Source: Acidocella aquatica
Lineage (GTDB): Bacteria; Pseudomonadota; Alphaproteobacteria; Acetobacterales; Acetobacteraceae
NCBI RefSeq assembly: GCF_030160635.1
Contig: NZ_BSOS01000088.1
Coordinates: forward strand, 1-64,000
Direction: 5' to 3'
DNA: 64,000 nt
This document shows, in pieces, positions 1-64,000 of this stretch. Position numbers and translations under genes: made by a program. Under the pieces are notes generated by a model, which was not told the DNA's origin, did no database searches, and saw nothing but the letters and a program-made list of their open reading frames with translations. Position 1 is the stretch's first letter. Each line of letters begins with the position of its first letter.

Positions 1-66
1 CGACATCGAGGGCGTATGAATGGCACCCGTGACCGCGCAGCTGATGATGACTTTGTTGTCGTGCAT
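1..66 (-). CDS. Beta-keto acid cleavage enzyme (BKACE/DUF849), 5' end only
   Basis: Only the first 22 codons are inside the window, reading leftward from ATG at 66 off the left edge. The translated start (MHDNKVIISCAVTGAIHTPS) matches the very conserved N-terminus of the BKACE family, whose enzymes use acetyl-CoA to cleave beta-keto acids such as 3-keto-5-aminohexanoate or dehydrocarnitine. A ribosome site (GGGGAG, about 8 bases before ATG) supports the start. The substrate cannot be told from this fragment. Dehydrocarnitine-type BKACEs yield betaine, which would fit the methylamine catabolism further along, but that is inference only. Confidence 0.7.
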   Translation of the reverse strand, partial: MHDNKVIISCAVTGAIHTPSMS

Positions 67-207
67 AGAATATCTCCCCTCGGACGCAACCTGCGCCCGA
101 TATATTACAATGTTGTACGCTTGTATATGGTAATCTGCCTAGCTTATCCGCGGGCTTTTTGTCACAACCCGGCGCCCCAAGCCAGCACGCGCGGCGCGCT
201 GGAGATG
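67..207. promoter_or_regulatory. Intergenic region with small inverted repeat upstream of the BKACE gene
   Basis: This AT-rich stretch lies between the leftward Pcm-esterase gene and the leftward BKACE gene and must carry the latter's leader. It contains TACAA-TG-TTGTA at 106-117, a short two-fold symmetric site that could be a repressor operator. I could not place a convincing -35/-10 pair. A GC-rich hairpin at about 180-200 lies just past the end of the Pcm-esterase gene but has no T-run. Confidence 0.3.
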
Positions 208-2205
208 TCACAAACCAAAGGGATAGGTATCGGGTAGCCCCTCAAGCTCTTTGGTCTCGAAGGGGGTCACCGCCTGGGTTGAATCGAACCAGACATACTC
301 GTCGAATTGCTCCGGCAGAACGGCCTGGAAATAATGGCTGCCGCGTTCGGTCTCCGGCCGGTAAATGACACCTATCGCCCGTTCCAGATGGGGGGTCAGC
401 AGTTTAGCGCGCGCCCGCGGGGCTGACTCGGCGCGCAACGGCAGCATAAAGCGTGGATGGCCGGTTTCATGGCAAAGCCGCTCATAGCTTTGTGGAAGCG
501 ATGGGCGCACGGATTTGATCTCCATCACGCCGTCCCAGCTGGAAGCCGCGGCCACTGTTCCTGAATGGGTGCCAAAACCTATGGCATAGGCGCCATCGCC
601 AAAACTGCCTTTGCACAATTGGCCGATGTTGAACTCGCCGCGCGCCGCCATCTCCGTCGCCGCGGCATTGCCGATGTGGGAGTTATGCGCCCAGACGATG
701 GCCTTGGCGTCCGTGCCATGAAAATCCAGCAGCGCCTTCAATGTCTCGAACATATGGTTGTCGCGCAGATTCCAGGAGGCGCGGCTGCCCTGATACATGA
801 TCCGGTAATACCGCTCGGCATCGCTCACCAGCCGGGCGTTTTGCATCGCATCCATGAAGCGTTCACCATCGTGCACGGTATAGTCGCTCTGTTTGCGCAC
901 GATATCCTCAAGCATGCGGACCACCTCAGCCTCGCAGTTCCGCAAATTTCCGTTCGACGCCGCGCGGCCATATGTCGCGGGGTCACTTTGCCAGGGCGTC
1001 AGGCAGCCATATCGCTCCCGTGCGATCTTCGCGGAATCCGGATCGACTTCATCCAGATATTTTAGAATTACGCCGATGGAGGTGTAGAGACTGTAGAGAT
1101 CAAGCCCATAAAACGCGATCCGCCGGGGGGCGGCATAATTTTTATTATGGGCGTGCAGCCAATCCACGAACGAGCGCATCTCCTTGTTGCGCCACATCCA
1201 GGCCGGGAATCGCGCAAATGCCGTCCATTCACTGGGCGGATATTCAAAATGGCGCACATAATGGTCAAGGCGCGCCACATCGGGCCAGTCGCCTTCGATC
1301 GCGACAAAGCGGAAGCCTTTGCGTTCTATCAACTCCTGGGAAATGCGCTGCCGCATCAGATAAAACTCGGCTGTGCCGTGGCTCGCTTCACCAAGCAACA
1401 CAATTTTCGCATCACCGATCCGCTCCAGCAGCCTCTCGAGATTTGCCTCGCCGATTGAGCCGAACGGTTCAGCCGCAACGGAAATGGCGCCCACGATATC
1501 CGCCTCGGCCAATCGCCGCCGCGCCGGGCCTGGCTCTGGCGGAGCCGGCGCATTTTCCTCGCTCCAGCCCTCATTGCCAATGAGCGGCACAAACCGGACA
1601 TCGGCGAGGTCCTCGCTTTTGAAAGCGCCGCCGGGGAGCCTGGTCACGCGCACAAGCTCCTGGGCGCGCGGATTGATGCCCACCGGAATGACCAGCCGGC
1701 CGCCGATCTTCAGTTGTTCCTTAAGCGATTGCGGAACCTCCGGCCCGCCTGCCGTGACGATGATGGCATCATAGGGTGCCTCCGGGGGCCAGCCCAGGCT
1801 GCCATCGGCATGCAGGACATGGATATTGTCATAGCCAAGAGCCTTCAGCGCCGCGCTTGCCGTCTCGGCCAGTTCGCCGATGCGCTCCACCGTGTAGACC
1901 TGCGCCGCAATTTCGCCCAGCACAGCCGCCGCGTAACCCGAGCCGGTGCCGATTTCGAGAATTTTCTCACCGCCCGCCAGACCGAGCGCCTCCGTCATCA
2001 GCGCCACGATATAGGGCTGGGATATGGTCTGGCCCGCCGCGATGGGAAGCGGCGAATCCTCATAGGCAAATTCCCGAAGCCGGTCTGAGATAAAAGCTTC
2101 CCGCGGCACTTTGCGCAACGCCGCCAATACCAGGCTGGATTTGATTCCACGCGCTTCTATCTGATTTTCCACCATATCCGCACGAAGCTGCGAAAGGTCA
2201 CGCAT
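208..2205 (-). CDS. Fusion of protein-L-isoaspartate O-methyltransferase and erythromycin-esterase-type domain
   Basis: Predicted 665 aa with two domains. Residues 1-210 are a Pcm methyltransferase with the SAM-binding motif EIGTGSGY at 84-91; this family repairs isoaspartyl damage in proteins. Residues about 240-650 are an erythromycin-esterase/succinoglycan-biosynthesis domain with the family's key residues: E273 and H276 in GEASHG, E304 in AIEGDW, and H506 in WAHN. I chose ATG at 2205 because GGAGG sits 5 bases before it and the Pcm homology starts there; the longer frame to 2313 has no ribosome site. Whether the esterase half acts on macrolides is unknown. Many such domains sit in non-resistance proteins, so resistance should not be assumed. 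Confidence 0.85.
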   Translation of the reverse strand: MRDLSQLRADMVENQIEARGIKSSLVLAALRKVPREAFISDRLREFAYEDSPLPIAAGQTISQPYIVALMTEALGLAGGEKILEIGTGSGYAAAVLGEIAAQVYTVERIGELAETASAALKALGYDNIHVLHADGSLGWPPEAPYDAIIVTAGGPEVPQSLKEQLKIGGRLVIPVGINPRAQELVRVTRLPGGAFKSEDLADVRFVPLIGNEGWSEENAPAPPEPGPARRRLAEADIVGAISVAAEPFGSIGEANLERLLERIGDAKIVLLGEASHGTAEFYLMRQRISQELIERKGFRFVAIEGDWPDVARLDHYVRHFEYPPSEWTAFARFPAWMWRNKEMRSFVDWLHAHNKNYAAPRRIAFYGLDLYSLYTSIGVILKYLDEVDPDSAKIARERYGCLTPWQSDPATYGRAASNGNLRNCEAEVVRMLEDIVRKQSDYTVHDGERFMDAMQNARLVSDAERYYRIMYQGSRASWNLRDNHMFETLKALLDFHGTDAKAIVWAHNSHIGNAAATEMAARGEFNIGQLCKGSFGDGAYAIGFGTHSGTVAAASSWDGVMEIKSVRPSLPQSYERLCHETGHPRFMLPLRAESAPRARAKLLTPHLERAIGVIYRPETERGSHYFQAVLPEQFDEYVWFDSTQAVTPFETKELEGLPDTYPFGL

Positions 2206-2412
2206 AACGCCTCCATCTGGCCCGCCATCACCCCGATGGTGAAAATCCGGACCATTCCCGCACAATGGCCGCCCGAGAATTTTTTGGACGGATCGATCAA
2301 AGATCACCGTCACCTATAATCATAAATTGGTGGAAATCTCCTTGATTGAAATCAATGTTGCACCGCAGCAGGCGCCCTCCGTGCCTTCATCCGCCGCGCC
2401 ATAACCGGACAG

Positions 2413-2430
2413 TATTATGCTAGCATAATA
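2413..2430. promoter_or_regulatory. Perfect 18-bp palindrome, probable operator
   Basis: The 18 bases TATTATGCTAGCATAATA equal their own reverse complement. The site ends two bases before the -35 hexamer of the promoter for the Rieske oxygenase gene, a position where a bound dimeric regulator would control RNA polymerase. Size and symmetry suit a MarR- or TetR-type repressor. The MarR gene at 5.2 kb is the nearest candidate. Confidence 0.6.
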
Positions 2431-2432
2431 TA

Positions 2433-2460
2433 TTGACTTTCCCATGACGGATCGTATGCT
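2433..2460 (+). promoter_or_regulatory. Sigma-70 type promoter for the Rieske oxygenase gene
   Basis: TTGACT (2433-2438) and TATGCT (2455-2460) are separated by 16 bases. The start codon follows 45 bases later at 2505. The 18-bp palindrome lies immediately upstream. Confidence 0.6.
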
Positions 2461-2504
2461 GGCGCAAAAGCCCCTTGGGGCCGAAAAACGGGAGTTGCCA
2501 GAGC

Positions 2505-3884
2505 ATGCCGAAGATCGCCCCAGCCTATCGCGATACCTCAGCGCCAAGCTATCAGGAGGTCATTAAGCATGATCCGCGGCCGGCCCCCGCGCTGTTTACC
2601 GCCTATTCCGAAGCCGCAATCGACGTGCCGGGCGTGCCGCGCTCCCAATATACCAGCCCCGAGTTCGCCCAGGCGGAATTGGAGCGCATGTGGCCGCGCG
2701 TCTGGCAAGTGGCATGCCGCGAGGAGCAAATTCCCGAAACCGGTGACCTTGTGGTCTATCACAGCCCCGGTGCCTCGCTGCTCATCGTCCGCAGCGGACC
2801 CGATGAAATCAAGGCATTTTACAATAGCTGCCTGCATCGCGGCATGCAGCTTTGCGCGCATGACACCAGCGTGCAAAAACTCACCTGCCCGTTTCACGGC
2901 TTTGCCTGGAACCTCGATGGCAGCCTGGCGCATGTCCCGGCGCGTTGGGATTTTCCACAACTCGAAGAAGCAAAATTCAACCTGCCCGAAGCGCGCACCG
3001 GCCGCTGGGGCGGGTTTGTGTTCATCAACCGGGACCCGGATGCAGCGCCGCTGGAAGACTACCTCGCCAATCTGCCGGAACACTTTGCCGATTGGCCGCG
3101 CGAGAGCGTTTATCTGGCGCAGATGATCCACAAGACAATGAATGCGAACTGGAAAACCTGCATTGAGGGATTTATCGAATCCTTCCACCTCGCCGGCATT
3201 CATTCGCAGGCGCTGCCATTTGGCGGCGACGCCAGCACGCAATATGATGTCTGGCCCGGCAACGAGACAATCAGCCGTTTTCTCGAACCCGTCGGCGTGC
3301 AGAGCGATCAGTATCCCCGCAGGCTGAATGAGCAGGAGATCCTTGAAGCCTCGCTCGCGACCGTGTTTGGCGGCAGTGAATTTCCACAACTGCCCAAAGA
3401 CATGCGCGCCCGCACATTCCTTGCCACCGCGACGCGCCAGGCGATGAGCGCGGCGGATGGCCGCGATTATAGCACGCTCTCGGACACGGAAGCGGCGGAC
3501 GCGATGCAATATTCGGTATTCCCGAATTTCGTCCTGTTCCGCTCCCTTACCTATCCTTATGCCTACCGGTTCACACCGGTGCGCGATAATCCGAATCAAG
3601 CCGTGTTCGACTTCATGATTTTTAAGCCAAAGCCGCAAGACGGATCGCCGGTACCCGAAACGGAGCATGTGGATTTAGGCCCCGGCGACAGTTTCGCCGC
3701 GTGCGGCGCATTGCCGCCGTGGCTTGGACAGATTTATGACCAGGACTCGGTGGGGCTGGCAATGTGCCAAGCGGGCCTGCGCGACGGTGGCACCGCCGGC
3801 GTGATGTTCTCTGCCTATCAGGAAGTGCGCATCCGCCATCTTCATCAGACCTTGGCACGATATCTGGCAATGCCGCCGCTATAG
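2505..3884 (+). CDS. Rieske non-haem iron oxygenase, alpha (catalytic) subunit
   Basis: Predicted 459 aa. The Rieske [2Fe-2S] ligands are visible as C109-x-H111 and C128-x2-H131. The mononuclear iron site is the E225-x2-H228-x4-H233 segment. This places it among ring-hydroxylating or N-demethylating Rieske oxygenases, which need a separate reductase; none is encoded beside it. ATG 2505 is preferred over an in-frame TTG at 2475 because GGGAG precedes it by 10 bases. The substrate is not known. Glycine-betaine or related quaternary amine demethylation would connect it to the sarcosine genes, but steroid or aromatic hydroxylation is equally possible. It is followed by a strong terminator and faces a convergent SDR-like gene. 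Confidence 0.8.
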   Translation: MPKIAPAYRDTSAPSYQEVIKHDPRPAPALFTAYSEAAIDVPGVPRSQYTSPEFAQAELERMWPRVWQVACREEQIPETGDLVVYHSPGASLLIVRSGPDEIKAFYNSCLHRGMQLCAHDTSVQKLTCPFHGFAWNLDGSLAHVPARWDFPQLEEAKFNLPEARTGRWGGFVFINRDPDAAPLEDYLANLPEHFADWPRESVYLAQMIHKTMNANWKTCIEGFIESFHLAGIHSQALPFGGDASTQYDVWPGNETISRFLEPVGVQSDQYPRRLNEQEILEASLATVFGGSEFPQLPKDMRARTFLATATRQAMSAADGRDYSTLSDTEAADAMQYSVFPNFVLFRSLTYPYAYRFTPVRDNPNQAVFDFMIFKPKPQDGSPVPETEHVDLGPGDSFAACGALPPWLGQIYDQDSVGLAMCQAGLRDGGTAGVMFSAYQEVRIRHLHQTLARYLAMPPL

Positions 3885-3910
3885 CGCGATCCTGCTTTGG
3901 CGGCCTGATT

Positions 3911-3949
3911 AAAAAAAGACCGCCTCATCATTGAGGCGGTCTTTTTTAT
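3911..3949. terminator. Bidirectional rho-independent terminator
   Basis: A perfect 10-bp stem (GACCGCCTCA at 3918-3927 with TGAGGCGGTC at 3932-3941, loop of 4) is flanked by seven A on the left and six T on the right. It can end both the rightward Rieske oxygenase gene and the leftward SDR-like gene. Confidence 0.9.
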
Positions 3950-3986
3950 CTCCGGGATAACCCGGCTTTCGCCGGGCCTTTCACGG

Positions 3987-4745
3987 TCAGAACTGAACGC
4001 GTTTGGTGTAACCGCCATCAATGATGAGATTGGTGCCGGTGATATAAGATGCCGCCGGACTCGCGAGAAATGCCACCGCCTTCGCCACATCATCCGGCGC
4101 CCCGAAACGCCCCAGCGGAATCTGTGCCAGCGTGGCATCATAAAGACCCGGCATGGCTCCCTTGATCATTTCCCAGTTGCCGCCCGGATAGCTCACCGGA
4201 CCGGGAGAGACAATGTTGACGCGAATACCCTCAGCGGCCCAGGCCTGGGAGAGCTGCTTGCCGTAAGTTATAAGCGCCGCCTTGATGGCGTTAAATGCCT
4301 GAGGAATCAAAAAAGTCTCCACCGCCGCGGTGCTCGACATCAAAATCACCGAACCACTGCCGGATTTCGCAAGATAAGGCTGCAATGCCTCGCACCCATC
4401 AACCGCGCCAAGCATGTCGATTTCAAAACTCTGTTGCCAATCCTGTGTTGCGGCATTGCCCGAAGAGCTGAGGCTATGGATAAAAATATCCGCGCCGCCC
4501 AGTTTTTCGGCGAGGCCACCCAGAAAAGATTTGTAACCTTCGCGATCGGTCAGCGTAAATGCTTGCGCGATCACCTTTGCACCATTTTTCGCCAATGCGG
4601 CGCGATGCGCCTCCAAGGCTTCGGCATTACGGGAAAACATGCCGATTTCCGCACCCTCGGCCGCCAGCAATTCCGTAATCGCCTTGCTGATGCCACGCGC
4701 CGCGCCGCCGATAATAACCTTCCGCTCCTTGAGTCCTAAATCCAT
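3987..4745 (-). CDS. Short-chain dehydrogenase/reductase-like protein without the canonical catalytic Tyr
   Basis: Predicted 252 aa, the usual classical SDR length, with a Rossmann fold and the C-terminal DGG-type segment. The cofactor motif is atypical (GGAARGIS at 13-20, where the last glycine of TGxxxGIG is serine). S138 and K155 of the catalytic triad are present, but residue 151, thirteen after the serine and four before the lysine, is Phe (codon TTT) instead of Tyr. The usual catalytic Asn position also appears to be Asp (about 110). The protein may be a non-canonical enzyme or a binding protein. The start at 4745 is set by AGGAGG nine bases upstream. It lies opposite the MarR gene, about 470 bp away, and has an imperfect palindrome upstream. 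Confidence 0.8.
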   Translation of the reverse strand: MDLGLKERKVIIGGAARGISKAITELLAAEGAEIGMFSRNAEALEAHRAALAKNGAKVIAQAFTLTDREGYKSFLGGLAEKLGGADIFIHSLSSSGNAATQDWQQSFEIDMLGAVDGCEALQPYLAKSGSGSVILMSSTAAVETFLIPQAFNAIKAALITYGKQLSQAWAAEGIRVNIVSPGPVSYPGGNWEMIKGAMPGLYDATLAQIPLGRFGAPDDVAKAVAFLASPAASYITGTNLIIDGGYTKRVQF

Positions 4746-4801
4746 GTTATTATTCCTCCTGGTTTTGATTTTCCGCGCAATTTTCATGATCAGTCAGAGA
4801 T

Positions 4802-4817
4802 TAAGTATGCACGCTTA
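4802..4817. promoter_or_regulatory. Imperfect palindrome upstream of the SDR-like gene
   Basis: TAAGTATGCACGCTTA has symmetric outer TAAG/CTTA and central TGCA, with 12 of 16 positions matching its reverse complement. It is about 57 bases upstream of the SDR-like start codon and has the size expected of a MarR-family operator. Confidence 0.35.
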
Positions 4818-5065
4818 TGACCCGCAAGTGAACCACCAAAGGCAATGTTTTGAAAAAAATTTAGCGATTCCTTCTGATGCAGAAGCCACCGCCCAACAGC
4901 CGGCCGCAGTGCAGCATCACGCCCCATGGCGGCCACGCGCCGAAGCGGAAAAGCCATTTCCCGCAAGCAGCGTCCGGGCAGGCGTCAGCGTGGTTAATTG
5001 CATCGCAGAGTTTTTATCCTGCATTTTCTTAAAATTTTCCGGTAATGTGGTAATCGGCGCAATGG

Positions 5066-5094
5066 TTGCGCACAGATATATGCGAGAACATAAT
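5066..5094 (+). promoter_or_regulatory. Promoter for the MarR-family gene
   Basis: TTGCGC (5066-5071) and CATAAT (5089-5094) are separated by 17 bases and point toward the MarR gene, leaving a leader of about 120 bases. Confidence 0.5.
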
Positions 5095-5215
5095 CATATG
5101 CAGGAACAATGGATTGCCCGGCGGGCGTTCTGAAGCCCATGCTGTTCGCACCATTGCATTTAACGGCCCAGCTGATAAACCTGAACAACCCGGCTAATTG
5201 ATTGAGGAGCAGGTC

Positions 5216-5743
5216 TTGCCGCGAAGCGTTAAGGAGGGAAGGCCAGGCACCTCGCGCCGGCCCAATACCATTACAAAACCCGAAATGGACCCGGTAAAAA
5301 ACGGCGCCGCCTACATGCTCCAGGTGGTGGCGCGGCTGCAGACAACCAGCTTCATCGGCAGGGTTGCGGGAAGTGGCGTGCATCCCGCTGGCGCGTATGT
5401 ATTGCATGAGCTTTGGCGGGCAGCACCACTATCGCAGACGGAATTATCAAAACGGCTGGACATCGGCAACGCCACCGTCGGGCAGACCGTCAAGCGGCTT
5501 GAAAGCCGAGGTCTGGTCAAGCGGAAACAATCGACTGAGGACCGCCGTGTCGTCATGGTTGAGCTTACCGCAAAGGGGCGCTCACTGGAGATTTTCTTTG
5601 ACCGCGAGACCCAAGGGTTGACCGCGGAGATCAACGGCGTTCTGGGCTTGAAGGGCACAGAGACGCTAACAAAGCTGCTGACCCGTCTTGCGGATCATTT
5701 CCGCGCAAGCCTCTCAACGGATGACCCAGAGAAACCAGAATGA
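5216..5743 (+). CDS. MarR-family transcriptional regulator
   Basis: Winged helix-turn-helix protein. The segment QTELSKRLDIGNATVGQTVK is the recognition helix region and the following ESRGLVKRKQSTEDRRVV is the MarR wing with its usual D-R-R. Such proteins are dimeric repressors released by small phenolic or other ligands. The start is uncertain: TTG at 5216 has GAGGAG seven bases upstream, TTG at 5198 opens the frame, and ATG at 5285 lacks a ribosome site but fits the family's domain start. Its position divergent from the SDR-like gene makes that gene, and possibly the Rieske oxygenase gene with its palindromic promoter, likely targets. Confidence 0.85.
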   Translation: MPRSVKEGRPGTSRRPNTITKPEMDPVKNGAAYMLQVVARLQTTSFIGRVAGSGVHPAGAYVLHELWRAAPLSQTELSKRLDIGNATVGQTVKRLESRGLVKRKQSTEDRRVVMVELTAKGRSLEIFFDRETQGLTAEINGVLGLKGTETLTKLLTRLADHFRASLSTDDPEKPE

Positions 5744-5850
5744 CGCGATAATTCACGGCAACTTCTGATTTTCTGGTAAATTTCAAAGCACAATGAAAAC
5801 CACGGGCCGCAAATCATGTCGCCGGCAGAGGCACGCAGGATGGAGCTACG

Positions 5851-7047
5851 TCACGATGTCCTCATGCCCCGCGCCATCCGCGCTGTTAGTAAAATCAGCA
5901 GAAAACCACCGGCCATTGCCAGCGCCCCGATGCTGAACAGCAGACCGTAGCTGCCCGTTACACGAAACAGATGCGACAGCAGCGCCGCGGCAATTGCCTG
6001 CGTCACCGAATAGACCATGGCCGCCAGCCCCCAATCCGCCGCGAGCCGGGCCGAGGGCACCATGCCCGCAATGGCCCCTGCCACCAGCATCACCGTTCCC
6101 AATGCCACCGCTCCAACACAAATGGCGGATAAAACCAGTGCCGCGGCAGCATGCGTGAATAGCGGTATCGCAACGGCGAAGCCCATCACCAAAAAACCGC
6201 TGCCCAATGCAGGCAGAAAGCCGAACCGGTCCGCAACCCGCCCCAACACAGGCGGGCCCAGCATGGCCGCCACGCCAACCCAGGCCGCCATCATCGCGCC
6301 AGCCGCTACGCCGCGCCCCAAGCCAAGCGCCACGAAACTGGACCAGAAGAGCATGTGTGGCATGAATCCAAGCGCTGCGAGCGCATAGGCGGCGATCAGC
6401 ACCACCACAGCACGCGGCGGCAAGCCATTGGCAACATGCCGGGGCGCCGGTTCAACGCGCGAGTCTGGCATTATCAACGCCACGGCCAGCGTCGCCACCG
6501 CGCATAAAATACCCAGCGCACTCCAGGTAAAAGCCAGCCCGCGGAGCAGGAGATGCGGCATCAGCAGCGCGCTGAAGGCCGTGCCCGCGCCCATCCCCGA
6601 AAACGCGAACCCGCTCACCCGTCCGCGCACCGCGGCTGGCACCCTGCCCACAACCGATGACGCCATCAGCACCATTATGATCCCACCGGTCACGCCAGAG
6701 ACCAAACGCCAAAGAGCAAACCAAACCCAACCCCAGTTCAACGCGCAGCATAACGTCGCGGTGGCCGTGACGCCCATTGACAGCACCATCGCAGGTTTCG
6801 CCGGATAAGAGCGGCGCCACGCCCTGGCCACCGCCACGCCGATGAAATATCCTGCGAGATTCGCGGTGGCAAACCAAAAGGCGTCCGCGGCGCTGTACCA
6901 ATGCGCCTGGGCCAGCGCCGGCACGAGCGGCGCGAAGCTGAAGCGGGCAATGCCGATACCCACAAACATGGCCAGCAAGCCGCTGAGCGCGGCACGGGCG
7001 ACAGGAAAGGACGGCGCCGCCGCCGTTATCAATGCCGCTTGGCGCAT
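5851..7047 (-). CDS. YbfB/YjiJ-family MFS transporter
   Basis: About 398 aa with some twelve hydrophobic segments. The N-terminus (GIGIARFSFAPLVPALAQ) and the following GYFIGVA segment are typical of the YbfB/YjiJ branch of the major facilitator superfamily. The substrate is unknown. ATG 7047 is preferred; a TTG at 7089 would add 14 residues. It lies downstream of sdaA on the same strand after a 244-bp gap and could be read through from the sarcosine operon. It converges with the MarR gene. Confidence 0.8.
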   Translation of the reverse strand: MRQAALITAAAPSFPVARAALSGLLAMFVGIGIARFSFAPLVPALAQAHWYSAADAFWFATANLAGYFIGVAVARAWRRSYPAKPAMVLSMGVTATATLCCALNWGWVWFALWRLVSGVTGGIIMVLMASSVVGRVPAAVRGRVSGFAFSGMGAGTAFSALLMPHLLLRGLAFTWSALGILCAVATLAVALIMPDSRVEPAPRHVANGLPPRAVVVLIAAYALAALGFMPHMLFWSSFVALGLGRGVAAGAMMAAWVGVAAMLGPPVLGRVADRFGFLPALGSGFLVMGFAVAIPLFTHAAAALVLSAICVGAVALGTVMLVAGAIAGMVPSARLAADWGLAAMVYSVTQAIAAALLSHLFRVTGSYGLLFSIGALAMAGGFLLILLTARMARGMRTS

Positions 7048-7291
7048 GAAGAGCTTTCTGGCTGGTCTCGCGTTATCGTTGAATATCAACGGAAATTACC
7101 AACGCCCGGGATAAAATTGGCGCGGGAGTTTCGGATGCCCTTGCGGATATCCCGAAATAACCACGATGCGAACAACATATTTCGTCAACAGGCCGGTTTG
7201 GATAACCGGGAGGACATCCGTGCCAGGCCATATGCGCCTCCGCAATGGGCAACCAGGGCGGCAAAATGCAGAAAAAATCCCTGAAAAATCT

Positions 7292-8659
7292 TCAACATTC
7301 GATAAAATTCGCGGCAAGTCCGCCGAGTGATGTTTCCTTGTATTTTGAGTTCATGTCCGCGCCGGTTTGGCGCATCGTTGCAATAACCTGATCGAGCGAG
7401 ACGAAATGGGAACCATCGCCGCGTTTGGCCAGCGAGGCCGCGCTGATCGCCTTGATGGCGCCAAACGCATTGCGCTCGATGCAGGGTATCTGCACCAGCC
7501 CGCCAATCGGGTCGCAGGTCATGCCCAGATGATGCTCCATGGCGATCTCTGCGGCGTTTTCCACCTGCTCGTTGCTGCAGCCACGCGCCGCCGCCAGCCC
7601 GGCGGCCGCCATCGATGCCGCAACCCCGACCTCACCCTGGCAGCCCACTTCAGCGCCGGAAATCGAGGCATTGGTCTTGAACAATCCGCCGATCGCGGCA
7701 GCCACGAATATGAAATTCCGCATGCCCTCGTCCGACGCGCCAGGGCACATCGTACGGTAATAGCGCAACACCGCGGGTATGACACCAGCAGCGCCATTGG
7801 TCGGCGCGGTGACGATCCGCCCGCCGGCCGCATTTTCCTCGTTCACCGCCATGGCAAACAGGCTGACCCAGTCCATCTTCTCATGCGGGGCCATGTCGTT
7901 GCGGTTTGTATCGGCTTCAAGCCGTTCGTGCAAAGCTCTGGCGCGGCGCGGCACCTTCAACGCGCCTGGCAACAGGCCCTCGCCACACAACCCCCTGTCG
8001 ATCACGGCCATCATGATGGCAATCATCCGATCCACATACGCAATAACCTCCGCCTCCGGGCGGAGCGCGAATTCGTTTGCGCGCACAATCGCAGCGATCG
8101 TCAACCCCGTCTCCCGGCCTATGCGCAAAAGATCAACCGCATGATCGAATGGATAAGGCACCGGCGCTAAAATCGCGCCGCGTTCGCCTGGCTGGTCCTC
8201 GCGCACCACAAACCCGCCGCCAACCGAACACCAGCGCTCCGCGGCAAGGCAGGCGCCGGTGTCATCCAGCGCCTCGAACGCCAATGTATTGGGGTGGCGC
8301 GGCGCCGGTGTTTCACGGTCAAATGTGATATCGGTTGCGGGGATAAACGGAATTTCCCTTCCACCTAATGCGAGCCTGCCACGTAGCGAAATATCCGCGA
8401 CCAGGGACTCCGCGCGGCCGGGGTCCACTGTATCGGGCAATTCGCCGGCCAGCCCAAGAACAACCGCCTTGTCCGTGGCATGCCCCTTGCCCGTCCACGC
8501 CAGCGAACCAAACAGCGTAACGCGCAGCCGCGCGACGCGCGCAGCCACCCCCGCCGCCATCAATCCTGCAACAAAATGATTGGCCGCACGCATCGGCCCC
8601 GTGGTGTGCGAAGACGATGGGCCTATCCCGGCCTTGAACAGCTCAAATACGCTTATCAT
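7292..8659 (-). CDS. sdaA: L-serine ammonia-lyase (iron-sulfur type, single chain)
   Basis: 455 aa, full length for the one-chain bacterial enzyme that converts L-serine to pyruvate and ammonia. It opens with the SDH-beta domain (GIGPSSSHTTGPMRAA) and continues into the SDH-alpha domain with TAPTNGAAGVIPAV. Conserved cysteines in GCQGE, TCDPIGG and IPCIER are the expected ligands of the oxygen-sensitive [4Fe-4S] cluster. The gene starts 3 bases after the soxG stop, so it is the last gene of the sarcosine operon. There it would drain the serine made from sarcosine carbon into central metabolism. Confidence 0.95.
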   Translation of the reverse strand: MISVFELFKAGIGPSSSHTTGPMRAANHFVAGLMAAGVAARVARLRVTLFGSLAWTGKGHATDKAVVLGLAGELPDTVDPGRAESLVADISLRGRLALGGREIPFIPATDITFDRETPAPRHPNTLAFEALDDTGACLAAERWCSVGGGFVVREDQPGERGAILAPVPYPFDHAVDLLRIGRETGLTIAAIVRANEFALRPEAEVIAYVDRMIAIMMAVIDRGLCGEGLLPGALKVPRRARALHERLEADTNRNDMAPHEKMDWVSLFAMAVNEENAAGGRIVTAPTNGAAGVIPAVLRYYRTMCPGASDEGMRNFIFVAAAIGGLFKTNASISGAEVGCQGEVGVAASMAAAGLAAARGCSNEQVENAAEIAMEHHLGMTCDPIGGLVQIPCIERNAFGAIKAISAASLAKRGDGSHFVSLDQVIATMRQTGADMNSKYKETSLGGLAANFIEC

Positions 8660-8662
8660 CGT

Positions 8663-9229
8663 CTATTCCGGGTATTCACGGCCGACGATGGATAGCAGAC
8701 TCCAGACATAGGGCACAAAAGATCGCCAAACCTCCAGATAAAAACTAAACTCATCCTGGCGCCAAAGCACGGCTTCCGCCTTAAAAAAATTCGTGCGTGT
8801 CACCATCCCAACCGGAAAGGCGGCGAGGTCAAAATCAAGCGCGCAACCGCTGTTGAGAATATCAGGCACTGCCGCGCCATTGAGCATGAGGCCGGTCTGG
8901 CGATGGCTGATGTCCGTCAGCGAATAACGCCTATCCGTCAGCCGCGCCGCGAGGAGTGGCGCCACGCTAGCGGCCTCGGTTTCGGGCCAGAGCAACAGCC
9001 ATTCATCCGGGCTTAGGCGCATCGCGCCGCGGCTGTTCACCACCGAGGCGCGGTTAAGCGGCACCGCGAGATCGATGCCAAGCGCCTCCGCCGCCGGGCC
9101 GATCGCGGCTTCGCGCAACCGCAGCAGAAAACGCGCGCCGCCATTAACCGGGGTGTAGCGCCGGTCACCCGTATCCGCGCAGGGGGGAACGCGCCGCGCT
9201 GGCGCAACCATGTGCACAAGATTAGCCAT
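8663..9229 (-). CDS. soxG: Sarcosine oxidase gamma subunit
   Basis: 188 aa; the sequence (including SPDEWLLLWPE, DISHRQTGL and the C-terminal FYLEVWRSFVPYVWSLL) matches the small gamma subunit of heterotetrameric sarcosine oxidase, which resembles a GcvT-type fold without catalysis. ATG 9229 overlaps the soxA stop by 8 bases, so the two are translationally coupled. The much longer frame to 9406 merely overlaps soxA. Confidence 0.9.
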   Translation of the reverse strand: MANLVHMVAPARRVPPCADTGDRRYTPVNGGARFLLRLREAAIGPAAEALGIDLAVPLNRASVVNSRGAMRLSPDEWLLLWPETEAASVAPLLAARLTDRRYSLTDISHRQTGLMLNGAAVPDILNSGCALDFDLAAFPVGMVTRTNFFKAEAVLWRQDEFSFYLEVWRSFVPYVWSLLSIVGREYPE

Positions 9230-12200
9230 TGAGCCTGACTCCTTCCGGGTCATAGAAAACGGATGAAACCACCGTGACGCGCGCATCGCCGCTTTCAAGC
9301 GGGACATGGAGCGTCTCGCCGGTTCGTGCCGCGCCGTCGCGCAACAAGGCCAACGCGATCGACCGGCCGAGGGTCTCGCTCCAATAGGAGGAGGTGATGT
9401 GGCCAAGCATTGTCATCGGCTTGGGTTGCGCGGGGTCGGCGACGATATGCGCGCCTTCCTCCAGCACAAGAGCCGGATCGGCGGTGAGCAGGCCGACAAG
9501 CTGCTTGCGGTTGGTCTGCGTGGCGAAGGCCTCGCGCGCGAGAGCCCGCTTGCCCACGAAATCAGGCTTCGCCTTGCCAATCATCCCGCTATAACCAACA
9601 TCGGCTGGCGTCACCGTGCCGTCGGTCTCCTGGCCAACGATGATATACCCCTTCTCCGCGCGCAGCACATGCATGGTCTCGGTGCCATAAGGCGTGATGC
9701 CATGCGCAAGCCCGCTCTCCATCAACGCCTCCCAAACGCTCCGGCCATAATCGGCGGGCACGTTGATCTCAAAGCCGAGTTCACCCGTGAAGCTGACACG
9801 GAACAGCCTGGCGGGAACCCCCGCGATGCGGCATTCCACCATGCTCATATGCGGCATGGCCTTGGCGGAAATATCCGCCCCCTCCACCAGCGGTTCAATA
9901 ACCTGGCGCGCCAGCGGCCCCTGTAGCGCGATCACCGCATATTGCTCGGTGGTCGAGGTCAGCCAGACATCGAGTTCGGGAAACTCGGTTTGCAGATAAT
10001 CCTCCATCATCGCCAGCACACGCGGTGCGCCGCCCGTGGTAGTGGTGACGTGGAAACATGTCTCGGAGACCCTGCCGATCACCCCGTCATCAATGATGAA
10101 ACCGTCCTCGCGCAGCAATATGCCATACCGCAACCGTCCCGGCTGCAGCTTGGTCCATGCGTTGATATACATGCGGTTGAGAAACTCCGCCGCATCGGGG
10201 CCAACCACCTCGATCTTGCCCAGAGTTGAGGCATCGAATATGCCCACGCCGCCACGCACCGCGCGGCACTCCCGCGCGACCGCCGCGCGCATGTCCTCCC
10301 CGCCTTGGGGAAAGTAGCGCGCACGCTTCCAAAGGCCGACATCCTCAAACACCGCGCCCCGCTCGGCCGCCCAGCCGTGAATCGCGGTGCGGCGCTCGGG
10401 CTCGAACAATTCGCCGCGCGCGTATCCGGCGAAATAGCCAAACGGCACCGGCGTATAGGGCATGCGGAACGTCGTGGTGCCGATCGCGGAAACCGGCTTG
10501 CCCAGTTCCGCCGACATAATTCCCAACGCATTCATGTTGGAAAGCTTGCCCTGGTCAGTCGCCATGCCGGTGGTCGTGAAGCGCTTGACATGCTCAACCG
10601 AGCGCATCCCCTCGCGCAACGCCAGCGAAACATCCTTTGCGGTGACATCGTTCTGATAATCAACAAAGGCGCGCACGGAAGTTGGATCCACATGACCCGG
10701 CACAACACCGATGAAGCCGCCGCGCGCGAGCGGCGCATTCGTGACCTGATAGGTAACCGCGGCTCCCCCCACGGCGCCGGCGCCCGCCGCGGCACCAGAC
10801 TCCAACGCCTCCTTCAACGTCTGCAAACCCGCCCCGGCCCCCGCGACGCGGCATGCCTCGGCCGGCGCGCCCGGTAAAAACGCATCCAGTGTGGCATCAA
10901 ACACCAATTTGCCGCGGCTCTGCGAAAAGAGATGCACGCTGGGCGTGAAGCCGCCCGACATCAGAATGGTGTCACAGTCAATCCGCTGCTCAGCACCACC
11001 CGCCAGCGAAACCACGGTGGCACGGGCCACGCGCAGCCGCCCGCCCGTGCCCGAAACGGTGGAGGCCAGATAAATCGGCAACCCCGCCCGGCGCGCCGCC
11101 GCGGCATAGGGGCCATCCGCGGCCGGGCGCATATCCACGATCCCCGCAACCGCGCAACCGGCGCGGTGCAGCGCCAGCGCGGTCCGGTAGGCGCTGTCAT
11201 GCGCGGTGAACACCAGGGGCTTGCGGCCCGGCAAAACACCGTAGCGTTCGGCATAGATACGCGCCGCCTCCGCCAGCATGATGCCCGGACGGTCATTATC
11301 AGGGAAGACCAGCGGCCGCTCGATCGCGCCAGCCGCGATCACCACCTCCTTCGCCCGCACCTGCCAGAGCCTGCCCCGGGGCGATGTATCATCCGGCTCA
11401 CCGGCATGATCAGTCAGCGACTCCGCAAGCCCGAGCATGTTATGCGGAAAATAGCCAAAAGCGATGGTGCGCGCCAAAACCTTAACCTTTGGGAACGCCG
11501 CAAGCTGGGCCAGCGCCGCCTTGAGCCAGTCCGCCGCGGGCAAGCCGTCGATCACCGCATCCGGTTCCGCGAGGAGCGAGCCACCCGGCTCGGCTTGTTC
11601 ATCGCACAAAATCACCCGCGCGCCGGTTTTGGCGGCGGCCAGCGCCGCGGCGAGGCCAGCAGGCCCGGCGCCGATCACCAGCACATCGCAATGCGCGAAA
11701 CGCTGCGCATAACACGCGGCGTCCGGCGTTTGCGGCGACCGGCCGAGACCTGCCATTTCGCGAATGCGCGGCTCGAAGAATTTCGTCCACGCCTTCCTCG
11801 GCCACATGAAGGTCTTATAGTAGAACCCGGCCGGAAAAAAGCGCCAGAGCAGATCGTTCACGGCCCCGTAATCGCGCACCAGCGAAGGAGACCGGTTCTG
11901 GCTTTCCGCCTTCAGCCCGTCATACAGCTCCACCTGGGTGGCGCGCAGATTAGGCGTATAATGAGCGTCATCGCAGCCAACGCCGGCAAGCGCATTCGGC
12001 TCCTCGGCCCCCGCCGAGAGAATGCCGCGCGGACGGTGATATTTGAATGACCGCCCAACGAGATGCACGCCATTGGCCAGTAGTGCCGAAGCCAGCGTAT
12101 CGCCCTGATAGCCCTTGTAATGCTTGCCATCGAAGCTGAAGCCAAGTGTGCGCGAGCGGTCGATCCGCCCGCCCGCCGCAAGCCGGTAAGCCTGGGTCAT
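9222..12200 (-). CDS. soxA: Sarcosine oxidase alpha subunit
   Basis: 992 aa, normal for the large subunit of heterotetrameric sarcosine oxidase. The N-terminal part is a 2Fe-2S-ferredoxin-like fold (DTLASALLANG). It is followed by a dinucleotide-binding domain (DVLVIGAGPAGLAAALAAAK). The C-terminal ~400 residues form a GcvT-like tetrahydrofolate-binding domain, which captures the methyl carbon released from sarcosine as 5,10-methylene-THF. The start overlaps the soxD stop as ATGA. The order soxB-D-A-G is the standard one for this complex. Confidence 0.97.
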   Translation of the reverse strand: MTQAYRLAAGGRIDRSRTLGFSFDGKHYKGYQGDTLASALLANGVHLVGRSFKYHRPRGILSAGAEEPNALAGVGCDDAHYTPNLRATQVELYDGLKAESQNRSPSLVRDYGAVNDLLWRFFPAGFYYKTFMWPRKAWTKFFEPRIREMAGLGRSPQTPDAACYAQRFAHCDVLVIGAGPAGLAAALAAAKTGARVILCDEQAEPGGSLLAEPDAVIDGLPAADWLKAALAQLAAFPKVKVLARTIAFGYFPHNMLGLAESLTDHAGEPDDTSPRGRLWQVRAKEVVIAAGAIERPLVFPDNDRPGIMLAEAARIYAERYGVLPGRKPLVFTAHDSAYRTALALHRAGCAVAGIVDMRPAADGPYAAAARRAGLPIYLASTVSGTGGRLRVARATVVSLAGGAEQRIDCDTILMSGGFTPSVHLFSQSRGKLVFDATLDAFLPGAPAEACRVAGAGAGLQTLKEALESGAAAGAGAVGGAAVTYQVTNAPLARGGFIGVVPGHVDPTSVRAFVDYQNDVTAKDVSLALREGMRSVEHVKRFTTTGMATDQGKLSNMNALGIMSAELGKPVSAIGTTTFRMPYTPVPFGYFAGYARGELFEPERRTAIHGWAAERGAVFEDVGLWKRARYFPQGGEDMRAAVARECRAVRGGVGIFDASTLGKIEVVGPDAAEFLNRMYINAWTKLQPGRLRYGILLREDGFIIDDGVIGRVSETCFHVTTTTGGAPRVLAMMEDYLQTEFPELDVWLTSTTEQYAVIALQGPLARQVIEPLVEGADISAKAMPHMSMVECRIAGVPARLFRVSFTGELGFEINVPADYGRSVWEALMESGLAHGITPYGTETMHVLRAEKGYIIVGQETDGTVTPADVGYSGMIGKAKPDFVGKRALAREAFATQTNRKQLVGLLTADPALVLEEGAHIVADPAQPKPMTMLGHITSSYWSETLGRSIALALLRDGAARTGETLHVPLESGDARVTVVSSVFYDPEGVRLNG

Positions 12201-12466
12201 GGGCGTGTCTCCCCGATGCGATAGCTCGCCTCGATATGGTCAGTGTAGGTGTTGCGTTTGACGTTGAAGAACCGCCCGCAGCCATAGGCATGGCGCCAGC
12301 GCTCGGCGTGGTCTCCGCGCGGATTGTTCCGGCAATACAGAAATTCGGTCCATCCGGCGTCATCGACCTGGCCCGGATCGGCGGCGCGCACAACATGAGC
12401 CTCGCCGCCATAGGCAAATTCAATTTCGGGCCGGTTGCCGCAATAGGGGCATGGAATTAAAAGCAT
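12197..12466 (-). CDS. soxD: Sarcosine oxidase delta subunit
   Basis: About 89 aa. It begins MLLIPCPYCGNRPEIEF, the typical start of the delta subunit, whose cysteines (CPYC, plus YGCGRFF near the C-terminus) help hold a zinc ion. ATG 12466 is favoured because of the family start and the upstream GGAAG/CAGGAG; the frame extends further upstream but only with low-complexity prolines. It lies 13 bases after soxB and overlaps soxA by 4. Confidence 0.92.
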   Translation of the reverse strand: MLLIPCPYCGNRPEIEFAYGGEAHVVRAADPGQVDDAGWTEFLYCRNNPRGDHAERWRHAYGCGRFFNVKRNTYTDHIEASYRIGETRP

Positions 12467-12479
12467 CTCCTGGCTTCCT

Positions 12480-13733
12480 TCAGTGGGCGACGGCGGCGGC
12501 GGCGGCTTCATCAATCAGCCGGCCGGCGCCAAAACGTTCAAGATTAAATGGGGCATTGATCGGGTGCGGCTCGTCCCTGGCGATGGTATAGGCGAAGAGA
12601 TCCGCCGAGCCGGGCGTCGCCTTGAAGCCGCCGGTCCCCCAGCCACAATTCACATAAAGCCCAGGCACCGGGGTTTTTCCCAAAATAGGCGAGCGGTCAG
12701 GCGTGACATCGACAATCCCCCCCCAGTTGCGCATCATCCGCATGCGGCGAAAAATGGGGAATAATTCGCAGATCGCTTCCAACGTGTGCATCGGAATATG
12801 CAACGCGCCGCGCTGGCTGTAGGAGATATAGGCATCAGTCCCCGCGCCAATCACCAGTTCGCCCTTATCGGACTGGCTGATATAGGCGTGAATCGTGTTC
12901 GACATCACGACGCACGGAAAAATCGGCTTCACCGGCTCTGACACCAGCGCCTGCAACGGATAGCTTTCCAGCGGCATGCGCAGCCCGGCCATCGCCATCA
13001 CCAGCGAGGTGCTGCCCGCGGCGCTCACGCCGATGCGGCGCGAGGCGATCGGCCCGCGTGTGGTCTGCACACCTGTCACATGGCCGGACGCATCACGCTC
13101 GATCCCCGTAACCTCGCAATTCTGGATGATATCAACGCCCAGCGCATCCGCCGCGCGAGCATAGCCCCAGGCCACCGCATCATGCCGCGCGGTGCCGGCC
13201 CGGCGCTGCAGGGCCGCGCCAGTGACGGCATGGCGCATACCGGGCGCGATGTTCAGGGGCGGGCAAAATTCCTTGGCCTGCTCAGGCGTCAGCCACTCAT
13301 TATCAACGCCGTTCAGCCGGTTGGCGGAAACATGGCGTTTGAAACTCTGCTCGTCATGCACATTATGCGCCACCATCAGCACGCCGCGCTGCGAGAACAT
13401 GACATTGTAATTCAGCTCCTGGGACAAGCCCTCCCAAAGCTTCAACGCATGGTCATAAAGCGCCGCACTTTCGTCGAACAGATAGTTCGAGCGAATGATG
13501 GTGGTGTTGCGCCCGGTATTGCCGCCGCCGATCCAGCCTTTCTCGAGCACCGCGATATTGCGCATGCCGTGCTTCCTGGCCAGATAATACGCAGCGCCCA
13601 GCCCATGGCCGCCACCACCGACAATGATGGCGTCATAAGATCGCTTTGGTTCAGGCTCGCGCCATTGGGGCTTCCAGCCTTTATGGCCGTTAATCGACTG
13701 CCGGATCAGCGCGAGTGCGGAGTAGCGTTGCAT
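12480..13733 (-). CDS. soxB: Sarcosine oxidase beta subunit
   Basis: 417 aa FAD/FMN subunit. The dinucleotide-binding motif is [19 protein letters not shown] near residue 37. The [20 protein letters not shown] segment contains the histidine that carries covalent FMN in this family. It oxidises sarcosine to glycine, passing electrons to oxygen as H2O2. It follows glyA at a distance of 181 bp, most of which is taken by a mobile palindromic element, so transcription from glyA may be modulated here. Confidence 0.96.
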
Positions 13734-13812
13734 CAGATCATAACGCCTTAAGTTTTTGGTTGATTGCTGCGGATATTCGAAATCGCGGAAACGCCGCCCC
13801 GGACCTGCGGGC

Positions 13813-13917
13813 TAAAGCCTGATCGCTTTAAGTGCGATCAGACTCTGGCCGCTTTTCTGAGGGCGATTCACGCTTTCGGCTCGCTCGGTTGAGCGAACCT
13901 CAAACGATCGCGCTCTA
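13813..13917 (-). repeat. MITE-like palindromic repeat, copy A
   Basis: A ~105-bp element on the minus strand, bounded by TA at each side, one of five sites in this window (others at 32049, 33112, 49125 and 51810). Read on the minus strand it begins TAGAGCGCGATCG, contains a GGTTCGCTC/GAGCGAGCC hairpin, and ends with a second hairpin whose arms carry GATCGC. Its first TAG is the stop codon of glyA. It sits inside the glyA-soxB gap. Confidence 0.85.
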
Positions 13918-15240
13918 ACGAAACGACGGATAAAGCGGAAATGCGTCGCATAATTCATTCACTTTCCCACGCACGGCGCGTGTCACGGCCTCCTCTTCAG
14001 GCTTGCCGATGGAACCCAGCATCTCGCTGATCAACGCAGCGACATGCTCAAATTCACCGGCGCCAAAGCCGCGCGTGGTACAGGCCGGCGTGCCCAGCCT
14101 GATCCCGGAGGTAATCGCCGGTTTCTCCGGATCAAATGGAATGCCGTTTTTGTTGCAGGTAATGCCCGCGCGGTCGAGCGCCTGCTCGGCGGCTTTGCCC
14201 GTCAGCCCCTTCGGCCTGAGGTCGACCAGAACAAGGTGCGTATCCGTGCCGCCCGAAACAATGCCGCACCCTCTGTTCGCAAGCCCTGCGGCCAGAACAG
14301 CCGCGTTCTCGACGACCGCGCGCGCGTAGGTCTTGAATTTCGGGCTCAGCGCCTCGCCAAACGCGACCGCCTTCGCCGCGATGACATGCTCAAGCGGCCC
14401 ACCCTGAAGCCCGGGAAACACCGCCGAGTTCAGCTTCTTCGCAAGCGCCTCATCATTCGTCAAAATCAGCCCGCCACGCGGCCCGCGCAAGGTTTTATGC
14501 GTCGTGCTGGTGACGACATGCGCATGCGGAAACGGGCTGGGATGCACCCCCGCCGCGACCAGGCCCGCAATATGCGCGATATCGACCATCAGAAACGCGC
14601 CAACCTCATCGGCAATCGCGCGGAAGCGGGCAAAATCGATAACACGGGGAATGGCCGAGCCCCCGGCAATAATCAAACGCGGACGGTGCTCATGCGCCAG
14701 ACGCGCCACCTCGTCGTAATCGATCGTTTGCGTTCCGGGATTCACGCCATATTGCACGGCATTCAGCCATTTGCCCGAGAGGGTCGGCGCGGCGCCATGC
14801 GTCAGATGCCCGCCATGGGCGAGGCTCATGCCCATGATGGTGTCGCCGGGCTGCAGCAGCGCGAACAAAACCGCGCCATTCGCCTGCGCGCCCGAGTGCG
14901 GCTGGACATTTGCAAACGCACAGCCGAACAACAGCCTGGCGCGGTCAATCGCCACCTGCTCGATCACATCCACATATTCACAGCCGCCATAATAACGCCG
15001 GCCCGGATAACCTTCCGCGTATTTATTGGTTAAAATGCTGCCCTGCGCCTCCAGAACCGCAGCCGATACGACGTTCTCGCTCGCAATAAGCTCCAGCCCA
15101 TGGCGCTGGCGGTTCAGCTCATGGCGCAACGCATCCGCGATCACTGGATCGGCGGCCGCGAGATCCAGATCAAAAAAATCTTGTATATCCTGCATTTTTT
15201 GGTCCTGATCTGACATGATGTTCTTAACGTTTTTCACAAC
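13915..15240 (-). CDS. glyA: Serine hydroxymethyltransferase
   Basis: About 441 aa PLP enzyme interconverting glycine plus 5,10-methylene-THF and serine. Family hallmarks include [20 protein letters not shown], and [12 protein letters not shown], whose Lys forms the PLP Schiff base. GTG 15240 is chosen because GGGGAG lies 5 bases upstream; ATG 15216 is an alternative. Here it stands between creatinase and sarcosine oxidase, so its job is likely to combine the two products of sarcosine oxidation (glycine and methylene-THF) into serine. The stop codon TAG is formed at the boundary of a mobile repeat. Confidence 0.96.
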
Positions 15241-15337
15241 ATCTCCCCTTCCCGGCATTCTATTTTGGCAATGGCTGCCCCGTGACACGTAATTTTATAT
15301 TGCGATTAAGCATCATTTCCGTGTCACGGGGTGTACG

Positions 15338-16561
15338 TCACTTCACGATGAGGTGCTCAGGCCCGTAGGGGAAAGCCGTGATGTTGCGGTTTCCATCCTC
15401 GGTGAGGACGAGAATATCATGCTCACGATAGCCACCCGCGCCAGGCTTGCCCTCGGGGATGGTGATCATCGGCTCCATGGAGACGACCATGCCCGGCTGC
15501 AGCACTGTCTCACAATCCTCGCGCAGTTCCAACGCGCCCTCGCGGCCATAATAATGGCAAAGCACACCAAAGGAGTGACCGTAACCGAAGGAGCGGTACT
15601 GCAGCAGCCCCTCGGCGGCATACATCTCGTTCAGTTCGCGCGCCACATCGGCGCATTTCTTGCCCGGCACCAGCAGCTCCTTGCCACGATCATGCACACT
15701 GCAATTAAACTCCCACAAGCGGATGTTTTCATCAGTCGCAGTTTCGGCAAACAACGTGCGTTCCAGCGCGACGTAGTAGCCGGCAACCATGGGGAAGCAG
15801 TTGAGGCTGAGAATGTCACCGCGCTCGATTTTACGGCTGGTCACCGGGTTGTGCGCGCCATCGGTATTGACGCCCGATTGAAACCAGGTCCAGGTATCCA
15901 TCAACTCGCCATGCGGCCAGACCTTTGCGATTTCGCGCACCATCGTAGCCGTCGAATGCAGTGCCACCTCATGCTCGGGAACACCAACCTTGATCGCCTC
16001 AACGCAGGCGGCGCCGCCAATATCGGCGATCCTCGTCATTTTCGTGATATGCTCGATTTCTTCAGCCGATTTTATCATGCGCAGACGCTGCGCCGAATAA
16101 GCGATGTCTACGAACTCAATGGTGGGGAACTCTGCCTTTAGGAGATTCAGCAGGTCTATATTGACGTGATCGAACTCGATGCCAAGACGCTTCACGCCTC
16201 CGACCAGCTGCCGCACGGCATGGAAGTAATTGTCTTTCCGCCAATCCGTGTATGTGATGTTGTTGCCAAACGTCCGGCGCCAGGGCTGGCCCGCATCAAT
16301 ACCCGCCGAGATGCTGGTGGATATGTTGTGGTCAACCAGCAGGCCGTAGCGGCGGCCGAAATAACAATACAAGAAGTCGGAATAATAGCAGATATTATGA
16401 TACGACGTGAACAATGCAGCATCGATGTTCTGCTCTGCCATATGCCCGCGAATGCCGGCCAGGCGCCTCGTCATCTCCTGCGCGGAGAAGGTCGGCTGCA
16501 CCTTCACACCATTATTCGCAAAATTCTGTAAACGTTCTTGTTCCACGTTCGTTTTCTCCAT
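15338..16561 (-). CDS. Creatinase (creatine amidinohydrolase)
   Basis: 407 aa, the family length. It hydrolyses creatine to sarcosine and urea in the cytoplasm. It is close to the well-known Pseudomonas enzyme over its whole length as I recall that sequence: TSYHNICYYSDFLYC, ISAGIDAGQPWRRT, and DTWTWFQSGVNTDGAHNPV, whose H237 corresponds to the catalytic His232. The fold is that of M24 'pita-bread' peptidases, but the metal ligands of aminopeptidases are replaced, as in creatinases. It lies 97 bp upstream of glyA and 330 bp after the permease gene on the same strand. Its product sarcosine is the substrate of soxBDAG. Confidence 0.93.
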   Translation of the reverse strand: MEKTNVEQERLQNFANNGVKVQPTFSAQEMTRRLAGIRGHMAEQNIDAALFTSYHNICYYSDFLYCYFGRRYGLLVDHNISTSISAGIDAGQPWRRTFGNNITYTDWRKDNYFHAVRQLVGGVKRLGIEFDHVNIDLLNLLKAEFPTIEFVDIAYSAQRLRMIKSAEEIEHITKMTRIADIGGAACVEAIKVGVPEHEVALHSTATMVREIAKVWPHGELMDTWTWFQSGVNTDGAHNPVTSRKIERGDILSLNCFPMVAGYYVALERTLFAETATDENIRLWEFNCSVHDRGKELLVPGKKCADVARELNEMYAAEGLLQYRSFGYGHSFGVLCHYYGREGALELREDCETVLQPGMVVSMEPMITIPEGKPGAGGYREHDILVLTEDGNRNITAFPYGPEHLIVK

Positions 16562-16891
16562 TAGAATTTTTCATCATTGGCTTTTATCGCCTTTAGATAA
16601 ATTCCTCTGTATTTATAGGACAGTCAAATGATATGTTTTCACCAAAAAGATGAGTTTAATTCATCATAATGGCGCGTCACACGCACATCGGCGGCGCCTG
16701 GCGAAACTGGTTAGCGTATCTCTAAAGGACAGCCGACACGGCTTGATCGCGCAAAAGGCGGCATGCGCCCCAAACGCCATGCAGCCGGACAATGAATGCC
16801 CGGCTGCATGTTTTTATTCCGAAATCAGCTTGTCAACCGAGCTCAATTACACGACTGGCAAGCAGGTTTGCGATCGTTCCTTCCGGCTCGT
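16562..16891. other. 330-bp gap before creatinase gene, probably its promoter region
   Basis: No gene is seen. The half next to creatinase is AT-rich (16560-16680) and on the minus strand contains TTGACT and TATAAAT elements, though not at standard spacing, so a separate promoter for creatinase-glyA-sox is likely but not pinned down. The half next to the permease holds a stable hairpin at 16778-16810. Confidence 0.4.
16778..16810. terminator. Hairpin after the permease gene
   Basis: Perfect 11-bp stem: CATGCAGCCGG (16778-16788) with CCGGCTGCATG (16800-16810), loop of 11. A T-run (TTTTTA) follows only on the plus strand. On the minus strand, in which the neighbouring genes are read, it would be a T-less hairpin that could attenuate transcription or protect the mRNA end. 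Confidence 0.5.
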
Positions 16892-18328
16892 TTAAGCGTG
16901 CGCCTTGGCATATACGGCCGCCTTGATATACGACCTGGCCATCGCCCAATAAACCAGCCCCGCGGAGATGATGCCCGCTTCGACGCTCAAATCACCCCAC
17001 CCTAGAACATTCACCATCAGCGGGCTGGCATAGGTCGATGAGTTGGAGAAGACCAGAGACATGACGATGCCAACGGAAAAGGCGATCACGCCGGGCCAGA
17101 ATATACCGCTTTGATACCAATAACGCCCACTCCCCCACTTCATCATATCGGCAGAGTTGTAGACCCCATCACGAAGGAAGTAGTCCACGATGATAATCGC
17201 CGCCCACGGCCCAGTCCAGAAGACCATGTAGTTCAGGAAATTCTGATAGACATCGAAAAATGCGCCGTAATACACTACAGCAACGCGCACGAGTACCGTG
17301 AAAAATGCAATGACCGCTAACGAAACCAGGCGCGACATCGGGAGACGCAGGGCCAGCAGCCCCAAGCTCGCGGTATAGCCATTGGGAACATTGGCGGCCA
17401 CACCACCAAAGATCACCGCCATCAACAGCGGCACCATGAACCAGGTCGGCAAGAACTGCCCCAGCGCACTCACAGGGTCGTTGCCGAGATTGCCACCAAC
17501 GGCGATCGCGAACACCACACCAATGACTTCACACAAGGCAAGAGAAACGAACTGCCCGAGACCTGCCGACAACGCGATCTTCTTCCAGCTCATGCCCGGC
17601 GGAAAATAGCGGCTATAATCGGAGGCAAAATTTGTCCAGCCAATCGGGTAGGATGCGATGATCCCCACCGCGACCAGCCAGGCGCTGAACGAGCCCTGAT
17701 GGTTGTTGAAAGTCAAAAGCTGGTGCATCGGCACATGCGGCACCACAAACAATGCCAAGCCGAAGAATAGCGCCGCCAGGACCACGGCAATAAGCCCTTC
17801 CGCCGCAATGATCGTCGCATGTCCATATATCGCGATGAGAAGTTCCGCGGCCAGCACGAGCGCGAGAGCGACCCACACGGCACCATGCCCGCCAAATCCG
17901 GCAAGCTTGAAGAGTTCCTCAAGCGCCTCCGTGGCGACGATCGAGTTGATCGAGAACCAACTTAGCGCCGAAACCACATTCACGACCTTCGGCAGCACGG
18001 ACCCCAATTGCCCGAAGCTGACACGTGAAGTCATCATACCTGACGTACCCGTTTTCGGTCCCTGGATCGAGGTCAGGCCAACCATCAGGCATCCGATCAG
18101 ATTGCCTGTGATGATCGCGATAATCGCCTGGCTGAATGTCACACCAACGGATAGCGCGAACGCACCCGTTACGATTACGACATAATTGACATTCGCCCCG
18201 ACCCATAATTTGAACAGTTCAAACGGTGAACCATGGCGGTCGGCAATGGGTATCGGGTCGATCCCGTGCTGCTCAACCGCGCCAACCTTGTCCGATGCGA
18301 CATATTCATGATCTAATCTGTTGCTCAT
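16892..18328 (-). CDS. NCS1-family nucleobase/cation symporter (predicted creatinine importer)
   Basis: 478 aa integral membrane protein with about twelve hydrophobic segments, of the purine-cytosine/allantoin/hydantoin permease family (NCS1). ATG 18328 has GGGGA upstream. It starts 16 bases after the crnA stop and is clearly co-transcribed with it. NCS1 proteins carry small ring compounds such as cytosine and hydantoin. Creatinine is a similar five-membered cyclic amidine, so import of creatinine is the natural reading of the context, but the substrate is inferred. Confidence 0.85.
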   Translation of the reverse strand: MSNRLDHEYVASDKVGAVEQHGIDPIPIADRHGSPFELFKLWVGANVNYVVIVTGAFALSVGVTFSQAIIAIITGNLIGCLMVGLTSIQGPKTGTSGMMTSRVSFGQLGSVLPKVVNVVSALSWFSINSIVATEALEELFKLAGFGGHGAVWVALALVLAAELLIAIYGHATIIAAEGLIAVVLAALFFGLALFVVPHVPMHQLLTFNNHQGSFSAWLVAVGIIASYPIGWTNFASDYSRYFPPGMSWKKIALSAGLGQFVSLALCEVIGVVFAIAVGGNLGNDPVSALGQFLPTWFMVPLLMAVIFGGVAANVPNGYTASLGLLALRLPMSRLVSLAVIAFFTVLVRVAVVYYGAFFDVYQNFLNYMVFWTGPWAAIIIVDYFLRDGVYNSADMMKWGSGRYWYQSGIFWPGVIAFSVGIVMSLVFSNSSTYASPLMVNVLGWGDLSVEAGIISAGLVYWAMARSYIKAAVYAKAHA

Positions 18329-18344
18329 TGTAAAACGTCCCCTT

Positions 18345-19127
18345 TTATTTTTGTTGCCAGGCCGGCTCTGTTCCCAGCGCGCCCGTTATGCCCTCAACCG
18401 TTACATCAAACAGGATCTTCCCCTTCTCCGCGGTTGCCGCGGCAGGCGATGAAAGACAACCTGATTCCGGCGTCCATTCAGGGATCGGCGGAAAAACCGT
18501 GTAGGGCGGAAATTTCGCCGGCGGCTGAATGGGAGCCAGCGACATATCAACAAGAGCAGGCTTCAGATGAAGCATCAGCGACGTCTCGAGGATGCCGCCA
18601 TGCTCTACATCCCATCCCGTGAAATCCTCCGGGAAAACCTTCTGGATCGTGTCCTGGTTCACGAAATCCCAATAGGAGATGATGATCACCCGAAAATCAT
18701 TTATGCCGCCCCATTTCAATTCCTGAATGGCGAGCTCCGTTCCTTCCGTCACGAACGGCAGATTTTCATAATGTCCGTTCATCAGCGCAACCCGGCGCAC
18801 ACCGTGCCGCGCGAACTCTTTCAGGATATCCTTCAACGCCAAGGTCAACGTATGGCCATCCAGACTTGCCGTGCCGCACATATGATTACCGCCGCCGCTT
18901 TTCTGCTGCGATTTGGCACCATAAGCGAAAGCCGGCGCAACCAGAGCCCCAACATTGCGCGCGACCGCCGCCGCAATGGCGCTGGGAATCACAACATCCG
19001 GATTCATCGACATATGCGGGCCGTGTTGTTCCAGGGCACCGAGCGGAATCAGCACCGGCTGACGCTCATCGACAGCACGCCGCCGATACTCGGTCCATGC
19101 CAGCTCATCAATTAAGACACTATCCAT
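18345..19127 (-). CDS. Creatininase (creatinine amidohydrolase)
   Basis: 260 aa. Opens the creatinine ring to creatine. It aligns along its length with the Pseudomonas enzyme as I remember it, including ALEQHGPHMSMN, KSQQKSGGGNH, LMNGHYEN and WDVEHGG. The metal-binding residues E33, H35, D44, H119 and E121 are all present (equivalents of E34, H36, D45, H120, E122), and the ring-binding Trp/Tyr positions are kept. This sets it apart from the broader creatininase-like family (for example mycofactocin MftE). ATG 19127 has AAGGAA upstream. It is the first gene of the leftward catabolic block and is divergent from a LysR regulator. Confidence 0.93.
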   Translation of the reverse strand: MDSVLIDELAWTEYRRRAVDERQPVLIPLGALEQHGPHMSMNPDVVIPSAIAAAVARNVGALVAPAFAYGAKSQQKSGGGNHMCGTASLDGHTLTLALKDILKEFARHGVRRVALMNGHYENLPFVTEGTELAIQELKWGGINDFRVIIISYWDFVNQDTIQKVFPEDFTGWDVEHGGILETSLMLHLKPALVDMSLAPIQPPAKFPPYTVFPPIPEWTPESGCLSSPAAATAEKGKILFDVTVEGITGALGTEPAWQQK

Positions 19128-19229
19128 GAAATTATTTCCTTACTTGTTTAACGCAGAACTAGCCGCGTGACGTTCCTCGTCGTCGACAACCGATGTATTA
19201 AACTTGTCCCCGGTTTTCTTGTTTTCTTG

Positions 19230-19254
19230 AATATCTTTGATATACCAAGATATT
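19230..19254. promoter_or_regulatory. Inverted repeat upstream of creatininase, probable operator
   Basis: AATATCTT (19230-19237) and AAGATATT (19247-19254) are perfect inverted 8-mers separated by 9 bases. The site lies about 105 bases upstream of the creatininase start, where an activator of the LysR type could bind. Confidence 0.5.
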
Positions 19255-19537
19255 TTTGTTTATGCTTGGCAGCCTCAACCCGCCCACGCCGCAGGGCGCC
19301 CGCAAAAGGATGAGCCGCCTCAACCCCTGATTGCAATCATTGCAGCACATGCGCCCAACGCCTCCCGGCGCTCCTAAAATCCGCCCTCCGTTTCACGCAT
19401 CATCCGCCCCCCCTGACCGGCCGGAAACCATCCAGCCACACCCACCAACAAAACCTCGCCAGAGATATCGGCGGTAAATATTCAGCCAGGATGGAATCAG
19501 TATTCCCAATCCATCAAAGCCTATGCTAACATGAGTT

Positions 19538-19589
19538 TTGTTCAACAAATATGCGTTGTCAAACGAGAATATCTCATTATAAAATGAGA
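19538..19589 (+). promoter_or_regulatory. LysR-gene promoter with two overlapping inverted repeats
   Basis: TTGTCA (19556-19561) and TATAAA (19578-19583) are 16 bases apart. Upstream is TTGTT-C-AACAA (19538-19548). Over the -10 lies TCTCATT-ATAA-AATGAGA (19572-19589), a perfect 7-bp inverted repeat. An inverted repeat over the -10 is typical of negative autoregulation by LysR proteins. Confidence 0.55.
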
Positions 19590-19615
19590 ATAATTCACCT
19601 TATCGAGGAGGCGAT

Positions 19616-20509
19616 GTGGGCTACGCGCCGCTAAATGCTCTCAGGGTTTTCGACGCCGTCTTCCGGCACCGCACCTTTTATGGCGCCGCGGATGAACTCA
19701 ACGTAACACCCTCGGCCGTAAGCCACCAAATGCGGCATCTCGAAGAATGGCTCGACACCAGCCTGTTTGATCGCCGGGGGAAAACCCTTAGCTTCACGCA
19801 GAGCGCAACTTCGCTCGCCGGCGCCCTCCGCCTGGCATTTTCCGATATTGACACCGCATGCCAGGAGATGCGCCGGAAAAACAGAAAGCAACAATTAACC
19901 GTCGCCGTTATCCCCTCGGTTGCGATTTGCTGGCTGATTCCCAGGCTACCGTTATTTCGTGAGACGGCTCCAAAAATCGACCTCAAGATCATATACGCAA
20001 TTTTCGGCCATGAAATTAACTTTGAAGACGTTGACATCGCCATCGTCTACGCGAAGGACAAACCCATTGCACCGAAAATGGACATCCTCCGGCTGCTCTC
20101 GGGCGCCAGCGTGCCTGTTTGCAGCCAGGGCTTTGTGCAAACCCACGCCCAGCTTACCGAGGCCGCGGACATCGCAAAATGCAATTTGCTGCATGACACT
20201 GACACCTCAGGCTGGCGCAAATGGCTCGGCGATGCTTATCCGGTCGCCAATCATGGCCCGGCGGAAATCATATTCGGTGATTTCAATCTTTTGCGCGCGG
20301 CTGTTCTGGCGGGGCAGGGCATCGCGCTTTGTCCAACCGATATCATCCAGGACGATCTCGCCGCGGGGCGATTGGTCCGCTTATCGGACCGGACCATCAA
20401 TGACGAATATAATTACTTTGTCCTTCGCAGAGGCGCCCCCGCCAACGATCCGATCAGTGTCTTCTTCGACTGGTTAACCAAGAATGCCAGCCAGACATAT
20501 CCTCTGTGA
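19616..20509 (+). CDS. LysR-family regulator (GcvA-like), probable control of creatinine catabolism
   Basis: 297 aa. N-terminal helix-turn-helix (FYGAADELNVTPSAVSHQMR) followed by a LysR substrate-binding domain; the N-terminus LNALRVFDAVFRHRTF is of the GcvA/AmpR type. The start is GTG 19616, with GAGGAGG five bases upstream. It is transcribed away from the creatininase gene, the classic arrangement of a LysR activator and its target. The inducer would plausibly be creatinine, creatine or sarcosine; this is inferred. Confidence 0.9.
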   Translation: MGYAPLNALRVFDAVFRHRTFYGAADELNVTPSAVSHQMRHLEEWLDTSLFDRRGKTLSFTQSATSLAGALRLAFSDIDTACQEMRRKNRKQQLTVAVIPSVAICWLIPRLPLFRETAPKIDLKIIYAIFGHEINFEDVDIAIVYAKDKPIAPKMDILRLLSGASVPVCSQGFVQTHAQLTEAADIAKCNLLHDTDTSGWRKWLGDAYPVANHGPAEIIFGDFNLLRAAVLAGQGIALCPTDIIQDDLAAGRLVRLSDRTINDEYNYFVLRRGAPANDPISVFFDWLTKNASQTYPL

Positions 20510-20556
20510 ATTAAGGTGAACTTGCCCGGCGGCGGCTCTTGTGCGAGGGCCGCCGC

Positions 20557-21843
20557 ATGCCTCGCTCTCCCACCCTGCGCCGTTACGCCATCAGCCTGGT
20601 CTACCTTGGGGTTTTTCTCGCCTGCTGGCTGCTCCGCGCGGTTGACCTGCCGCTCTACCTGGCCCTCACCGCCATCCCTGACGGTGTGCGCAAGGCGGTG
20701 CCCTTTGTTGACCTGGGCGCGATTTTGCAGGCAGGGGCCTGCTGGCGGCAGGGCGTGAATGTGTATCTGCCCAGCGCCTGCCTGGGCGGCGGGGTGTATA
20801 ACTACGCGCCGCTGCTGCTGCGCGCTGCCTATCTGCCCATTGGCCCGGCCGATACCGCACTGGGCGGCGTGCTGCTCGCTCTGGGCTTCTGCGCGGCGCT
20901 GGCCCGCCTCCCGGTTCCGGCCTCGCGGGGTGAATTGCGGCTCAGGCTGGCGGCAACGGTTTCCACCACCAGTTTCTACGCGCTGGAACAGGGCAATCTG
21001 GACGCCGCGATCTTCATCGCCGCCGCGCTGGCGCTGCCTTGGCTGCTACTGGGGCCGCGGCGGCGGTTTGGCGCCTATGCGGTGTTTCTCCTGGCCGCGG
21101 GGGCAAAATTCTACCCCGCCGCGCTGCTGTTTCTGGCGCTGCGCGAGCGGCTGAAGCTGTTTCTGGCACTGGTGGCGCTGAGCGGCGGCGCGGCGGCGCT
21201 CTACCTGCTGCGGTTCGGGCACGCCACGGCCACCGCCATCCGCATCGTGCCGAGCAGCACGCCCTTCCGCGCCACCTTTGGGCAGATCGACCTGCCCCGC
21301 GGCTTCAACTGGCTGCATATCCTCACCGCCACGCGGCTGAACCAGTTTTTTGGCGCGCATGTGTTTTCCTCCGGCGCGCAGGTGGTGGCGCTGGCCTCCT
21401 GGCTGCTGTGCGGCGGCGCCCTGGGGTGGAGCCTGTGGCTGGCCCGCCGCTACGCCGGCTGGGAGAAGACCATCGACCCGGCGCGGCTGGTGTTTCTGCT
21501 CGGCGGCGCGGCCCTGCTCGTGCTCTGCTTCTTCGCGGCGCAAAACGTCTATTACCGCGCGATCTTCCTGCTCTTCACCCTGCCCGGCCTCTATGCGCTG
21601 GCCGCCCGCCTGCCCCGGCTTTTTCTCCCCGCCATTGTGCTGCTACTGTGGGAGGCGCCGGTGCGCGCACTCCTCGGCGTGCTCTCGCCCGCGTTGCAAA
21701 CCGGCTTCTGGCTGCTGCGCGAGGCGCTGTGGTGGTGGGTAATCATACACCTGGCCGCGCTGCTGCTGGCCTTCGCCTACACGGCGCTGCAACGCCTATA
21801 TGGCGCCCTGCGTGAAATTGACGCCCGCGCCGGGAAGCCTTAG
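20557..21843 (+). CDS. Glycosyltransferase family 87-like membrane mannosyltransferase (DUF2029)
   Basis: About 428 aa, strongly hydrophobic with around ten membrane segments. The FVDLGAILQAG-type loop after the first segment, the NYAPLLLRAAYLP region and the central LEQGNLDAAIFIAAALALPW segment (Q-G-N signature) resemble the GT87/DUF2029 polyprenol-phosphate-sugar-dependent transferases. ATG 20557 is taken because GAGGG lies 7 bases before it. It precedes rfbFGH by 35 bp and may assemble the surface glycan using that sugar. Donor and acceptor are unknown. Confidence 0.65.
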   Translation: MPRSPTLRRYAISLVYLGVFLACWLLRAVDLPLYLALTAIPDGVRKAVPFVDLGAILQAGACWRQGVNVYLPSACLGGGVYNYAPLLLRAAYLPIGPADTALGGVLLALGFCAALARLPVPASRGELRLRLAATVSTTSFYALEQGNLDAAIFIAAALALPWLLLGPRRRFGAYAVFLLAAGAKFYPAALLFLALRERLKLFLALVALSGGAAALYLLRFGHATATAIRIVPSSTPFRATFGQIDLPRGFNWLHILTATRLNQFFGAHVFSSGAQVVALASWLLCGGALGWSLWLARRYAGWEKTIDPARLVFLLGGAALLVLCFFAAQNVYYRAIFLLFTLPGLYALAARLPRLFLPAIVLLLWEAPVRALLGVLSPALQTGFWLLREALWWWVIIHLAALLLAFAYTALQRLYGALREIDARAGKP

Positions 21844-21878
21844 CCATGCCAGTAGTGTAACCAAATGGAACCAGCGCC

Positions 21879-22682
21879 ATGACGCATGAGGCTTTGCCGT
21901 TACGGGGGGTAAAGGCCGTGATCCTGGCGGGCGGGCGCGGCTCGCGGCTATCGGAGGAGACAGACTCCAAACCCAAGCCCATGGTCGAGATCGGCGGCCG
22001 CCCCATCCTCTGGCACATCATGAAAATCTACGCCCAATACGGCATCGAGGATTTCATCATCTGCCTCGGCTACAAGGGCGCGCGGATCAAGGAATATTTC
22101 TACAATTACAATCTGCACTCCAGCGACATCACGGTCGACCTGCGCTCAGGCATCACCATCCACCGCAGCGAGGCCGAGGACTGGCGCGTGACTCTGGTGG
22201 AAACCGGGCTGGAGACGCAAACCGGCGGCAGGCTCGCCAAAATCCGCAAATACCTTGGCGATGACGCCCTGTTCTGCATGACCTATGGCGACGCCGTGGC
22301 CGATATCGACATTGGCGCGGCGCTGCAATTCCACAAAAACCATGGCAAGCTCGCCACCGTGGCCGCCGTGCGCCCGCTGGCGCGCTTCGGCGCGCTGCAT
22401 CTGGCGGGCGATCTGGTTGACCGTTTCGAGGAAAAGCCGGTGGAGGAATCCGGCCTCATCAGCGGCGGATTTTTCGTGCTCTCGCCGGTGGCGCTGGATT
22501 TGATCGAGGGCGACGCCACGCTCTGGGAAAAGGAGCCGATGGAAAAACTCGCGGCGGCGGGCGAGCTGATGGCCTACCGCCACCATGGCTTCTGGCAGCC
22601 GATGGACACGCTGCGCGACCGCATGCTGCTCGACCATTTCTGCGAAACCGGCACCGCGCCCTGGATGACATGGCAGGGCTGA
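21879..22682 (+). CDS. rfbF: Glucose-1-phosphate cytidylyltransferase
   Basis: 267 aa nucleotidyltransferase making CDP-glucose from CTP and glucose-1-phosphate, the first step to CDP-3,6-dideoxyhexoses of O-antigen. The signature LAGGRGSRLSEETDSKPKPM with VEIGGRPILWHIM is diagnostic, as are GYKGARIKEYF and the SGLISGGFFVL segment. It overlaps rfbG by 13 bases, showing tight coupling. Confidence 0.95.
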   Translation: MTHEALPLRGVKAVILAGGRGSRLSEETDSKPKPMVEIGGRPILWHIMKIYAQYGIEDFIICLGYKGARIKEYFYNYNLHSSDITVDLRSGITIHRSEAEDWRVTLVETGLETQTGGRLAKIRKYLGDDALFCMTYGDAVADIDIGAALQFHKNHGKLATVAAVRPLARFGALHLAGDLVDRFEEKPVEESGLISGGFFVLSPVALDLIEGDATLWEKEPMEKLAAAGELMAYRHHGFWQPMDTLRDRMLLDHFCETGTAPWMTWQG

Positions 22683-23728
22683 AACGGCCGCAACCGGCAT
22701 TCTGGGCCGGCAAGCGGGTTTTCCTCACCGGGCACACCGGGTTCAAGGGCGGCTGGCTCACGCTCTGGCTGCACCAACTCGGCGCCATTGTTGGCGGCTA
22801 CGCGCTGGCGCCCAACACCACGCCGGATCTCTTCAGCCTCTGCGATGTCGCCGCGCATTGCGCGCATCATCTGGGCGATGTGCGTGACGCCGCGGCCCTG
22901 CATGCAGCGATGGCCTCCTTCCAGCCGGAGATCGTGCTGCACCTGGCGGCGCAACCGCTGGTGCGCGTCTCCTACGCCGCCCCGGTGGAAACCTTCGCCA
23001 CCAACATCATGGGCACGGCAAACCTGCTGGACGCGGCACGGAAAATTCCAACCGCCCAGGTGATCCTCATCATCACCAGCGACAAGGTCTATGCCGAAAG
23101 CCGCACCGCCCGGCATGACGAGGCCAGCCCCCTCGGCGGGCATGACCCCTATAGCGCGAGCAAGGCCTGCGCCGAACTTGTCACCGCATCCTTCCCCATG
23201 CCGGCGGGCCAAAAAATCGCCACCGTGCGCAGCGGCAATGTCATCGGCGGCGGCGACTGGGCGGCCGACCGCCTGGTGCCTGATTTCTTCCGCGGCATTT
23301 TTGCTGGCGAAGCCTTGCGGATTCGCAACCCGGCGGCGGTGCGCCCCTGGCAGCATGTGCTGGACCCGCTGTGCGGCTATCTCCTCGCGGCGGAGCATTT
23401 GTGGAAAAACCCGCCAGCGGCCCGCGCGAGCTGGAATTTCGGCCCTGCCCCCGCAAGCGAGGTCCCGGTGGAGACACTCGCGGCCGAAATCTGCCGCCTA
23501 TGGGGGGGCGGCGCGGCGTACCGCATCGAGCCGCCCCAGGCCGCCCCGCACGAGGCCCCGGTGCTGCGGCTGGACTCGGGTAAAGCCCGGCGCGAACTCG
23601 GCTGGCGCCCCGGCTGGGAGCTGCCCCAGGCGCTCGGCGCCACGGTGGCATGGTACCGGCATTACCGCGACGGCGGCGGCATGACCGCGTTCACGAAATC
23701 CCAGATCAGGGCGTATGAAAAAGCATGA
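22670..23728 (+). CDS. rfbG: CDP-glucose 4,6-dehydratase
   Basis: 352 aa extended-SDR dehydratase. NAD-binding GHTGFKG near residue 21; the active-site Y-x3-K is in DPYSASKACAEL and the threonine in TSDKVY. It converts CDP-glucose to CDP-4-keto-6-deoxyglucose. It begins inside the 3' end of rfbF and overlaps the rfbH start as ATGA. Confidence 0.94.
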   Translation: MAGLKRPQPAFWAGKRVFLTGHTGFKGGWLTLWLHQLGAIVGGYALAPNTTPDLFSLCDVAAHCAHHLGDVRDAAALHAAMASFQPEIVLHLAAQPLVRVSYAAPVETFATNIMGTANLLDAARKIPTAQVILIITSDKVYAESRTARHDEASPLGGHDPYSASKACAELVTASFPMPAGQKIATVRSGNVIGGGDWAADRLVPDFFRGIFAGEALRIRNPAAVRPWQHVLDPLCGYLLAAEHLWKNPPAARASWNFGPAPASEVPVETLAAEICRLWGGGAAYRIEPPQAAPHEAPVLRLDSGKARRELGWRPGWELPQALGATVAWYRHYRDGGGMTAFTKSQIRAYEKA

Positions 23729-25047
23729 GCAGTGAAGCGGAAGACTTGCGCAACGAAATCCTGCGGCTAACCGCGCGCTATGCCCAGCTTGCGCACGGCG
23801 CCCCGCCGTTTAACCCCGCACGCTCGCCCGTGCCGGTGTCCGGCAAGGTATACGGCGCCCCGGAAATGGTGAATCTCGTGGATTCCGCTTTGGAATTCTG
23901 GCTCACCACCGGGCGCTTCAACGATGAATTCGAGGCCAGGCTGGCAACCGTGCTGGAGAGCCGCTACGCCCTCACCGTCAACTCCGGCTCCTCGGCCAAT
24001 CTGCTCGCCGTCACCGCGCTAACCAGCCCCTCGCTGGGGCGTGACGCCTTAAAGCCCGGCGATGAAGTCATCACCTGCGCCACCGGCTTCCCCACCACTG
24101 TAAACCCCATTCTACAAAACGGGCTGGTGCCGGTGTTCGTTGACGTCTCGCTACCCACATACAATATTGACATCACGGCGATGGAAGCCGCGGTCACCCC
24201 GCGCACCCGCGCCATCGTGCTCGCGCACACGCTGGGCAACCCGTTTGACCTCGGCGCCGTAATGGCGCTGGCGCAAAAACACGGCCTGCGCGTGGTGGAA
24301 GACTGCTGCGACGCGCTGGGCGCGCGCTATAATGGCGAGGCCGTGGGCAGCTTCGGCGAAATCGGCACGCTCAGCTTCTATCCGGCGCACCACATCACCA
24401 CCGGCGAGGGCGGCGCGGTTTTCACCAAATCCAGCACCCATAAGCGGATTCTGGAATCCCTGCGCGACTGGGGGCGTGACTGCTGGTGCCCGCCGGGCAA
24501 TGACAACACCTGCAAAAAACGTTTCGGCTGGCAACTCGGCGGCCTGCCGGAGGGCTACGACCATAAATACATCTACAGCCACCTCGGCTATAACCTGAAA
24601 ATGACCGACATGCAGGCGGCCGTCGGGGTCAAACAGCTCGAGCGGCTGGATGGCTTCATCGCTGACCGGCGCGCAAACTTCGCCACTTTATACGCGGGGC
24701 TGAAAAAATTCGAGGAATTCCTCATCCTGCCCGAGGCCACCGCGAACGCGCAGCCATCGTGGTTCGGCTTCCCGCTCACCGTGCGCCCCGGCGCACCCTT
24801 CACGCGTGATGCCCTGGTGGCGCATCTACACGCCGCGCGCATCGCCACGCGCTATCTCTTCGGCGGCAATCTGATTCACCAGCCCTACATGCAGGGCCAG
24901 AACTTCCGGATTGCGGGCGCCACGCCGAACGCCGACCTGGTCATGACCTCAACCTTCTGGATCGGCGTATATCCGGCGCTCGGCCCAGCACATATCAACT
25001 ACATGCTGGGCTGCTTTGCCGATTTTTTAACTCAGGCCGGCAGGTGA
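23725..25047 (+). CDS. rfbH: CDP-4-keto-6-deoxyglucose 3-dehydratase (PMP/[2Fe-2S] type)
   Basis: 440 aa member of the sugar aminotransferase fold that has become a dehydratase. The usual PLP lysine is replaced by histidine in SFYPAHHITTGEGGAV, as in the E1 enzyme of ascarylose and tyvelose synthesis. The [2Fe-2S] cysteines are visible at DCCDA and CWCPPGNDNTC. It removes the C3 hydroxyl of the CDP-sugar together with a flavin reductase (E3) that is not encoded here. The reductase or epimerase that would fix which dideoxysugar is made is also missing from the neighbourhood. Its 3' end overlaps the convergent speE by 16 bp. Confidence 0.95.
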   Translation: MSSEAEDLRNEILRLTARYAQLAHGAPPFNPARSPVPVSGKVYGAPEMVNLVDSALEFWLTTGRFNDEFEARLATVLESRYALTVNSGSSANLLAVTALTSPSLGRDALKPGDEVITCATGFPTTVNPILQNGLVPVFVDVSLPTYNIDITAMEAAVTPRTRAIVLAHTLGNPFDLGAVMALAQKHGLRVVEDCCDALGARYNGEAVGSFGEIGTLSFYPAHHITTGEGGAVFTKSSTHKRILESLRDWGRDCWCPPGNDNTCKKRFGWQLGGLPEGYDHKYIYSHLGYNLKMTDMQAAVGVKQLERLDGFIADRRANFATLYAGLKKFEEFLILPEATANAQPSWFGFPLTVRPGAPFTRDALVAHLHAARIATRYLFGGNLIHQPYMQGQNFRIAGATPNADLVMTSTFWIGVYPALGPAHINYMLGCFADFLTQAGR

Positions 25048-25895
25048 CGCGCGATATACGGCGGCAGCCAGAACGCCGCCACATGCACATGCGGCGTCCA
25101 ATACTCGCTCTTGCCCGCAATGCCCGCGGCCTCGGCACGCTTGGCAATCACCTCGGGTGAAAGCTGCGTCAGCGACGCATCCTTGCCCGCCCAGCCCAAT
25201 GTCATATAGCCGCCCACATAGGTCGGCACCGCGGCGACATACGCGGTCACATGCGGGAAAAACTGCGCCCGGCGGGCGGAGGTCTCGCGCAGCTCGTCCG
25301 CCTGCATGAACGGCACGCCGCACTGGTTCACGATCAACCCGCTCGCGCTCAAAATCCGCGCCGCGTTCTGGTAGAACTCATCGGTGAACAGCACCTCGCC
25401 CACGCCGATCGGGTCGGTCGAATCCACAATGATCACATCGAACGAGGCATCGGGCGCGCGGCGCACATAGTCGATCCCATCACCCACGATCACCTCGGCG
25501 CGCGGATCATTCCAGGCATCCCCGCCAATACTGGGCAAAAATTCCTTGGAGAGGCGGATCACCTCGCCGTCAATCTCGGCCATCACAGCGCGCTCAACGC
25601 CCTTGTGCATCAGCACATGCTTCAGCACGCCGCCATCACCCGCGCCGATGATCAGCACGTTCTTGGCGTTGCCGTGCGCCAGCAGCGGCACATGCGTCAG
25701 CATCTCCTGATACACGAACTCATCGCGCTCGGTGATCTGCACCACGCCATCGAGCGTCAGCACGCGGCCATGGCTATCAGTCTCGAACACGGCAATGTCC
25801 TGAAACGCGCTCTTCACGCGCGCCAGCTGGCGCACGAACCTGAAGCGCTGGCCCCAGTCCGGGTAAAGGGTCTCATTCAACCAGGTATCGGTCAT
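25032..25895 (-). CDS. speE: Spermidine synthase
   Basis: 287 aa aminopropyltransferase making spermidine from putrescine and decarboxylated SAM. Conserved segments include the N-terminal WLNETLYPDWGQRF, the cofactor loop GAGDGGVLKHV and the catalytic DSTDPIG. ATG 25895 follows GAGGAA. It is 110 bp downstream of speD on the same strand, so the two form the decarboxylated-SAM route to spermidine. Confidence 0.95.
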   Translation of the reverse strand: MTDTWLNETLYPDWGQRFRFVRQLARVKSAFQDIAVFETDSHGRVLTLDGVVQITERDEFVYQEMLTHVPLLAHGNAKNVLIIGAGDGGVLKHVLMHKGVERAVMAEIDGEVIRLSKEFLPSIGGDAWNDPRAEVIVGDGIDYVRRAPDASFDVIIVDSTDPIGVGEVLFTDEFYQNAARILSASGLIVNQCGVPFMQADELRETSARRAQFFPHVTAYVAAVPTYVGGYMTLGWAGKDASLTQLSPEVIAKRAEAAGIAGKSEYWTPHVHVAAFWLPPYIARHLPA

Positions 25896-26005
25896 TTGGC
25901 AATATTCCTCATCGCATCGGTCAGCAGAAAAATCGGGGAGCTTGCGCCCCCCGGGGTTCAAAACCTCACGCGGGTCACGAGGGGCGCAGCCCCTCGCCCA
26001 CCCAT

Positions 26006-26458
26006 TTACGCGATCAGGCCGCGTTTCTGTTCGTTAACCTGCACATGCGTCGGCTTGAAAGCCTCGCGCAGGAACGGGATCACCTTGTACGGGTCGCAAA
26101 CGCCGCACATGAACACATCCAGCGCCGCGAAATTGCGTTCCGGCCAGGTGTGGATGGAGATATGGCTCTCCGCCAGCACAACCACGCCGCTCACGCCACC
26201 GTTGGGGGTGAAGTGGTGAAAATGGTGGTGCAGGATGGTGGCGCCGGCTTCAATCGCCCCGGCGCACAGGGTTTTGTCGATCAGCTCCGGGCTGTCGAGA
26301 TTCGACGCGCCCCAAAGGTCGATCAACAGGTGCATTCCGGCATATTTAATGCCGTCGCGTTCCACGAAATAGTCTTTAGCCGGCTCCAAGGAGACCGTGG
26401 ACGTCTGGTTTTCGCTCGGAGATTCCGAGACCATCCCCAGTCGGGCAAGTGCGTTCAT
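26006..26458 (-). CDS. speD: S-adenosylmethionine decarboxylase proenzyme
   Basis: 150 aa, bacterial class 1B type. The chain self-cleaves before the serine of LAESHISIHTWPE to form the pyruvoyl cofactor. H and C residues of the FMCG segment are also conserved. ATG 26458 is preferred (GAGGGG upstream, and the gene product starts MNALARLG). It supplies decarboxylated SAM to speE downstream. Confidence 0.95.
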   Translation of the reverse strand: MNALARLGMVSESPSENQTSTVSLEPAKDYFVERDGIKYAGMHLLIDLWGASNLDSPELIDKTLCAGAIEAGATILHHHFHHFTPNGGVSGVVVLAESHISIHTWPERNFAALDVFMCGVCDPYKVIPFLREAFKPTHVQVNEQKRGLIA

Positions 26459-26591
26459 TTCGAACCCCCTCAACTAGTAGACAGCCTGTAGAACGCAGCA
26501 CCACGCCGCGCCCCCCTGGGCCAAGAGGGGGGGCTTATGAGGCCATACCCCCCCGGGCGCAAGAGGTTTTTGCGTAAAAAATTATGATATT

Positions 26592-29461
<2,870 letters not shown>

Positions 29462-29462
<1 letters not shown>

Positions 29463-29839
29463 TACAGGCTCCCCAAAAATTCGTCGTAGGCGGCCTTGCT
29501 CATCAGCGCGTTCACCGAGGTGGGGTCTTCCAGGCGCATGCGGAAAAACCAGGCCGTGGTCTCGGCCGCGGTGTTGACCAGCGCCGGTTCCTCAACGATG
29601 GCCTGGTTGTTCTCGGTCACGGTGCCGGTCAGCGGCGCATAAACATCCGAGGCGGCCTTCACGCTCTCCACCACGGCGCAGGCCTCATGCGCCACAATAT
29701 TGCGCCCCGGCTCGGGCAGCTCAACGAACACGATATCGCCCAGCGCCTCCTGCGCATGGTCAGTGATGCCAATGGTGGCAAGGCCATCCTCGCCGATCTG
29801 CACCCACTCGTGGTCTTTGGAATAAAAAATCTGGGTCAT
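29462..29839 (-). CDS. gcvH: Glycine cleavage system H protein
   Basis: 125 aa lipoyl carrier. K61 in [17 protein letters not shown] is the lipoylation site. It shuttles the aminomethyl group between GcvP, GcvT and dihydrolipoyl dehydrogenase. It starts 12 bases after the gcvT stop and is coupled to gcvP. Confidence 0.97.
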
Positions 29840-29851
29840 GAAAAATACCTT

Positions 29852-30904
29852 TCAGCGGGCGTAATGATGGGGAACAAAAGGAAGCGGCGCGACAACACCG
29901 GGAATTGGCTTGTCGCGGACGATAAGGTCAAGCGCGGTGCCCTCGGCGGCGCAATCGGCGCGGACATAGCCCAGCGCGATGGGTGCATTCAGGCTCGGCG
30001 CGAAGCAGCCGGAGGTGACCGCGCCCACGCGCTCACCCTGCGCATTGCGTATCTCCGCCCCCGCGCGGGCCGGGGCGCGCCCGCTCACCTTAATGCCAAC
30101 GAGCTTCTCCGCCGGCCCGGCCTCCAGCGCCGCGCGCACCGGCGCGGCGCCGAGGAAGTCCCAACCGGTCTTGCGGCGCTTGGCAATCGCCCAGGTCAGG
30201 TTCGCCTCGACCGGGTTGCGCCCCTCGCCGATGTCATTGCCATACAAACAAAGCCCGGCCTCCAGCCGCAGCGAATCGCGTGCGCCCAGCCCGGCGGGGG
30301 TGGCGCCGCGCTCCAGCAACAAACCGGCCAGCGCCTGCGCATCCTCCGCCGCGCAGCCGATCTCGAAACCATCCTCCCCGGTATAGCCCGAGCGGGTGAC
30401 AACACAGGCGATCCCCGCAACATCGAGCTTCGCCGCATCCATGAACCTCAGCGCCGCCGCCTCGGGCAGCATCGCCACCGCCTTCGGCCCCTGCAGCGCC
30501 ACCAGCGCCCGCTCGAAATGCGGGGTGATCGCCACGCCATGCGCCTGGATATGCGCCAGATCCACATGCTTGCGCCCGGCGTTGAGCACCAGTTGCAGAT
30601 GCGTGCCGAAATTGGCCACCATCAGGTCATCAATAATGCCGCCCGCCTCATTAAGCAGCAGCGTATAGCGCTGGCGCCCCGGTTGCAGGCCCAGAATATC
30701 GCCCGGCACCAGCGCCTCGAACGCCCTGGCATCCACAACATGCGCCTGGCCCATATGCGAAACATCAAACAGCGCGGCACCTTCCCGGCACGCCTGATGC
30801 TCGGCGATGATGCCCGTATATTGCAACGGCATCTCATAGCCTGCGAACTCTACCATGCGCGCGCCGAGGCGGCGGTGCATTCCGTCCAATGGTGTTTTTA
30901 TCAC
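29852..30904 (-). CDS. gcvT: Glycine cleavage system T protein (aminomethyltransferase)
   Basis: 350 aa. Transfers the methylene carbon of glycine to THF and releases ammonia. The start GTG 30904 gives MIKTPLDGMHRRLGARMVEFAGYEMPLQY, the expected N-terminus, with GGGGG four bases upstream; the longer frame to 31003 runs into the riboswitch and is rejected. Folate-site motifs include DVSHMGQ and SGYTGEDGFEI. It is the first gene of the operon and controlled by the glycine riboswitch upstream. Confidence 0.95.
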   Translation of the reverse strand: MIKTPLDGMHRRLGARMVEFAGYEMPLQYTGIIAEHQACREGAALFDVSHMGQAHVVDARAFEALVPGDILGLQPGRQRYTLLLNEAGGIIDDLMVANFGTHLQLVLNAGRKHVDLAHIQAHGVAITPHFERALVALQGPKAVAMLPEAAALRFMDAAKLDVAGIACVVTRSGYTGEDGFEIGCAAEDAQALAGLLLERGATPAGLGARDSLRLEAGLCLYGNDIGEGRNPVEANLTWAIAKRRKTGWDFLGAAPVRAALEAGPAEKLVGIKVSGRAPARAGAEIRNAQGERVGAVTSGCFAPSLNAPIALGYVRADCAAEGTALDLIVRDKPIPGVVAPLPFVPHHYAR

Positions 30905-30954
30905 AATACCCCCAGAACCAATCAGTGCCCAGCCAAGTGCCGCGCGAACTGACC

Positions 30955-31160
30955 CCCCTCTGTTTGTGAACCTGAGAGATTCGGGCAAGGGCAAAACCCT
31001 CAACCCTTGACCCCGTCGGTGCGGCGGAGAAGAGCCCGCCGGCTTTCCAGAGTGCCCCGCTTACAGACGCAGCCCTTTCTGCCTGAGCGTTTCCGGGGGC
31101 CGGTTGCGCCTTCGGCGGCGAGGAAACAACCCAAAGGCCCCCCACACTCTCCTGCGTCCG
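30955..31160 (-). ncRNA. Tandem glycine riboswitch upstream of gcvTHP
   Basis: On the minus strand two glycine aptamers can be read. Aptamer I (about 31159-31065) has the P1 pair GGACGCAG/CTGCGTCT, the CGCCGAAGGCGCAACC core (31117-31102) and ACGCTCAGGCAGAAAGG (31090-31074). Aptamer II (about 31052-30958) has the P1 pair CTCTG/CAGAG, CACCGACGGGGTCAAGG and ATCTCTCAGGTTCAC. A short linker of about 12 bases joins them. Such tandem riboswitches turn on gcv expression when glycine is in excess. Only about 50 bases lie between aptamer II and the gcvT start. Confidence 0.93.
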
Positions 31161-31172
31161 AATAAGGACGAT

Positions 31173-31203
31173 TACATAGTGACGCAGGGCACGGGTTTTG
31201 CAA
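31173..31203 (-). promoter_or_regulatory. Possible gcv operon promoter
   Basis: On the minus strand TTGCAA (31203-31198) and TATGTA (31178-31173) are 19 bases apart and place the transcript start just before aptamer I. The spacing is long, so this is a tentative call. Confidence 0.35.
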
Positions 31204-31265
31204 AGCTGTTTTCTGAACCTAAATAAGGTTTTCTGAAGCTTCATGAAAATATGGGGATTTTGAGT

Positions 31266-32051
31266 ATGTCAGAGCCGATTCAGCCGCCCCCCGCCCTCAT
31301 CGTCGAAAACATCCACAAGCGATTCGGCGCCCTGGAGGTGTTGAAAGGCATCTCCCTCACCGCCCATGACCAGGATGTGATCGCGATTCTCGGCGCCTCC
31401 GGCTCCGGCAAAAGCACGTTTTTGCGTTGCATCAACCTGCTGGAAATGCCCGACCAGGGCAGCGTGCGCATCAAGGGCGAGCTGATAGAGATGCGCGAGG
31501 GCCGCAACGCCCGCAACGCCGCCAGCCCCAAACAGGTCGAGCGCCTGCGCTCGCGCCTCGCCATGGTGTTTCAGCAATTCAACCTCTGGGCCCATATGAC
31601 CGTGCTGCAAAACGTCATCGAAGCGCCGCTGCATGTGCTGAAACTGGACAAAAAAACCGCCACCGCCCGCGCCGAGGCCATGCTGGAGAAGGTCGGCCTC
31701 GCCGCCAAACACCACGCCTACCCGGCGCAGCTCTCCGGCGGCCAGCAGCAGCGCGTCGCCATCGCCCGCGCCCTGGCGATGGAACCCGATGTGCTGCTGT
31801 TCGACGAGCCAACCTCCGCGCTCGACCCCGAACTGGTCGGCGAGGTGCTCAAAGTGATGCGCGACCTGGCCAAGGAAGGCCGCACCATGCTGGTGGTCAC
31901 CCATGAGATGGGCTTCGCCCGCGAGGTCGCCAGCCGCGTGATGTTCCTGCACCAGGGCCTCACCGAGGAGGAAGGCAAACCCGCGGAGATGTTCACCAAC
32001 CCGCAATCCCCGCGCTTCCGCCAGTTCCTCTCCAGCACGCTGAGGCATTAG
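31266..32051 (+). CDS. Polar amino-acid ABC transporter, ATP-binding protein (HisP-like)
   Basis: 261 aa. Walker [10 protein letters not shown], the Q-loop in VFQQFNLW, the ABC signature [15 protein letters not shown] and Walker [13 protein letters not shown] are intact. The insertion with ELIEMREGR and the C-terminal [15 protein letters not shown] are typical of the HisP/GlnQ/OccP branch. It would power uptake of histidine, ornithine or similar amino acids, but no permease or binding-protein gene is adjacent, so partners must be elsewhere. ATG 31266 with GGGGA upstream is preferred over ATG 31251. The stop TAG is formed at a repeat boundary. Confidence 0.9.
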
Positions 32052-32109
32052 AGTGTGATCGTTTGAGGTTCGCTCAACCGAGCGAGCCGAAAGCGTGAAT
32101 CGCCCTCTA
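32049..32109 (+). repeat. MITE-like palindromic repeat, copy B (short form)
   Basis: This 61-bp copy runs from TAGAGTGTGATCG to GAATCGCCCTCTA and contains the shared GGTTCGCTC/GAGCGAGCC hairpin. It lacks the second hairpin found in copies A, D and E. TA occurs at both borders, and its first TAG is the ABC ATPase stop codon. Confidence 0.8.
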
Positions 32110-32121
32110 TCTTTATAATTT

Positions 32122-32183
32122 AGAGACGGATTCAGACATTAGATGGAATCGCGCAGCGATTCCATCTAATGTCATCCGTCTCT
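32122..32183. repeat. Long near-perfect palindrome
   Basis: Outer 9-bp arms (AGAGACGGA at 32122-32130 with TCCGTCTCT at 32175-32183) and inner 17-bp arms (32136-32152 with 32156-32172, loop GCA) form one long hairpin. It lies between copy B and the dnaJ-like gene. It is AGAG...CTCT-bounded like the neighbouring repeat but shares no internal sequence with it, so it is likely a second small non-coding element. Confidence 0.7.
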
Positions 32184-32232
32184 GCGCGCCCGCACCCTGT
32201 TATAATCCGCGCAATGCCCCTAAATGATACGC

Positions 32233-33114
32233 ATGGCAGACGATCCTTATAAAATCCTCGGCGTGGCGAAAGACGCCACACCGGAACAAATCCGCGCGGC
32301 CTACCGCAAGCTCGCGAAAAAACACCACCCGGACCTCAACCCCGGCAACAAGGCGGCCGAAGAGGCGTTCAAAAGCGCCTCGGCGGCCAATGAGCTGCTC
32401 TCCGACTCCGAAAAACGCGCCCGCTACGACCGTGGCGAAATCGACGCCAGCGGCGCCGAACGCGCCCCGCAAGGCTTCCGCCAAGGCCCCGGCGGCGCTG
32501 GCGCGGGCGGCTTCGGCGGCGGCAATTTCGAAGACATCTTCGCCAGCATGTTCGAGCAGCGCGGCCGCCCCGCAGGCCCGGCGCGCGGCCAGGATGCCCG
32601 CTACGCCCTCACCGCCGACTTCCTCGAAGCCGTGAACGGCACCACCAAGCGCCTCACTTTGCCCGACGGCCAGACCCTGGACGTGAAAATCCCCCACGGC
32701 ACCACCGACGGCGACGTGCTGCGCCTGCGCGGGCGCGGCCAACCCGGCCGCAACGGCGGCCCCGCCGGCGACGCACTGATTGAAATCACCGTCGCCCCGC
32801 ATAAATTCTTCCGCCGCGAGGGGCAGAACATCCGCATGGACCTGCCAATCTCCCTGCGTGAGGCTGTGCTCGGCGGCAAAATCACCCTGCCCACCCCCGC
32901 CGGCCCCGTGGCGCTGAGCATAAAACCCCATAGCGACACCGGCACCGAAATGCGCCTGCGCGGCCGCGGCGTGCCCGCCCACAGCCACCACCACGCCGGC
33001 GACCTGCTGGTGAAACTGCGCGTCACAATCGGCCCCGCAGACGCGGCGCTGGAAGACTTCCTGAAAACCTGGGAACAACCAGATTTCGACCCCCGCGCCG
33101 GCATGACGGTTTAG
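32233..33114 (+). CDS. DnaJ-class co-chaperone (CbpA-like)
   Basis: 293 aa. J-domain at residues 1-65 with the HPD tripeptide in KKHHPDLNPG, a Gly-rich linker, then the C-terminal beta-barrel substrate domains. It lacks the zinc-finger repeats of DnaJ, so it is of the CbpA type, an HSP40 that stimulates DnaK. ATG 32233 (MADDPYKILGV) fits the family; ATG 32224 would add three residues. No good ribosome site is seen for either. The stop TAG is formed at a repeat boundary. Confidence 0.9.
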   Translation: MADDPYKILGVAKDATPEQIRAAYRKLAKKHHPDLNPGNKAAEEAFKSASAANELLSDSEKRARYDRGEIDASGAERAPQGFRQGPGGAGAGGFGGGNFEDIFASMFEQRGRPAGPARGQDARYALTADFLEAVNGTTKRLTLPDGQTLDVKIPHGTTDGDVLRLRGRGQPGRNGGPAGDALIEITVAPHKFFRREGQNIRMDLPISLREAVLGGKITLPTPAGPVALSIKPHSDTGTEMRLRGRGVPAHSHHHAGDLLVKLRVTIGPADAALEDFLKTWEQPDFDPRAGMTV

Positions 33115-33210
33115 AGTGCGATCGTTTGAGGTTCGCTCAACCGAGCGAGCCGAAAGCGTGAATCGCCCTCAGAAAAACGGCCAGAGCCTGATCGCATTTA
33201 AAGCGATCAA
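33112..33210 (+). repeat. MITE-like palindromic repeat, copy C
   Basis: Begins with the dnaJ-like stop codon TAGAGTGCGATCG, has the GGTTCGCTC/GAGCGAGCC hairpin and the linker AGAAAAACGGCCAGAGCC. The second hairpin is degraded at its far arm (GCGATCAAACACC instead of GCGATCAGGCTCT). The 45 bases after it (ACACCGGAGCGGGG, GTTTTCAGTGAGCAAGGCCA) recur after copy E, so these two share a longer unit. Confidence 0.8.
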
Positions 33211-33271
33211 ACACCGGAGCGGGGAATGTTTTCAGTGAGCAAGGCCAAGGGGCTTTGCCTGCTTCCCGAGT

Positions 33272-33751
33272 TCAGCCGCCAACTCCCTGGGCTTCGACGC
33301 GTTCGCGGGCGGCGGTTGCGAGTTCGTCGGCGCGGTCGTTCATTGGGTTGCCGGAGTGGCCTTTTACCCATTTCCAGGTGATTTCGTGTGGTTTGGCGGC
33401 TTCCAGGATGAGTTTCCAGAGGTCCATGTTTTTCACCGGGTCGCCGCCCGCGGTGCGCCAGTTTTTGCGGACCCAGCCGGTATGCCAGCGGGTGATGCCG
33501 TCCTTGAGGTATTGGCTGTCGGTATTGAGGATGACGCGGCAGGGGCGGGTAAGGACGGCGAGGGCTTGGGCGGCGGCGGTGAGTTCCATGCGGTTATTGG
33601 TGGTATCCATTTCGCCGCCGGAGAGTTCGCGCGTGGTGCCTTTGAATTTGAGGATGGCGGCCCAGCCGCCGGGGCCTGGGTTGGGGCGGCAGCCGCCGTC
33701 GGTCCAGATTTCGACCGCGTTTTCGGTGGTGGCGGGGGTATCAGAGGCCAT
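33272..33751 (-). CDS. rnhA: Ribonuclease HI
   Basis: 159 aa. Degrades the RNA strand of RNA-DNA hybrids. The acidic active site is complete: D in EIWTDGGCRPNPG, E in NNRMELTAA, D in LNTDSQYL, D in NPMNDRADELA. The start overlaps the thrB stop by 11 bases, a common alphaproteobacterial arrangement. Confidence 0.95.
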   Translation of the reverse strand: MASDTPATTENAVEIWTDGGCRPNPGPGGWAAILKFKGTTRELSGGEMDTTNNRMELTAAAQALAVLTRPCRVILNTDSQYLKDGITRWHTGWVRKNWRTAGGDPVKNMDLWKLILEAAKPHEITWKWVKGHSGNPMNDRADELATAARERVEAQGVGG

Positions 33752-34700
33752 AGGCGGCGGGCCCTTGGGCGGCGTTGTGGAAGCGCAGGCGACGGTAGTA
33801 GTCCAACGGGTCTTTGGGGGTGACCATGGCGCCTGGGGGTGTGTTCAGCCAGTCGTAGAGCCGGGTGAGCAGGAAGCGCATGGCGGCACCCTGGGCGAGC
33901 ACGGGCAGGGCGGCGGTTTCAGCTTCGCTGAGCGCGCGGTGGGCCATGTAGCCGCGCAGCAGCGCGCGCGATTTGGTGACGTTGAAGCTGAAATCCTTCT
34001 CGAAGCACCAGGCGTTGAGGCAGATGGCGATGTCGTAGGCGTAGATATCGGTGCAGGCGAAGTAGAAATCGATCAGCCCGGAGATTTCGCCGTCGAGGAA
34101 AAAGACATTATCGGGAAATAAATCGGCGTGGATGTGCCCGGTGGGCAAGTTTCGCGGCCAGTTGGCGACGATACCGTGCAGCATCTGCGCCAGTTCGCCG
34201 CCCAGCCCCGGCTGCACGCTATCCGCGCGCGGGGCGGATTTTGCGAGCAGTTCGGCCCAGGCGTCCGGCGCCAGGGCATTGGCGCGGGTGGGGGCGAATC
34301 CGGCGCCTGTCAGGTGCAGTTTGGCCAGTGCCGCGCCCAGCGGTTCGCAATGTTCCACCAGCACCCGGCGCGGCCACACGCCGGGCAGGAAGGTGGTGAT
34401 GGCGGCGATCTTGCCGGCCAGCGGGTTGAGGTTTTTGCCGTCGCGCGCGCGCACCGGGAGCGGGCAGGAGAGGCCATGCGCGGCCAGATGCTCCATCAGG
34501 CCCAGAAACCAGGGGAGATCAGCGGGGTCGACGCGTTTTTCGTACAAGGTGAGAATAAAATCCCCCTGCGTGGTTTTCAGCGCGTAGTTGCTGTTCTCCA
34601 CCCCCTCGGCGATGCCGCGGAAGGCGACCATCGAGCCGATGTTGTAATGCGTGAGGAATTCGGCCAGGGCCTCGTCCGTAACTTCTGTATAAACCGCCAT
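33741..34700 (-). CDS. thrB: Homoserine kinase (type II, choline-kinase-like fold)
   Basis: 319 aa. Phosphorylates homoserine in threonine synthesis. It is of the protein-kinase-like type, not the GHMP type of enteric bacteria: the catalytic loop is HIHADLFPDNVFF and the metal-binding segment GLIDFYFAC. The N-terminus MAVYTEVTDEALAEFL is typical. It is divergent from the lipoprotein gene and overlaps rnhA. Confidence 0.93.
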   Translation of the reverse strand: MAVYTEVTDEALAEFLTHYNIGSMVAFRGIAEGVENSNYALKTTQGDFILTLYEKRVDPADLPWFLGLMEHLAAHGLSCPLPVRARDGKNLNPLAGKIAAITTFLPGVWPRRVLVEHCEPLGAALAKLHLTGAGFAPTRANALAPDAWAELLAKSAPRADSVQPGLGGELAQMLHGIVANWPRNLPTGHIHADLFPDNVFFLDGEISGLIDFYFACTDIYAYDIAICLNAWCFEKDFSFNVTKSRALLRGYMAHRALSEAETAALPVLAQGAAMRFLLTRLYDWLNTPPGAMVTPKDPLDYYRRLRFHNAAQGPAAYGL

Positions 34701-34745
34701 GGCGTGTAGATGACCTTTACAAAAAAATCTGGCAAGGGAGGCACC

Positions 34746-35312
34746 ATGAAACAGTTCACCACCCCCCTGCTTTCGCTTGCTATGCTGGCCGCCCTCGCCG
34801 GTTGCGCCTCAACGCCCGCATCCTCCACCCCGGCCGCGCCGCCGGCGCCCAAGCCGGTTGCGCAGCAATATTGCCCGCAGGTGGCGGTGCTCGCCCAGAC
34901 GCAGAATTTAACCACCTTCCTGCCGGGCCGTTCCGATGTGGGGGCGCAGGTCACCACGGCGCGGATCACCGGGGTCGCGGGGTCGTGTCTGCTGAAGGTG
35001 AAAAAAAATCTGCTGGAAGTGAAATTCCAGGCTGGATTCAGCGCCAGCAACGGTCCCGCCAACCAGGGCGCGCCGATCACCCTGCCGTATTTCGTCGCCA
35101 TCACCCAGGGCGATACCATCGTGCAGGAAAATTATTACAGCATCGTCCTGAAATTCAACGGCAATGCCAGCATCGCGCAAGCCACCAGCAAGCCGCTCGC
35201 GGTTGAGCTGCCCAACACGCCCGATAGCGCGCAGACGCAGATTCTGGTTGGGTTTGAGATGACGCCTGAGCAGCTCAGCTACGCCGCCGCCCATCCCGCC
35301 ACCGCGCCATAG
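34746..35312 (+). CDS. Conserved lipoprotein of unknown function
   Basis: 188 aa. A signal peptide ends in the lipobox LAALAGC (Cys at 20), then a short Pro/Ala-rich linker, then a compact beta-rich domain of about 140 residues with two further cysteines (YCPQV, GSCLL) that may pair. ATG 34746 has GGGAGG 6 bases before it. It is expected to be membrane-anchored facing the periplasm. I do not recognise a functional family. It sits alone between thrB (divergent) and mreB (convergent). Confidence 0.75.
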   Translation: MKQFTTPLLSLAMLAALAGCASTPASSTPAAPPAPKPVAQQYCPQVAVLAQTQNLTTFLPGRSDVGAQVTTARITGVAGSCLLKVKKNLLEVKFQAGFSASNGPANQGAPITLPYFVAITQGDTIVQENYYSIVLKFNGNASIAQATSKPLAVELPNTPDSAQTQILVGFEMTPEQLSYAAAHPATAP

Positions 35313-35320
35313 GCCGGGCC

Positions 35321-35341
35321 GGCCGGGGATGAACCCCGGCC
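35321..35341. terminator. GC-rich hairpin between convergent lipoprotein and mreB genes
   Basis: GGCCGGGG (35321-35328) pairs with CCCCGGCC (35334-35341) across a 5-base loop. No T-run follows on either strand, so its role as a terminator is uncertain. Confidence 0.35.
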
Positions 35342-35350
35342 CCGGGAGGT

Positions 35351-36403
<1,053 letters not shown>

Positions 36404-36602
36404 TTAAGCTGTTTTGCGTCTGGCCGCTCCAGAGGCAAAGCAGAAATCCGAGGCAGGGATTACAGCCAGGGGTGACGGGCGGCAAGGCCCGCGCCAGATA
36501 GGATGCATTGTTGCGGGACTTTAATTGCCCGGTCAGCCAAGCGCTGTGGCACTCCCCATGCCTGGGGTCATATAAGGCTCTTTAAACTGCGAAAGGTTTT
36601 AT

Positions 36603-36857
36603 ATGATGAATTTAAGTCCGCGTGTTCTGCCCGTGCTGCTGCTGGCCACCCTCGCCCTTGCTGGTTGCGGGTATAGCCCTGGGCCGCGCGCACTCTCGGG
36701 CGGTGCCATCGGCGCGGGTACGGGCGCTATTCTGGGCGCGGTGACGGGCATCGGCCCGGGGGCGGGTGCTGCCATCGGCGGTGGCGTGGGGGCTGTCGCG
36801 GGTGCCGCCATCAGCCCGCGCGACCTCAACCTTGGCAAGCCGATCGTCGGGAACTGA
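36603..36857 (+). CDS. Small glycine-zipper lipoprotein, paralog 1
   Basis: 84 aa. Signal peptide with lipobox LALAGC, then a Gly/Ala-rich zipper (GGAIGAGTGAILGAVTGIG and GAGAAIGGGVGAVAGAA) and a short polar tail. Such proteins lie in the outer membrane or form pore-like or spacer structures. It is repeated 105 bp downstream by a close paralog, sharing RALSGGAIGAG and the NLG-type tail. AAAGG precedes the start. Confidence 0.75.
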   Translation: MMNLSPRVLPVLLLATLALAGCGYSPGPRALSGGAIGAGTGAILGAVTGIGPGAGAAIGGGVGAVAGAAISPRDLNLGKPIVGN

Positions 36858-36961
36858 GCCGCGGGAAAGACAGCCCGGAATGGTCGTTGTTATTTCGTTC
36901 TGTCTTGAATTTCCGCGGCGGCGGACCATATCAAACTGAATAATTACAGTGGAGATTTGCC

Positions 36962-37198
36962 ATGTTGCGTAAATTGACGGTTGGCTTGATGTTAGCCGGT
37001 TCATTGACGGCGCTTGCCGGCTGTGGCGACACGACGGGGCAGCGCGCGCTTTCGGGCGGCGCGATCGGTGCGGGCGGCGGGGCGATTATTGGCGCGGTGA
37101 CCGGCATGGGCGCCGGTACGGGGGCGCTCATCGGCGGTGCCGCGGGCGCCGTGACGGGGGCCGCCACCAACAAGAGCCAGATCAACCTCGGTAATTAG
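36962..37198 (+). CDS. Small glycine-zipper lipoprotein, paralog 2
   Basis: 78 aa. Lipobox LTALAGC, then QRALSGGAIGAGGGAIIGAV and a second zipper half, ending INLGN. It aligns without gaps over the zipper with the previous gene, so the pair is a tandem duplication. GGAG precedes the ATG by about 6 bases. A bidirectional terminator follows. Confidence 0.75.
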   Translation: MLRKLTVGLMLAGSLTALAGCGDTTGQRALSGGAIGAGGGAIIGAVTGMGAGTGALIGGAAGAVTGAATNKSQINLGN

Positions 37199-37234
37199 CC
37201 CGGGGGAATGAGTCTGGCGGTCTGTCAGGGTGAC

Positions 37235-37269
37235 AAAAAAGCCGGGGAAAATTATTCCCCGGCTTTTTT
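37235..37269. terminator. Bidirectional rho-independent terminator
   Basis: GCCGGGGAA (37241-37249) pairs with TTCCCCGGC (37255-37263) over a 5-base loop, with six A before and six T after. It ends the lipoprotein pair on the plus strand and htpG on the minus strand. Confidence 0.9.
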
Positions 37270-37275
37270 ATGCGG

Positions 37276-39075
37276 CTACGCCCCGGCGATGGCGTTGGCG
37301 ATGTGGCGCACGAAGGCGGCGGGGTCTTCGGGGAGGTCGCCTTCCTGGAGTTTGGCGAGGTCCAGCAGCAGATTGGCCTCGCTTTCCAGCTCCGCGCGGG
37401 TTGCCAGGGCCTGGATGAGCTTGTGGCCGGGGTTGATCTCCAGCGCGGGCGGCAGGCCGAACACGGGGCGCCCGGCGCGGCGCAGCATGCGCTGCATGGC
37501 CAGATCCGGCCCGGCCTCGCTGGCCACCAGCATCGCCGGGCTGTCCTTCAGCCGGGTTGAGGCGGTGACGCCCGAGACCTTGCCTTCCAGCGCCTTGGCC
37601 AGGTTTTCGCAGAGCGCGGTGATGTCCGCACTGCTTTCCGCCGGCGCGAAGAGGCTGGCGGCCTGGGAGGCGCTTTTTAGTTTTTTGTCCTTGTAGCTCT
37701 CCATCCGTGTTGGCCAGAAGGCGTCAATCGGGTCGGCGAGGAGCAGCACCTCGTAGCCTTTTTCGGCGAAGCCTTCGAGCTGGGGCGAGGTTTTGAGGTT
37801 GGTGGCGTCGCCCGCGAGGTAGTAGATGTCGCTCTGGCCCTCGGGCATGCGGGCGATGTAGTCATCGAGCGTGGTGGCGTCCTCCTTGGTGGAGGCGAAG
37901 CGCAGCAGGCCCGCGATATCGGCGGCGTGGCCGGTGTCGTCGTAGAGCCCCTCCTTCAGCACGGCGCCGAAATTATCCTGGAAGGTTTTGAAGGTTTCGG
38001 AATCCTTGGCCTGGGATTTCAGCTCGGAGAGGACACGGTTGACCAGCGCCTTGCGGATTTTATCCAGCACGGGGGTGGCCTGCAGGATTTCGCGGCTGAC
38101 GTTGAGGGGGAGATCTTCAGTGTCGACCACGCCGGTGACGAAGGAGAGCCAATTGGGCAGGAGCCTGGCTTCATCGGTGATGAACATGCGCTTCACATGC
38201 AGGCGGACCTTGGATTCGCGGGTTTCCTCCACCGGCATGAAGGGTTTGCTGGAGGGGATGAAGAGCAGGGCCGAGAATTCCAGAGTGCCCTCGGCGCGCC
38301 AGTGGATGGTGGCCCAGGGTTCGTCCCACGCGTGGCCGGTGTGGCGGTAGAAGGCGGTGTAATCCTCCTTGGAGATTTCGGATTTGTTGCGGCGCCAGAG
38401 GGCGTTGCCCTCGGTGACGGAGGCGAACTTGCCGTCTTCCTCAAGCTCGATGGGCAGGGCGATATGGTCGGCCCATTTGCGGATGATGGTTTTGATGCGC
38501 AGCGGCTCGAGGAACTCCTCCGCCTCCGGCTTGATGTGCAGGATGATGGTGGTGCCCGATTCGTCGCGCGCGGCGGGTTTGATTGTGTATTTCCCCTTGC
38601 CGTTGGAGAGCCAGGCCCAGGCCTCCTGGTGCCCGGCCTTGCGCGAGATGACCTCGACCTCATCGGCCACCATGAAGGCGGAGTAGAAGCCGACGCCGAA
38701 CTGGCCGATCAGGCTGGGGCGCTCCTCCGGGCTTTTTGCGGCCAGGGAGGAGGTGAAGGCGGCGGTGCCGGAGCGGGCGATGGTGCCCAGGTGGTCCGCC
38801 AGCTCCTCCTTGCTCATGCCGGTGCCGTGGTCGGAGATGGTGATGGTCTGGGTTAGTTTATCGGTGGAGATTTTGATGGCGGGGTTTTCAGGCAAGGCCA
38901 ACGCGCCATCGGAGAGGGCGAGGAAGCGGCGTTTGTCGGTGGCGTCAGCGGCGTTGGCGACCAGCTCGCGCAGGAAAATTTCGCGGTCGGAGTAGAGGGA
39001 GTGGACCACGAGGTCGAGCAGGCGGCCGACCTCGGTGCCAAAATCATAGGTTTCTGCGGTGACGGTTTCGGTCAT
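37276..39075 (-). CDS. htpG: Molecular chaperone HtpG (Hsp90)
   Basis: 599 aa, slightly shorter than the E. coli protein. The GHKL ATP-binding motifs are ELVANAADATDK, ISDHGTGMSKEEL, and GQFGVGFYSAFMVADEV. The middle domain has the WAHI/LYIP-type segments (LEFSALLFIPSSKPF, LPLNVSREILQ). Helps fold client proteins during stress. A possible heat-shock-type promoter lies just upstream. Confidence 0.96.
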   Translation of the reverse strand: MTETVTAETYDFGTEVGRLLDLVVHSLYSDREIFLRELVANAADATDKRRFLALSDGALALPENPAIKISTDKLTQTITISDHGTGMSKEELADHLGTIARSGTAAFTSSLAAKSPEERPSLIGQFGVGFYSAFMVADEVEVISRKAGHQEAWAWLSNGKGKYTIKPAARDESGTTIILHIKPEAEEFLEPLRIKTIIRKWADHIALPIELEEDGKFASVTEGNALWRRNKSEISKEDYTAFYRHTGHAWDEPWATIHWRAEGTLEFSALLFIPSSKPFMPVEETRESKVRLHVKRMFITDEARLLPNWLSFVTGVVDTEDLPLNVSREILQATPVLDKIRKALVNRVLSELKSQAKDSETFKTFQDNFGAVLKEGLYDDTGHAADIAGLLRFASTKEDATTLDDYIARMPEGQSDIYYLAGDATNLKTSPQLEGFAEKGYEVLLLADPIDAFWPTRMESYKDKKLKSASQAASLFAPAESSADITALCENLAKALEGKVSGVTASTRLKDSPAMLVASEAGPDLAMQRMLRRAGRPVFGLPPALEINPGHKLIQALATRAELESEANLLLDLAKLQEGDLPEDPAAFVRHIANAIAGA

Positions 39076-39112
39076 GCGATCCTCTGGGTAGGGGGGATTT
39101 GTGGACCGATCA

Positions 39113-39140
39113 GTTAGGTGAGAGCGGTGGCGGGATCAAG
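39113..39140 (-). promoter_or_regulatory. Possible heat-shock (RpoH-type) promoter of htpG
   Basis: On the minus strand CTTGAT (39140-39135) and CACCTAAC (39120-39113) are 14 bases apart, resembling the CTTGAA ... CCCCAT-like RpoH pattern and ending about 38 bases before the htpG start. The -10 match is partial. Confidence 0.35.
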
Positions 39141-39148
39141 GGCCGGGT

Positions 39149-39162
39149 GCTTCACGTGAAGC
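39149..39162. promoter_or_regulatory. Perfect 14-bp palindrome upstream of htpG
   Basis: GCTTCACGTGAAGC is fully self-complementary. A second inverted repeat, TAACA-TAT-TGTTA, lies at 39182-39194. The 253-bp gap around them, between htpG and the phosphatase gene, is AT-rich and contains no gene. Confidence 0.45.
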
Positions 39163-39328
39163 TTTTGTGAGGGATTTACTATAACATATTGTTAGTAATG
39201 CTTAATTTTTTACTTGCACCCCAATTTGTGCGGGTTTGGTACGAAAAAGGAATGAATGGACGGCGGCGGACTACGTGATTGCCTCACGTCAATCACGCTC
39301 TACCTTATGTTTTACGATCAATATTGGT

Positions 39329-40108
39329 TTAGCCGAGAGCCTTTAGCGCCGCCGCGTGAAGGGCGGGGTTGGCGGCGGCCAGCACGGTGCCGTCGCAGCC
39401 CATGCGGAGTTTTTCGCCGGACCAGCCGGTGATGGTGCCGCCGGCGGCTTCGATGACCGGGGCGAGGGCCACCCAATCCCATGGTTTCAGGCCGAATTCG
39501 GCGACGATGTCGATCTGGCCGAGGGCGAGCAGGCCGTAGGCGTAGGCATCGCCCCCCCAGTAGATGCGCCGCGAGGCCGATTGCAGGCGTTTGAAGCGGG
39601 CGGCGGCGGCATCGGTGGGGAACATCTCGGGCGCGGTGGAGGAGAGTTCGGCCTCGGCCAGGGTGGTGATGGGGCGCGGACCGATGGTGCCGCCGAGGGG
39701 GCCGGTGAAGCGCGCGGGAACATCGCGCCCGCCGCGCCAGCGCTCGTTGGTGATGGGCTGGTCGATGAAGCCCAGGATGGGGACGCCATCCTCCAAGAGA
39801 CCCAATAGCGTGCAGAAGGTGAGGCGGCCGGTGATGAAGGCGCGGGTGCCGTCGATCGGGTCGATCACCCAGACGTATTTGGCGTCTGCGTTGTGGTCGG
39901 CGAGTTCCTCGCCCAGAATACCGAAATCGGGGAATTTTTCGCGCAGGATGGTGCGCAGGGTCTCTTCGGCCAGCTTGTCGGCCACCGTGACCGGGCTTTC
40001 ATCGGATTTATCGTCCGAGAGAACGCCGGTGCGGAAATAGGGGCGGATGGCGGCCCCGGCGGCGTCAAGCGCCGCCTCCGCGGTGGCGAGCAGGGCCGCA
40101 AGGTTCAC
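39329..40108 (-). CDS. Inositol-monophosphatase family phosphatase, probably histidinol-phosphatase
   Basis: 259 aa. Metal-binding motifs GEEL, WVIDPIDGTRAFITG and the C-terminal KPWDWVALAPVIEAAGG are intact. The WGGDAYAYGLLALGQIDIVAE segment is characteristic of the HisN branch, which hydrolyses histidinol phosphate in many Actinobacteria and Alphaproteobacteria. Activity on inositol phosphates or other sugar phosphates cannot be excluded. GTG 40108 overlaps the stop of the cytochrome gene (GTGA). Confidence 0.85.
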   Translation of the reverse strand: MNLAALLATAEAALDAAGAAIRPYFRTGVLSDDKSDESPVTVADKLAEETLRTILREKFPDFGILGEELADHNADAKYVWVIDPIDGTRAFITGRLTFCTLLGLLEDGVPILGFIDQPITNERWRGGRDVPARFTGPLGGTIGPRPITTLAEAELSSTAPEMFPTDAAAARFKRLQSASRRIYWGGDAYAYGLLALGQIDIVAEFGLKPWDWVALAPVIEAAGGTITGWSGEKLRMGCDGTVLAAANPALHAAALKALG

Positions 40109-41097
40109 GGCAGCTTCTCGGGGGTGTCAGAGTTGCTGTTGAGATAGGCGATCACGTTCGCGCGGGCCTGCGCGTTTTTGATGCCGGGATAGGCCATCAT
40201 GGTTCCGGGCGCGTAACCCATGGGGTTCTCCAACCAGGCGCTCAGGGTGTCATCGGTCCAGGCGGCGCCGGCCTTGCTCTTGACTGCGGCGGAATAGCTG
40301 AAGCCGGGGGCGGAGAACGCCTTGGCGCCGATGATGCCATACAGATTGGGGCCGACGCCCGCGGCGCCGCCCTTGGCCAGGGTGTGGCAGGCGGCGCATT
40401 GCTGCATCACCAGGGCTTTGCCCTTGGCGATGTCAGCCGTTGCGAAGAGCGTGTCGATGCTGGGCTCTGTTTCCGCGGCCGGGGCGCCGGCAGCGGCCGG
40501 GGTCGCCGGAGCGGCGGCCGCGGTGGCGGCTTTGATTTCATCGGCGGCCGGCAGCGGCACGGGGGTGGCGGCCAGGGTGCGCAGATAGGCCACGACATCG
40601 GCCCGGGTCTGCACGTTTTTGATGCCGGCGTAGGACATGCCAGTGCCGGGGGCGAAGCTCATCGGCGCGGCGAGCCAGGCGTTTATGTTGTCATAATTCC
40701 AGTTGCCCTTGGCTTTGTCCTTCACGGCATCGGAATAGGCGAAGCTGCCGGAGAACATCGGCGTGCCCATGAAGCCATAAAGATTGGGGCCGACACCCGC
40801 GGCGCCGCCGGGGGTGAGGGTGTGGCAGGCCGCGCATTGCTGCTGCACGAAGGCGGCACCCTTGGCGACATCGCCAGTGGCGATGAGCGGGATGATCGAC
40901 TCCAGCCCGGCCGCTGCCGCGGCCACGGGGGCTGCGGCGGTTTGCAGGCCGGTGATTTTGATCGCCGGGGTTTTTGGCGCCTCGTCGGGCACCACGATGC
41001 TGGCGATGCGGTTGGCACCCCAGAAAATCAGCCCGGCGGTCAGCAGACCGGCTGCGATTTTGTTGCCCAGCAGACTGTCCTTGCCTTTACCGCTCAT
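40105..41097 (-). CDS. Membrane-anchored cytochrome c with two tandem class-I haem domains
   Basis: 330 aa. One N-terminal membrane anchor (about residues 11-35), an Ala/Pro linker, then two homologous ~100-residue cytochrome domains joined by a second Ala/Pro-rich linker. Haem sites are C88-A-A-C91-H92 and C234-A-A-C237-H238; each domain has a GT-x-M-x-Y segment giving the Met ligand. It probably carries electrons to a terminal oxidase at the periplasmic face. The usual alphaproteobacterial relative (CycM type) has one domain, so this looks like an internal duplication. ATG 41097 is chosen since the anchor follows it directly. Confidence 0.9.
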   Translation of the reverse strand: MSGKGKDSLLGNKIAAGLLTAGLIFWGANRIASIVVPDEAPKTPAIKITGLQTAAAPVAAAAAGLESIIPLIATGDVAKGAAFVQQQCAACHTLTPGGAAGVGPNLYGFMGTPMFSGSFAYSDAVKDKAKGNWNYDNINAWLAAPMSFAPGTGMSYAGIKNVQTRADVVAYLRTLAATPVPLPAADEIKAATAAAAPATPAAAGAPAAETEPSIDTLFATADIAKGKALVMQQCAACHTLAKGGAAGVGPNLYGIIGAKAFSAPGFSYSAAVKSKAGAAWTDDTLSAWLENPMGYAPGTMMAYPGIKNAQARANVIAYLNSNSDTPEKLP

Positions 41098-41191
41098 GCC
41101 TAAACCTGACCCTCTCGTTATTTGCCGCAATTGCGCTTACCCCTATAGCGATTTAGGCAGGCACGACAAGCATCAGCGAGACAGTGATAAC

Positions 41192-41929
41192 GTGACACCG
41201 ATCATCCTCATCCCCGCCCGCATGGGCTCCACCCGTCTGCCCGACAAGGTTTTGGCCGATATCGCCGGGCTGCCGATGATTGTGCATGTGTTGGAGCGGG
41301 CGCGCGCGGCCGGTTTGGGGCCGGTGGCGGTGGCCTGCGGGGAGGCGGTGATCGCGCGCGCGGTGGAGGCGGCAGGCGGGGTGGCGGTGTTGACCGACCC
41401 CGGGCATCCATCGGGCTCGGACCGGATTTTTGATGCGCTGAACCTGCTCGACCCCGGCGGGGTGCATGATGTGATTATCAATCTGCAGGGGGATCTGCCG
41501 AGTATTTCGCCGGAATATCTGCATGCGGTGCTGCGCCCCCTGGCGGACCCGGCCTACGATATCGCGACGCTGGTGGCGCCGGTCACCTCGGAGGAGGAGG
41601 CGAAGGCGCATTCGGTGGTGAAATGCGCCTGTGCGTTTGGCGAGGGGCAGGAGGTGGCGCCGGCGCTGTATTTTTCGCGCAACCGCGTGCCCTCGGGCGC
41701 GGGGGCGCTGTGGCACCATATCGGGATTTATGCCTACCGCCGGGCGGCGCTGGCGCGGTTTGTGGCCCTGGCGCCCTCGCCGCTGGAGTTGCGCGAAAAA
41801 CTGGAGCAGTTGCGCGCGCTGGAGGCGGGGATGCGCATTGGCGTGGCGCGGGTGCCGGCGGCGCCTTTTGGGGTGGATACGCAGGCGGATTTGGAACTGG
41901 CACGCAGGAATTTGGGGCATTATTCATGA
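41192..41929 (+). CDS. kdsB: 3-deoxy-manno-octulosonate cytidylyltransferase
   Basis: 245 aa. Activates Kdo as CMP-Kdo for lipid A-core assembly. Motifs: IPARMGSTRLPDK at the N-terminus, GSDRIFDALN, VINLQGDLPSI, and LEQLRALE near the C-terminus. The start is GTG 41192; the much longer frame back to 40784 overlaps the cytochrome gene on the other strand and is not expected to be translated. It overlaps pheA as ATGA. Confidence 0.93.
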   Translation: MTPIILIPARMGSTRLPDKVLADIAGLPMIVHVLERARAAGLGPVAVACGEAVIARAVEAAGGVAVLTDPGHPSGSDRIFDALNLLDPGGVHDVIINLQGDLPSISPEYLHAVLRPLADPAYDIATLVAPVTSEEEAKAHSVVKCACAFGEGQEVAPALYFSRNRVPSGAGALWHHIGIYAYRRAALARFVALAPSPLELREKLEQLRALEAGMRIGVARVPAAPFGVDTQADLELARRNLGHYS

Positions 41930-42774
41930 GCAGCATCGCTTTTCAGGGCCAGTTTGGCGCCTATTCGGACCTTATATGCCGGCTCTCCTACCCGGAGATG
42001 ACAACCCTGCCCTGCGAGACGTTTGAGGCGGCGATTGAGGCGGTGCACGAGGGGCGGGCGGAGCTGGCGATGTTGCCGCCGGAGAATTCGCTGGCCGGGC
42101 GGGTGGCGGATATGCATGCGCTGCTGCCGGAGAGCGGGCTCTCGATCATCGGTGAGAAGTTTTTGCGCATCGAGCACTGCCTGTTGGCGCCGCCGGGGGC
42201 GAGCATTGCGAGCATCAAGCGGATACATTCGCACCCGGTGGCGCTGGGGCAGGTAAGGCGGTTGATCCGCGAGCTGGGGGCGACCCCGGTGGTGGAGTAT
42301 GACACCGCCGGGGCGGCGGAGATTGTTGCCGCGAAGAACAGCATGGAGGATGCGGCGATTGCCTCCTCGCTGGCGGGGGAGCTGCACGGGTTGCAGATTT
42401 TGCGGCGCAATGTGGAGGATGAATCCCACAATACGACGCGGTTTTATGTGATGGCGAAGGAGCCGGTTGTTTTTGCGCCGGATACGCCCAATTTGATGAC
42501 GACGTTTGTGTTTAACGTGCGCAATGTTCCCGCGGCGCTGTTCAAGGCGCTGGGCGGGTTTGCGACGAACGGCGTGAACATGACCAAGCTGGAGAGCTAC
42601 ATGGTGAACGGGACTTTTACCGCGACGCAGTTTCTGGCGGAGGTGGAGGGACACCCGGCGCAGGAGAAACTGCGCCTGGCGTTTGAGGAGCTGACGTTTT
42701 TCTCGACCGAGATAAAGATTTTGGGCACTTATCCGGCGGATGCGTTCCGGCTCGCGCAGCGGGCGGGGGGCTAG
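41926..42774 (+). CDS. pheA: Prephenate dehydratase
   Basis: 282 aa. Makes phenylpyruvate from prephenate for phenylalanine. Catalytic segment SHNTTRFYVM (the TRF motif) and the N-terminal AFQGQFGAYSDL are typical. The C-terminal ACT domain (MTTFVFNVRNVPAALFKALG, then NGVNMTKLESYM) gives feedback control by phenylalanine. No chorismate-mutase domain is fused. The start ATG is coupled to the kdsB stop. Confidence 0.94.
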   Translation: MSSIAFQGQFGAYSDLICRLSYPEMTTLPCETFEAAIEAVHEGRAELAMLPPENSLAGRVADMHALLPESGLSIIGEKFLRIEHCLLAPPGASIASIKRIHSHPVALGQVRRLIRELGATPVVEYDTAGAAEIVAAKNSMEDAAIASSLAGELHGLQILRRNVEDESHNTTRFYVMAKEPVVFAPDTPNLMTTFVFNVRNVPAALFKALGGFATNGVNMTKLESYMVNGTFTATQFLAEVEGHPAQEKLRLAFEELTFFSTEIKILGTYPADAFRLAQRAGG

Positions 42775-42778
42775 GGCG

Positions 42779-43561
42779 ATGTTGCCAGCACTGTTTTTGA
42801 GCCACGGCTCGCCGATGATGGCGCTGATGGACACGCCGGCGCGGGATTTTCTGATGGGGCTGGGCGGGCTGCTGCCCCGGCCGAAGGCGATTTTGGTGGC
42901 CTCGGCGCATTGGGAGACGCAGACGCCGATGCTGAACGCGCCCGCGCGCAATGATACGATTCATGATTTTTATGGCTTCCCGAAGGAGCTTTACACGCTG
43001 CATTATGCCCCGCCCACCGCGCCGGAGCTTGCCGAGCGGGTGGCGCAGAGCCTGCGCGAGGCGGGGTTTGCCGCGGGGATAGACACCGCGCGCGGGCTGG
43101 ACCATGGGGCCTGGGTGCCGCTTTTGCTGGCGTATCCGCAGGCGGAGATTCCGGTGTTGCAGCTCTCGGTGCAGTCGCACCTGGGGGCGGCGTATCACCA
43201 TGCCCTGGGGGCGGCGCTGGCGCCGCTGCGGGCGGAAGGCGTGCTGGTGGTGGGCAGCGGCAGTTTCACGCATGATTTAAGGCGGTTTCGCCGGGGGATG
43301 CCCGAGATTGACGCGCCGGAGACGCCGGATGTGACCGCGTTCTCGGATTGGATGGACGAGAAGCTGCGCGCGGGGGATGTGGCGGCGCTGGTGGACTACC
43401 GGCGGCTGGCGCCCTTTGCGGCGGAGGAGCACCCGACGGAGGAGCATTTGTTGCCGCTGTATGTGGCGATGGGCGCGGCCGGGGCGGGAGCGGCGGTGAA
43501 GCGGCTGCACAGCTCGACGGAGTATTCGTTTTTACGGATGGATGCTTATGAGTTTGGGTAG
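42779..43561 (+). CDS. Class III extradiol dioxygenase family protein (LigB/YgiD/DODA type)
   Basis: 260 aa. Begins MLPALFLSHGSPMMAL, with metal-binding histidines H9 (SHGSP), H44 (SAHWET) and H109 (GLDHGAWVPL), the pattern of the 4,5-DOPA-extradiol-dioxygenase-like family. Several bacterial members act on catechols or have unknown roles. ATG 42779 follows the pheA stop by 4 bases, so it is co-transcribed with kdsB-pheA, with no obvious pathway link. Confidence 0.88.
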   Translation: MLPALFLSHGSPMMALMDTPARDFLMGLGGLLPRPKAILVASAHWETQTPMLNAPARNDTIHDFYGFPKELYTLHYAPPTAPELAERVAQSLREAGFAAGIDTARGLDHGAWVPLLLAYPQAEIPVLQLSVQSHLGAAYHHALGAALAPLRAEGVLVVGSGSFTHDLRRFRRGMPEIDAPETPDVTAFSDWMDEKLRAGDVAALVDYRRLAPFAAEEHPTEEHLLPLYVAMGAAGAGAAVKRLHSSTEYSFLRMDAYEFG

Positions 43562-43620
43562 GGGGTTTGCCGTTTTGGGATGATGCCGGAGCGGATAGGG
43601 TGGGCTGGCGAAAAAGGGGG

Positions 43621-43650
43621 ATGTGTGGCGCTGCGCTTACCCATCCTACG
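43621..43650 (+). repeat. REP element, copy 1
   Basis: Contains the core GGCGCTGCGCTTACCCATCC followed by TACG, shared with copies at 43722 and 44339. It is the outer partner of an inverted pair with copy 2, 71 bp apart, downstream of the RAYT gene. The spacer 43651-43721 holds no other recognised feature. Confidence 0.8.
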
Positions 43651-43721
43651 GGGGCTGGAGGCGACCTTCCGGCTTAGATAAAAGTCCATGGTGCGACTTT
43701 CTCCCCCGCGAGCGGAGCAGC

Positions 43722-43752
43722 CGTAGGGTGGGTGAGCGCAGCGCTACCCATC
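43722..43752 (-). repeat. REP element, copy 2 (inverted; overlaps RAYT stop codon)
   Basis: On the minus strand GATGGGTAGCGCTGCGCTCA followed by CCCACCCTACG, the same core as copies 1 and 3 in opposite orientation. Its TAG at 43746-43744 is the stop codon of the RAYT gene. Confidence 0.8.
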
Positions 43753-44295
43753 GGTTTCTTGCGTCCAAGCTTCGCCCATATCATTCAGCGTGGCGCCGCT
43801 GCCGGCCCAGGCCGTTGGGTAAAGCCCGATTTTCACCGTGCGGTGAAATGATGAATACGGCCACTGCGCAACCTCAGTAACGAGGCCGTGTTTCACGGGG
43901 TTGAAATGGATATAGTCCATATACGCGGCGTAATCTTGTTCATCGCGGATGGTATGTTCCCAGAACCGCCGCTGCCAGATCCCGCGCTCGGCCTTGGCGC
44001 GGCGGCTTGGCGAGAGGAATTCACCTCGCGGCATTTCCTTGGAAAATGTGGTTTTAATCGCCTGCCACCGCGCTGAAAAATCCGCGTCACCTTCAGGCAA
44101 AGTCCATAGGCAGTGCAGATGGTCTGGCAGGACCACCCAGGCGTCAATATGAAACGGGGCGTTTGCTTTAACCTTGCGCACTGCATCGCGCAGGATATCG
44201 ACATGTTGCACGAGGAGTGGGCGTTGGCGATCATACAGATTGACGGTGAAAAAATAAGTGCCGCCAGGGAGTCTGTTGCGCCGGTAATCCGTCAT
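43744..44295 (-). CDS. REP-associated tyrosine transposase (RAYT, Y1/HUH family)
   Basis: 183 aa. The N-terminus MTDYRRNRLPGGTYFFTVNL is typical of RAYTs. The HUH metal site is H59-L-H61 in LPDHLHCLW. The catalytic tyrosine is among Y122, Y125 and Y128 in the DYAAYMDYIHFNPVKHGL segment. These single-strand nucleases bind and cut REP hairpins; here three REP copies flank the gene. ATG 44295 is preferred over TTG 44334 by homology. All key residues are intact, so it may be active. Confidence 0.92.
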   Translation of the reverse strand: MTDYRRNRLPGGTYFFTVNLYDRQRPLLVQHVDILRDAVRKVKANAPFHIDAWVVLPDHLHCLWTLPEGDADFSARWQAIKTTFSKEMPRGEFLSPSRRAKAERGIWQRRFWEHTIRDEQDYAAYMDYIHFNPVKHGLVTEVAQWPYSSFHRTVKIGLYPTAWAGSGATLNDMGEAWTQETDG

Positions 44296-44338
44296 GGCGG
44301 GAGGATGCTGGAGCGGAATGAATGGGGCGGGCAAAAGG

Positions 44339-44369
44339 GATGGGTGGCGCTGCGCTTACCCATCCTACG
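44339..44369 (+). repeat. REP element, copy 3 (upstream of RAYT)
   Basis: GATGGGTGGCGCTGCGCTTA followed by CCCATCCTACG, almost identical to copy 1 and in the same orientation. It lies in the RAYT leader, about 44 bases before its start codon, and just beyond the slipin stop. Confidence 0.8.
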
Positions 44370-44378
44370 TTTGCCGCA

Positions 44379-45278
44379 TTAAGCCTTTGGCACCGAGCCG
44401 CTGCCGGGCGGGGGAGAGAATGCTGTTGCGGATAAAGGTTTGGGGCGGTCGGGGTTGTTGACGTTTAGCGCGATGCTCGCACCCAGGGCGTTGGCCATGC
44501 CGGTGGGGACCAGGATGGTGACGCCGCGGTCTTTGTTCATGTCGTAGATCAGGCCCATCTGGCGGATTTGCAGGGCGACCGGGTTGTTTTCGTAAATACG
44601 CGAGGCGTCGGCGATTTGTTCGGCGATGGCGACCTCGGCGCTGGCGAGGGTGACGCGGGCCTGTTTCTCTTTTTCGGCCTGGGCGTTGCGGCTCATCGCA
44701 TCGTTGAGTTCGGGGGGGATTTTGACGTCGCGGATTTCAACCGAGATGTCGCCGATGCCCCAGCCGTCGGATTTTTTGGTGATGTAGGCGCGCAGTTTCT
44801 CGTCCATCGCCTCGCGGTTGGAGAGGATGTCGCCCAGGGTGGTGGCGCTGATGACTTCGCGCAGCGAAGTCTGGGCGATCTGCGCGATCATGTTGCGGTA
44901 GTCGGTGAGTTCGGTGGCGGCGCGCTTCACATCGGAGACGCGCCAAAACATGATCGAGTCCATGGTGACGGAGACGGCATCGGCGGTGAGTGTGTCCTCC
45001 GCCGAGATGCGGGTGCTTTGGCGGCGCGTGTCGACCACGGTGTAGACCAGCTCGAAGGCGGGGATGAGGAAGTAGAGGCCGGGGCCGCGCACGCCGGCGT
45101 AGCGGCCAAGGCGCAGGACAACCGAGCGCTCCCACTCGGCGGCGGTGCGCAGGGTGAGGGCGAGGATGACGCCGATGAGCACGATGACGCCGCCGATGAC
45201 GGGTTGTTGCAGCAGATAGCCGATGGCGGCGCCGGCAATGATAACGAGGAAGGCAATGACGGTGACGGCGCTGTTCAT
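44379..45278 (-). CDS. Slipin / stomatin-like SPFH-domain membrane protein
   Basis: 299 aa. Two N-terminal hydrophobic segments (about residues 5-43) are followed by the SPFH/band-7 domain (WERSVVLRLGRYAGVRGPGLYFLIP, then RRQSTRISAEDTLTADAV) and a coiled segment rich in A/E/K. These proteins form oligomeric rings on membrane microdomains. A NfeD-type partner, common for slipins, is not next to it; instead it is 15 bp downstream of a MaoC-like gene. Confidence 0.9.
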   Translation of the reverse strand: MNSAVTVIAFLVIIAGAAIGYLLQQPVIGGVIVLIGVILALTLRTAAEWERSVVLRLGRYAGVRGPGLYFLIPAFELVYTVVDTRRQSTRISAEDTLTADAVSVTMDSIMFWRVSDVKRAATELTDYRNMIAQIAQTSLREVISATTLGDILSNREAMDEKLRAYITKKSDGWGIGDISVEIRDVKIPPELNDAMSRNAQAEKEKQARVTLASAEVAIAEQIADASRIYENNPVALQIRQMGLIYDMNKDRGVTILVPTGMANALGASIALNVNNPDRPKPLSATAFSPPPGSGSVPKA

Positions 45279-45293
45279 GGTGGTTCCCTTATG

Positions 45294-45743
45294 TCAGGCG
45301 TTACGCCGGGCGATCATAACAGAGCTGACCATTTCCTGCACGATATCATTATGTTGGTTGAGCGTGGTGAAGCGGTTGGTGACGACGCCGCTGCCGGGCC
45401 GTCTGGCGCTGGGGCGCACGGAGAGAACTTCGAGGCGCAGGCGCAGGGCATCGCCGGGGCGCACGGGTTTGGGCCATTTGAGCGATTCGCAGCCAAGGCC
45501 GAGCGCGCCGGGGGCGGGGTTGTAGAAACCGGCGGTGATGAAGCGGTTCATGGTGAGGGCCGCGGTGTGCCAGCCGCTGGCGATGAGGCCGCCGGTGATG
45601 CCCTGGGCGGCCACCGGGTCAACATGCATGGGCTGGGCGTCGTATTTTTCGGCGAATTCGATGATCTCGGCCTCGGTGACCGTTATCGGCGCGCTCTCGA
45701 ACACCTGGCCGGGGTGGAAATCCTCAAGATACTGGTAGTCCAT
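45294..45743 (-). CDS. MaoC-family hot-dog dehydratase
   Basis: 149 aa. The hydratase-2 motif is visible as the D-x4-H pair in YDAQPMHVDPVAA followed by GLIASGWHTAAL. Such proteins hydrate (R)-specific enoyl-CoA or related thioesters. ATG 45743 follows GGGAG. It is divergent from rmuC and precedes slipin by 15 bp. Confidence 0.88.
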   Translation of the reverse strand: MDYQYLEDFHPGQVFESAPITVTEAEIIEFAEKYDAQPMHVDPVAAQGITGGLIASGWHTAALTMNRFITAGFYNPAPGALGLGCESLKWPKPVRPGDALRLRLEVLSVRPSARRPGSGVVTNRFTTLNQHNDIVQEMVSSVMIARRNA

Positions 45744-45787
45744 GCTGGCGGCTCCCGCGAATCGTTTAAGCTTGCTAGGCTGGTAGC

Positions 45788-47032
45788 ATGAACATGCAAC
45801 TCCTGCTCCTGGCTTTTGTTGGGCTTATCGGCGTGGCGGCCATGGTTTTTGGCTGGGCCGCGATGCGCGCGGCGCGCGCGGCGCCGGAGCGGCTGCAACT
45901 GGGGTTGGACAAGGTGCTGGCTGCCAGCCGGGCGGAGGCGGAGTTTTTGCGCGCCAGCCTGGCCGCGATGGAGGGGCGGCTGGCGGGGGCGATCCAGACC
46001 GGGACGACCGATGCGCTCTCGCAGGCCTTTGCGCAGATAAGCGGGGCGACGCAGAACATGGCCAACGCCGTGGAGGGGCTGCGCCGGGCGGCGGCGGAAG
46101 ATTCGCAGCGCACCATCGCATTGCTGGAGACGCGGCTGGGGGCGATCCAGACCTCGGTGAACGAAAAACTGCACGAGGCGGTGGAACAGCAGATGACCAA
46201 CAGCTTCGCCCGCGTGCTGGAGCAGTTCGCCCAGGTGCAGCAGGCGATGGGGGAGGTGCAGTCAGCCGCCGCGCAGATAGGGGATTTGAAGCGGATATTC
46301 TCCAATGTGAAGACGCGCGGCGGCTGGGGCGAGGCGCAGCTGGGCGCGATGCTGGAACAGGTGCTGCCGCCCGGTGCGTTCGAGCGCAATTTCGCGCTGC
46401 GGGAGGGGCAGCGTGAGCGGGTGGATTTCGCGCTGCGGATGCCCTCGCGCAGCACCTTGTGGCTGCCGGTGGATTCCAAATTCCCGACAGAGGATTATGA
46501 GCGCCTGCTGAACGCGGCCGAGAAGGCGGATGTGGAAGGCGAGCGGGCGGCGCGCGAGGGGATCGCGGCACGGGTGCGGCTGGAGGCGAAGAAGATCCGC
46601 GAGAAATATATCTGCCCGCCGGAGACGGTGGAGTTTGGCGTGATGTATCTGCCCAGCGACGGGCTGTTCGCCGAGGTGGCAAGGATTCCCAACCTCATCG
46701 ACGAGATACGGGTGCGCGAGAAGGTGATTATCCTGGGGCCGACGCTGTTGCCCGCGCTGTTGCAGACCATCCACCTTGGGCATATCACGCTGGACCTGGA
46801 GAAGCGGGCCGGGGAGATCGGCAAGCTGCTGGGGGCGACGCGCGCGGAGATGAGCAAGATGGACGATGTGCTGGGCAAGCTCGCCAATAACGCCGCGGCG
46901 ATGACGACCAATATTGAAAAGGCGCGGGTGCGGACGCGCGCCGTGGGCCGGGTGCTGCGCACGGTGGAGATGGTGGAGGCCGGGGCGGCGCAGAGCCTGC
47001 TCGGGCTGGAAGCCGATGAAGAGGAAGCATGA
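45788..47032 (+). CDS. rmuC: DNA recombination protein RmuC
   Basis: 414 aa. N-terminal membrane segment (residues 3-22), a long coiled-coil (about 30-150), then the RmuC nuclease-like domain with GGWGEAQLGAMLEQVLP, LWLPVDSKFPTEDYERLL and LPSDGLFAEVARIP. RmuC limits DNA inversions at short inverted repeats, notable in a genome rich in such repeats. It ends overlapping the SCO1 gene (ATGA). Confidence 0.93.
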   Translation: MNMQLLLLAFVGLIGVAAMVFGWAAMRAARAAPERLQLGLDKVLAASRAEAEFLRASLAAMEGRLAGAIQTGTTDALSQAFAQISGATQNMANAVEGLRRAAAEDSQRTIALLETRLGAIQTSVNEKLHEAVEQQMTNSFARVLEQFAQVQQAMGEVQSAAAQIGDLKRIFSNVKTRGGWGEAQLGAMLEQVLPPGAFERNFALREGQRERVDFALRMPSRSTLWLPVDSKFPTEDYERLLNAAEKADVEGERAAREGIAARVRLEAKKIREKYICPPETVEFGVMYLPSDGLFAEVARIPNLIDEIRVREKVIILGPTLLPALLQTIHLGHITLDLEKRAGEIGKLLGATRAEMSKMDDVLGKLANNAAAMTTNIEKARVRTRAVGRVLRTVEMVEAGAAQSLLGLEADEEEA

Positions 47033-47613
47033 TGATACGCCGCGCCTTTTTGTTGTTGGCCTGCCTGGCGCTGAGCGCCTGCCACCATACCCTCTCGCCG
47101 CAGGATGTGAACGTCGCCGGGCTGGTGCCGGACCTCGCCTTCAACATGACCGATGTGAATACCGGCAAGCCGGTGAGCGCGGCGGATTTTAAGGGCAAGG
47201 TCACGCTGCTGTTCTTTGGCTATACCAACTGCCCGGATGAATGCCCGGCAACCATGTATAACGCCGCGCGCGTGCTCAAACAGATGGGCGATGCCGCCGC
47301 CAAGGTGCGTGTGGTGTTTGTCACCGTCGACCCCGACCGCGATACACCCGCCGTGCTGGCGAAATATACTAGCCAGTTCGGCCCCAACTTCGCCGGCCTG
47401 CGCGGCACCGCCGACCAGCTCTACGCCCTCGCCCGGCGCTACCGCGTGGTGTTCTCAGTCACCAAAACACCGGTCTATACCGTCACCCACTCAGCCGCCG
47501 TTTATGTGTTCAACGCCCGTAACAAGCCGCAGTTCATCATCGCCGGGCTGGATACCAACACCCCCGACATCCAAGGCATCGCCGCCGATATCGCCTACGT
47601 CGCGAAGCAGTAA
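47029..47613 (+). CDS. SCO1/SenC-family copper chaperone lipoprotein
   Basis: 194 aa. Signal peptide with lipobox LALSAC (C18). Thioredoxin-like domain with copper ligands C68-PDE-C72 and H154 (TVTHSAAVYVF). It delivers copper to the CuA centre of cytochrome c oxidase and has redox activity. Translationally coupled to rmuC; no oxidase subunits are adjacent. Confidence 0.92.
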   Translation: MMIRRAFLLLACLALSACHHTLSPQDVNVAGLVPDLAFNMTDVNTGKPVSAADFKGKVTLLFFGYTNCPDECPATMYNAARVLKQMGDAAAKVRVVFVTVDPDRDTPAVLAKYTSQFGPNFAGLRGTADQLYALARRYRVVFSVTKTPVYTVTHSAAVYVFNARNKPQFIIAGLDTNTPDIQGIAADIAYVAKQ

Positions 47614-47639
47614 ACCCCCGGGGCGGGCGATAGCGCTGG

Positions 47640-47845
47640 GGTAGGCAAGGCCAGGGGACGCCGTCCCCTGGACCCCTGCGAAGGGCCGCGCCCTTCGAAC
47701 GCGTTAATAAGGTTTCTGAAAAGGGCTCGCCACACGGGCGTTGAAGAGGCTGGAGCGAGCCCTTTTCAGAAACCTTGGTAATGGATTCCAAAGGCTCAGC
47801 CTTTGGCGGGGTTCCAAGGGGCGGCGCCCCTTGGCCTTGCCTACC
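47640..47845. repeat. Nested inverted-repeat region downstream of the SCO1 gene
   Basis: The 260-bp gap 47614-47873 is nearly filled by nested palindromes. Perfect 22-bp arms at 47709-47730 and 47755-47776 (beginning AAGGTTTCTGAAAAGGGCTC) enclose a 24-base loop. Outside them, GTAGGCAAGGCCAGGGG (from about 47641) is mirrored by CCCCTTGGCCTTGCCTACCC (to about 47845). Inside are further GC-rich stems. It separates convergent genes and may stop transcription both ways. Related GGCCTTGCCT/AAGGCCAAGG words recur near 33230 and 51950. Confidence 0.75.
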
Positions 47846-47873
47846 CCAGCACCAACGCTCGCCCCGAGGGGGG

Positions 47874-49076
<1,203 letters not shown>

Positions 49077-49124
49077 GGCGCGGACATAGCCATGCCAGCA
49101 GGCTTAGTGCAAGAATTCAGCCGT

Positions 49125-49299
49125 TAGAGTGCGATCGTTTGAGGTTCGCTCAACCGAGCGAGCCGAAAGCGTGAATCGCCCTCAGAAAAACGGCCAGAGT
49201 GCGATCGTTTGAGGTTCGCTCAACCGAGCGAACCGAAAGCGTGAATCGCCCTCAGAAAAATAGCCAGAGCCTGATCGCACTTAAAGCGATCAGGCTCTA
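49125..49299 (+). repeat. MITE-like palindromic repeat, copy D (partial tandem duplication)
   Basis: Two copies of the first module (TAGAGTGCGATCG ... AATCGCCCTC) lie in tandem, starting at 49125 and about 49196. In the second the inner hairpin is perfect (GGTTCGCTC/GAGCGAACC). The terminal hairpin AGAGCCTGATCGC-ACTTAAA-GCGATCAGGCTCT ends the unit. The last CTA, on the minus strand, is the TAG stop of the small membrane-protein gene. Confidence 0.85.
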
Positions 49300-49476
49300 G
49301 TAATGGTAATGGCCCATCATTCCCATGCCGCCGAAAAGCCAAACGATGACCAGGATCACCAGGAGGAAGCCCAGCACGCCGCCTAAGCCGGAGCTGCCGT
49401 AGTTGCGATGGGCGTAATAGCCGCCGCCGCCGCCAAAGAGGAGAAACAGGATTAAGATCAGCAGAATAAGTGACAC
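49297..49476 (-). CDS. Tiny Gly-rich membrane protein (DUF3309-like), 59 aa
   Basis: A short GTG-initiated gene; GGAG lies 6 bases upstream. It encodes two hydrophobic helices (MSLILLILILFLLFG and LGFLLVILVIVWLFG) joined by a Gly/Tyr turn (GYYAHRNYGSSGLGG) and a Met/His tail (MGMMGHYHY). The pattern resembles the short DUF3309-type membrane proteins of Alphaproteobacteria. Function is unknown. Its stop codon is formed at the edge of repeat copy D, and the last residues may have been altered by that insertion. Confidence 0.7.
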   Translation of the reverse strand: MSLILLILILFLLFGGGGGYYAHRNYGSSGLGGVLGFLLVILVIVWLFGGMGMMGHYHY

Positions 49477-49649
49477 GTTGCGCTCCGGGGTGAGTTTTGT
49501 TCGTTTTGTTAACGTTGTGTGCTGGGGCGGCCTGGATAAGGACCGTTATTATTAAACTGCTGTTATGAGGCGTCCGAATTGCTTGAGGCGGGCTGCGGGG
49601 GTATGAGGCCAGCGCATCTTTTTGAAACCATATGGCGCGGAGCGGAAAA

Positions 49650-51041
49650 ATGGCTGAGAATTTCGACCTTATTGTGATCGGTTCCGGCCCTGGCGGGTAT
49701 GTATGCGCCATACGCGCGGCGCAGCTGGGCATGAAGGTCGCCTGTGTCGAGAAGCGCGCCACGCTGGGCGGCACCTGCCTGAACATCGGCTGCATCCCCT
49801 CCAAGGCGCTGTTGCAGTCCTCCGAGGTGTTTCATCAGGCCGCGCATGGGTTGAAGGACCATGGCATCGCGGTTGGCGAGGTCAGCTTCGATCTGGCGCG
49901 CATGCAGGCCCGCAAGGGCGAGGTGGTCGGCGCCAATACCAAGGGCATCGAGTTTCTGTTCAAGAAGAACAAGATCACCTGGATCAAGGGCGCGGCGAGC
50001 TTCACCGGCCCGAACGCGATTGAGGTTGCGGGCACCGCTTACACCGCGAAGAGCATCGTCATCGCCACGGGCAGTGAGTCTGTGCCGCTGAAGGGGGTTG
50101 AGGTTGATGAGACGCGCATTGTCACCTCCACCGGGGCGCTGGAGCTGGATAAGGTGCCGGGGCGGCTGGTGGTGATCGGCGGCGGGGTGATCGGGCTGGA
50201 GCTGGGCAGCGTGTGGGCGCGGCTGGGGGCGCAGGTGACGGTGGTTGAATTCCTCGACCGCATTACCCCCGGCCTGGATGGCGAGATTTCCAAGGCATTC
50301 CAGCAGTCACTGACCAAGCAGGGCTTCAAGTTCAAGCTCGGCCACAAGGTGACCGGCGCCAAGACCAGCAAGACGGGCGTTACGCTGACCATTGAGCCGG
50401 CCAAGGGCGGCGCGGCGGAGACGCTGGAGGCGGATATCGTGCTGCTGGCGATCGGCCGGCGGGCCTATACCGAGGGGCTGAACCTGGCGGCCGCCGGGGT
50501 GGCGGCGGATGCGCGCGGGCTGGTGCTGACCGATGGGCATTACGCCACCAACGTGCCGGGCATTTATGCGATCGGCGATGTCATCGCCGGGCCGATGCTG
50601 GCGCATAAGGCCGAGGAAGAGGGGGTGGCGCTGGCCGAACTCCTGGCCGGGCAGGCCGGGCATGTGAATTACGACGCCATTCCGGGCGTGGTGTATACTT
50701 GGCCGGAAGTGGCCAATGTGGGCAAGACCGAGGAAGAGCTGAAGGCCGCGGGGGTTGAGTACAAGGTTGGCAAATTCCCCTTCATGGCCAATGGCCGCGC
50801 GCGCGCCATGGGCGAGATGGAGGGGTTTGCCAAAATTCTTGCCGATAAAACCACTGACCGGCTGCTCGGCGCGCATATCATCGGGCCGGACGCCGGGACG
50901 TTGATCGCCGAGCTGGTTACCGCCATCGAATTCGGCGCCTCGGCCGAGGATGTGGCGCGCATCTGCCATGCGCACCCCACTTTGAGCGAAGTTGTGAAGG
51001 AAGCCGCACTGGCCGCCGACGGCCGCGCGCTGCATATTTAG
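49650..51041 (+). CDS. lpdA: Dihydrolipoyl dehydrogenase
   Basis: 463 aa flavoprotein. FAD motif [19 protein letters not shown], redox disulfide [15 protein letters not shown] motif [20 protein letters not shown], and the C-terminal active-site H-x4-E in [13 protein letters not shown]. It re-oxidises lipoamide in 2-oxoacid dehydrogenases and, as L-protein, in the glycine cleavage system encoded by gcvTHP here. ATG 49650 ([11 protein letters not shown]) is chosen over ATG 49632, with GGAGCGG upstream. pdxJ follows after 3 bases. Confidence 0.96.
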
Positions 51042-51044
51042 CCG

Positions 51045-51812
51045 ATGAGCGAACATACATCCGCGCGTGGGGCTGATGGGGCGGCCGCGCGCCAGACAAT
51101 ACGCTTAGGCGTTAACGTCGATCACGTCGCCACGCTGCGCAACGCGCGCGGCGGCGGGCATCCAGACCCGCTGAGCGTGGCGAAAGCCTGCGTCGCGGCG
51201 GGGGCGGATGGGATCACCATTCATCTGCGCGAGGACCGCCGCCATATTCGCGACGCCGACGCGGAGGCGATTTGCGGCTGGGCCGCGGTGCCGGTGAATT
51301 TCGAGATGGCGGCGACGGCGGAGATGACCGCGATCGCGGTCAAACTGCGCCCGCATGGCGTTTGCATCGTGCCGGAGCGCCGCGCCGAGATCACCACCGA
51401 GGGCGGGCTGGATGTGATCGGCCAGCGTGAGGCGCTGCGGCCGATCATCGCCCGGCTGAACGCGGCGGGGATTATTGTCTCGCTGTTCGTCGACCCCGAC
51501 CCGGCGCAGGTGCGCGCCGCCGCCGAGGTAGGCGCCGCCGTGGTGGAACTGCACACCGGCGCCTACGCCAACGGGCACCCCGGCGAGCTCGAACGGCTGC
51601 GCGCCGCCGCCGCGCTGACCACGCAGCTGGGGCTGGAATGCCACGCCGGGCACGGGCTGACCTTCTCCAATGTCACCCCCATCGCAGCACTGCCGGAAAT
51701 CCGCGAACTCAATATCGGCCACTTCCTGATGGGCGAGGCGCTGCTTACCGGCCTGCCAGCCGCGATCAAGGAAATGGCCCGCCTGATGAACGCGGCACGA
51801 ACCACGGCTTAG
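51045..51812 (+). CDS. pdxJ: Pyridoxine 5'-phosphate synthase
   Basis: 255 aa TIM barrel joining 1-deoxyxylulose 5-phosphate and aminoacetone phosphate in vitamin B6 synthesis. Motifs LGVNVDHVATLRNARGG, ITIHLREDRRHIRDAD, VVELHTGAYAN and HAGHGL...NIGHFLMGEAL are conserved. An extra 18-residue N-terminal tail precedes the usual start. The stop TAG is formed at a repeat boundary. Confidence 0.95.
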   Translation: MSEHTSARGADGAAARQTIRLGVNVDHVATLRNARGGGHPDPLSVAKACVAAGADGITIHLREDRRHIRDADAEAICGWAAVPVNFEMAATAEMTAIAVKLRPHGVCIVPERRAEITTEGGLDVIGQREALRPIIARLNAAGIIVSLFVDPDPAQVRAAAEVGAAVVELHTGAYANGHPGELERLRAAAALTTQLGLECHAGHGLTFSNVTPIAALPEIRELNIGHFLMGEALLTGLPAAIKEMARLMNAARTTA

Positions 51813-51914
51813 AGGGCGATCGTTTGAGGTTCGCTCAACCGAGCGAGCCGAAAGCGTGAATCGCTCTCAGAAAAACGGCCAGAGCCTGATCGCACTTAAA
51901 GCGATCAGGCTCTA
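51810..51914 (+). repeat. MITE-like palindromic repeat, copy E (complete)
   Basis: The most regular copy. TAGAGGGCGATCG opens it, and GAGGGCGAT pairs with ATCGCTCTC with one G-T pair. The GGTTCGCTC/GAGCGAGCC hairpin lies within. The linker AGAAAAACGGCC is followed by the perfect 13-bp hairpin AGAGCCTGATCGC/GCGATCAGGCTCT and TA. Its first TAG is the pdxJ stop. The next ~70 bases resemble those after copy C. Confidence 0.85.
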
Positions 51915-52015
51915 AGGGACGAACACCGGAGCGGGGGTGTTTTCAGTGAGCAAGGCCAAGGAGCCCTGCCCCTTGGCCTTGCCTGCCCCAAAAATTCACC
52001 CCCAGCACCTGGGCT

Positions 52016-53245
52016 TCAGCTGCGGTAGGAGCCGTTGATGTCGATGTAGCCGTGGGTCAGGTCGCAGGTCCACACGGTGGCGCGGCCCTGGCCGAGGCCG
52101 ATGTCAACTTCGATGTTGATTTCCTGGCCTTTCATATGGGCCACCACGGGGGTTTCATCGTAGCCGGGGACGATGCCGCCGGCCTGGGCCATCCAGGTGC
52201 CGCCGACGGCGACGCCGAGTTTGTCACGGTCGGCTGGTTCACCGGCCTTGCCCACGGCCATGACGATCCGGCCCCAGTTGGCGTCTTCTCCGGCGATGGC
52301 GGTTTTCACCAGGGGGGAGTTGGCGATGGCCATGGCGATTTTGCGCGCCGAGGCGTTGGAGACGGCGCCGTCCACGGTGATCTGCACAAGTTTTTGCGCG
52401 CCCTCGCCGTCGCGCACGACCATAAGGGCCAGCTCGTGCATCACCTCATGCAGGGCGCGGCGGAATTCGCCCAGCTCGCCGGGGTCTTCGGTGGGGGCGT
52501 TGCCTGCCTGGCCGGTGGCGAAGAGCAACACGGTGTCAGACGTGGAAGTATCAGAGTCGATGGTGATGCAGTTGAAGGTGGTATCCACGCCCTTGCTCAG
52601 CATCGCCTGCAGGGCGGGCGCGGGGATTGCGGCATCGGTGAAGATGAAGGAGAGCATGGTCGCCATATCGGGCGCGATCATGCCGCTGCCCTTGGCGATG
52701 CCGGTGACGCGCACTTCCACCCCGCCCAGCCGCGCGGTGCGGGTGGAGGCTTTGGGGAAGGTGTCGGTGGTCATGATGGCTTGCGCCGCTTCGGCGAAGC
52801 GGTCAGCCGCCAGGTTGGCTTTCAGCGTATCCAGCACCGCGACGATTTTATGCGCCGGCAGTGGTTCGCCGATGACCCCTGTGGAGGCCAGGAAAATTTG
52901 TTCGGGTGTGGTGCCCAGCGTGGCGGCGGCGGCGGCGGCGGTGGTCTCCACCGCGCGGACGCCGAGCAGACCGTTGAACACGTTGGCGTTGCCCGCGTTG
53001 ACGACGAGGCCGCGGGCGAGGCCGCCTTTAATGGCTTCGCGGCAATAGCTCACCGGCGCGCCGGGGCAGAGGTTTTTGGTGAAAACCCCGGCCACCGTCG
53101 TGCCTTCGGCGAAGTCTGCGAGCAGCACATCGGTGCGGCCCTTGTAGCGGATTCCCGCCTCGCCGGTGGCCAGCCGCACCCCTGCCAGGGGGGGCAGCTT
53201 TGGCAGCGGCAGCGCCAGCGGAGAGGTGGGGATCGGCCCGGCCAT
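52016..53245 (-). CDS. argJ: Bifunctional ornithine acetyltransferase / N-acetylglutamate synthase
   Basis: 409 aa. Recycles the acetyl group in arginine synthesis. The chain self-cleaves before the threonine in [18 protein letters not shown], making alpha and beta chains. [14 protein letters not shown] and the C-terminal [16 protein letters not shown] are typical. The start overlaps the parvulin stop by one base (TAATG). Confidence 0.96.
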
Positions 53246-54126
53246 TATTGTGCCGGGGCGGCCTGCGGGGCGGCGGTGCCGTCCGCGTTGTAGACCTGGA
53301 CCTTCACCTTGCTGCGCACATCGGCCAGCGTGGCCTTGATGGCGTTATCAGCCAGGGTCTGGCGGATCTGCGCCTGCACATCGGCCAGTGCTGGGGTCGG
53401 GCCCTTGCGCTTGCCTTCGCAGAGGATGACATGCCAGCCAAACTGCGTCTGCACCGGGGCCTTGGTGTATTGGCCGGGGGCAAGCGCGAAAGCGGCGTCG
53501 GCGAAGGCCGGGACCATTTCATCCTGGCTGAACCAGCCCAGCTCGCCGCCGTTGGCGGCGCCGGGGTCGATGCTGTCTTTCTTCGCGAGGGTGGCAAAGT
53601 CAGCGCCCTTGTTCAGCTGGTCGATGATCGCCTGCGCCTCGGCCTGGGTTTTCACCAGGATATGGCGCGCGTCGATCTGGTCCGGGCCGGGTTTGCCGGC
53701 ATAGTCCTTGTTGTATTCGGCCTGCACGGCGGCGGGCGAAACGGCGCTGGCGATGTGCTTCTGCACATAGGCATTTTCCAGCTTCACATCGGCGGCCGCT
53801 TCCATCGCGGCGGCAACGGCCGGGTCTTTCTCCAGGCCTTCCTTTTTGGCGGCCACGAGCAGGGCCTTGCGGTCAATCTCCTGGCTCACGAGGATGGGGA
53901 AGAGCTGGTTGGGCGGCATCTGCTGCATCTGCGCCGGAATGTCCTGCGCGTCGGCCTGGATATCGCTGAAGTGGATCTTCATCCCGTTGACCGAGGCAAC
54001 CACCGGGTCGGCCTGCGGCGCGGGCGTGGCGGCGGGGGCGGGCGCGGGGGTGGACTGCGCGAAAGCGGCCGGGGCGGCGAGGCTCGTCATAAGGGCCAGA
54101 ACCGAGAGCTTAGTGGTGAAACGCAT
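53245..54126 (-). CDS. Periplasmic peptidyl-prolyl cis-trans isomerase (parvulin/SurA-like)
   Basis: 293 aa. A signal peptide (residues 1-23, ending AAPAAFAQ) is followed by a Pro/Ala linker, a SurA-N-like helical chaperone region and a parvulin domain ([54 protein letters not shown]). It helps outer-membrane or secreted proteins fold. ATG 54126 starts directly at the signal peptide, with GGAAGG upstream. Its position between argJ and secA is common in this bacterial group. Confidence 0.9.
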
Positions 54127-54237
54127 GGAGCAAAATACCTTCCAGTTTTTGCGCACCTATGAGCCAACTGCCCAAATCCGGCAAGACTGGGGGCTAAGCC
54201 ATGTTGCCGGGCGCGGGGCCGGCCTGTATGCCGGGGC

Positions 54238-55143
54238 ATGATTATCCGCCCCCGCCCCACCGCATTTGGCCTGTGGTTTATCCTGCGCGGTTCGATCGTC
54301 CCCGAAATAGCCTCCCGCCTGCTGGCCGTGCTGGGCATATCGATCCTGGCGGTGTGGCTGCACCAGCTGGCCCCGGCGTATTTCCATGACATAAACCCCG
54401 CCCCTTTCACCCTGCTGGGGCTGGCGCTGTCGATCTTTCTCGGCTTCCGCAACAACATCTGTTACGAGCGCTGGTGGGAAGGCCGCAAGCAATGGGGCGA
54501 ACTGGTGGCCGTGAGCCGTGACCTGCTGCGCGAGGCGGTGACCCTGCTGCCTGGCGGCACCCGCCAGCGCGTGGCGCGCCGCACCGTGGCGTTTGCCCAT
54601 GCCCTGCGCGGCCAGCTGCGCGATGAGCCGCAGGAGAGCGCGCGGCCCTGGCTGGCGCCTGGCGAATGGGAGGCTCTGCCCCGCGGCCGGAGCCGGGCGG
54701 CGGCGATTTTGGGGGCGCAGGCGGCGGATTTGAACGAGGTGCGGCGCCAGGGGGCACTTGGGGACATATTGTACCGCGCATTTGCGGACCATCTGGCGGC
54801 GATGAGCGCCGTGCAGGCCGCGTGCGAGCGCCTGCGCACAACCCCGCCGCCGTTTGCCTACTCGCTGCTGCTGCACCGCACCGCCTGGCTGTTCTGCCTG
54901 CTGCTGCCCTTTGGCATGGTGGACAATCTGGGACTGGCCACCCCCCTCCTCACCATGATCCTGGCCTATGCCTTCTTTGGCCTGGACGCGCTGGGCGAGC
55001 AGCTTGAGGAGCCGTTCTCCCTCTCGCCGAACGGCCTGCCGCTGGACGCGCTGGTGCGCAACATCGAAATCGCGGCGGGCGAGGCGCTGGGCGACGCCAC
55101 CCTGCCCGCGCCCCTGCTCCCTGAGCAATTTCTGCTTTTGTAA
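54238..55143 (+). CDS. Bestrophin-family ion channel (YneE type)
   Basis: 301 aa. Membrane helices at about residues 25-45, 55-72, 205-225 and 230-250; conserved FLGFRNNICYERWWEGRKQWGEL and LPFGMVDNLGLATPL with FFGLDALGEQLEEPF, the bestrophin neck and calcium-clasp-like regions. Bacterial homologs form pentameric channels. ATG 54238 follows GGGG. It starts next to the divergent parvulin gene. Confidence 0.9.
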   Translation: MIIRPRPTAFGLWFILRGSIVPEIASRLLAVLGISILAVWLHQLAPAYFHDINPAPFTLLGLALSIFLGFRNNICYERWWEGRKQWGELVAVSRDLLREAVTLLPGGTRQRVARRTVAFAHALRGQLRDEPQESARPWLAPGEWEALPRGRSRAAAILGAQAADLNEVRRQGALGDILYRAFADHLAAMSAVQAACERLRTTPPPFAYSLLLHRTAWLFCLLLPFGMVDNLGLATPLLTMILAYAFFGLDALGEQLEEPFSLSPNGLPLDALVRNIEIAAGEALGDATLPAPLLPEQFLLL

Positions 55144-55266
55144 AATTAATATAATGTTTTTAACCCCGCCCCGGTGCGAAAAACAGGCCGCGAATTGACC
55201 CTGCCCCCCCCCGCGACTATGTGAACGGCGCAGAACCCTCTTTAGATATGCGGAATCCGCCCAGAA

Positions 55267-57975
55267 ATGTTTGCCAGTCTTGCCCGCGCCGTCTTCGGTA
55301 CCAGTAACGACCGTGCCTTGAAGGGGTTCCGGCGCCGCGTCGCCGCGATTGCCGCTTTCGAGCCCGCGCTGAGCGAACTCAGCGACGAGGCCCTGCGCGC
55401 GAAAACAACGGAGTTCCGCGCGCGGCTGGAAAAGGGCGAGACCCTGGACGAGCTGCTGGAGGAAGCCTTCGCCGTGGTGCGCGAAGGGGCCAAACGCGTG
55501 CTCGGGCTGCGCCATTTTGACGTGCAGATGATCGGCGGCATGGTTCTGCATTCCGGCAAGATCTCGGAGATGAAGACCGGCGAGGGCAAAACCCTGGTCG
55601 CGACGCTCGCCGTGTATCTCAACGCCCTGCCTGGGCTTGGGGTGCATGTTGTCACCGTGAACGACTATCTGGCCAAGCGCGATGCCGAGTGGATGGGCCA
55701 GCTCTACCGCTTCCTCGGGCTTAGCACCGGGATCATCATCCCCGGGCTGGACGATGCCCAGCGCCGCGAGGCCTACGCCGCCGATATCACCTACGGCACC
55801 AATAACGAACTCGGCTTTGACTATCTGCGCGACAACATGAAGTACCGGCTGGAGGACATGACCCAGCGGCCGTTCAACTTCGCCATCGTTGACGAGGTGG
55901 ACTCCATCCTGATCGACGAGGCGCGCACGCCGCTCATCATCTCCGGCCCCTCCGACGAGCCGACCGAGCTCTACAGCAAGGTGGATGCCGTGGTGCAGGA
56001 CTTTTTGCATCGTGGCCGCAAGGAGGATGGCACCCACGAATTCTACGAGAAGGACGAGAAAGCCCGCACCGTGGTGATGACCGACCATGGCTCGGAGATC
56101 GTCGAGGACATGCTGCGCGAGGCCGGGCTGCTGACCGAGGGCAATCTCTACGATATCTTCAACATCTCGCTGGTTCACCATGTGCAGCAAAGCCTGCGCG
56201 CGCGCGTGCTGTTCACCCGCGATGTGGATTACATCGTGCGCGACGGCAAGGTGATGATCATTGACGAGTTCACCGGGCGCATGCTGGAAGGCCGGCGCTA
56301 TTCCGACGGGCTGCACCAGGCGCTGGAAGCCAAGGAGGCTGTCACCGTTGAGCGCGAGAACCAGACTCTCGCCTCCATCACCTTCCAGAACTACTTCCGC
56401 CTCTACCCCAAGCTGGCCGGGATGACCGGCACGGCGATGACCGAGGCCGACGAATTCGAGCAGATATATAAGCTCCAGGTGGTGGAAATCCCCACCAATG
56501 TGCCGGTCACGCGTATTGACCATGACGACGAGATCTACCGCACGGCGGCGGAAAAATACGAGGCGGTGGCAACGCTGATCGCCGAATGCCGCGAGCGCGG
56601 GCAGCCCGTGCTGGTGGGCACCACCAGCATCGAGAAATCCGAGATCATCTCCGAGCTGCTCAACAATAAAAAGATCAAACACAGCGTGCTGAATGCGCGT
56701 TTTCACGAGCAGGAAGCCAAGATCGTGGCGCAGGCCGGGGCGCCGGGCGCCATTACCATCGCCACCAACATGGCGGGCCGCGGCACGGATATTAAGCTCG
56801 GCGGCAATTACGAGATGCGCGTGGCGCTGGAGCCCGAGACGCCGCCGGAGGTGATCCGCGCGGAAATCGAGGTCAATCACGCGAAGGTGAAAGCCGCCGG
56901 GGGCCTGTTTGTCATCGGCACCGAGCGCCATGAGAGCCGGCGCATCGACAACCAGCTGCGCGGGCGCTCCGGCCGCCAGGGCGACCCCGGCGGCTCGCGC
57001 TTCTTCCTCTCGCTGGAAGACGATTTGATGCGCATCTTCGGCTCCGACCGCATGGGCGGGATGTTGCAGAAGCTCGGCCTGCGCGAGGGTGAGGCGATTA
57101 TCCACCCGTGGATCAACAAGGCGCTGGAGAAGGCGCAGAAAAAGGTTGAGACGCGCAACTTCGACATGCGCAAGAACGTGCTGAAATATGACGACGTTAT
57201 GAACGACCAGCGCAAGGAGGTTTATGCCCAGCGCCGCGAGTTCATGAGTGCGGAGGCTGTCTCCGCCGTGGTGGCGGAAATGCGCGAGGATGTGATCACC
57301 ACGCTGGTCGCGCTGCGTATCCCTGAGCGCGCCTTCGCCGAACAATGGCAGAGCGCGGAACTGGCGGAAGATATTGCCCGCGTGCTCGGGCTGAACCTGC
57401 CGATTATGGAATGGGCGGCGGAAGAGGGGATCGACGAGAACCATCTGCGCGAGCGCATCACCGAGGCCGCGCAGGCGGAGGCGGATGCCAAGGCGCAGCG
57501 GTTTGGCGTTGACCTGACCAACTACATCGAAAAATCGATTTTGCTGCAGACGCTTGACCATGTGTGGAAAGAGCATCTGCTGGCGCTGGATTATCTGCGC
57601 CAGGGCATCGGCCTGCGCTCCTACGGCCAGCGCGACCCGTTGAACGAATACAAGCGCGAGGCTTTCAAACTCTTCAATGCCATGCTGGATGAATTGAAAG
57701 AGCGCGTGACCCGCCTGACCGCCCATGTGAGCATTGCCGAGGCCCCGCCGCCACCGCCGCCGCCGGTGACGATGGAAAACCACCCGCTCCCCGGCGGCAT
57801 GACGGGCGAACTGGCCCTGGCCGAACCCGTGGTGCAGGCCCAACCCCCGCGCCCCTACCGCGAGGACGAAGTAGACCCCGCCCGCCCGGAAACCTGGGGC
57901 GCGACGCCGCGCAACGCCCCCTGCCCCTGCGGCTCGGGCAAGAAGTTTAAATACTGCCATGGGGCCGTCAAATAG
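55267..57975 (+). CDS. secA: Preprotein translocase ATPase SecA
   Basis: 902 aa motor that drives proteins through SecYEG. Motifs: [14 protein letters not shown] (Walker A), [16 protein letters not shown] (Walker B/DEAD), [14 protein letters not shown] (motif VI area), and the C-terminal zinc site [14 protein letters not shown] for SecB and lipid contact. Complete and typical in length. It is followed by mobile-element remnants. Confidence 0.98.
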
Positions 57976-58024
57976 CGATTTTTAGCGGGATATTTCAAAA
58001 GGTTACGCCGTAGGAAGCGCTTGC

Positions 58025-58092
58025 TTTTGCCTATACACTCCATAGACACTTTTGGCCTTTCAGGCTGGTTCTGAGGTGGGGTATAGGCAAAA
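58025..58092. repeat. Inverted repeat flanking the leader of the integrase remnant
   Basis: TTTTGCCTATAC (58025-58036) and GTATAGGCAAAA (58081-58092) are perfect 12-bp inverted copies 44 bases apart, ending exactly before the ATG at 58093. It may be an operator or arm-type site of the lost element. Confidence 0.55.
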
Positions 58093-58461
58093 ATGGACGG
58101 CAAGATACGGCTTGAGGGTGGCAAGGTGGTGCTGTCACTGCGCGGCAGCTCATATGAGGCGCGCGTTCATGTCGCGCCACGTCAGTACATATGGCGTGGG
58201 TTGAAGACGGATCAGCTTGAAGTCGCTAAACGCTCAGCCCTCAAGCTATTGTATGAAGTTGAGTTCAAACAACGTAACGGTTTGTCAATATTTAATCACG
58301 GTTTCAGTGCAGTTATCGACGAATATGTGGCTTTGTGTCAAAAACAACACGACAGGGCAACACAAAAACAGAAGGACCAAAATTACACCTCGCCTGCAAT
58401 GCTCAGGCAAATTAAGCGTGTGGTGAAGTTCTGGCTGTCCGGCAGGCCAGCGCAATGCTGA
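58093..58461 (+). pseudogene. N-terminal fragment of a phage-type tyrosine integrase
   Basis: 122 aa, with a lower GC content than its neighbours. The order of features (short beta-rich start, RGLKTDQLEVAKRSALKLLYEV, then FNHGFSAVIDEYVAL and a basic helix RQIKRVVKFWL) resembles the arm-binding and SAM-like core-binding domains of tyrosine integrases. The catalytic R-H-R-Y domain is absent; homology ends at about residue 115 and the last residues look foreign. It is therefore a truncated relic. Confidence 0.6.
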
Positions 58462-58485
58462 CCCCGCGCCTCGCCACCGCCGTCT

Positions 58486-58526
58486 CGGCCATCTCGCGGC
58501 GTTGAGATGGCCGGGCTATTTTTTTC
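58486..58526 (+). terminator. Rho-independent terminator-like hairpin
   Basis: CGGCCATCTC (58486-58495) pairs with GAGATGGCCG (58504-58513) over 8 bases, followed by a run of seven T. It lies between the integrase relic and the convergent IS3 relic and could insulate secA from the fad genes. Confidence 0.65.
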
Positions 58527-58662
58527 CTAATGCCTCCTTGAGCAGATCGTTCTGCATGCTCAATTCCGCAAACATCTTCTTCAGACGCCGGTTCTCGTCC
58601 TCAATCGCCTTCATCTGCGACACCATCGAGGCATACATGCCACCATATTTGACGCGCCATTT
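58516..58662 (-). pseudogene. 3' fragment of an IS3-family orfA transposase
   Basis: The last 48 residues of a leftward frame read WRVKYGGMYASMVSQMKAIE then DENRRLKKMFAEL...LKEALGKK, the leucine-zipper C-terminus of IS3-type OrfA (the KYGGM and LEDENRRLKKL-like words). The helix-turn-helix part and the whole of orfB are missing. Confidence 0.75.
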
Positions 58663-58749
58663 AATGGGATGGACGGCTCTCTCGCCCCTCGGCAGGATAT
58701 GCCGGCTTATCGGATGATAAAATCCAACACGGGAACAAGGAGAGCAATT

Positions 58750-58851
58750 ATGAGCATTGATGTCCTGGGTATCGATTTGGCAAAAAATGTCCAGGTCACG
58801 GCCATAATTAAGGAAAGCGAGCCTGTTTGGCATAGTTCGGTGGGCGGCTAA
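58750..58851 (+). pseudogene. 5' fragment of an IS110-family transposase
   Basis: The ORF starts MSIDVLGIDLAKNV, the conserved DEDD-domain start of IS110-type transposases, then loses similarity and stops after 33 codons. AGGAGAG precedes the ATG. Only about 14 codons are recognisable, so it is a breakpoint relic. Confidence 0.6.
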
Positions 58852-59018
58852 ATGGCCAAAATGAACAATGCCAATCCTCATGGGTGGCTGGCGGACGTCC
58901 TGCCGCCCGATAGGTTAAGGATTGAAGAGCCGGAATAGTTTGCCTGGCATACATGCGGGATACCGTGCACCCCGATTCAGGGGGGTATGAGTGTCCCCGC
59001 ATTCATCTGGAGATCGAT
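58852..59018. other. Spacer between IS remnants and thiolase gene
   Basis: No gene or clear promoter is recognised here. The sequence is probably partly debris of the same insertions. The thiolase ribosome site (GGAG) lies at its right end, so the promoter of the fad operon must be within or upstream of the remnants. Confidence 0.4.
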
Positions 59019-60227
59019 GTGGCAGAAGCTTTTATTTACGATCATGTTCGCACGCCGCGCGGTAAAGGGCGCTCCGACGGGTCGTTGCATGAGATTCCGG
59101 CAATTGAGCTGGCAACGCAGGTACTCGCCGCCCTGCGCGACCGCAACGGGCTGGACACGAGCTTGCTCGACGACGTGATACTGGGCTGCGCGCAGCCCGT
59201 GGGTGAGCAGGGCGGCAATATCGCCCGTGGCGCCGTGGTCAACGCTGGCTATGCGCATGTCGTACCCGGTCAGCAAATCCACCGCTTTTGCGCGTCCGGG
59301 CTTGAGGCGGTGAACACCGCGGCCGCACTGGTAATGTCCGGCCAGGCAAACGCCGTCATCGGCGGCGGTATCGAGTGCATGTCACGCACCTTCATGGGAG
59401 CGGACAGCGGCGGCTGGTGCGCCGACCCCGGCGTCGCCTACCGCAACTACTACGCGCCGCAGGGTATCGGCGCGGATATGATCGCCACGCTAGATGGCTT
59501 CAGCCGCACCGATGTCGACGCTTATGCGGTGCAGAGCCAGCAACGCGCCGCGGAGGCCTGGAAAGCCGGGCGGTTCAAGAAGTCGATCCTTCCTATCCAT
59601 GACGTGCTGGGTGAAATTCTGCTGGACCATGACGAACACATGCGCCCCGGCACTACACTGGAGACCCTGAGTACGCTGAAAGCCTCGTTCGAGGGCATGG
59701 GCATGAAAGGTGGCTTTGATGCCGTCGCGCTGGAGCGTTACCCGGAAATGGAAGCCGTCAGCCATGTCCACCACGGCGGCAATTCCAGCGGCATTGTTGA
59801 TGGTTCAGCCGGCGTGCTGGTTGGCAGCGCTGAATTCGGCAAGGCTGCGGGCCTCAGACCGCGTGGGCGCATCAAGGGCTTTGCCTCTATCGGCAGTGAG
59901 CCGACCATCATGCTCACTGCGCCCGCTGACGTTACCAATAAATTGTTCAAACGCATGGGCATGACCAAAAAGGACATCGACCTGTTCGAAATTAACGAAG
60001 CCTTCGCGGCGGTGGTCATGCGCTTCATGCGCGCCATCGGCCTTGACCCCGCGATCGTGAACGTGAACGGCGGAGCGATCGCCATGGGCCACCCGCTGGG
60101 TGCCACGGGCGCTATGATCCTGGGAACCCTGCTCGACGAGCTGGAGCGCCGCGATCTCGAAACCGGCCTGATCACGCTTTGCGTGGGCAATGGCATGGGG
60201 ACGGCAACAATCATCGAGCGCATCTAA
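59019..60227 (+). CDS. Acetyl-CoA acyltransferase (thiolase, FadA type)
   Basis: 402 aa. Cleaves 3-ketoacyl-CoA with CoA in beta-oxidation. The acyl-accepting Cys is in QIHRFCASGLEAV; further active-site motifs are EINEAFAAV, GGAIAMGHPLGATGA and the C-terminal LCVGNGMGTATIIERI. GTG 59019 (MAEAFIYDHVRTPRGKG, with GGAG six bases before) is preferred over the longer frame from 58953, which runs into debris. It is 31 bases upstream of the FadB-type gene. Confidence 0.93.
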   Translation: MAEAFIYDHVRTPRGKGRSDGSLHEIPAIELATQVLAALRDRNGLDTSLLDDVILGCAQPVGEQGGNIARGAVVNAGYAHVVPGQQIHRFCASGLEAVNTAAALVMSGQANAVIGGGIECMSRTFMGADSGGWCADPGVAYRNYYAPQGIGADMIATLDGFSRTDVDAYAVQSQQRAAEAWKAGRFKKSILPIHDVLGEILLDHDEHMRPGTTLETLSTLKASFEGMGMKGGFDAVALERYPEMEAVSHVHHGGNSSGIVDGSAGVLVGSAEFGKAAGLRPRGRIKGFASIGSEPTIMLTAPADVTNKLFKRMGMTKKDIDLFEINEAFAAVVMRFMRAIGLDPAIVNVNGGAIAMGHPLGATGAMILGTLLDELERRDLETGLITLCVGNGMGTATIIERI

Positions 60228-60258
60228 GCAAGCGCTACCAGACTGGGACGAAGCAGTT

Positions 60259-62421
60259 ATGAAGCATATCCGGATTGATACCGACGCTGATGGCGTTGCC
60301 ATCCTCACGCTCGACAATGCCGATGAATCGGTAAATTTGGTCTCCCCGGTTTTCGTCGAGGAATTAACCGAAGCGGTGGAACAGCTGGCTCAGGATGCCA
60401 GCGTAACCGGTGTTGTCGTCACCTCGGCAAAAAAACTGTTCATGGCCGGTGCCGACCTCAAATTCCTGGTCGGTTGCTACGACAATGGCATGACCAAGGC
60501 CGAGGCGTATGCGTTCAGCCAGAAGGCCACCGCGATGCATCGCCGCATGGAAACCAGCGGCAAACCCTGGGTGGCGGCAATCAACGGCGCGGCGCTCGGT
60601 GGAGGGTATGAGCTATGTCTCGCCTGCCATGGCCGCGTGATCGTCGATGATCCCAAGGCCGTCGTCGGTCTGCCAGAAGTGAAGGTCGGCCTATTGCCCG
60701 GTTCCGGCGGCACACAGCGTCTGGTGCGGCTGGTTGGCGTAGAACGCGGGCTGGACCTGCTTCTCGAAGGCACCAACCTGGCTCCGGCACAGGCGCTCGC
60801 GGCTGGTCTGGTTGATAAAATCGTACCTGCTGCCGAGTTGCTGAGTGCGGCAAAGCAATGGCTGGCGGAACATCCCGACCCGGTCCGGGCCTGGGACAAA
60901 AAGGGCTTTTCGCTGCCTGAAACTGCCGGACTGCTCAACCCGTCAGCTGCGGGGTTCTTCTCCTTCAAGGCGGCAAAGGCGACCACCATGGGCCGCAACT
61001 ACCCGGCACCCATTGCCATCACCTCCGCGGTGTTCGAAGGCGTCCAACTGCCGTTCGACCGCGCACTGAAAATTGAGTCCAAATATTTCGCGAAGCTGCT
61101 AACCAGCCCAGTGGCCCGTAACATCATCCGCACCAATTTCATCAACAAGGGCGCGGCTGAACATCTGGCCTACCGTCCGGCCAACGTACCCAAATCTACC
61201 GTGAAGAAGCTTGGAATTCTCGGCGCCGGCCTTATGGGCGCCGGCATTGCCAACGTGGCGGCGGGAGTTGGCATTGAGGTTGTGCTGCTCGATGGCACGG
61301 CCGAGCGCGCGGCGGCCGGTAAGGCCGCCATCGCGGCCAACCTTGCCAAGGATGTCGAGCGCAAGCGCCGCACCCAGGCATCGGTGGATGCCCTGCTCGC
61401 GCGTATAACCCCCACGGATGATTACGCCCTGCTGGCGGGTGCCGATCTGGTGGTGGAGGCCGTGTTCGAGGACGTGAAAGTTAAAGCGGATGTAACGGCC
61501 AAGGCCGAGGCCGTGCTTCCCGCCACCGCTGTATTCGCCACCAACACCTCTACATTGCCGATCACAATCCTCTCCAAAGCCTCAATCCGGCCGGACCGTT
61601 TCATCGGCCTGCACTTCTTTTCGCCGGTTGAGCGCATGGCGCTGGTCGAGGTCATCATGGGCAAATCCACCAGCCCGGAAACCCTGGCCCATGGGCTGGA
61701 TTTCGTAGCCCAATTGCGCAAGACGCCGATCGTGGTGAACGACAATCGCGGCTTCTACACCTCCCGCGTGTTCGCCACCTTCACGCATGAGGGCATGGCA
61801 ATGCTGGAGGAAGGCATCAGCCCGGCACGCATTGAAAATGGCGCCCGTCAGGCCGGCATGGCCATCGGCCCGCTGGCGTTGCTCGACGAAGTGACTCTGG
61901 ATCTGCCCTTGAAAATTGTCGACCAAGCCATTGCCGATCTGGGTAGCAGCTACGAGCCACCTGTCGGCACCAACGTCCTGCGCCGGATGATCCTTGAGGC
62001 AAAACGCTCCAGCCGCAAGGCTGGTGGCGGCTTCTACGAATATCCTGCCGGCGGCAAAAAGCATCTCTGGCCCGGTCTGGCGTCTGTTTTCCCGCTTGCC
62101 GCCGAGCAACCCCCGATCGATGAGATCAAGAACCGCTTCCTCTGCGTGCAGGCGATCGAGACGGCCCGCTGCCTGGAAGAAAATGTGCTGATGCACGCTG
62201 AAGATGGTGACATCGGGTCGGTCCTTGGCTGGAATTTCCCGATCTGGACCGGTGGCACACTGTCATACATCGACACCGTCGGCCTGGAGAGTTTTGTGAA
62301 GACGTGCGACAATCTGGCGGACAAGCACGGCAAGCGCTTCCGCCCCTCCGCTTGGTTGCGCCAGCGCGCGGCGGCGGGTCAGCAATTCCTCAGCAAAACC
62401 AAAAAATCAGCGGCGGCATAA
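60259..62421 (+). CDS. Bifunctional enoyl-CoA hydratase / 3-hydroxyacyl-CoA dehydrogenase (FadB/FadJ type)
   Basis: 720 aa. N-terminal crotonase domain with the oxyanion-hole AGADLKFLVG and NGAALGGGYELCLACH, and catalytic Glu residues around GLPEVKVGLLPGSGGTQ. The dehydrogenase domain has the NAD motif LGILGAGLMGAGIANVAAG, and HFFSPVERM holds the catalytic His. ATG 60259 (MKHIRIDTDADGVAIL) is chosen by homology. It forms an operon with the thiolase and acyl-CoA dehydrogenase. Confidence 0.95.
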   Translation: MKHIRIDTDADGVAILTLDNADESVNLVSPVFVEELTEAVEQLAQDASVTGVVVTSAKKLFMAGADLKFLVGCYDNGMTKAEAYAFSQKATAMHRRMETSGKPWVAAINGAALGGGYELCLACHGRVIVDDPKAVVGLPEVKVGLLPGSGGTQRLVRLVGVERGLDLLLEGTNLAPAQALAAGLVDKIVPAAELLSAAKQWLAEHPDPVRAWDKKGFSLPETAGLLNPSAAGFFSFKAAKATTMGRNYPAPIAITSAVFEGVQLPFDRALKIESKYFAKLLTSPVARNIIRTNFINKGAAEHLAYRPANVPKSTVKKLGILGAGLMGAGIANVAAGVGIEVVLLDGTAERAAAGKAAIAANLAKDVERKRRTQASVDALLARITPTDDYALLAGADLVVEAVFEDVKVKADVTAKAEAVLPATAVFATNTSTLPITILSKASIRPDRFIGLHFFSPVERMALVEVIMGKSTSPETLAHGLDFVAQLRKTPIVVNDNRGFYTSRVFATFTHEGMAMLEEGISPARIENGARQAGMAIGPLALLDEVTLDLPLKIVDQAIADLGSSYEPPVGTNVLRRMILEAKRSSRKAGGGFYEYPAGGKKHLWPGLASVFPLAAEQPPIDEIKNRFLCVQAIETARCLEENVLMHAEDGDIGSVLGWNFPIWTGGTLSYIDTVGLESFVKTCDNLADKHGKRFRPSAWLRQRAAAGQQFLSKTKKSAAA

Positions 62422-62423
62422 TA

Positions 62424-63584
62424 ATGGCCATGCAACGGCTCATTTTTGACGCGGATCATGACATGTTCCGCGATCAGGTCCGGCGTTTCTTCCAGAGGGA
62501 AATTGCCCCGCACGCAGAGAAATGGCGCGAACGCGGCTACGTTGACCGCGAGGCGTTCCTCAAAGCCGGTGAGCAAGGCTATCTGTTGATGTACGCCGAC
62601 CCCGAATACGGCGGGGCAGGTGTTGCCGATTTCCGTTACGAGCAGATTGTCTACGAGGAAAACATCCGCCACGGCGAAATCGGATTCTATATCAACTTGC
62701 ACTCCGGTCTGGTCGGGCCTTATCTCAACAAGCTCGGCACACCCGAGCAAAAGGCGCGCTTCCTCCCCGGCTGCATCTCCGGCGAGACCATCCTGGCTGT
62801 CGCCATGACCGAACCCGGCGCCGGCAGCGATCTCGCGGGCATGAAAACCCGCGCAGAGGATAAAGGCGGCCACTGGGTCCTAAACGGCTCCAAAACCTAC
62901 ATCTCAAACGGATTTCTGGCTGACCTCGTCGTCGTCGCCGCCCGCACTTCGGCGGAAAAGCATGGCATCGGCCTGTTCCTGGTCGAGCGCGGCATGAAGG
63001 GCTTTGAGCGCGGCCGCCGCCTCTCCAAAATGGGCCTCTCGGCGCAGGACACATCGGAGTTATTCTTCGAGGATGTTATCATCCCCAAGGAAAACGTGCT
63101 GGGTGATCCCACCTCAGGCTTTCGCAATCTGGCGCAGTTCCTCGCGGGCGAGCGCCTGATCGCCGGCATAGGCGCCATCGCGGCGGCGCAGGAGGCGTTC
63201 GACATCACGCTCGACTACGTGATGCAGCGCAAGGCTTTCGGCAAGCCCATCGGCACGTTCCAGCACAGCCGCTTCGTGATGGCGCAGCTACGTTCGGAAC
63301 TTGACGCCGTGCAGACGTTCATCGACCAATGCGCCCTTCTGTATAACGACGGCCGCCTGCCCTCGGAGGTCGCCGCCTCGGTGAAGCTGCTGGCGACTGA
63401 GCTTGAAGGCAAGGTGATGGACGCCTGCGTGCAGTTGCACGGTGGTGCTGGCTACATGGATGAATACCGGATTTCGCGCATGTACACCGACGCGCGGGTT
63501 TCGCGCATTTTCGCGGGCACTTCTGAAATCATGAAAGAAATCATTGGCCGCGGCCTCGGCCTCGACGAACGTAAGGTCAAATAA
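62424..63584 (+). CDS. Acyl-CoA dehydrogenase
   Basis: 386 aa flavoprotein doing the first oxidation of fatty acyl-CoA. Family signatures AMTEPGAGSDLAGMKTRA, GSKTYISNG, and the C-terminal QLHGGAGYMDEYRISRMYTD then GTSEIMKEIIGR. The catalytic glutamate is likely within the C-terminal GAGYMDEYRISR...GTSEI region. Start ATG 62424 is 2 bases after the preceding stop. Confidence 0.95.
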   Translation: MAMQRLIFDADHDMFRDQVRRFFQREIAPHAEKWRERGYVDREAFLKAGEQGYLLMYADPEYGGAGVADFRYEQIVYEENIRHGEIGFYINLHSGLVGPYLNKLGTPEQKARFLPGCISGETILAVAMTEPGAGSDLAGMKTRAEDKGGHWVLNGSKTYISNGFLADLVVVAARTSAEKHGIGLFLVERGMKGFERGRRLSKMGLSAQDTSELFFEDVIIPKENVLGDPTSGFRNLAQFLAGERLIAGIGAIAAAQEAFDITLDYVMQRKAFGKPIGTFQHSRFVMAQLRSELDAVQTFIDQCALLYNDGRLPSEVAASVKLLATELEGKVMDACVQLHGGAGYMDEYRISRMYTDARVSRIFAGTSEIMKEIIGRGLGLDERKVK

Positions 63585-63628
63585 CATCGATTGTCTGCCA
63601 CAGCCGTGGCGATGGGAAGGATAAACAC

Positions 63629-64000
63629 ATGCGGTTCCTGCGATTTTCACAAAACGGGCGGCTTGGTCTGGCGGTTGCGCATAACGGCGCGTTCCACGGC
63701 CTGTTCGCGGGCGATGCCGGCTATCCGGGCGACCTGCCGGACCTGCTCAATGGCGGGCTGGAAGGCCTGAAGACCGCCGGCGCCGCGTTGGCGAAAGGCC
63801 CGGAAATTGACGAAACCACCATCGCTTATCTGCCGCCGTTGCCCAACCCCGGCAAAATCATTTGTCTCGGCCTCAACTATAAGGACCACGCCGCCGAGGG
63901 CGGGTTTGAGGTGCCGGCCTTCCCCACCGTGTTCGCCCGCTTCGCATCCGGCCTCATTGGCCACGAAGCGCCGATTCTGCGGCCAAAGGTTTCCGACGCG
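63629..64000 (+). CDS. Fumarylacetoacetate hydrolase family protein, 5' part
   Basis: The first 124 codons are inside the window; the frame is open at the right edge. The N-terminal MRFLRFSQNGRLGLAVAHNG and then PNPGKIICLGLNYKDHAAEGG (the GLNYxDHA-type signature) identify the FAH superfamily of metal-dependent C-C hydrolases or decarboxylases for ring-cleavage products. ATG 63629 follows GGGAAGG. It appears to continue the fad operon, suggesting breakdown of a ring-derived acyl-CoA, but the substrate is unknown. Confidence 0.88.
   Translation, partial: MRFLRFSQNGRLGLAVAHNGAFHGLFAGDAGYPGDLPDLLNGGLEGLKTAGAALAKGPEIDETTIAYLPPLPNPGKIICLGLNYKDHAAEGGFEVPAFPTVFARFASGLIGHEAPILRPKVSDA

What the first reader, a model, noticed from the sequence alone, without database searches (positions are those of the whole stretch)
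3987..4745. SDR-fold protein with Phe in place of the catalytic Tyr
Codon TTT at residue 151 replaces the Tyr of Y-x3-K, while S138 and K155 stay. The cofactor motif and the Asn position are also altered. Yet the gene has an excellent ribosome site, a full-length frame and its own divergent regulator, so it is kept for some function.
Basis: partly seen in the sequence, partly recalled or inferred. Interest (0 to 1): 0.5.

Follow-up and report, generated by a model that had tools for sequence, protein, structure and literature searches.

The report
Conserved SDR-fold enzyme lacking catalytic tyrosine
This gene makes a protein of a very common enzyme fold in which the usual catalytic tyrosine is a phenylalanine, and close relatives in many bacteria share that change, so it is a conserved variant rather than a broken gene; what reaction it carries out is not yet known.

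Summary
In detail: a 252-residue classical SDR fold with Ser138, Phe151 and Lys155. Phe is no isolated mutation: 48 of 53 relatives with at least 50% identity have it, and 52 of 95 members of a wider subfamily defined by Asp110 where SDRs have the catalytic Asn. The 43 Tyr members are mostly distant. One clade holds all 52 Phe rows and 6 Tyr rows, and at least two Tyr/Phe changes are needed. Ser138, Glu143 and Lys155 are in 52 of 52 Phe rows and Arg39 in 48; dN/dS is 0.01-0.15 in 11 pairs. Of 48 Phe loci, 29 have a Rieske oxygenase, 24 a glutathione transferase and 23 a ThuA gene nearby, against none of 21 control loci. Best reading: a working NADP(H)-dependent SDR in catabolism of a hydrophobic compound whose reaction does not need Tyr151 as acid; as in eugenol synthase, Lys with water or the substrate's own hydroxyl may replace it. 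Chemistry and substrate are inferred; a silent partner subunit is one rival. No close named family or structure was seen. New variant of a known kind; moderate interest.

The parts
3987..4745 (-). SDR-fold protein, 252 aa, D110-S138-F151-K155
   Evidence: (PF13561, PF00106)
4755..4760 (-). ribosome-binding site AGGAGG, 9 nt from the ATG
   Evidence: read from sequence
3911..3948 (.). hairpin with 10-bp arms (3918-3927/3932-3941) between an A run and a T run: a two-way terminator candidate between the convergent SDR and Rieske genes
   Evidence: read from sequence; no terminator scan or folding was run
2475..3884 (+). Rieske ring-hydroxylating oxygenase alpha subunit, convergent with the SDR
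   Evidence: PF00848, PF00355; relatives near other Phe-SDR genes
5198..5743 (+). MarR-family regulator, divergent from the SDR
   Evidence: PF01047; relatives in L017, L056, L105

Best explanation
It is a functional, NADP(H)-binding classical SDR of an unnamed subfamily with the centre Asp110-Ser138-(Tyr or Phe)151-Lys155, used in catabolic pathways for hydrophobic compounds that often include Rieske oxygenases. In the Phe clade the reaction does not need a tyrosine hydroxyl as acid/base. Most likely NADPH gives hydride to an activated substrate (a conjugated C=C, a quinone-methide-like species or a carbonyl polarised by the substrate itself), and the place of the Tyr hydroxyl is taken by water or by a hydroxyl of the substrate, held by Lys155 with Ser138 and Asp110 near. 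Shown: residues, conservation, phylogeny, a confident fold model, neighbourhoods. Inferred: cofactor binding, redox chemistry, proton path, substrate class.
For: Phe in 48 of 53 relatives of at least 50% identity (one of the six search patterns held the Phe, so retrieval leans slightly to Phe) and in 52 of 95 of the wider set. In the 52 Phe rows: S138 52, E143 52, K155 52, R39 48 (Ser in 4); R39 after strand 2 without an acidic residue there points to NADP(H) (rule recalled). dN/dS 0.014-0.150 in 11 pairs, some with saturated dS. AlphaFold2 pLDDT 95.1, pTM 0.93; VIA-align Z up to 34 to classical SDRs. In the flanks (up to 6 kb) of 48 Phe loci: Rieske 29, GST 24, ThuA 23, against 0, 0 and 0 of 21 control SDR loci (near-copies and unequal flanks, so not independent). 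Precedents for SDR relatives that reduce without the Tyr: eugenol synthase lacks it, keeps the Lys, and the ligand's p-hydroxyl lies roughly where the Tyr hydroxyl would be, with a Lys-bound water (PMC1991597, passages); SimC7, Ser-Ile-His, substrate-assisted (PMC5039031, passages and section 11).
Against: No assay, no ligand-bound structure, and no coordinates to place D110, E143 or a water. A Tyr-to-Phe change usually abolishes SDR activity (recalled). Tyr returns in L046/L049 or in the L087/L106/L108/L127 group, or both, so the hydroxyl may matter for some substrates. Position 90 of NNAG is His in 48 and Pro in 4 of 52 Phe rows, and position 93 is Ser in 52. Of the 5 Tyr loci in the set, Rieske and GST were near none and ThuA near 1, but 5 of 8 Tyr plasmid loci have a Rieske gene, so the context does not cleanly separate Phe from Tyr. 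Some members lie outside any evident catabolic cluster (L108, L133).
Confidence: 0.5

Rival explanations
1. A catalytically silent SDR subunit that forms a hetero-oligomer with an active SDR, as the pseudoenzyme subunit of BbsCD does in anaerobic toluene degradation.
For: BbsCD (PDB 7pcs) is among the structural matches; 'inactive pseudoenzyme subunits' is in the title of a paper seen only in a reference list (FEBS J 2021, in PMC10818641). A second SDR gene lies in the flanks of 27 of 35 relatives with at least 5 kb on both sides.
Against: 8 of those 35 loci and the first 12 kb of the window have no second SDR, and the search of the own genome lists no other SDR inside the 64-kb window. Lys155, Ser138, Glu143 and the cofactor site stay conserved in the Phe clade.
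Confidence: 0.2
2. A non-redox enzyme on the SDR fold (isomerase, dehydratase or lyase) that keeps the cofactor as a structural or transient element, with Asp110 or Glu143 as the acid/base.
For: Asp110 marks the whole subfamily and Glu143 is in 91 of 95 members, Phe and Tyr alike; crotonase, SnoaL-like and ThuA genes in some neighbourhoods suggest chemistry beyond simple oxidation.
Against: The same residues are in the Tyr members, which look like ordinary reductases; no relative with such an activity turned up in the searches made.
Confidence: 0.2
3. Isolated mutation or decaying gene.
For: Phe and Tyr codons are one base apart, and the position does switch on the tree.
Against: Phe is shared by 48 of 53 near relatives and by a paralogue in the same genome; dN/dS is low; intact frame and ribosome site.
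Confidence: 0.03

Closest known systems
Classical SDR reductases (FabG, tropinone reductase, L-sorbose reductase 3ai1)
   Same: Full-length fold match, Z 33-34; Ser138, Lys155, PG motif, Arg39
   Different: Catalytic Tyr is Phe, catalytic Asn is Asp, NNAG is altered; 22-32% identity in the 50 rows shown
Eugenol synthase (PMC1991597)
   Same: SDR relative without the catalytic Tyr that keeps the catalytic Lys and uses NADPH
   Different: Stated there to be a PIP-family enzyme and monomeric; plant biosynthesis; its sequence was not compared here
SimC7 (PMC5039031)
   Same: SDR superfamily, NADP cofactor, Ser kept, no tyrosine acid
   Different: Ile and His replace Tyr and Lys; here Lys is kept. 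Sequence not compared
P. aeruginosa short chain oxidoreductase Q9HYA2 (PDB 3lf2, title mentions an atypical catalytic centre)
   Same: SDR fold, Z 32.8 over 244 residues
   Different: 26% identity; its catalytic residues were not read here
BbsCD (PDB 7pcs)
   Same: SDR fold in aromatic catabolism, with a pseudoenzyme subunit
   Different: 22% identity in the listed chain; the window gene has no SDR partner beside it

Membership tests
Classical SDR superfamily | Rossmann fold and adh_short/adh_short_C2 profile | tested here: met
   PF13561 E 3.3e-48, PF00106 E 5.3e-30; Z 34
Classical SDR superfamily | Asn-Ser-Tyr-Lys catalytic tetrad | tested here: not met
   Asp110-Ser138-Phe151-Lys155; hence filed as a variant
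Classical SDR superfamily | NNAG motif | tested here: not met
   HSLS here; position 90 is His or Pro in all 52 Phe rows
Classical SDR superfamily | NADP(H) binding and oxidoreductase activity | not testable with these tools
   site residues conserved; no assay
Named NCBIfam SDR families | score above the curated cut-off | tested here: not met
   for this protein: best 153 bits against a cut-off of 215; none of the 25 families shown (of 220) reaches its cut-off
BbsC-type pseudoenzyme subunit | SDR partner encoded alongside | tested here: inconclusive
   none near the window gene and none in 8 of 35 relatives with full flanks, but present in 27; a partner elsewhere is not excluded
cd05344 BKR_like_SDR_like (recalled) | match to that CDD model | not tested
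   CDD is not available here

The most novel reading that the evidence does not exclude
A widespread SDR subfamily with an Asp-Ser-Phe-Lys centre that catalyses hydride transfer without the tyrosine, its proton coming from a substrate hydroxyl, a Lys-held water, Asp110 or Glu143, and in which evolution has changed the residue between Tyr and Phe at least twice.
Probability: 0.3. Interest if true: 0.65.

Novelty: new variant of a known kind. Interest (0 to 1): 0.4.

Why it matters
The tyrosine is the textbook acid/base of SDR enzymes. A conserved clade that lost it while keeping Lys, Ser and the cofactor site, with natural Tyr and Phe sister proteins, is a ready-made comparison for asking when that tyrosine is needed. 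Ten Sphingobium plasmid records label the nearest plasmid relatives '3-ketoacyl-ACP reductase', a label that this centre does not support.

Tried and rejected
PDB sequence searches with the protein (385 sequences at E 1e-10, best 60 shown) and with a 40-member profile (145 at E 1e-40, best 60 shown) listed general SDRs, none scoring as a close relative. NCBIfam with the 40 members listed general SDR models; its member table prints no cut-offs, so only this protein was held against them. Foldseek and VIA-align listed classical SDRs; a family not listed there is not excluded. Ten literature searches: 39, 52, 59, 75 and 76 returned no paper; others returned 34 papers in all (31 listed, some twice), of which I opened passages of PMC1991597, PMC5039031, PMC10818641, PMC10338323 and PMC6172241; nothing seen there is about this subfamily. 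EvdS6 (PMC10338323) keeps its YxxxK and was set aside. PmMOR (PMC6172241) was considered as a Tyr-to-Phe case, but its Y179F variant did not express. A single Phe clade without any return was rejected (p-AU 0.0006); holding only L046/L049 outside (p 0.064) or only the L087/L106/L108/L127 group outside (p 0.30) was not, so two separate returns are not proven. A first residue count in the own genome had wrong strands and was redone. Raw SDR counts include the SDR itself and were redone. Some neighbour ORFs (clusters 1 and 5) look by eye like antisense artefacts and were not used.

Full report
Observation. The minus-strand frame 3987-4745 encodes 252 residues with S138, F151 and K155. Against FabG chains, F151 aligns with the catalytic Tyr and D110 with the catalytic Asn. 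AGGAGG lies 9 nt before the ATG. In the same genome, 46 of 52 aligned SDRs have Tyr at this position; only this protein and its 63% paralogue have Phe (27 of the 79 hits were not aligned).

Conservation. A scan of GTDB contigs gave 74 loci, of which 53 (L013-L065, near-copies included) have at least 50% identity; 48 of the 53 have Phe and 5 Tyr (L046, L049, L059, L060, L061), and all 53 have K155 and D110. With loci from whole genomes and plasmids, 104 distinct rows were aligned. Of these 95 have both D110 and W191; the other 9, at 25-32% identity, have Asn110. The 95 split into 52 Phe and 43 Tyr. The set is thus defined by D110, so its invariance there is by choice, but the gap is clean. In whole-genome samples a match at E 1e-60 is in 5 of 38 genomes of the genus and 11 of 289 of the class, and at E 1e-50 in 19 of 398 of the phylum, the own genome counted in each (only the best candidates per genome were scored). 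The gene is sporadic.

Phylogeny. A quick tree (SH-aLRT only, column 151 left out) puts all 52 Phe rows and 6 Tyr rows in one clade (98), with the other Tyr rows outside; the least number of changes is 3, and starred branches force 2. A strict single Phe clade is rejected (p-AU 0.0006), but either nested Tyr group alone may lie outside. The likeliest course is one Tyr to Phe change and one or two returns; the direction rests on the outer Tyr members and an outgroup of three Tyr SDRs.

Constraint. dN/dS by a Nei-Gojobori script is 0.014-0.150 in 11 chosen pairs. In the Phe clade S138, E143, K155 and N190 are in 52 of 52 rows and T139 in 51. Positions 37, 95, 102 and 190 separate Phe rows from the 37 outer Tyr rows, but the six nested Tyr rows mostly carry the Phe-clade letters at 95, 102 and 190, so these mark the clade rather than the Phe itself. 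The retained cofactor site argues against a protein that lost NADP(H).

Structure. AlphaFold2 on 47 sequences gave pLDDT 95.1. VIA-align places it among classical SDRs at 1.4-2.3 A in the 50 rows shown.

Surroundings. In the window the SDR converges on a Rieske oxygenase and diverges from a MarR gene. In relatives the Phe-SDR lies near Rieske oxygenases (29 of 48), GST (24 of 48) and ThuA (23 of 48); 21 control SDR loci found by the same scan have none of the three. The 5 Tyr loci of that scan have 0, 0 and 1; of 8 Tyr plasmid loci 5 have a Rieske gene and none the GST. Several annotated plasmid loci, Phe and Tyr, also show CoA ligases, crotonase, acyl-CoA dehydrogenases or 2-oxoacid dehydrogenase genes; others do not (L108, L133). 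MMPL transporters are near 16 of 48 Phe loci and YCF48-type proteins near 11; in the Pseudomonas locus L036 both are confirmed by Pfam, with a PRK07121-type flavoprotein above its cut-off. This points to catabolism of hydrophobic compounds; the compounds are not identified.

Mechanism. I favour an NADP(H)-dependent SDR that works without the Tyr hydroxyl. Eugenol synthase is a published SDR relative that lacks the Tyr and keeps the Lys: the ligand's p-hydroxyl lies roughly at the place of the Tyr hydroxyl and is reached by a Lys-bound water (PMC1991597, passages). SimC7 uses the substrate's own proton (PMC5039031). A phenolic or otherwise self-activating substrate would fit a pathway with Rieske oxygenases; this is inference. 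Rivals are a silent partner subunit and a non-redox enzyme. None can be decided from sequence.

Novelty. No NCBIfam model reached its cut-off among those shown, no solved structure listed is close, and no paper seen in my ten searches is about this subfamily. SDRs without the Tyr are known, so it is a new variant of a known kind.

Noticed in passing
window 208-2313, minus: One frame holds a PCMT methyltransferase domain and an erythromycin-esterase domain (PF01135 and PF05139), a possible fusion; a related frame lies near the SDR in L013.
   Followed up: no
window 7292-12200, minus: Frames that look by eye like L-serine dehydratase and sarcosine oxidase subunits (no family search).
   Followed up: no
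window 3911-3948: A 10-bp-arm hairpin flanked by A and T runs between two convergent genes, a two-way terminator candidate.
   Followed up: no
L175 (G000:C90:124000-137000): Second Phe-SDR copy of the same genome, near frames that look by eye like VOC, thiolase, SDR, SnoaL and MMPL proteins.
   Followed up: partly
L105 6520-10216: In Sphingobium sp. TomTYG46 a MarR relative faces a crotonase, the Phe-SDR and a Rieske-like gene in a row.
   Followed up: partly
own-genome SDRs L142, L162, L167, L168: Four other SDR-like proteins of the genome lack the Tyr as well, with Ser or Gly at that place.
   Followed up: no
window genome: Proteins identical between the Acidocella MAG locus L028 and same-genus loci L102/L103 suggest that the genome lies in or near Acidocella.
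   Followed up: no
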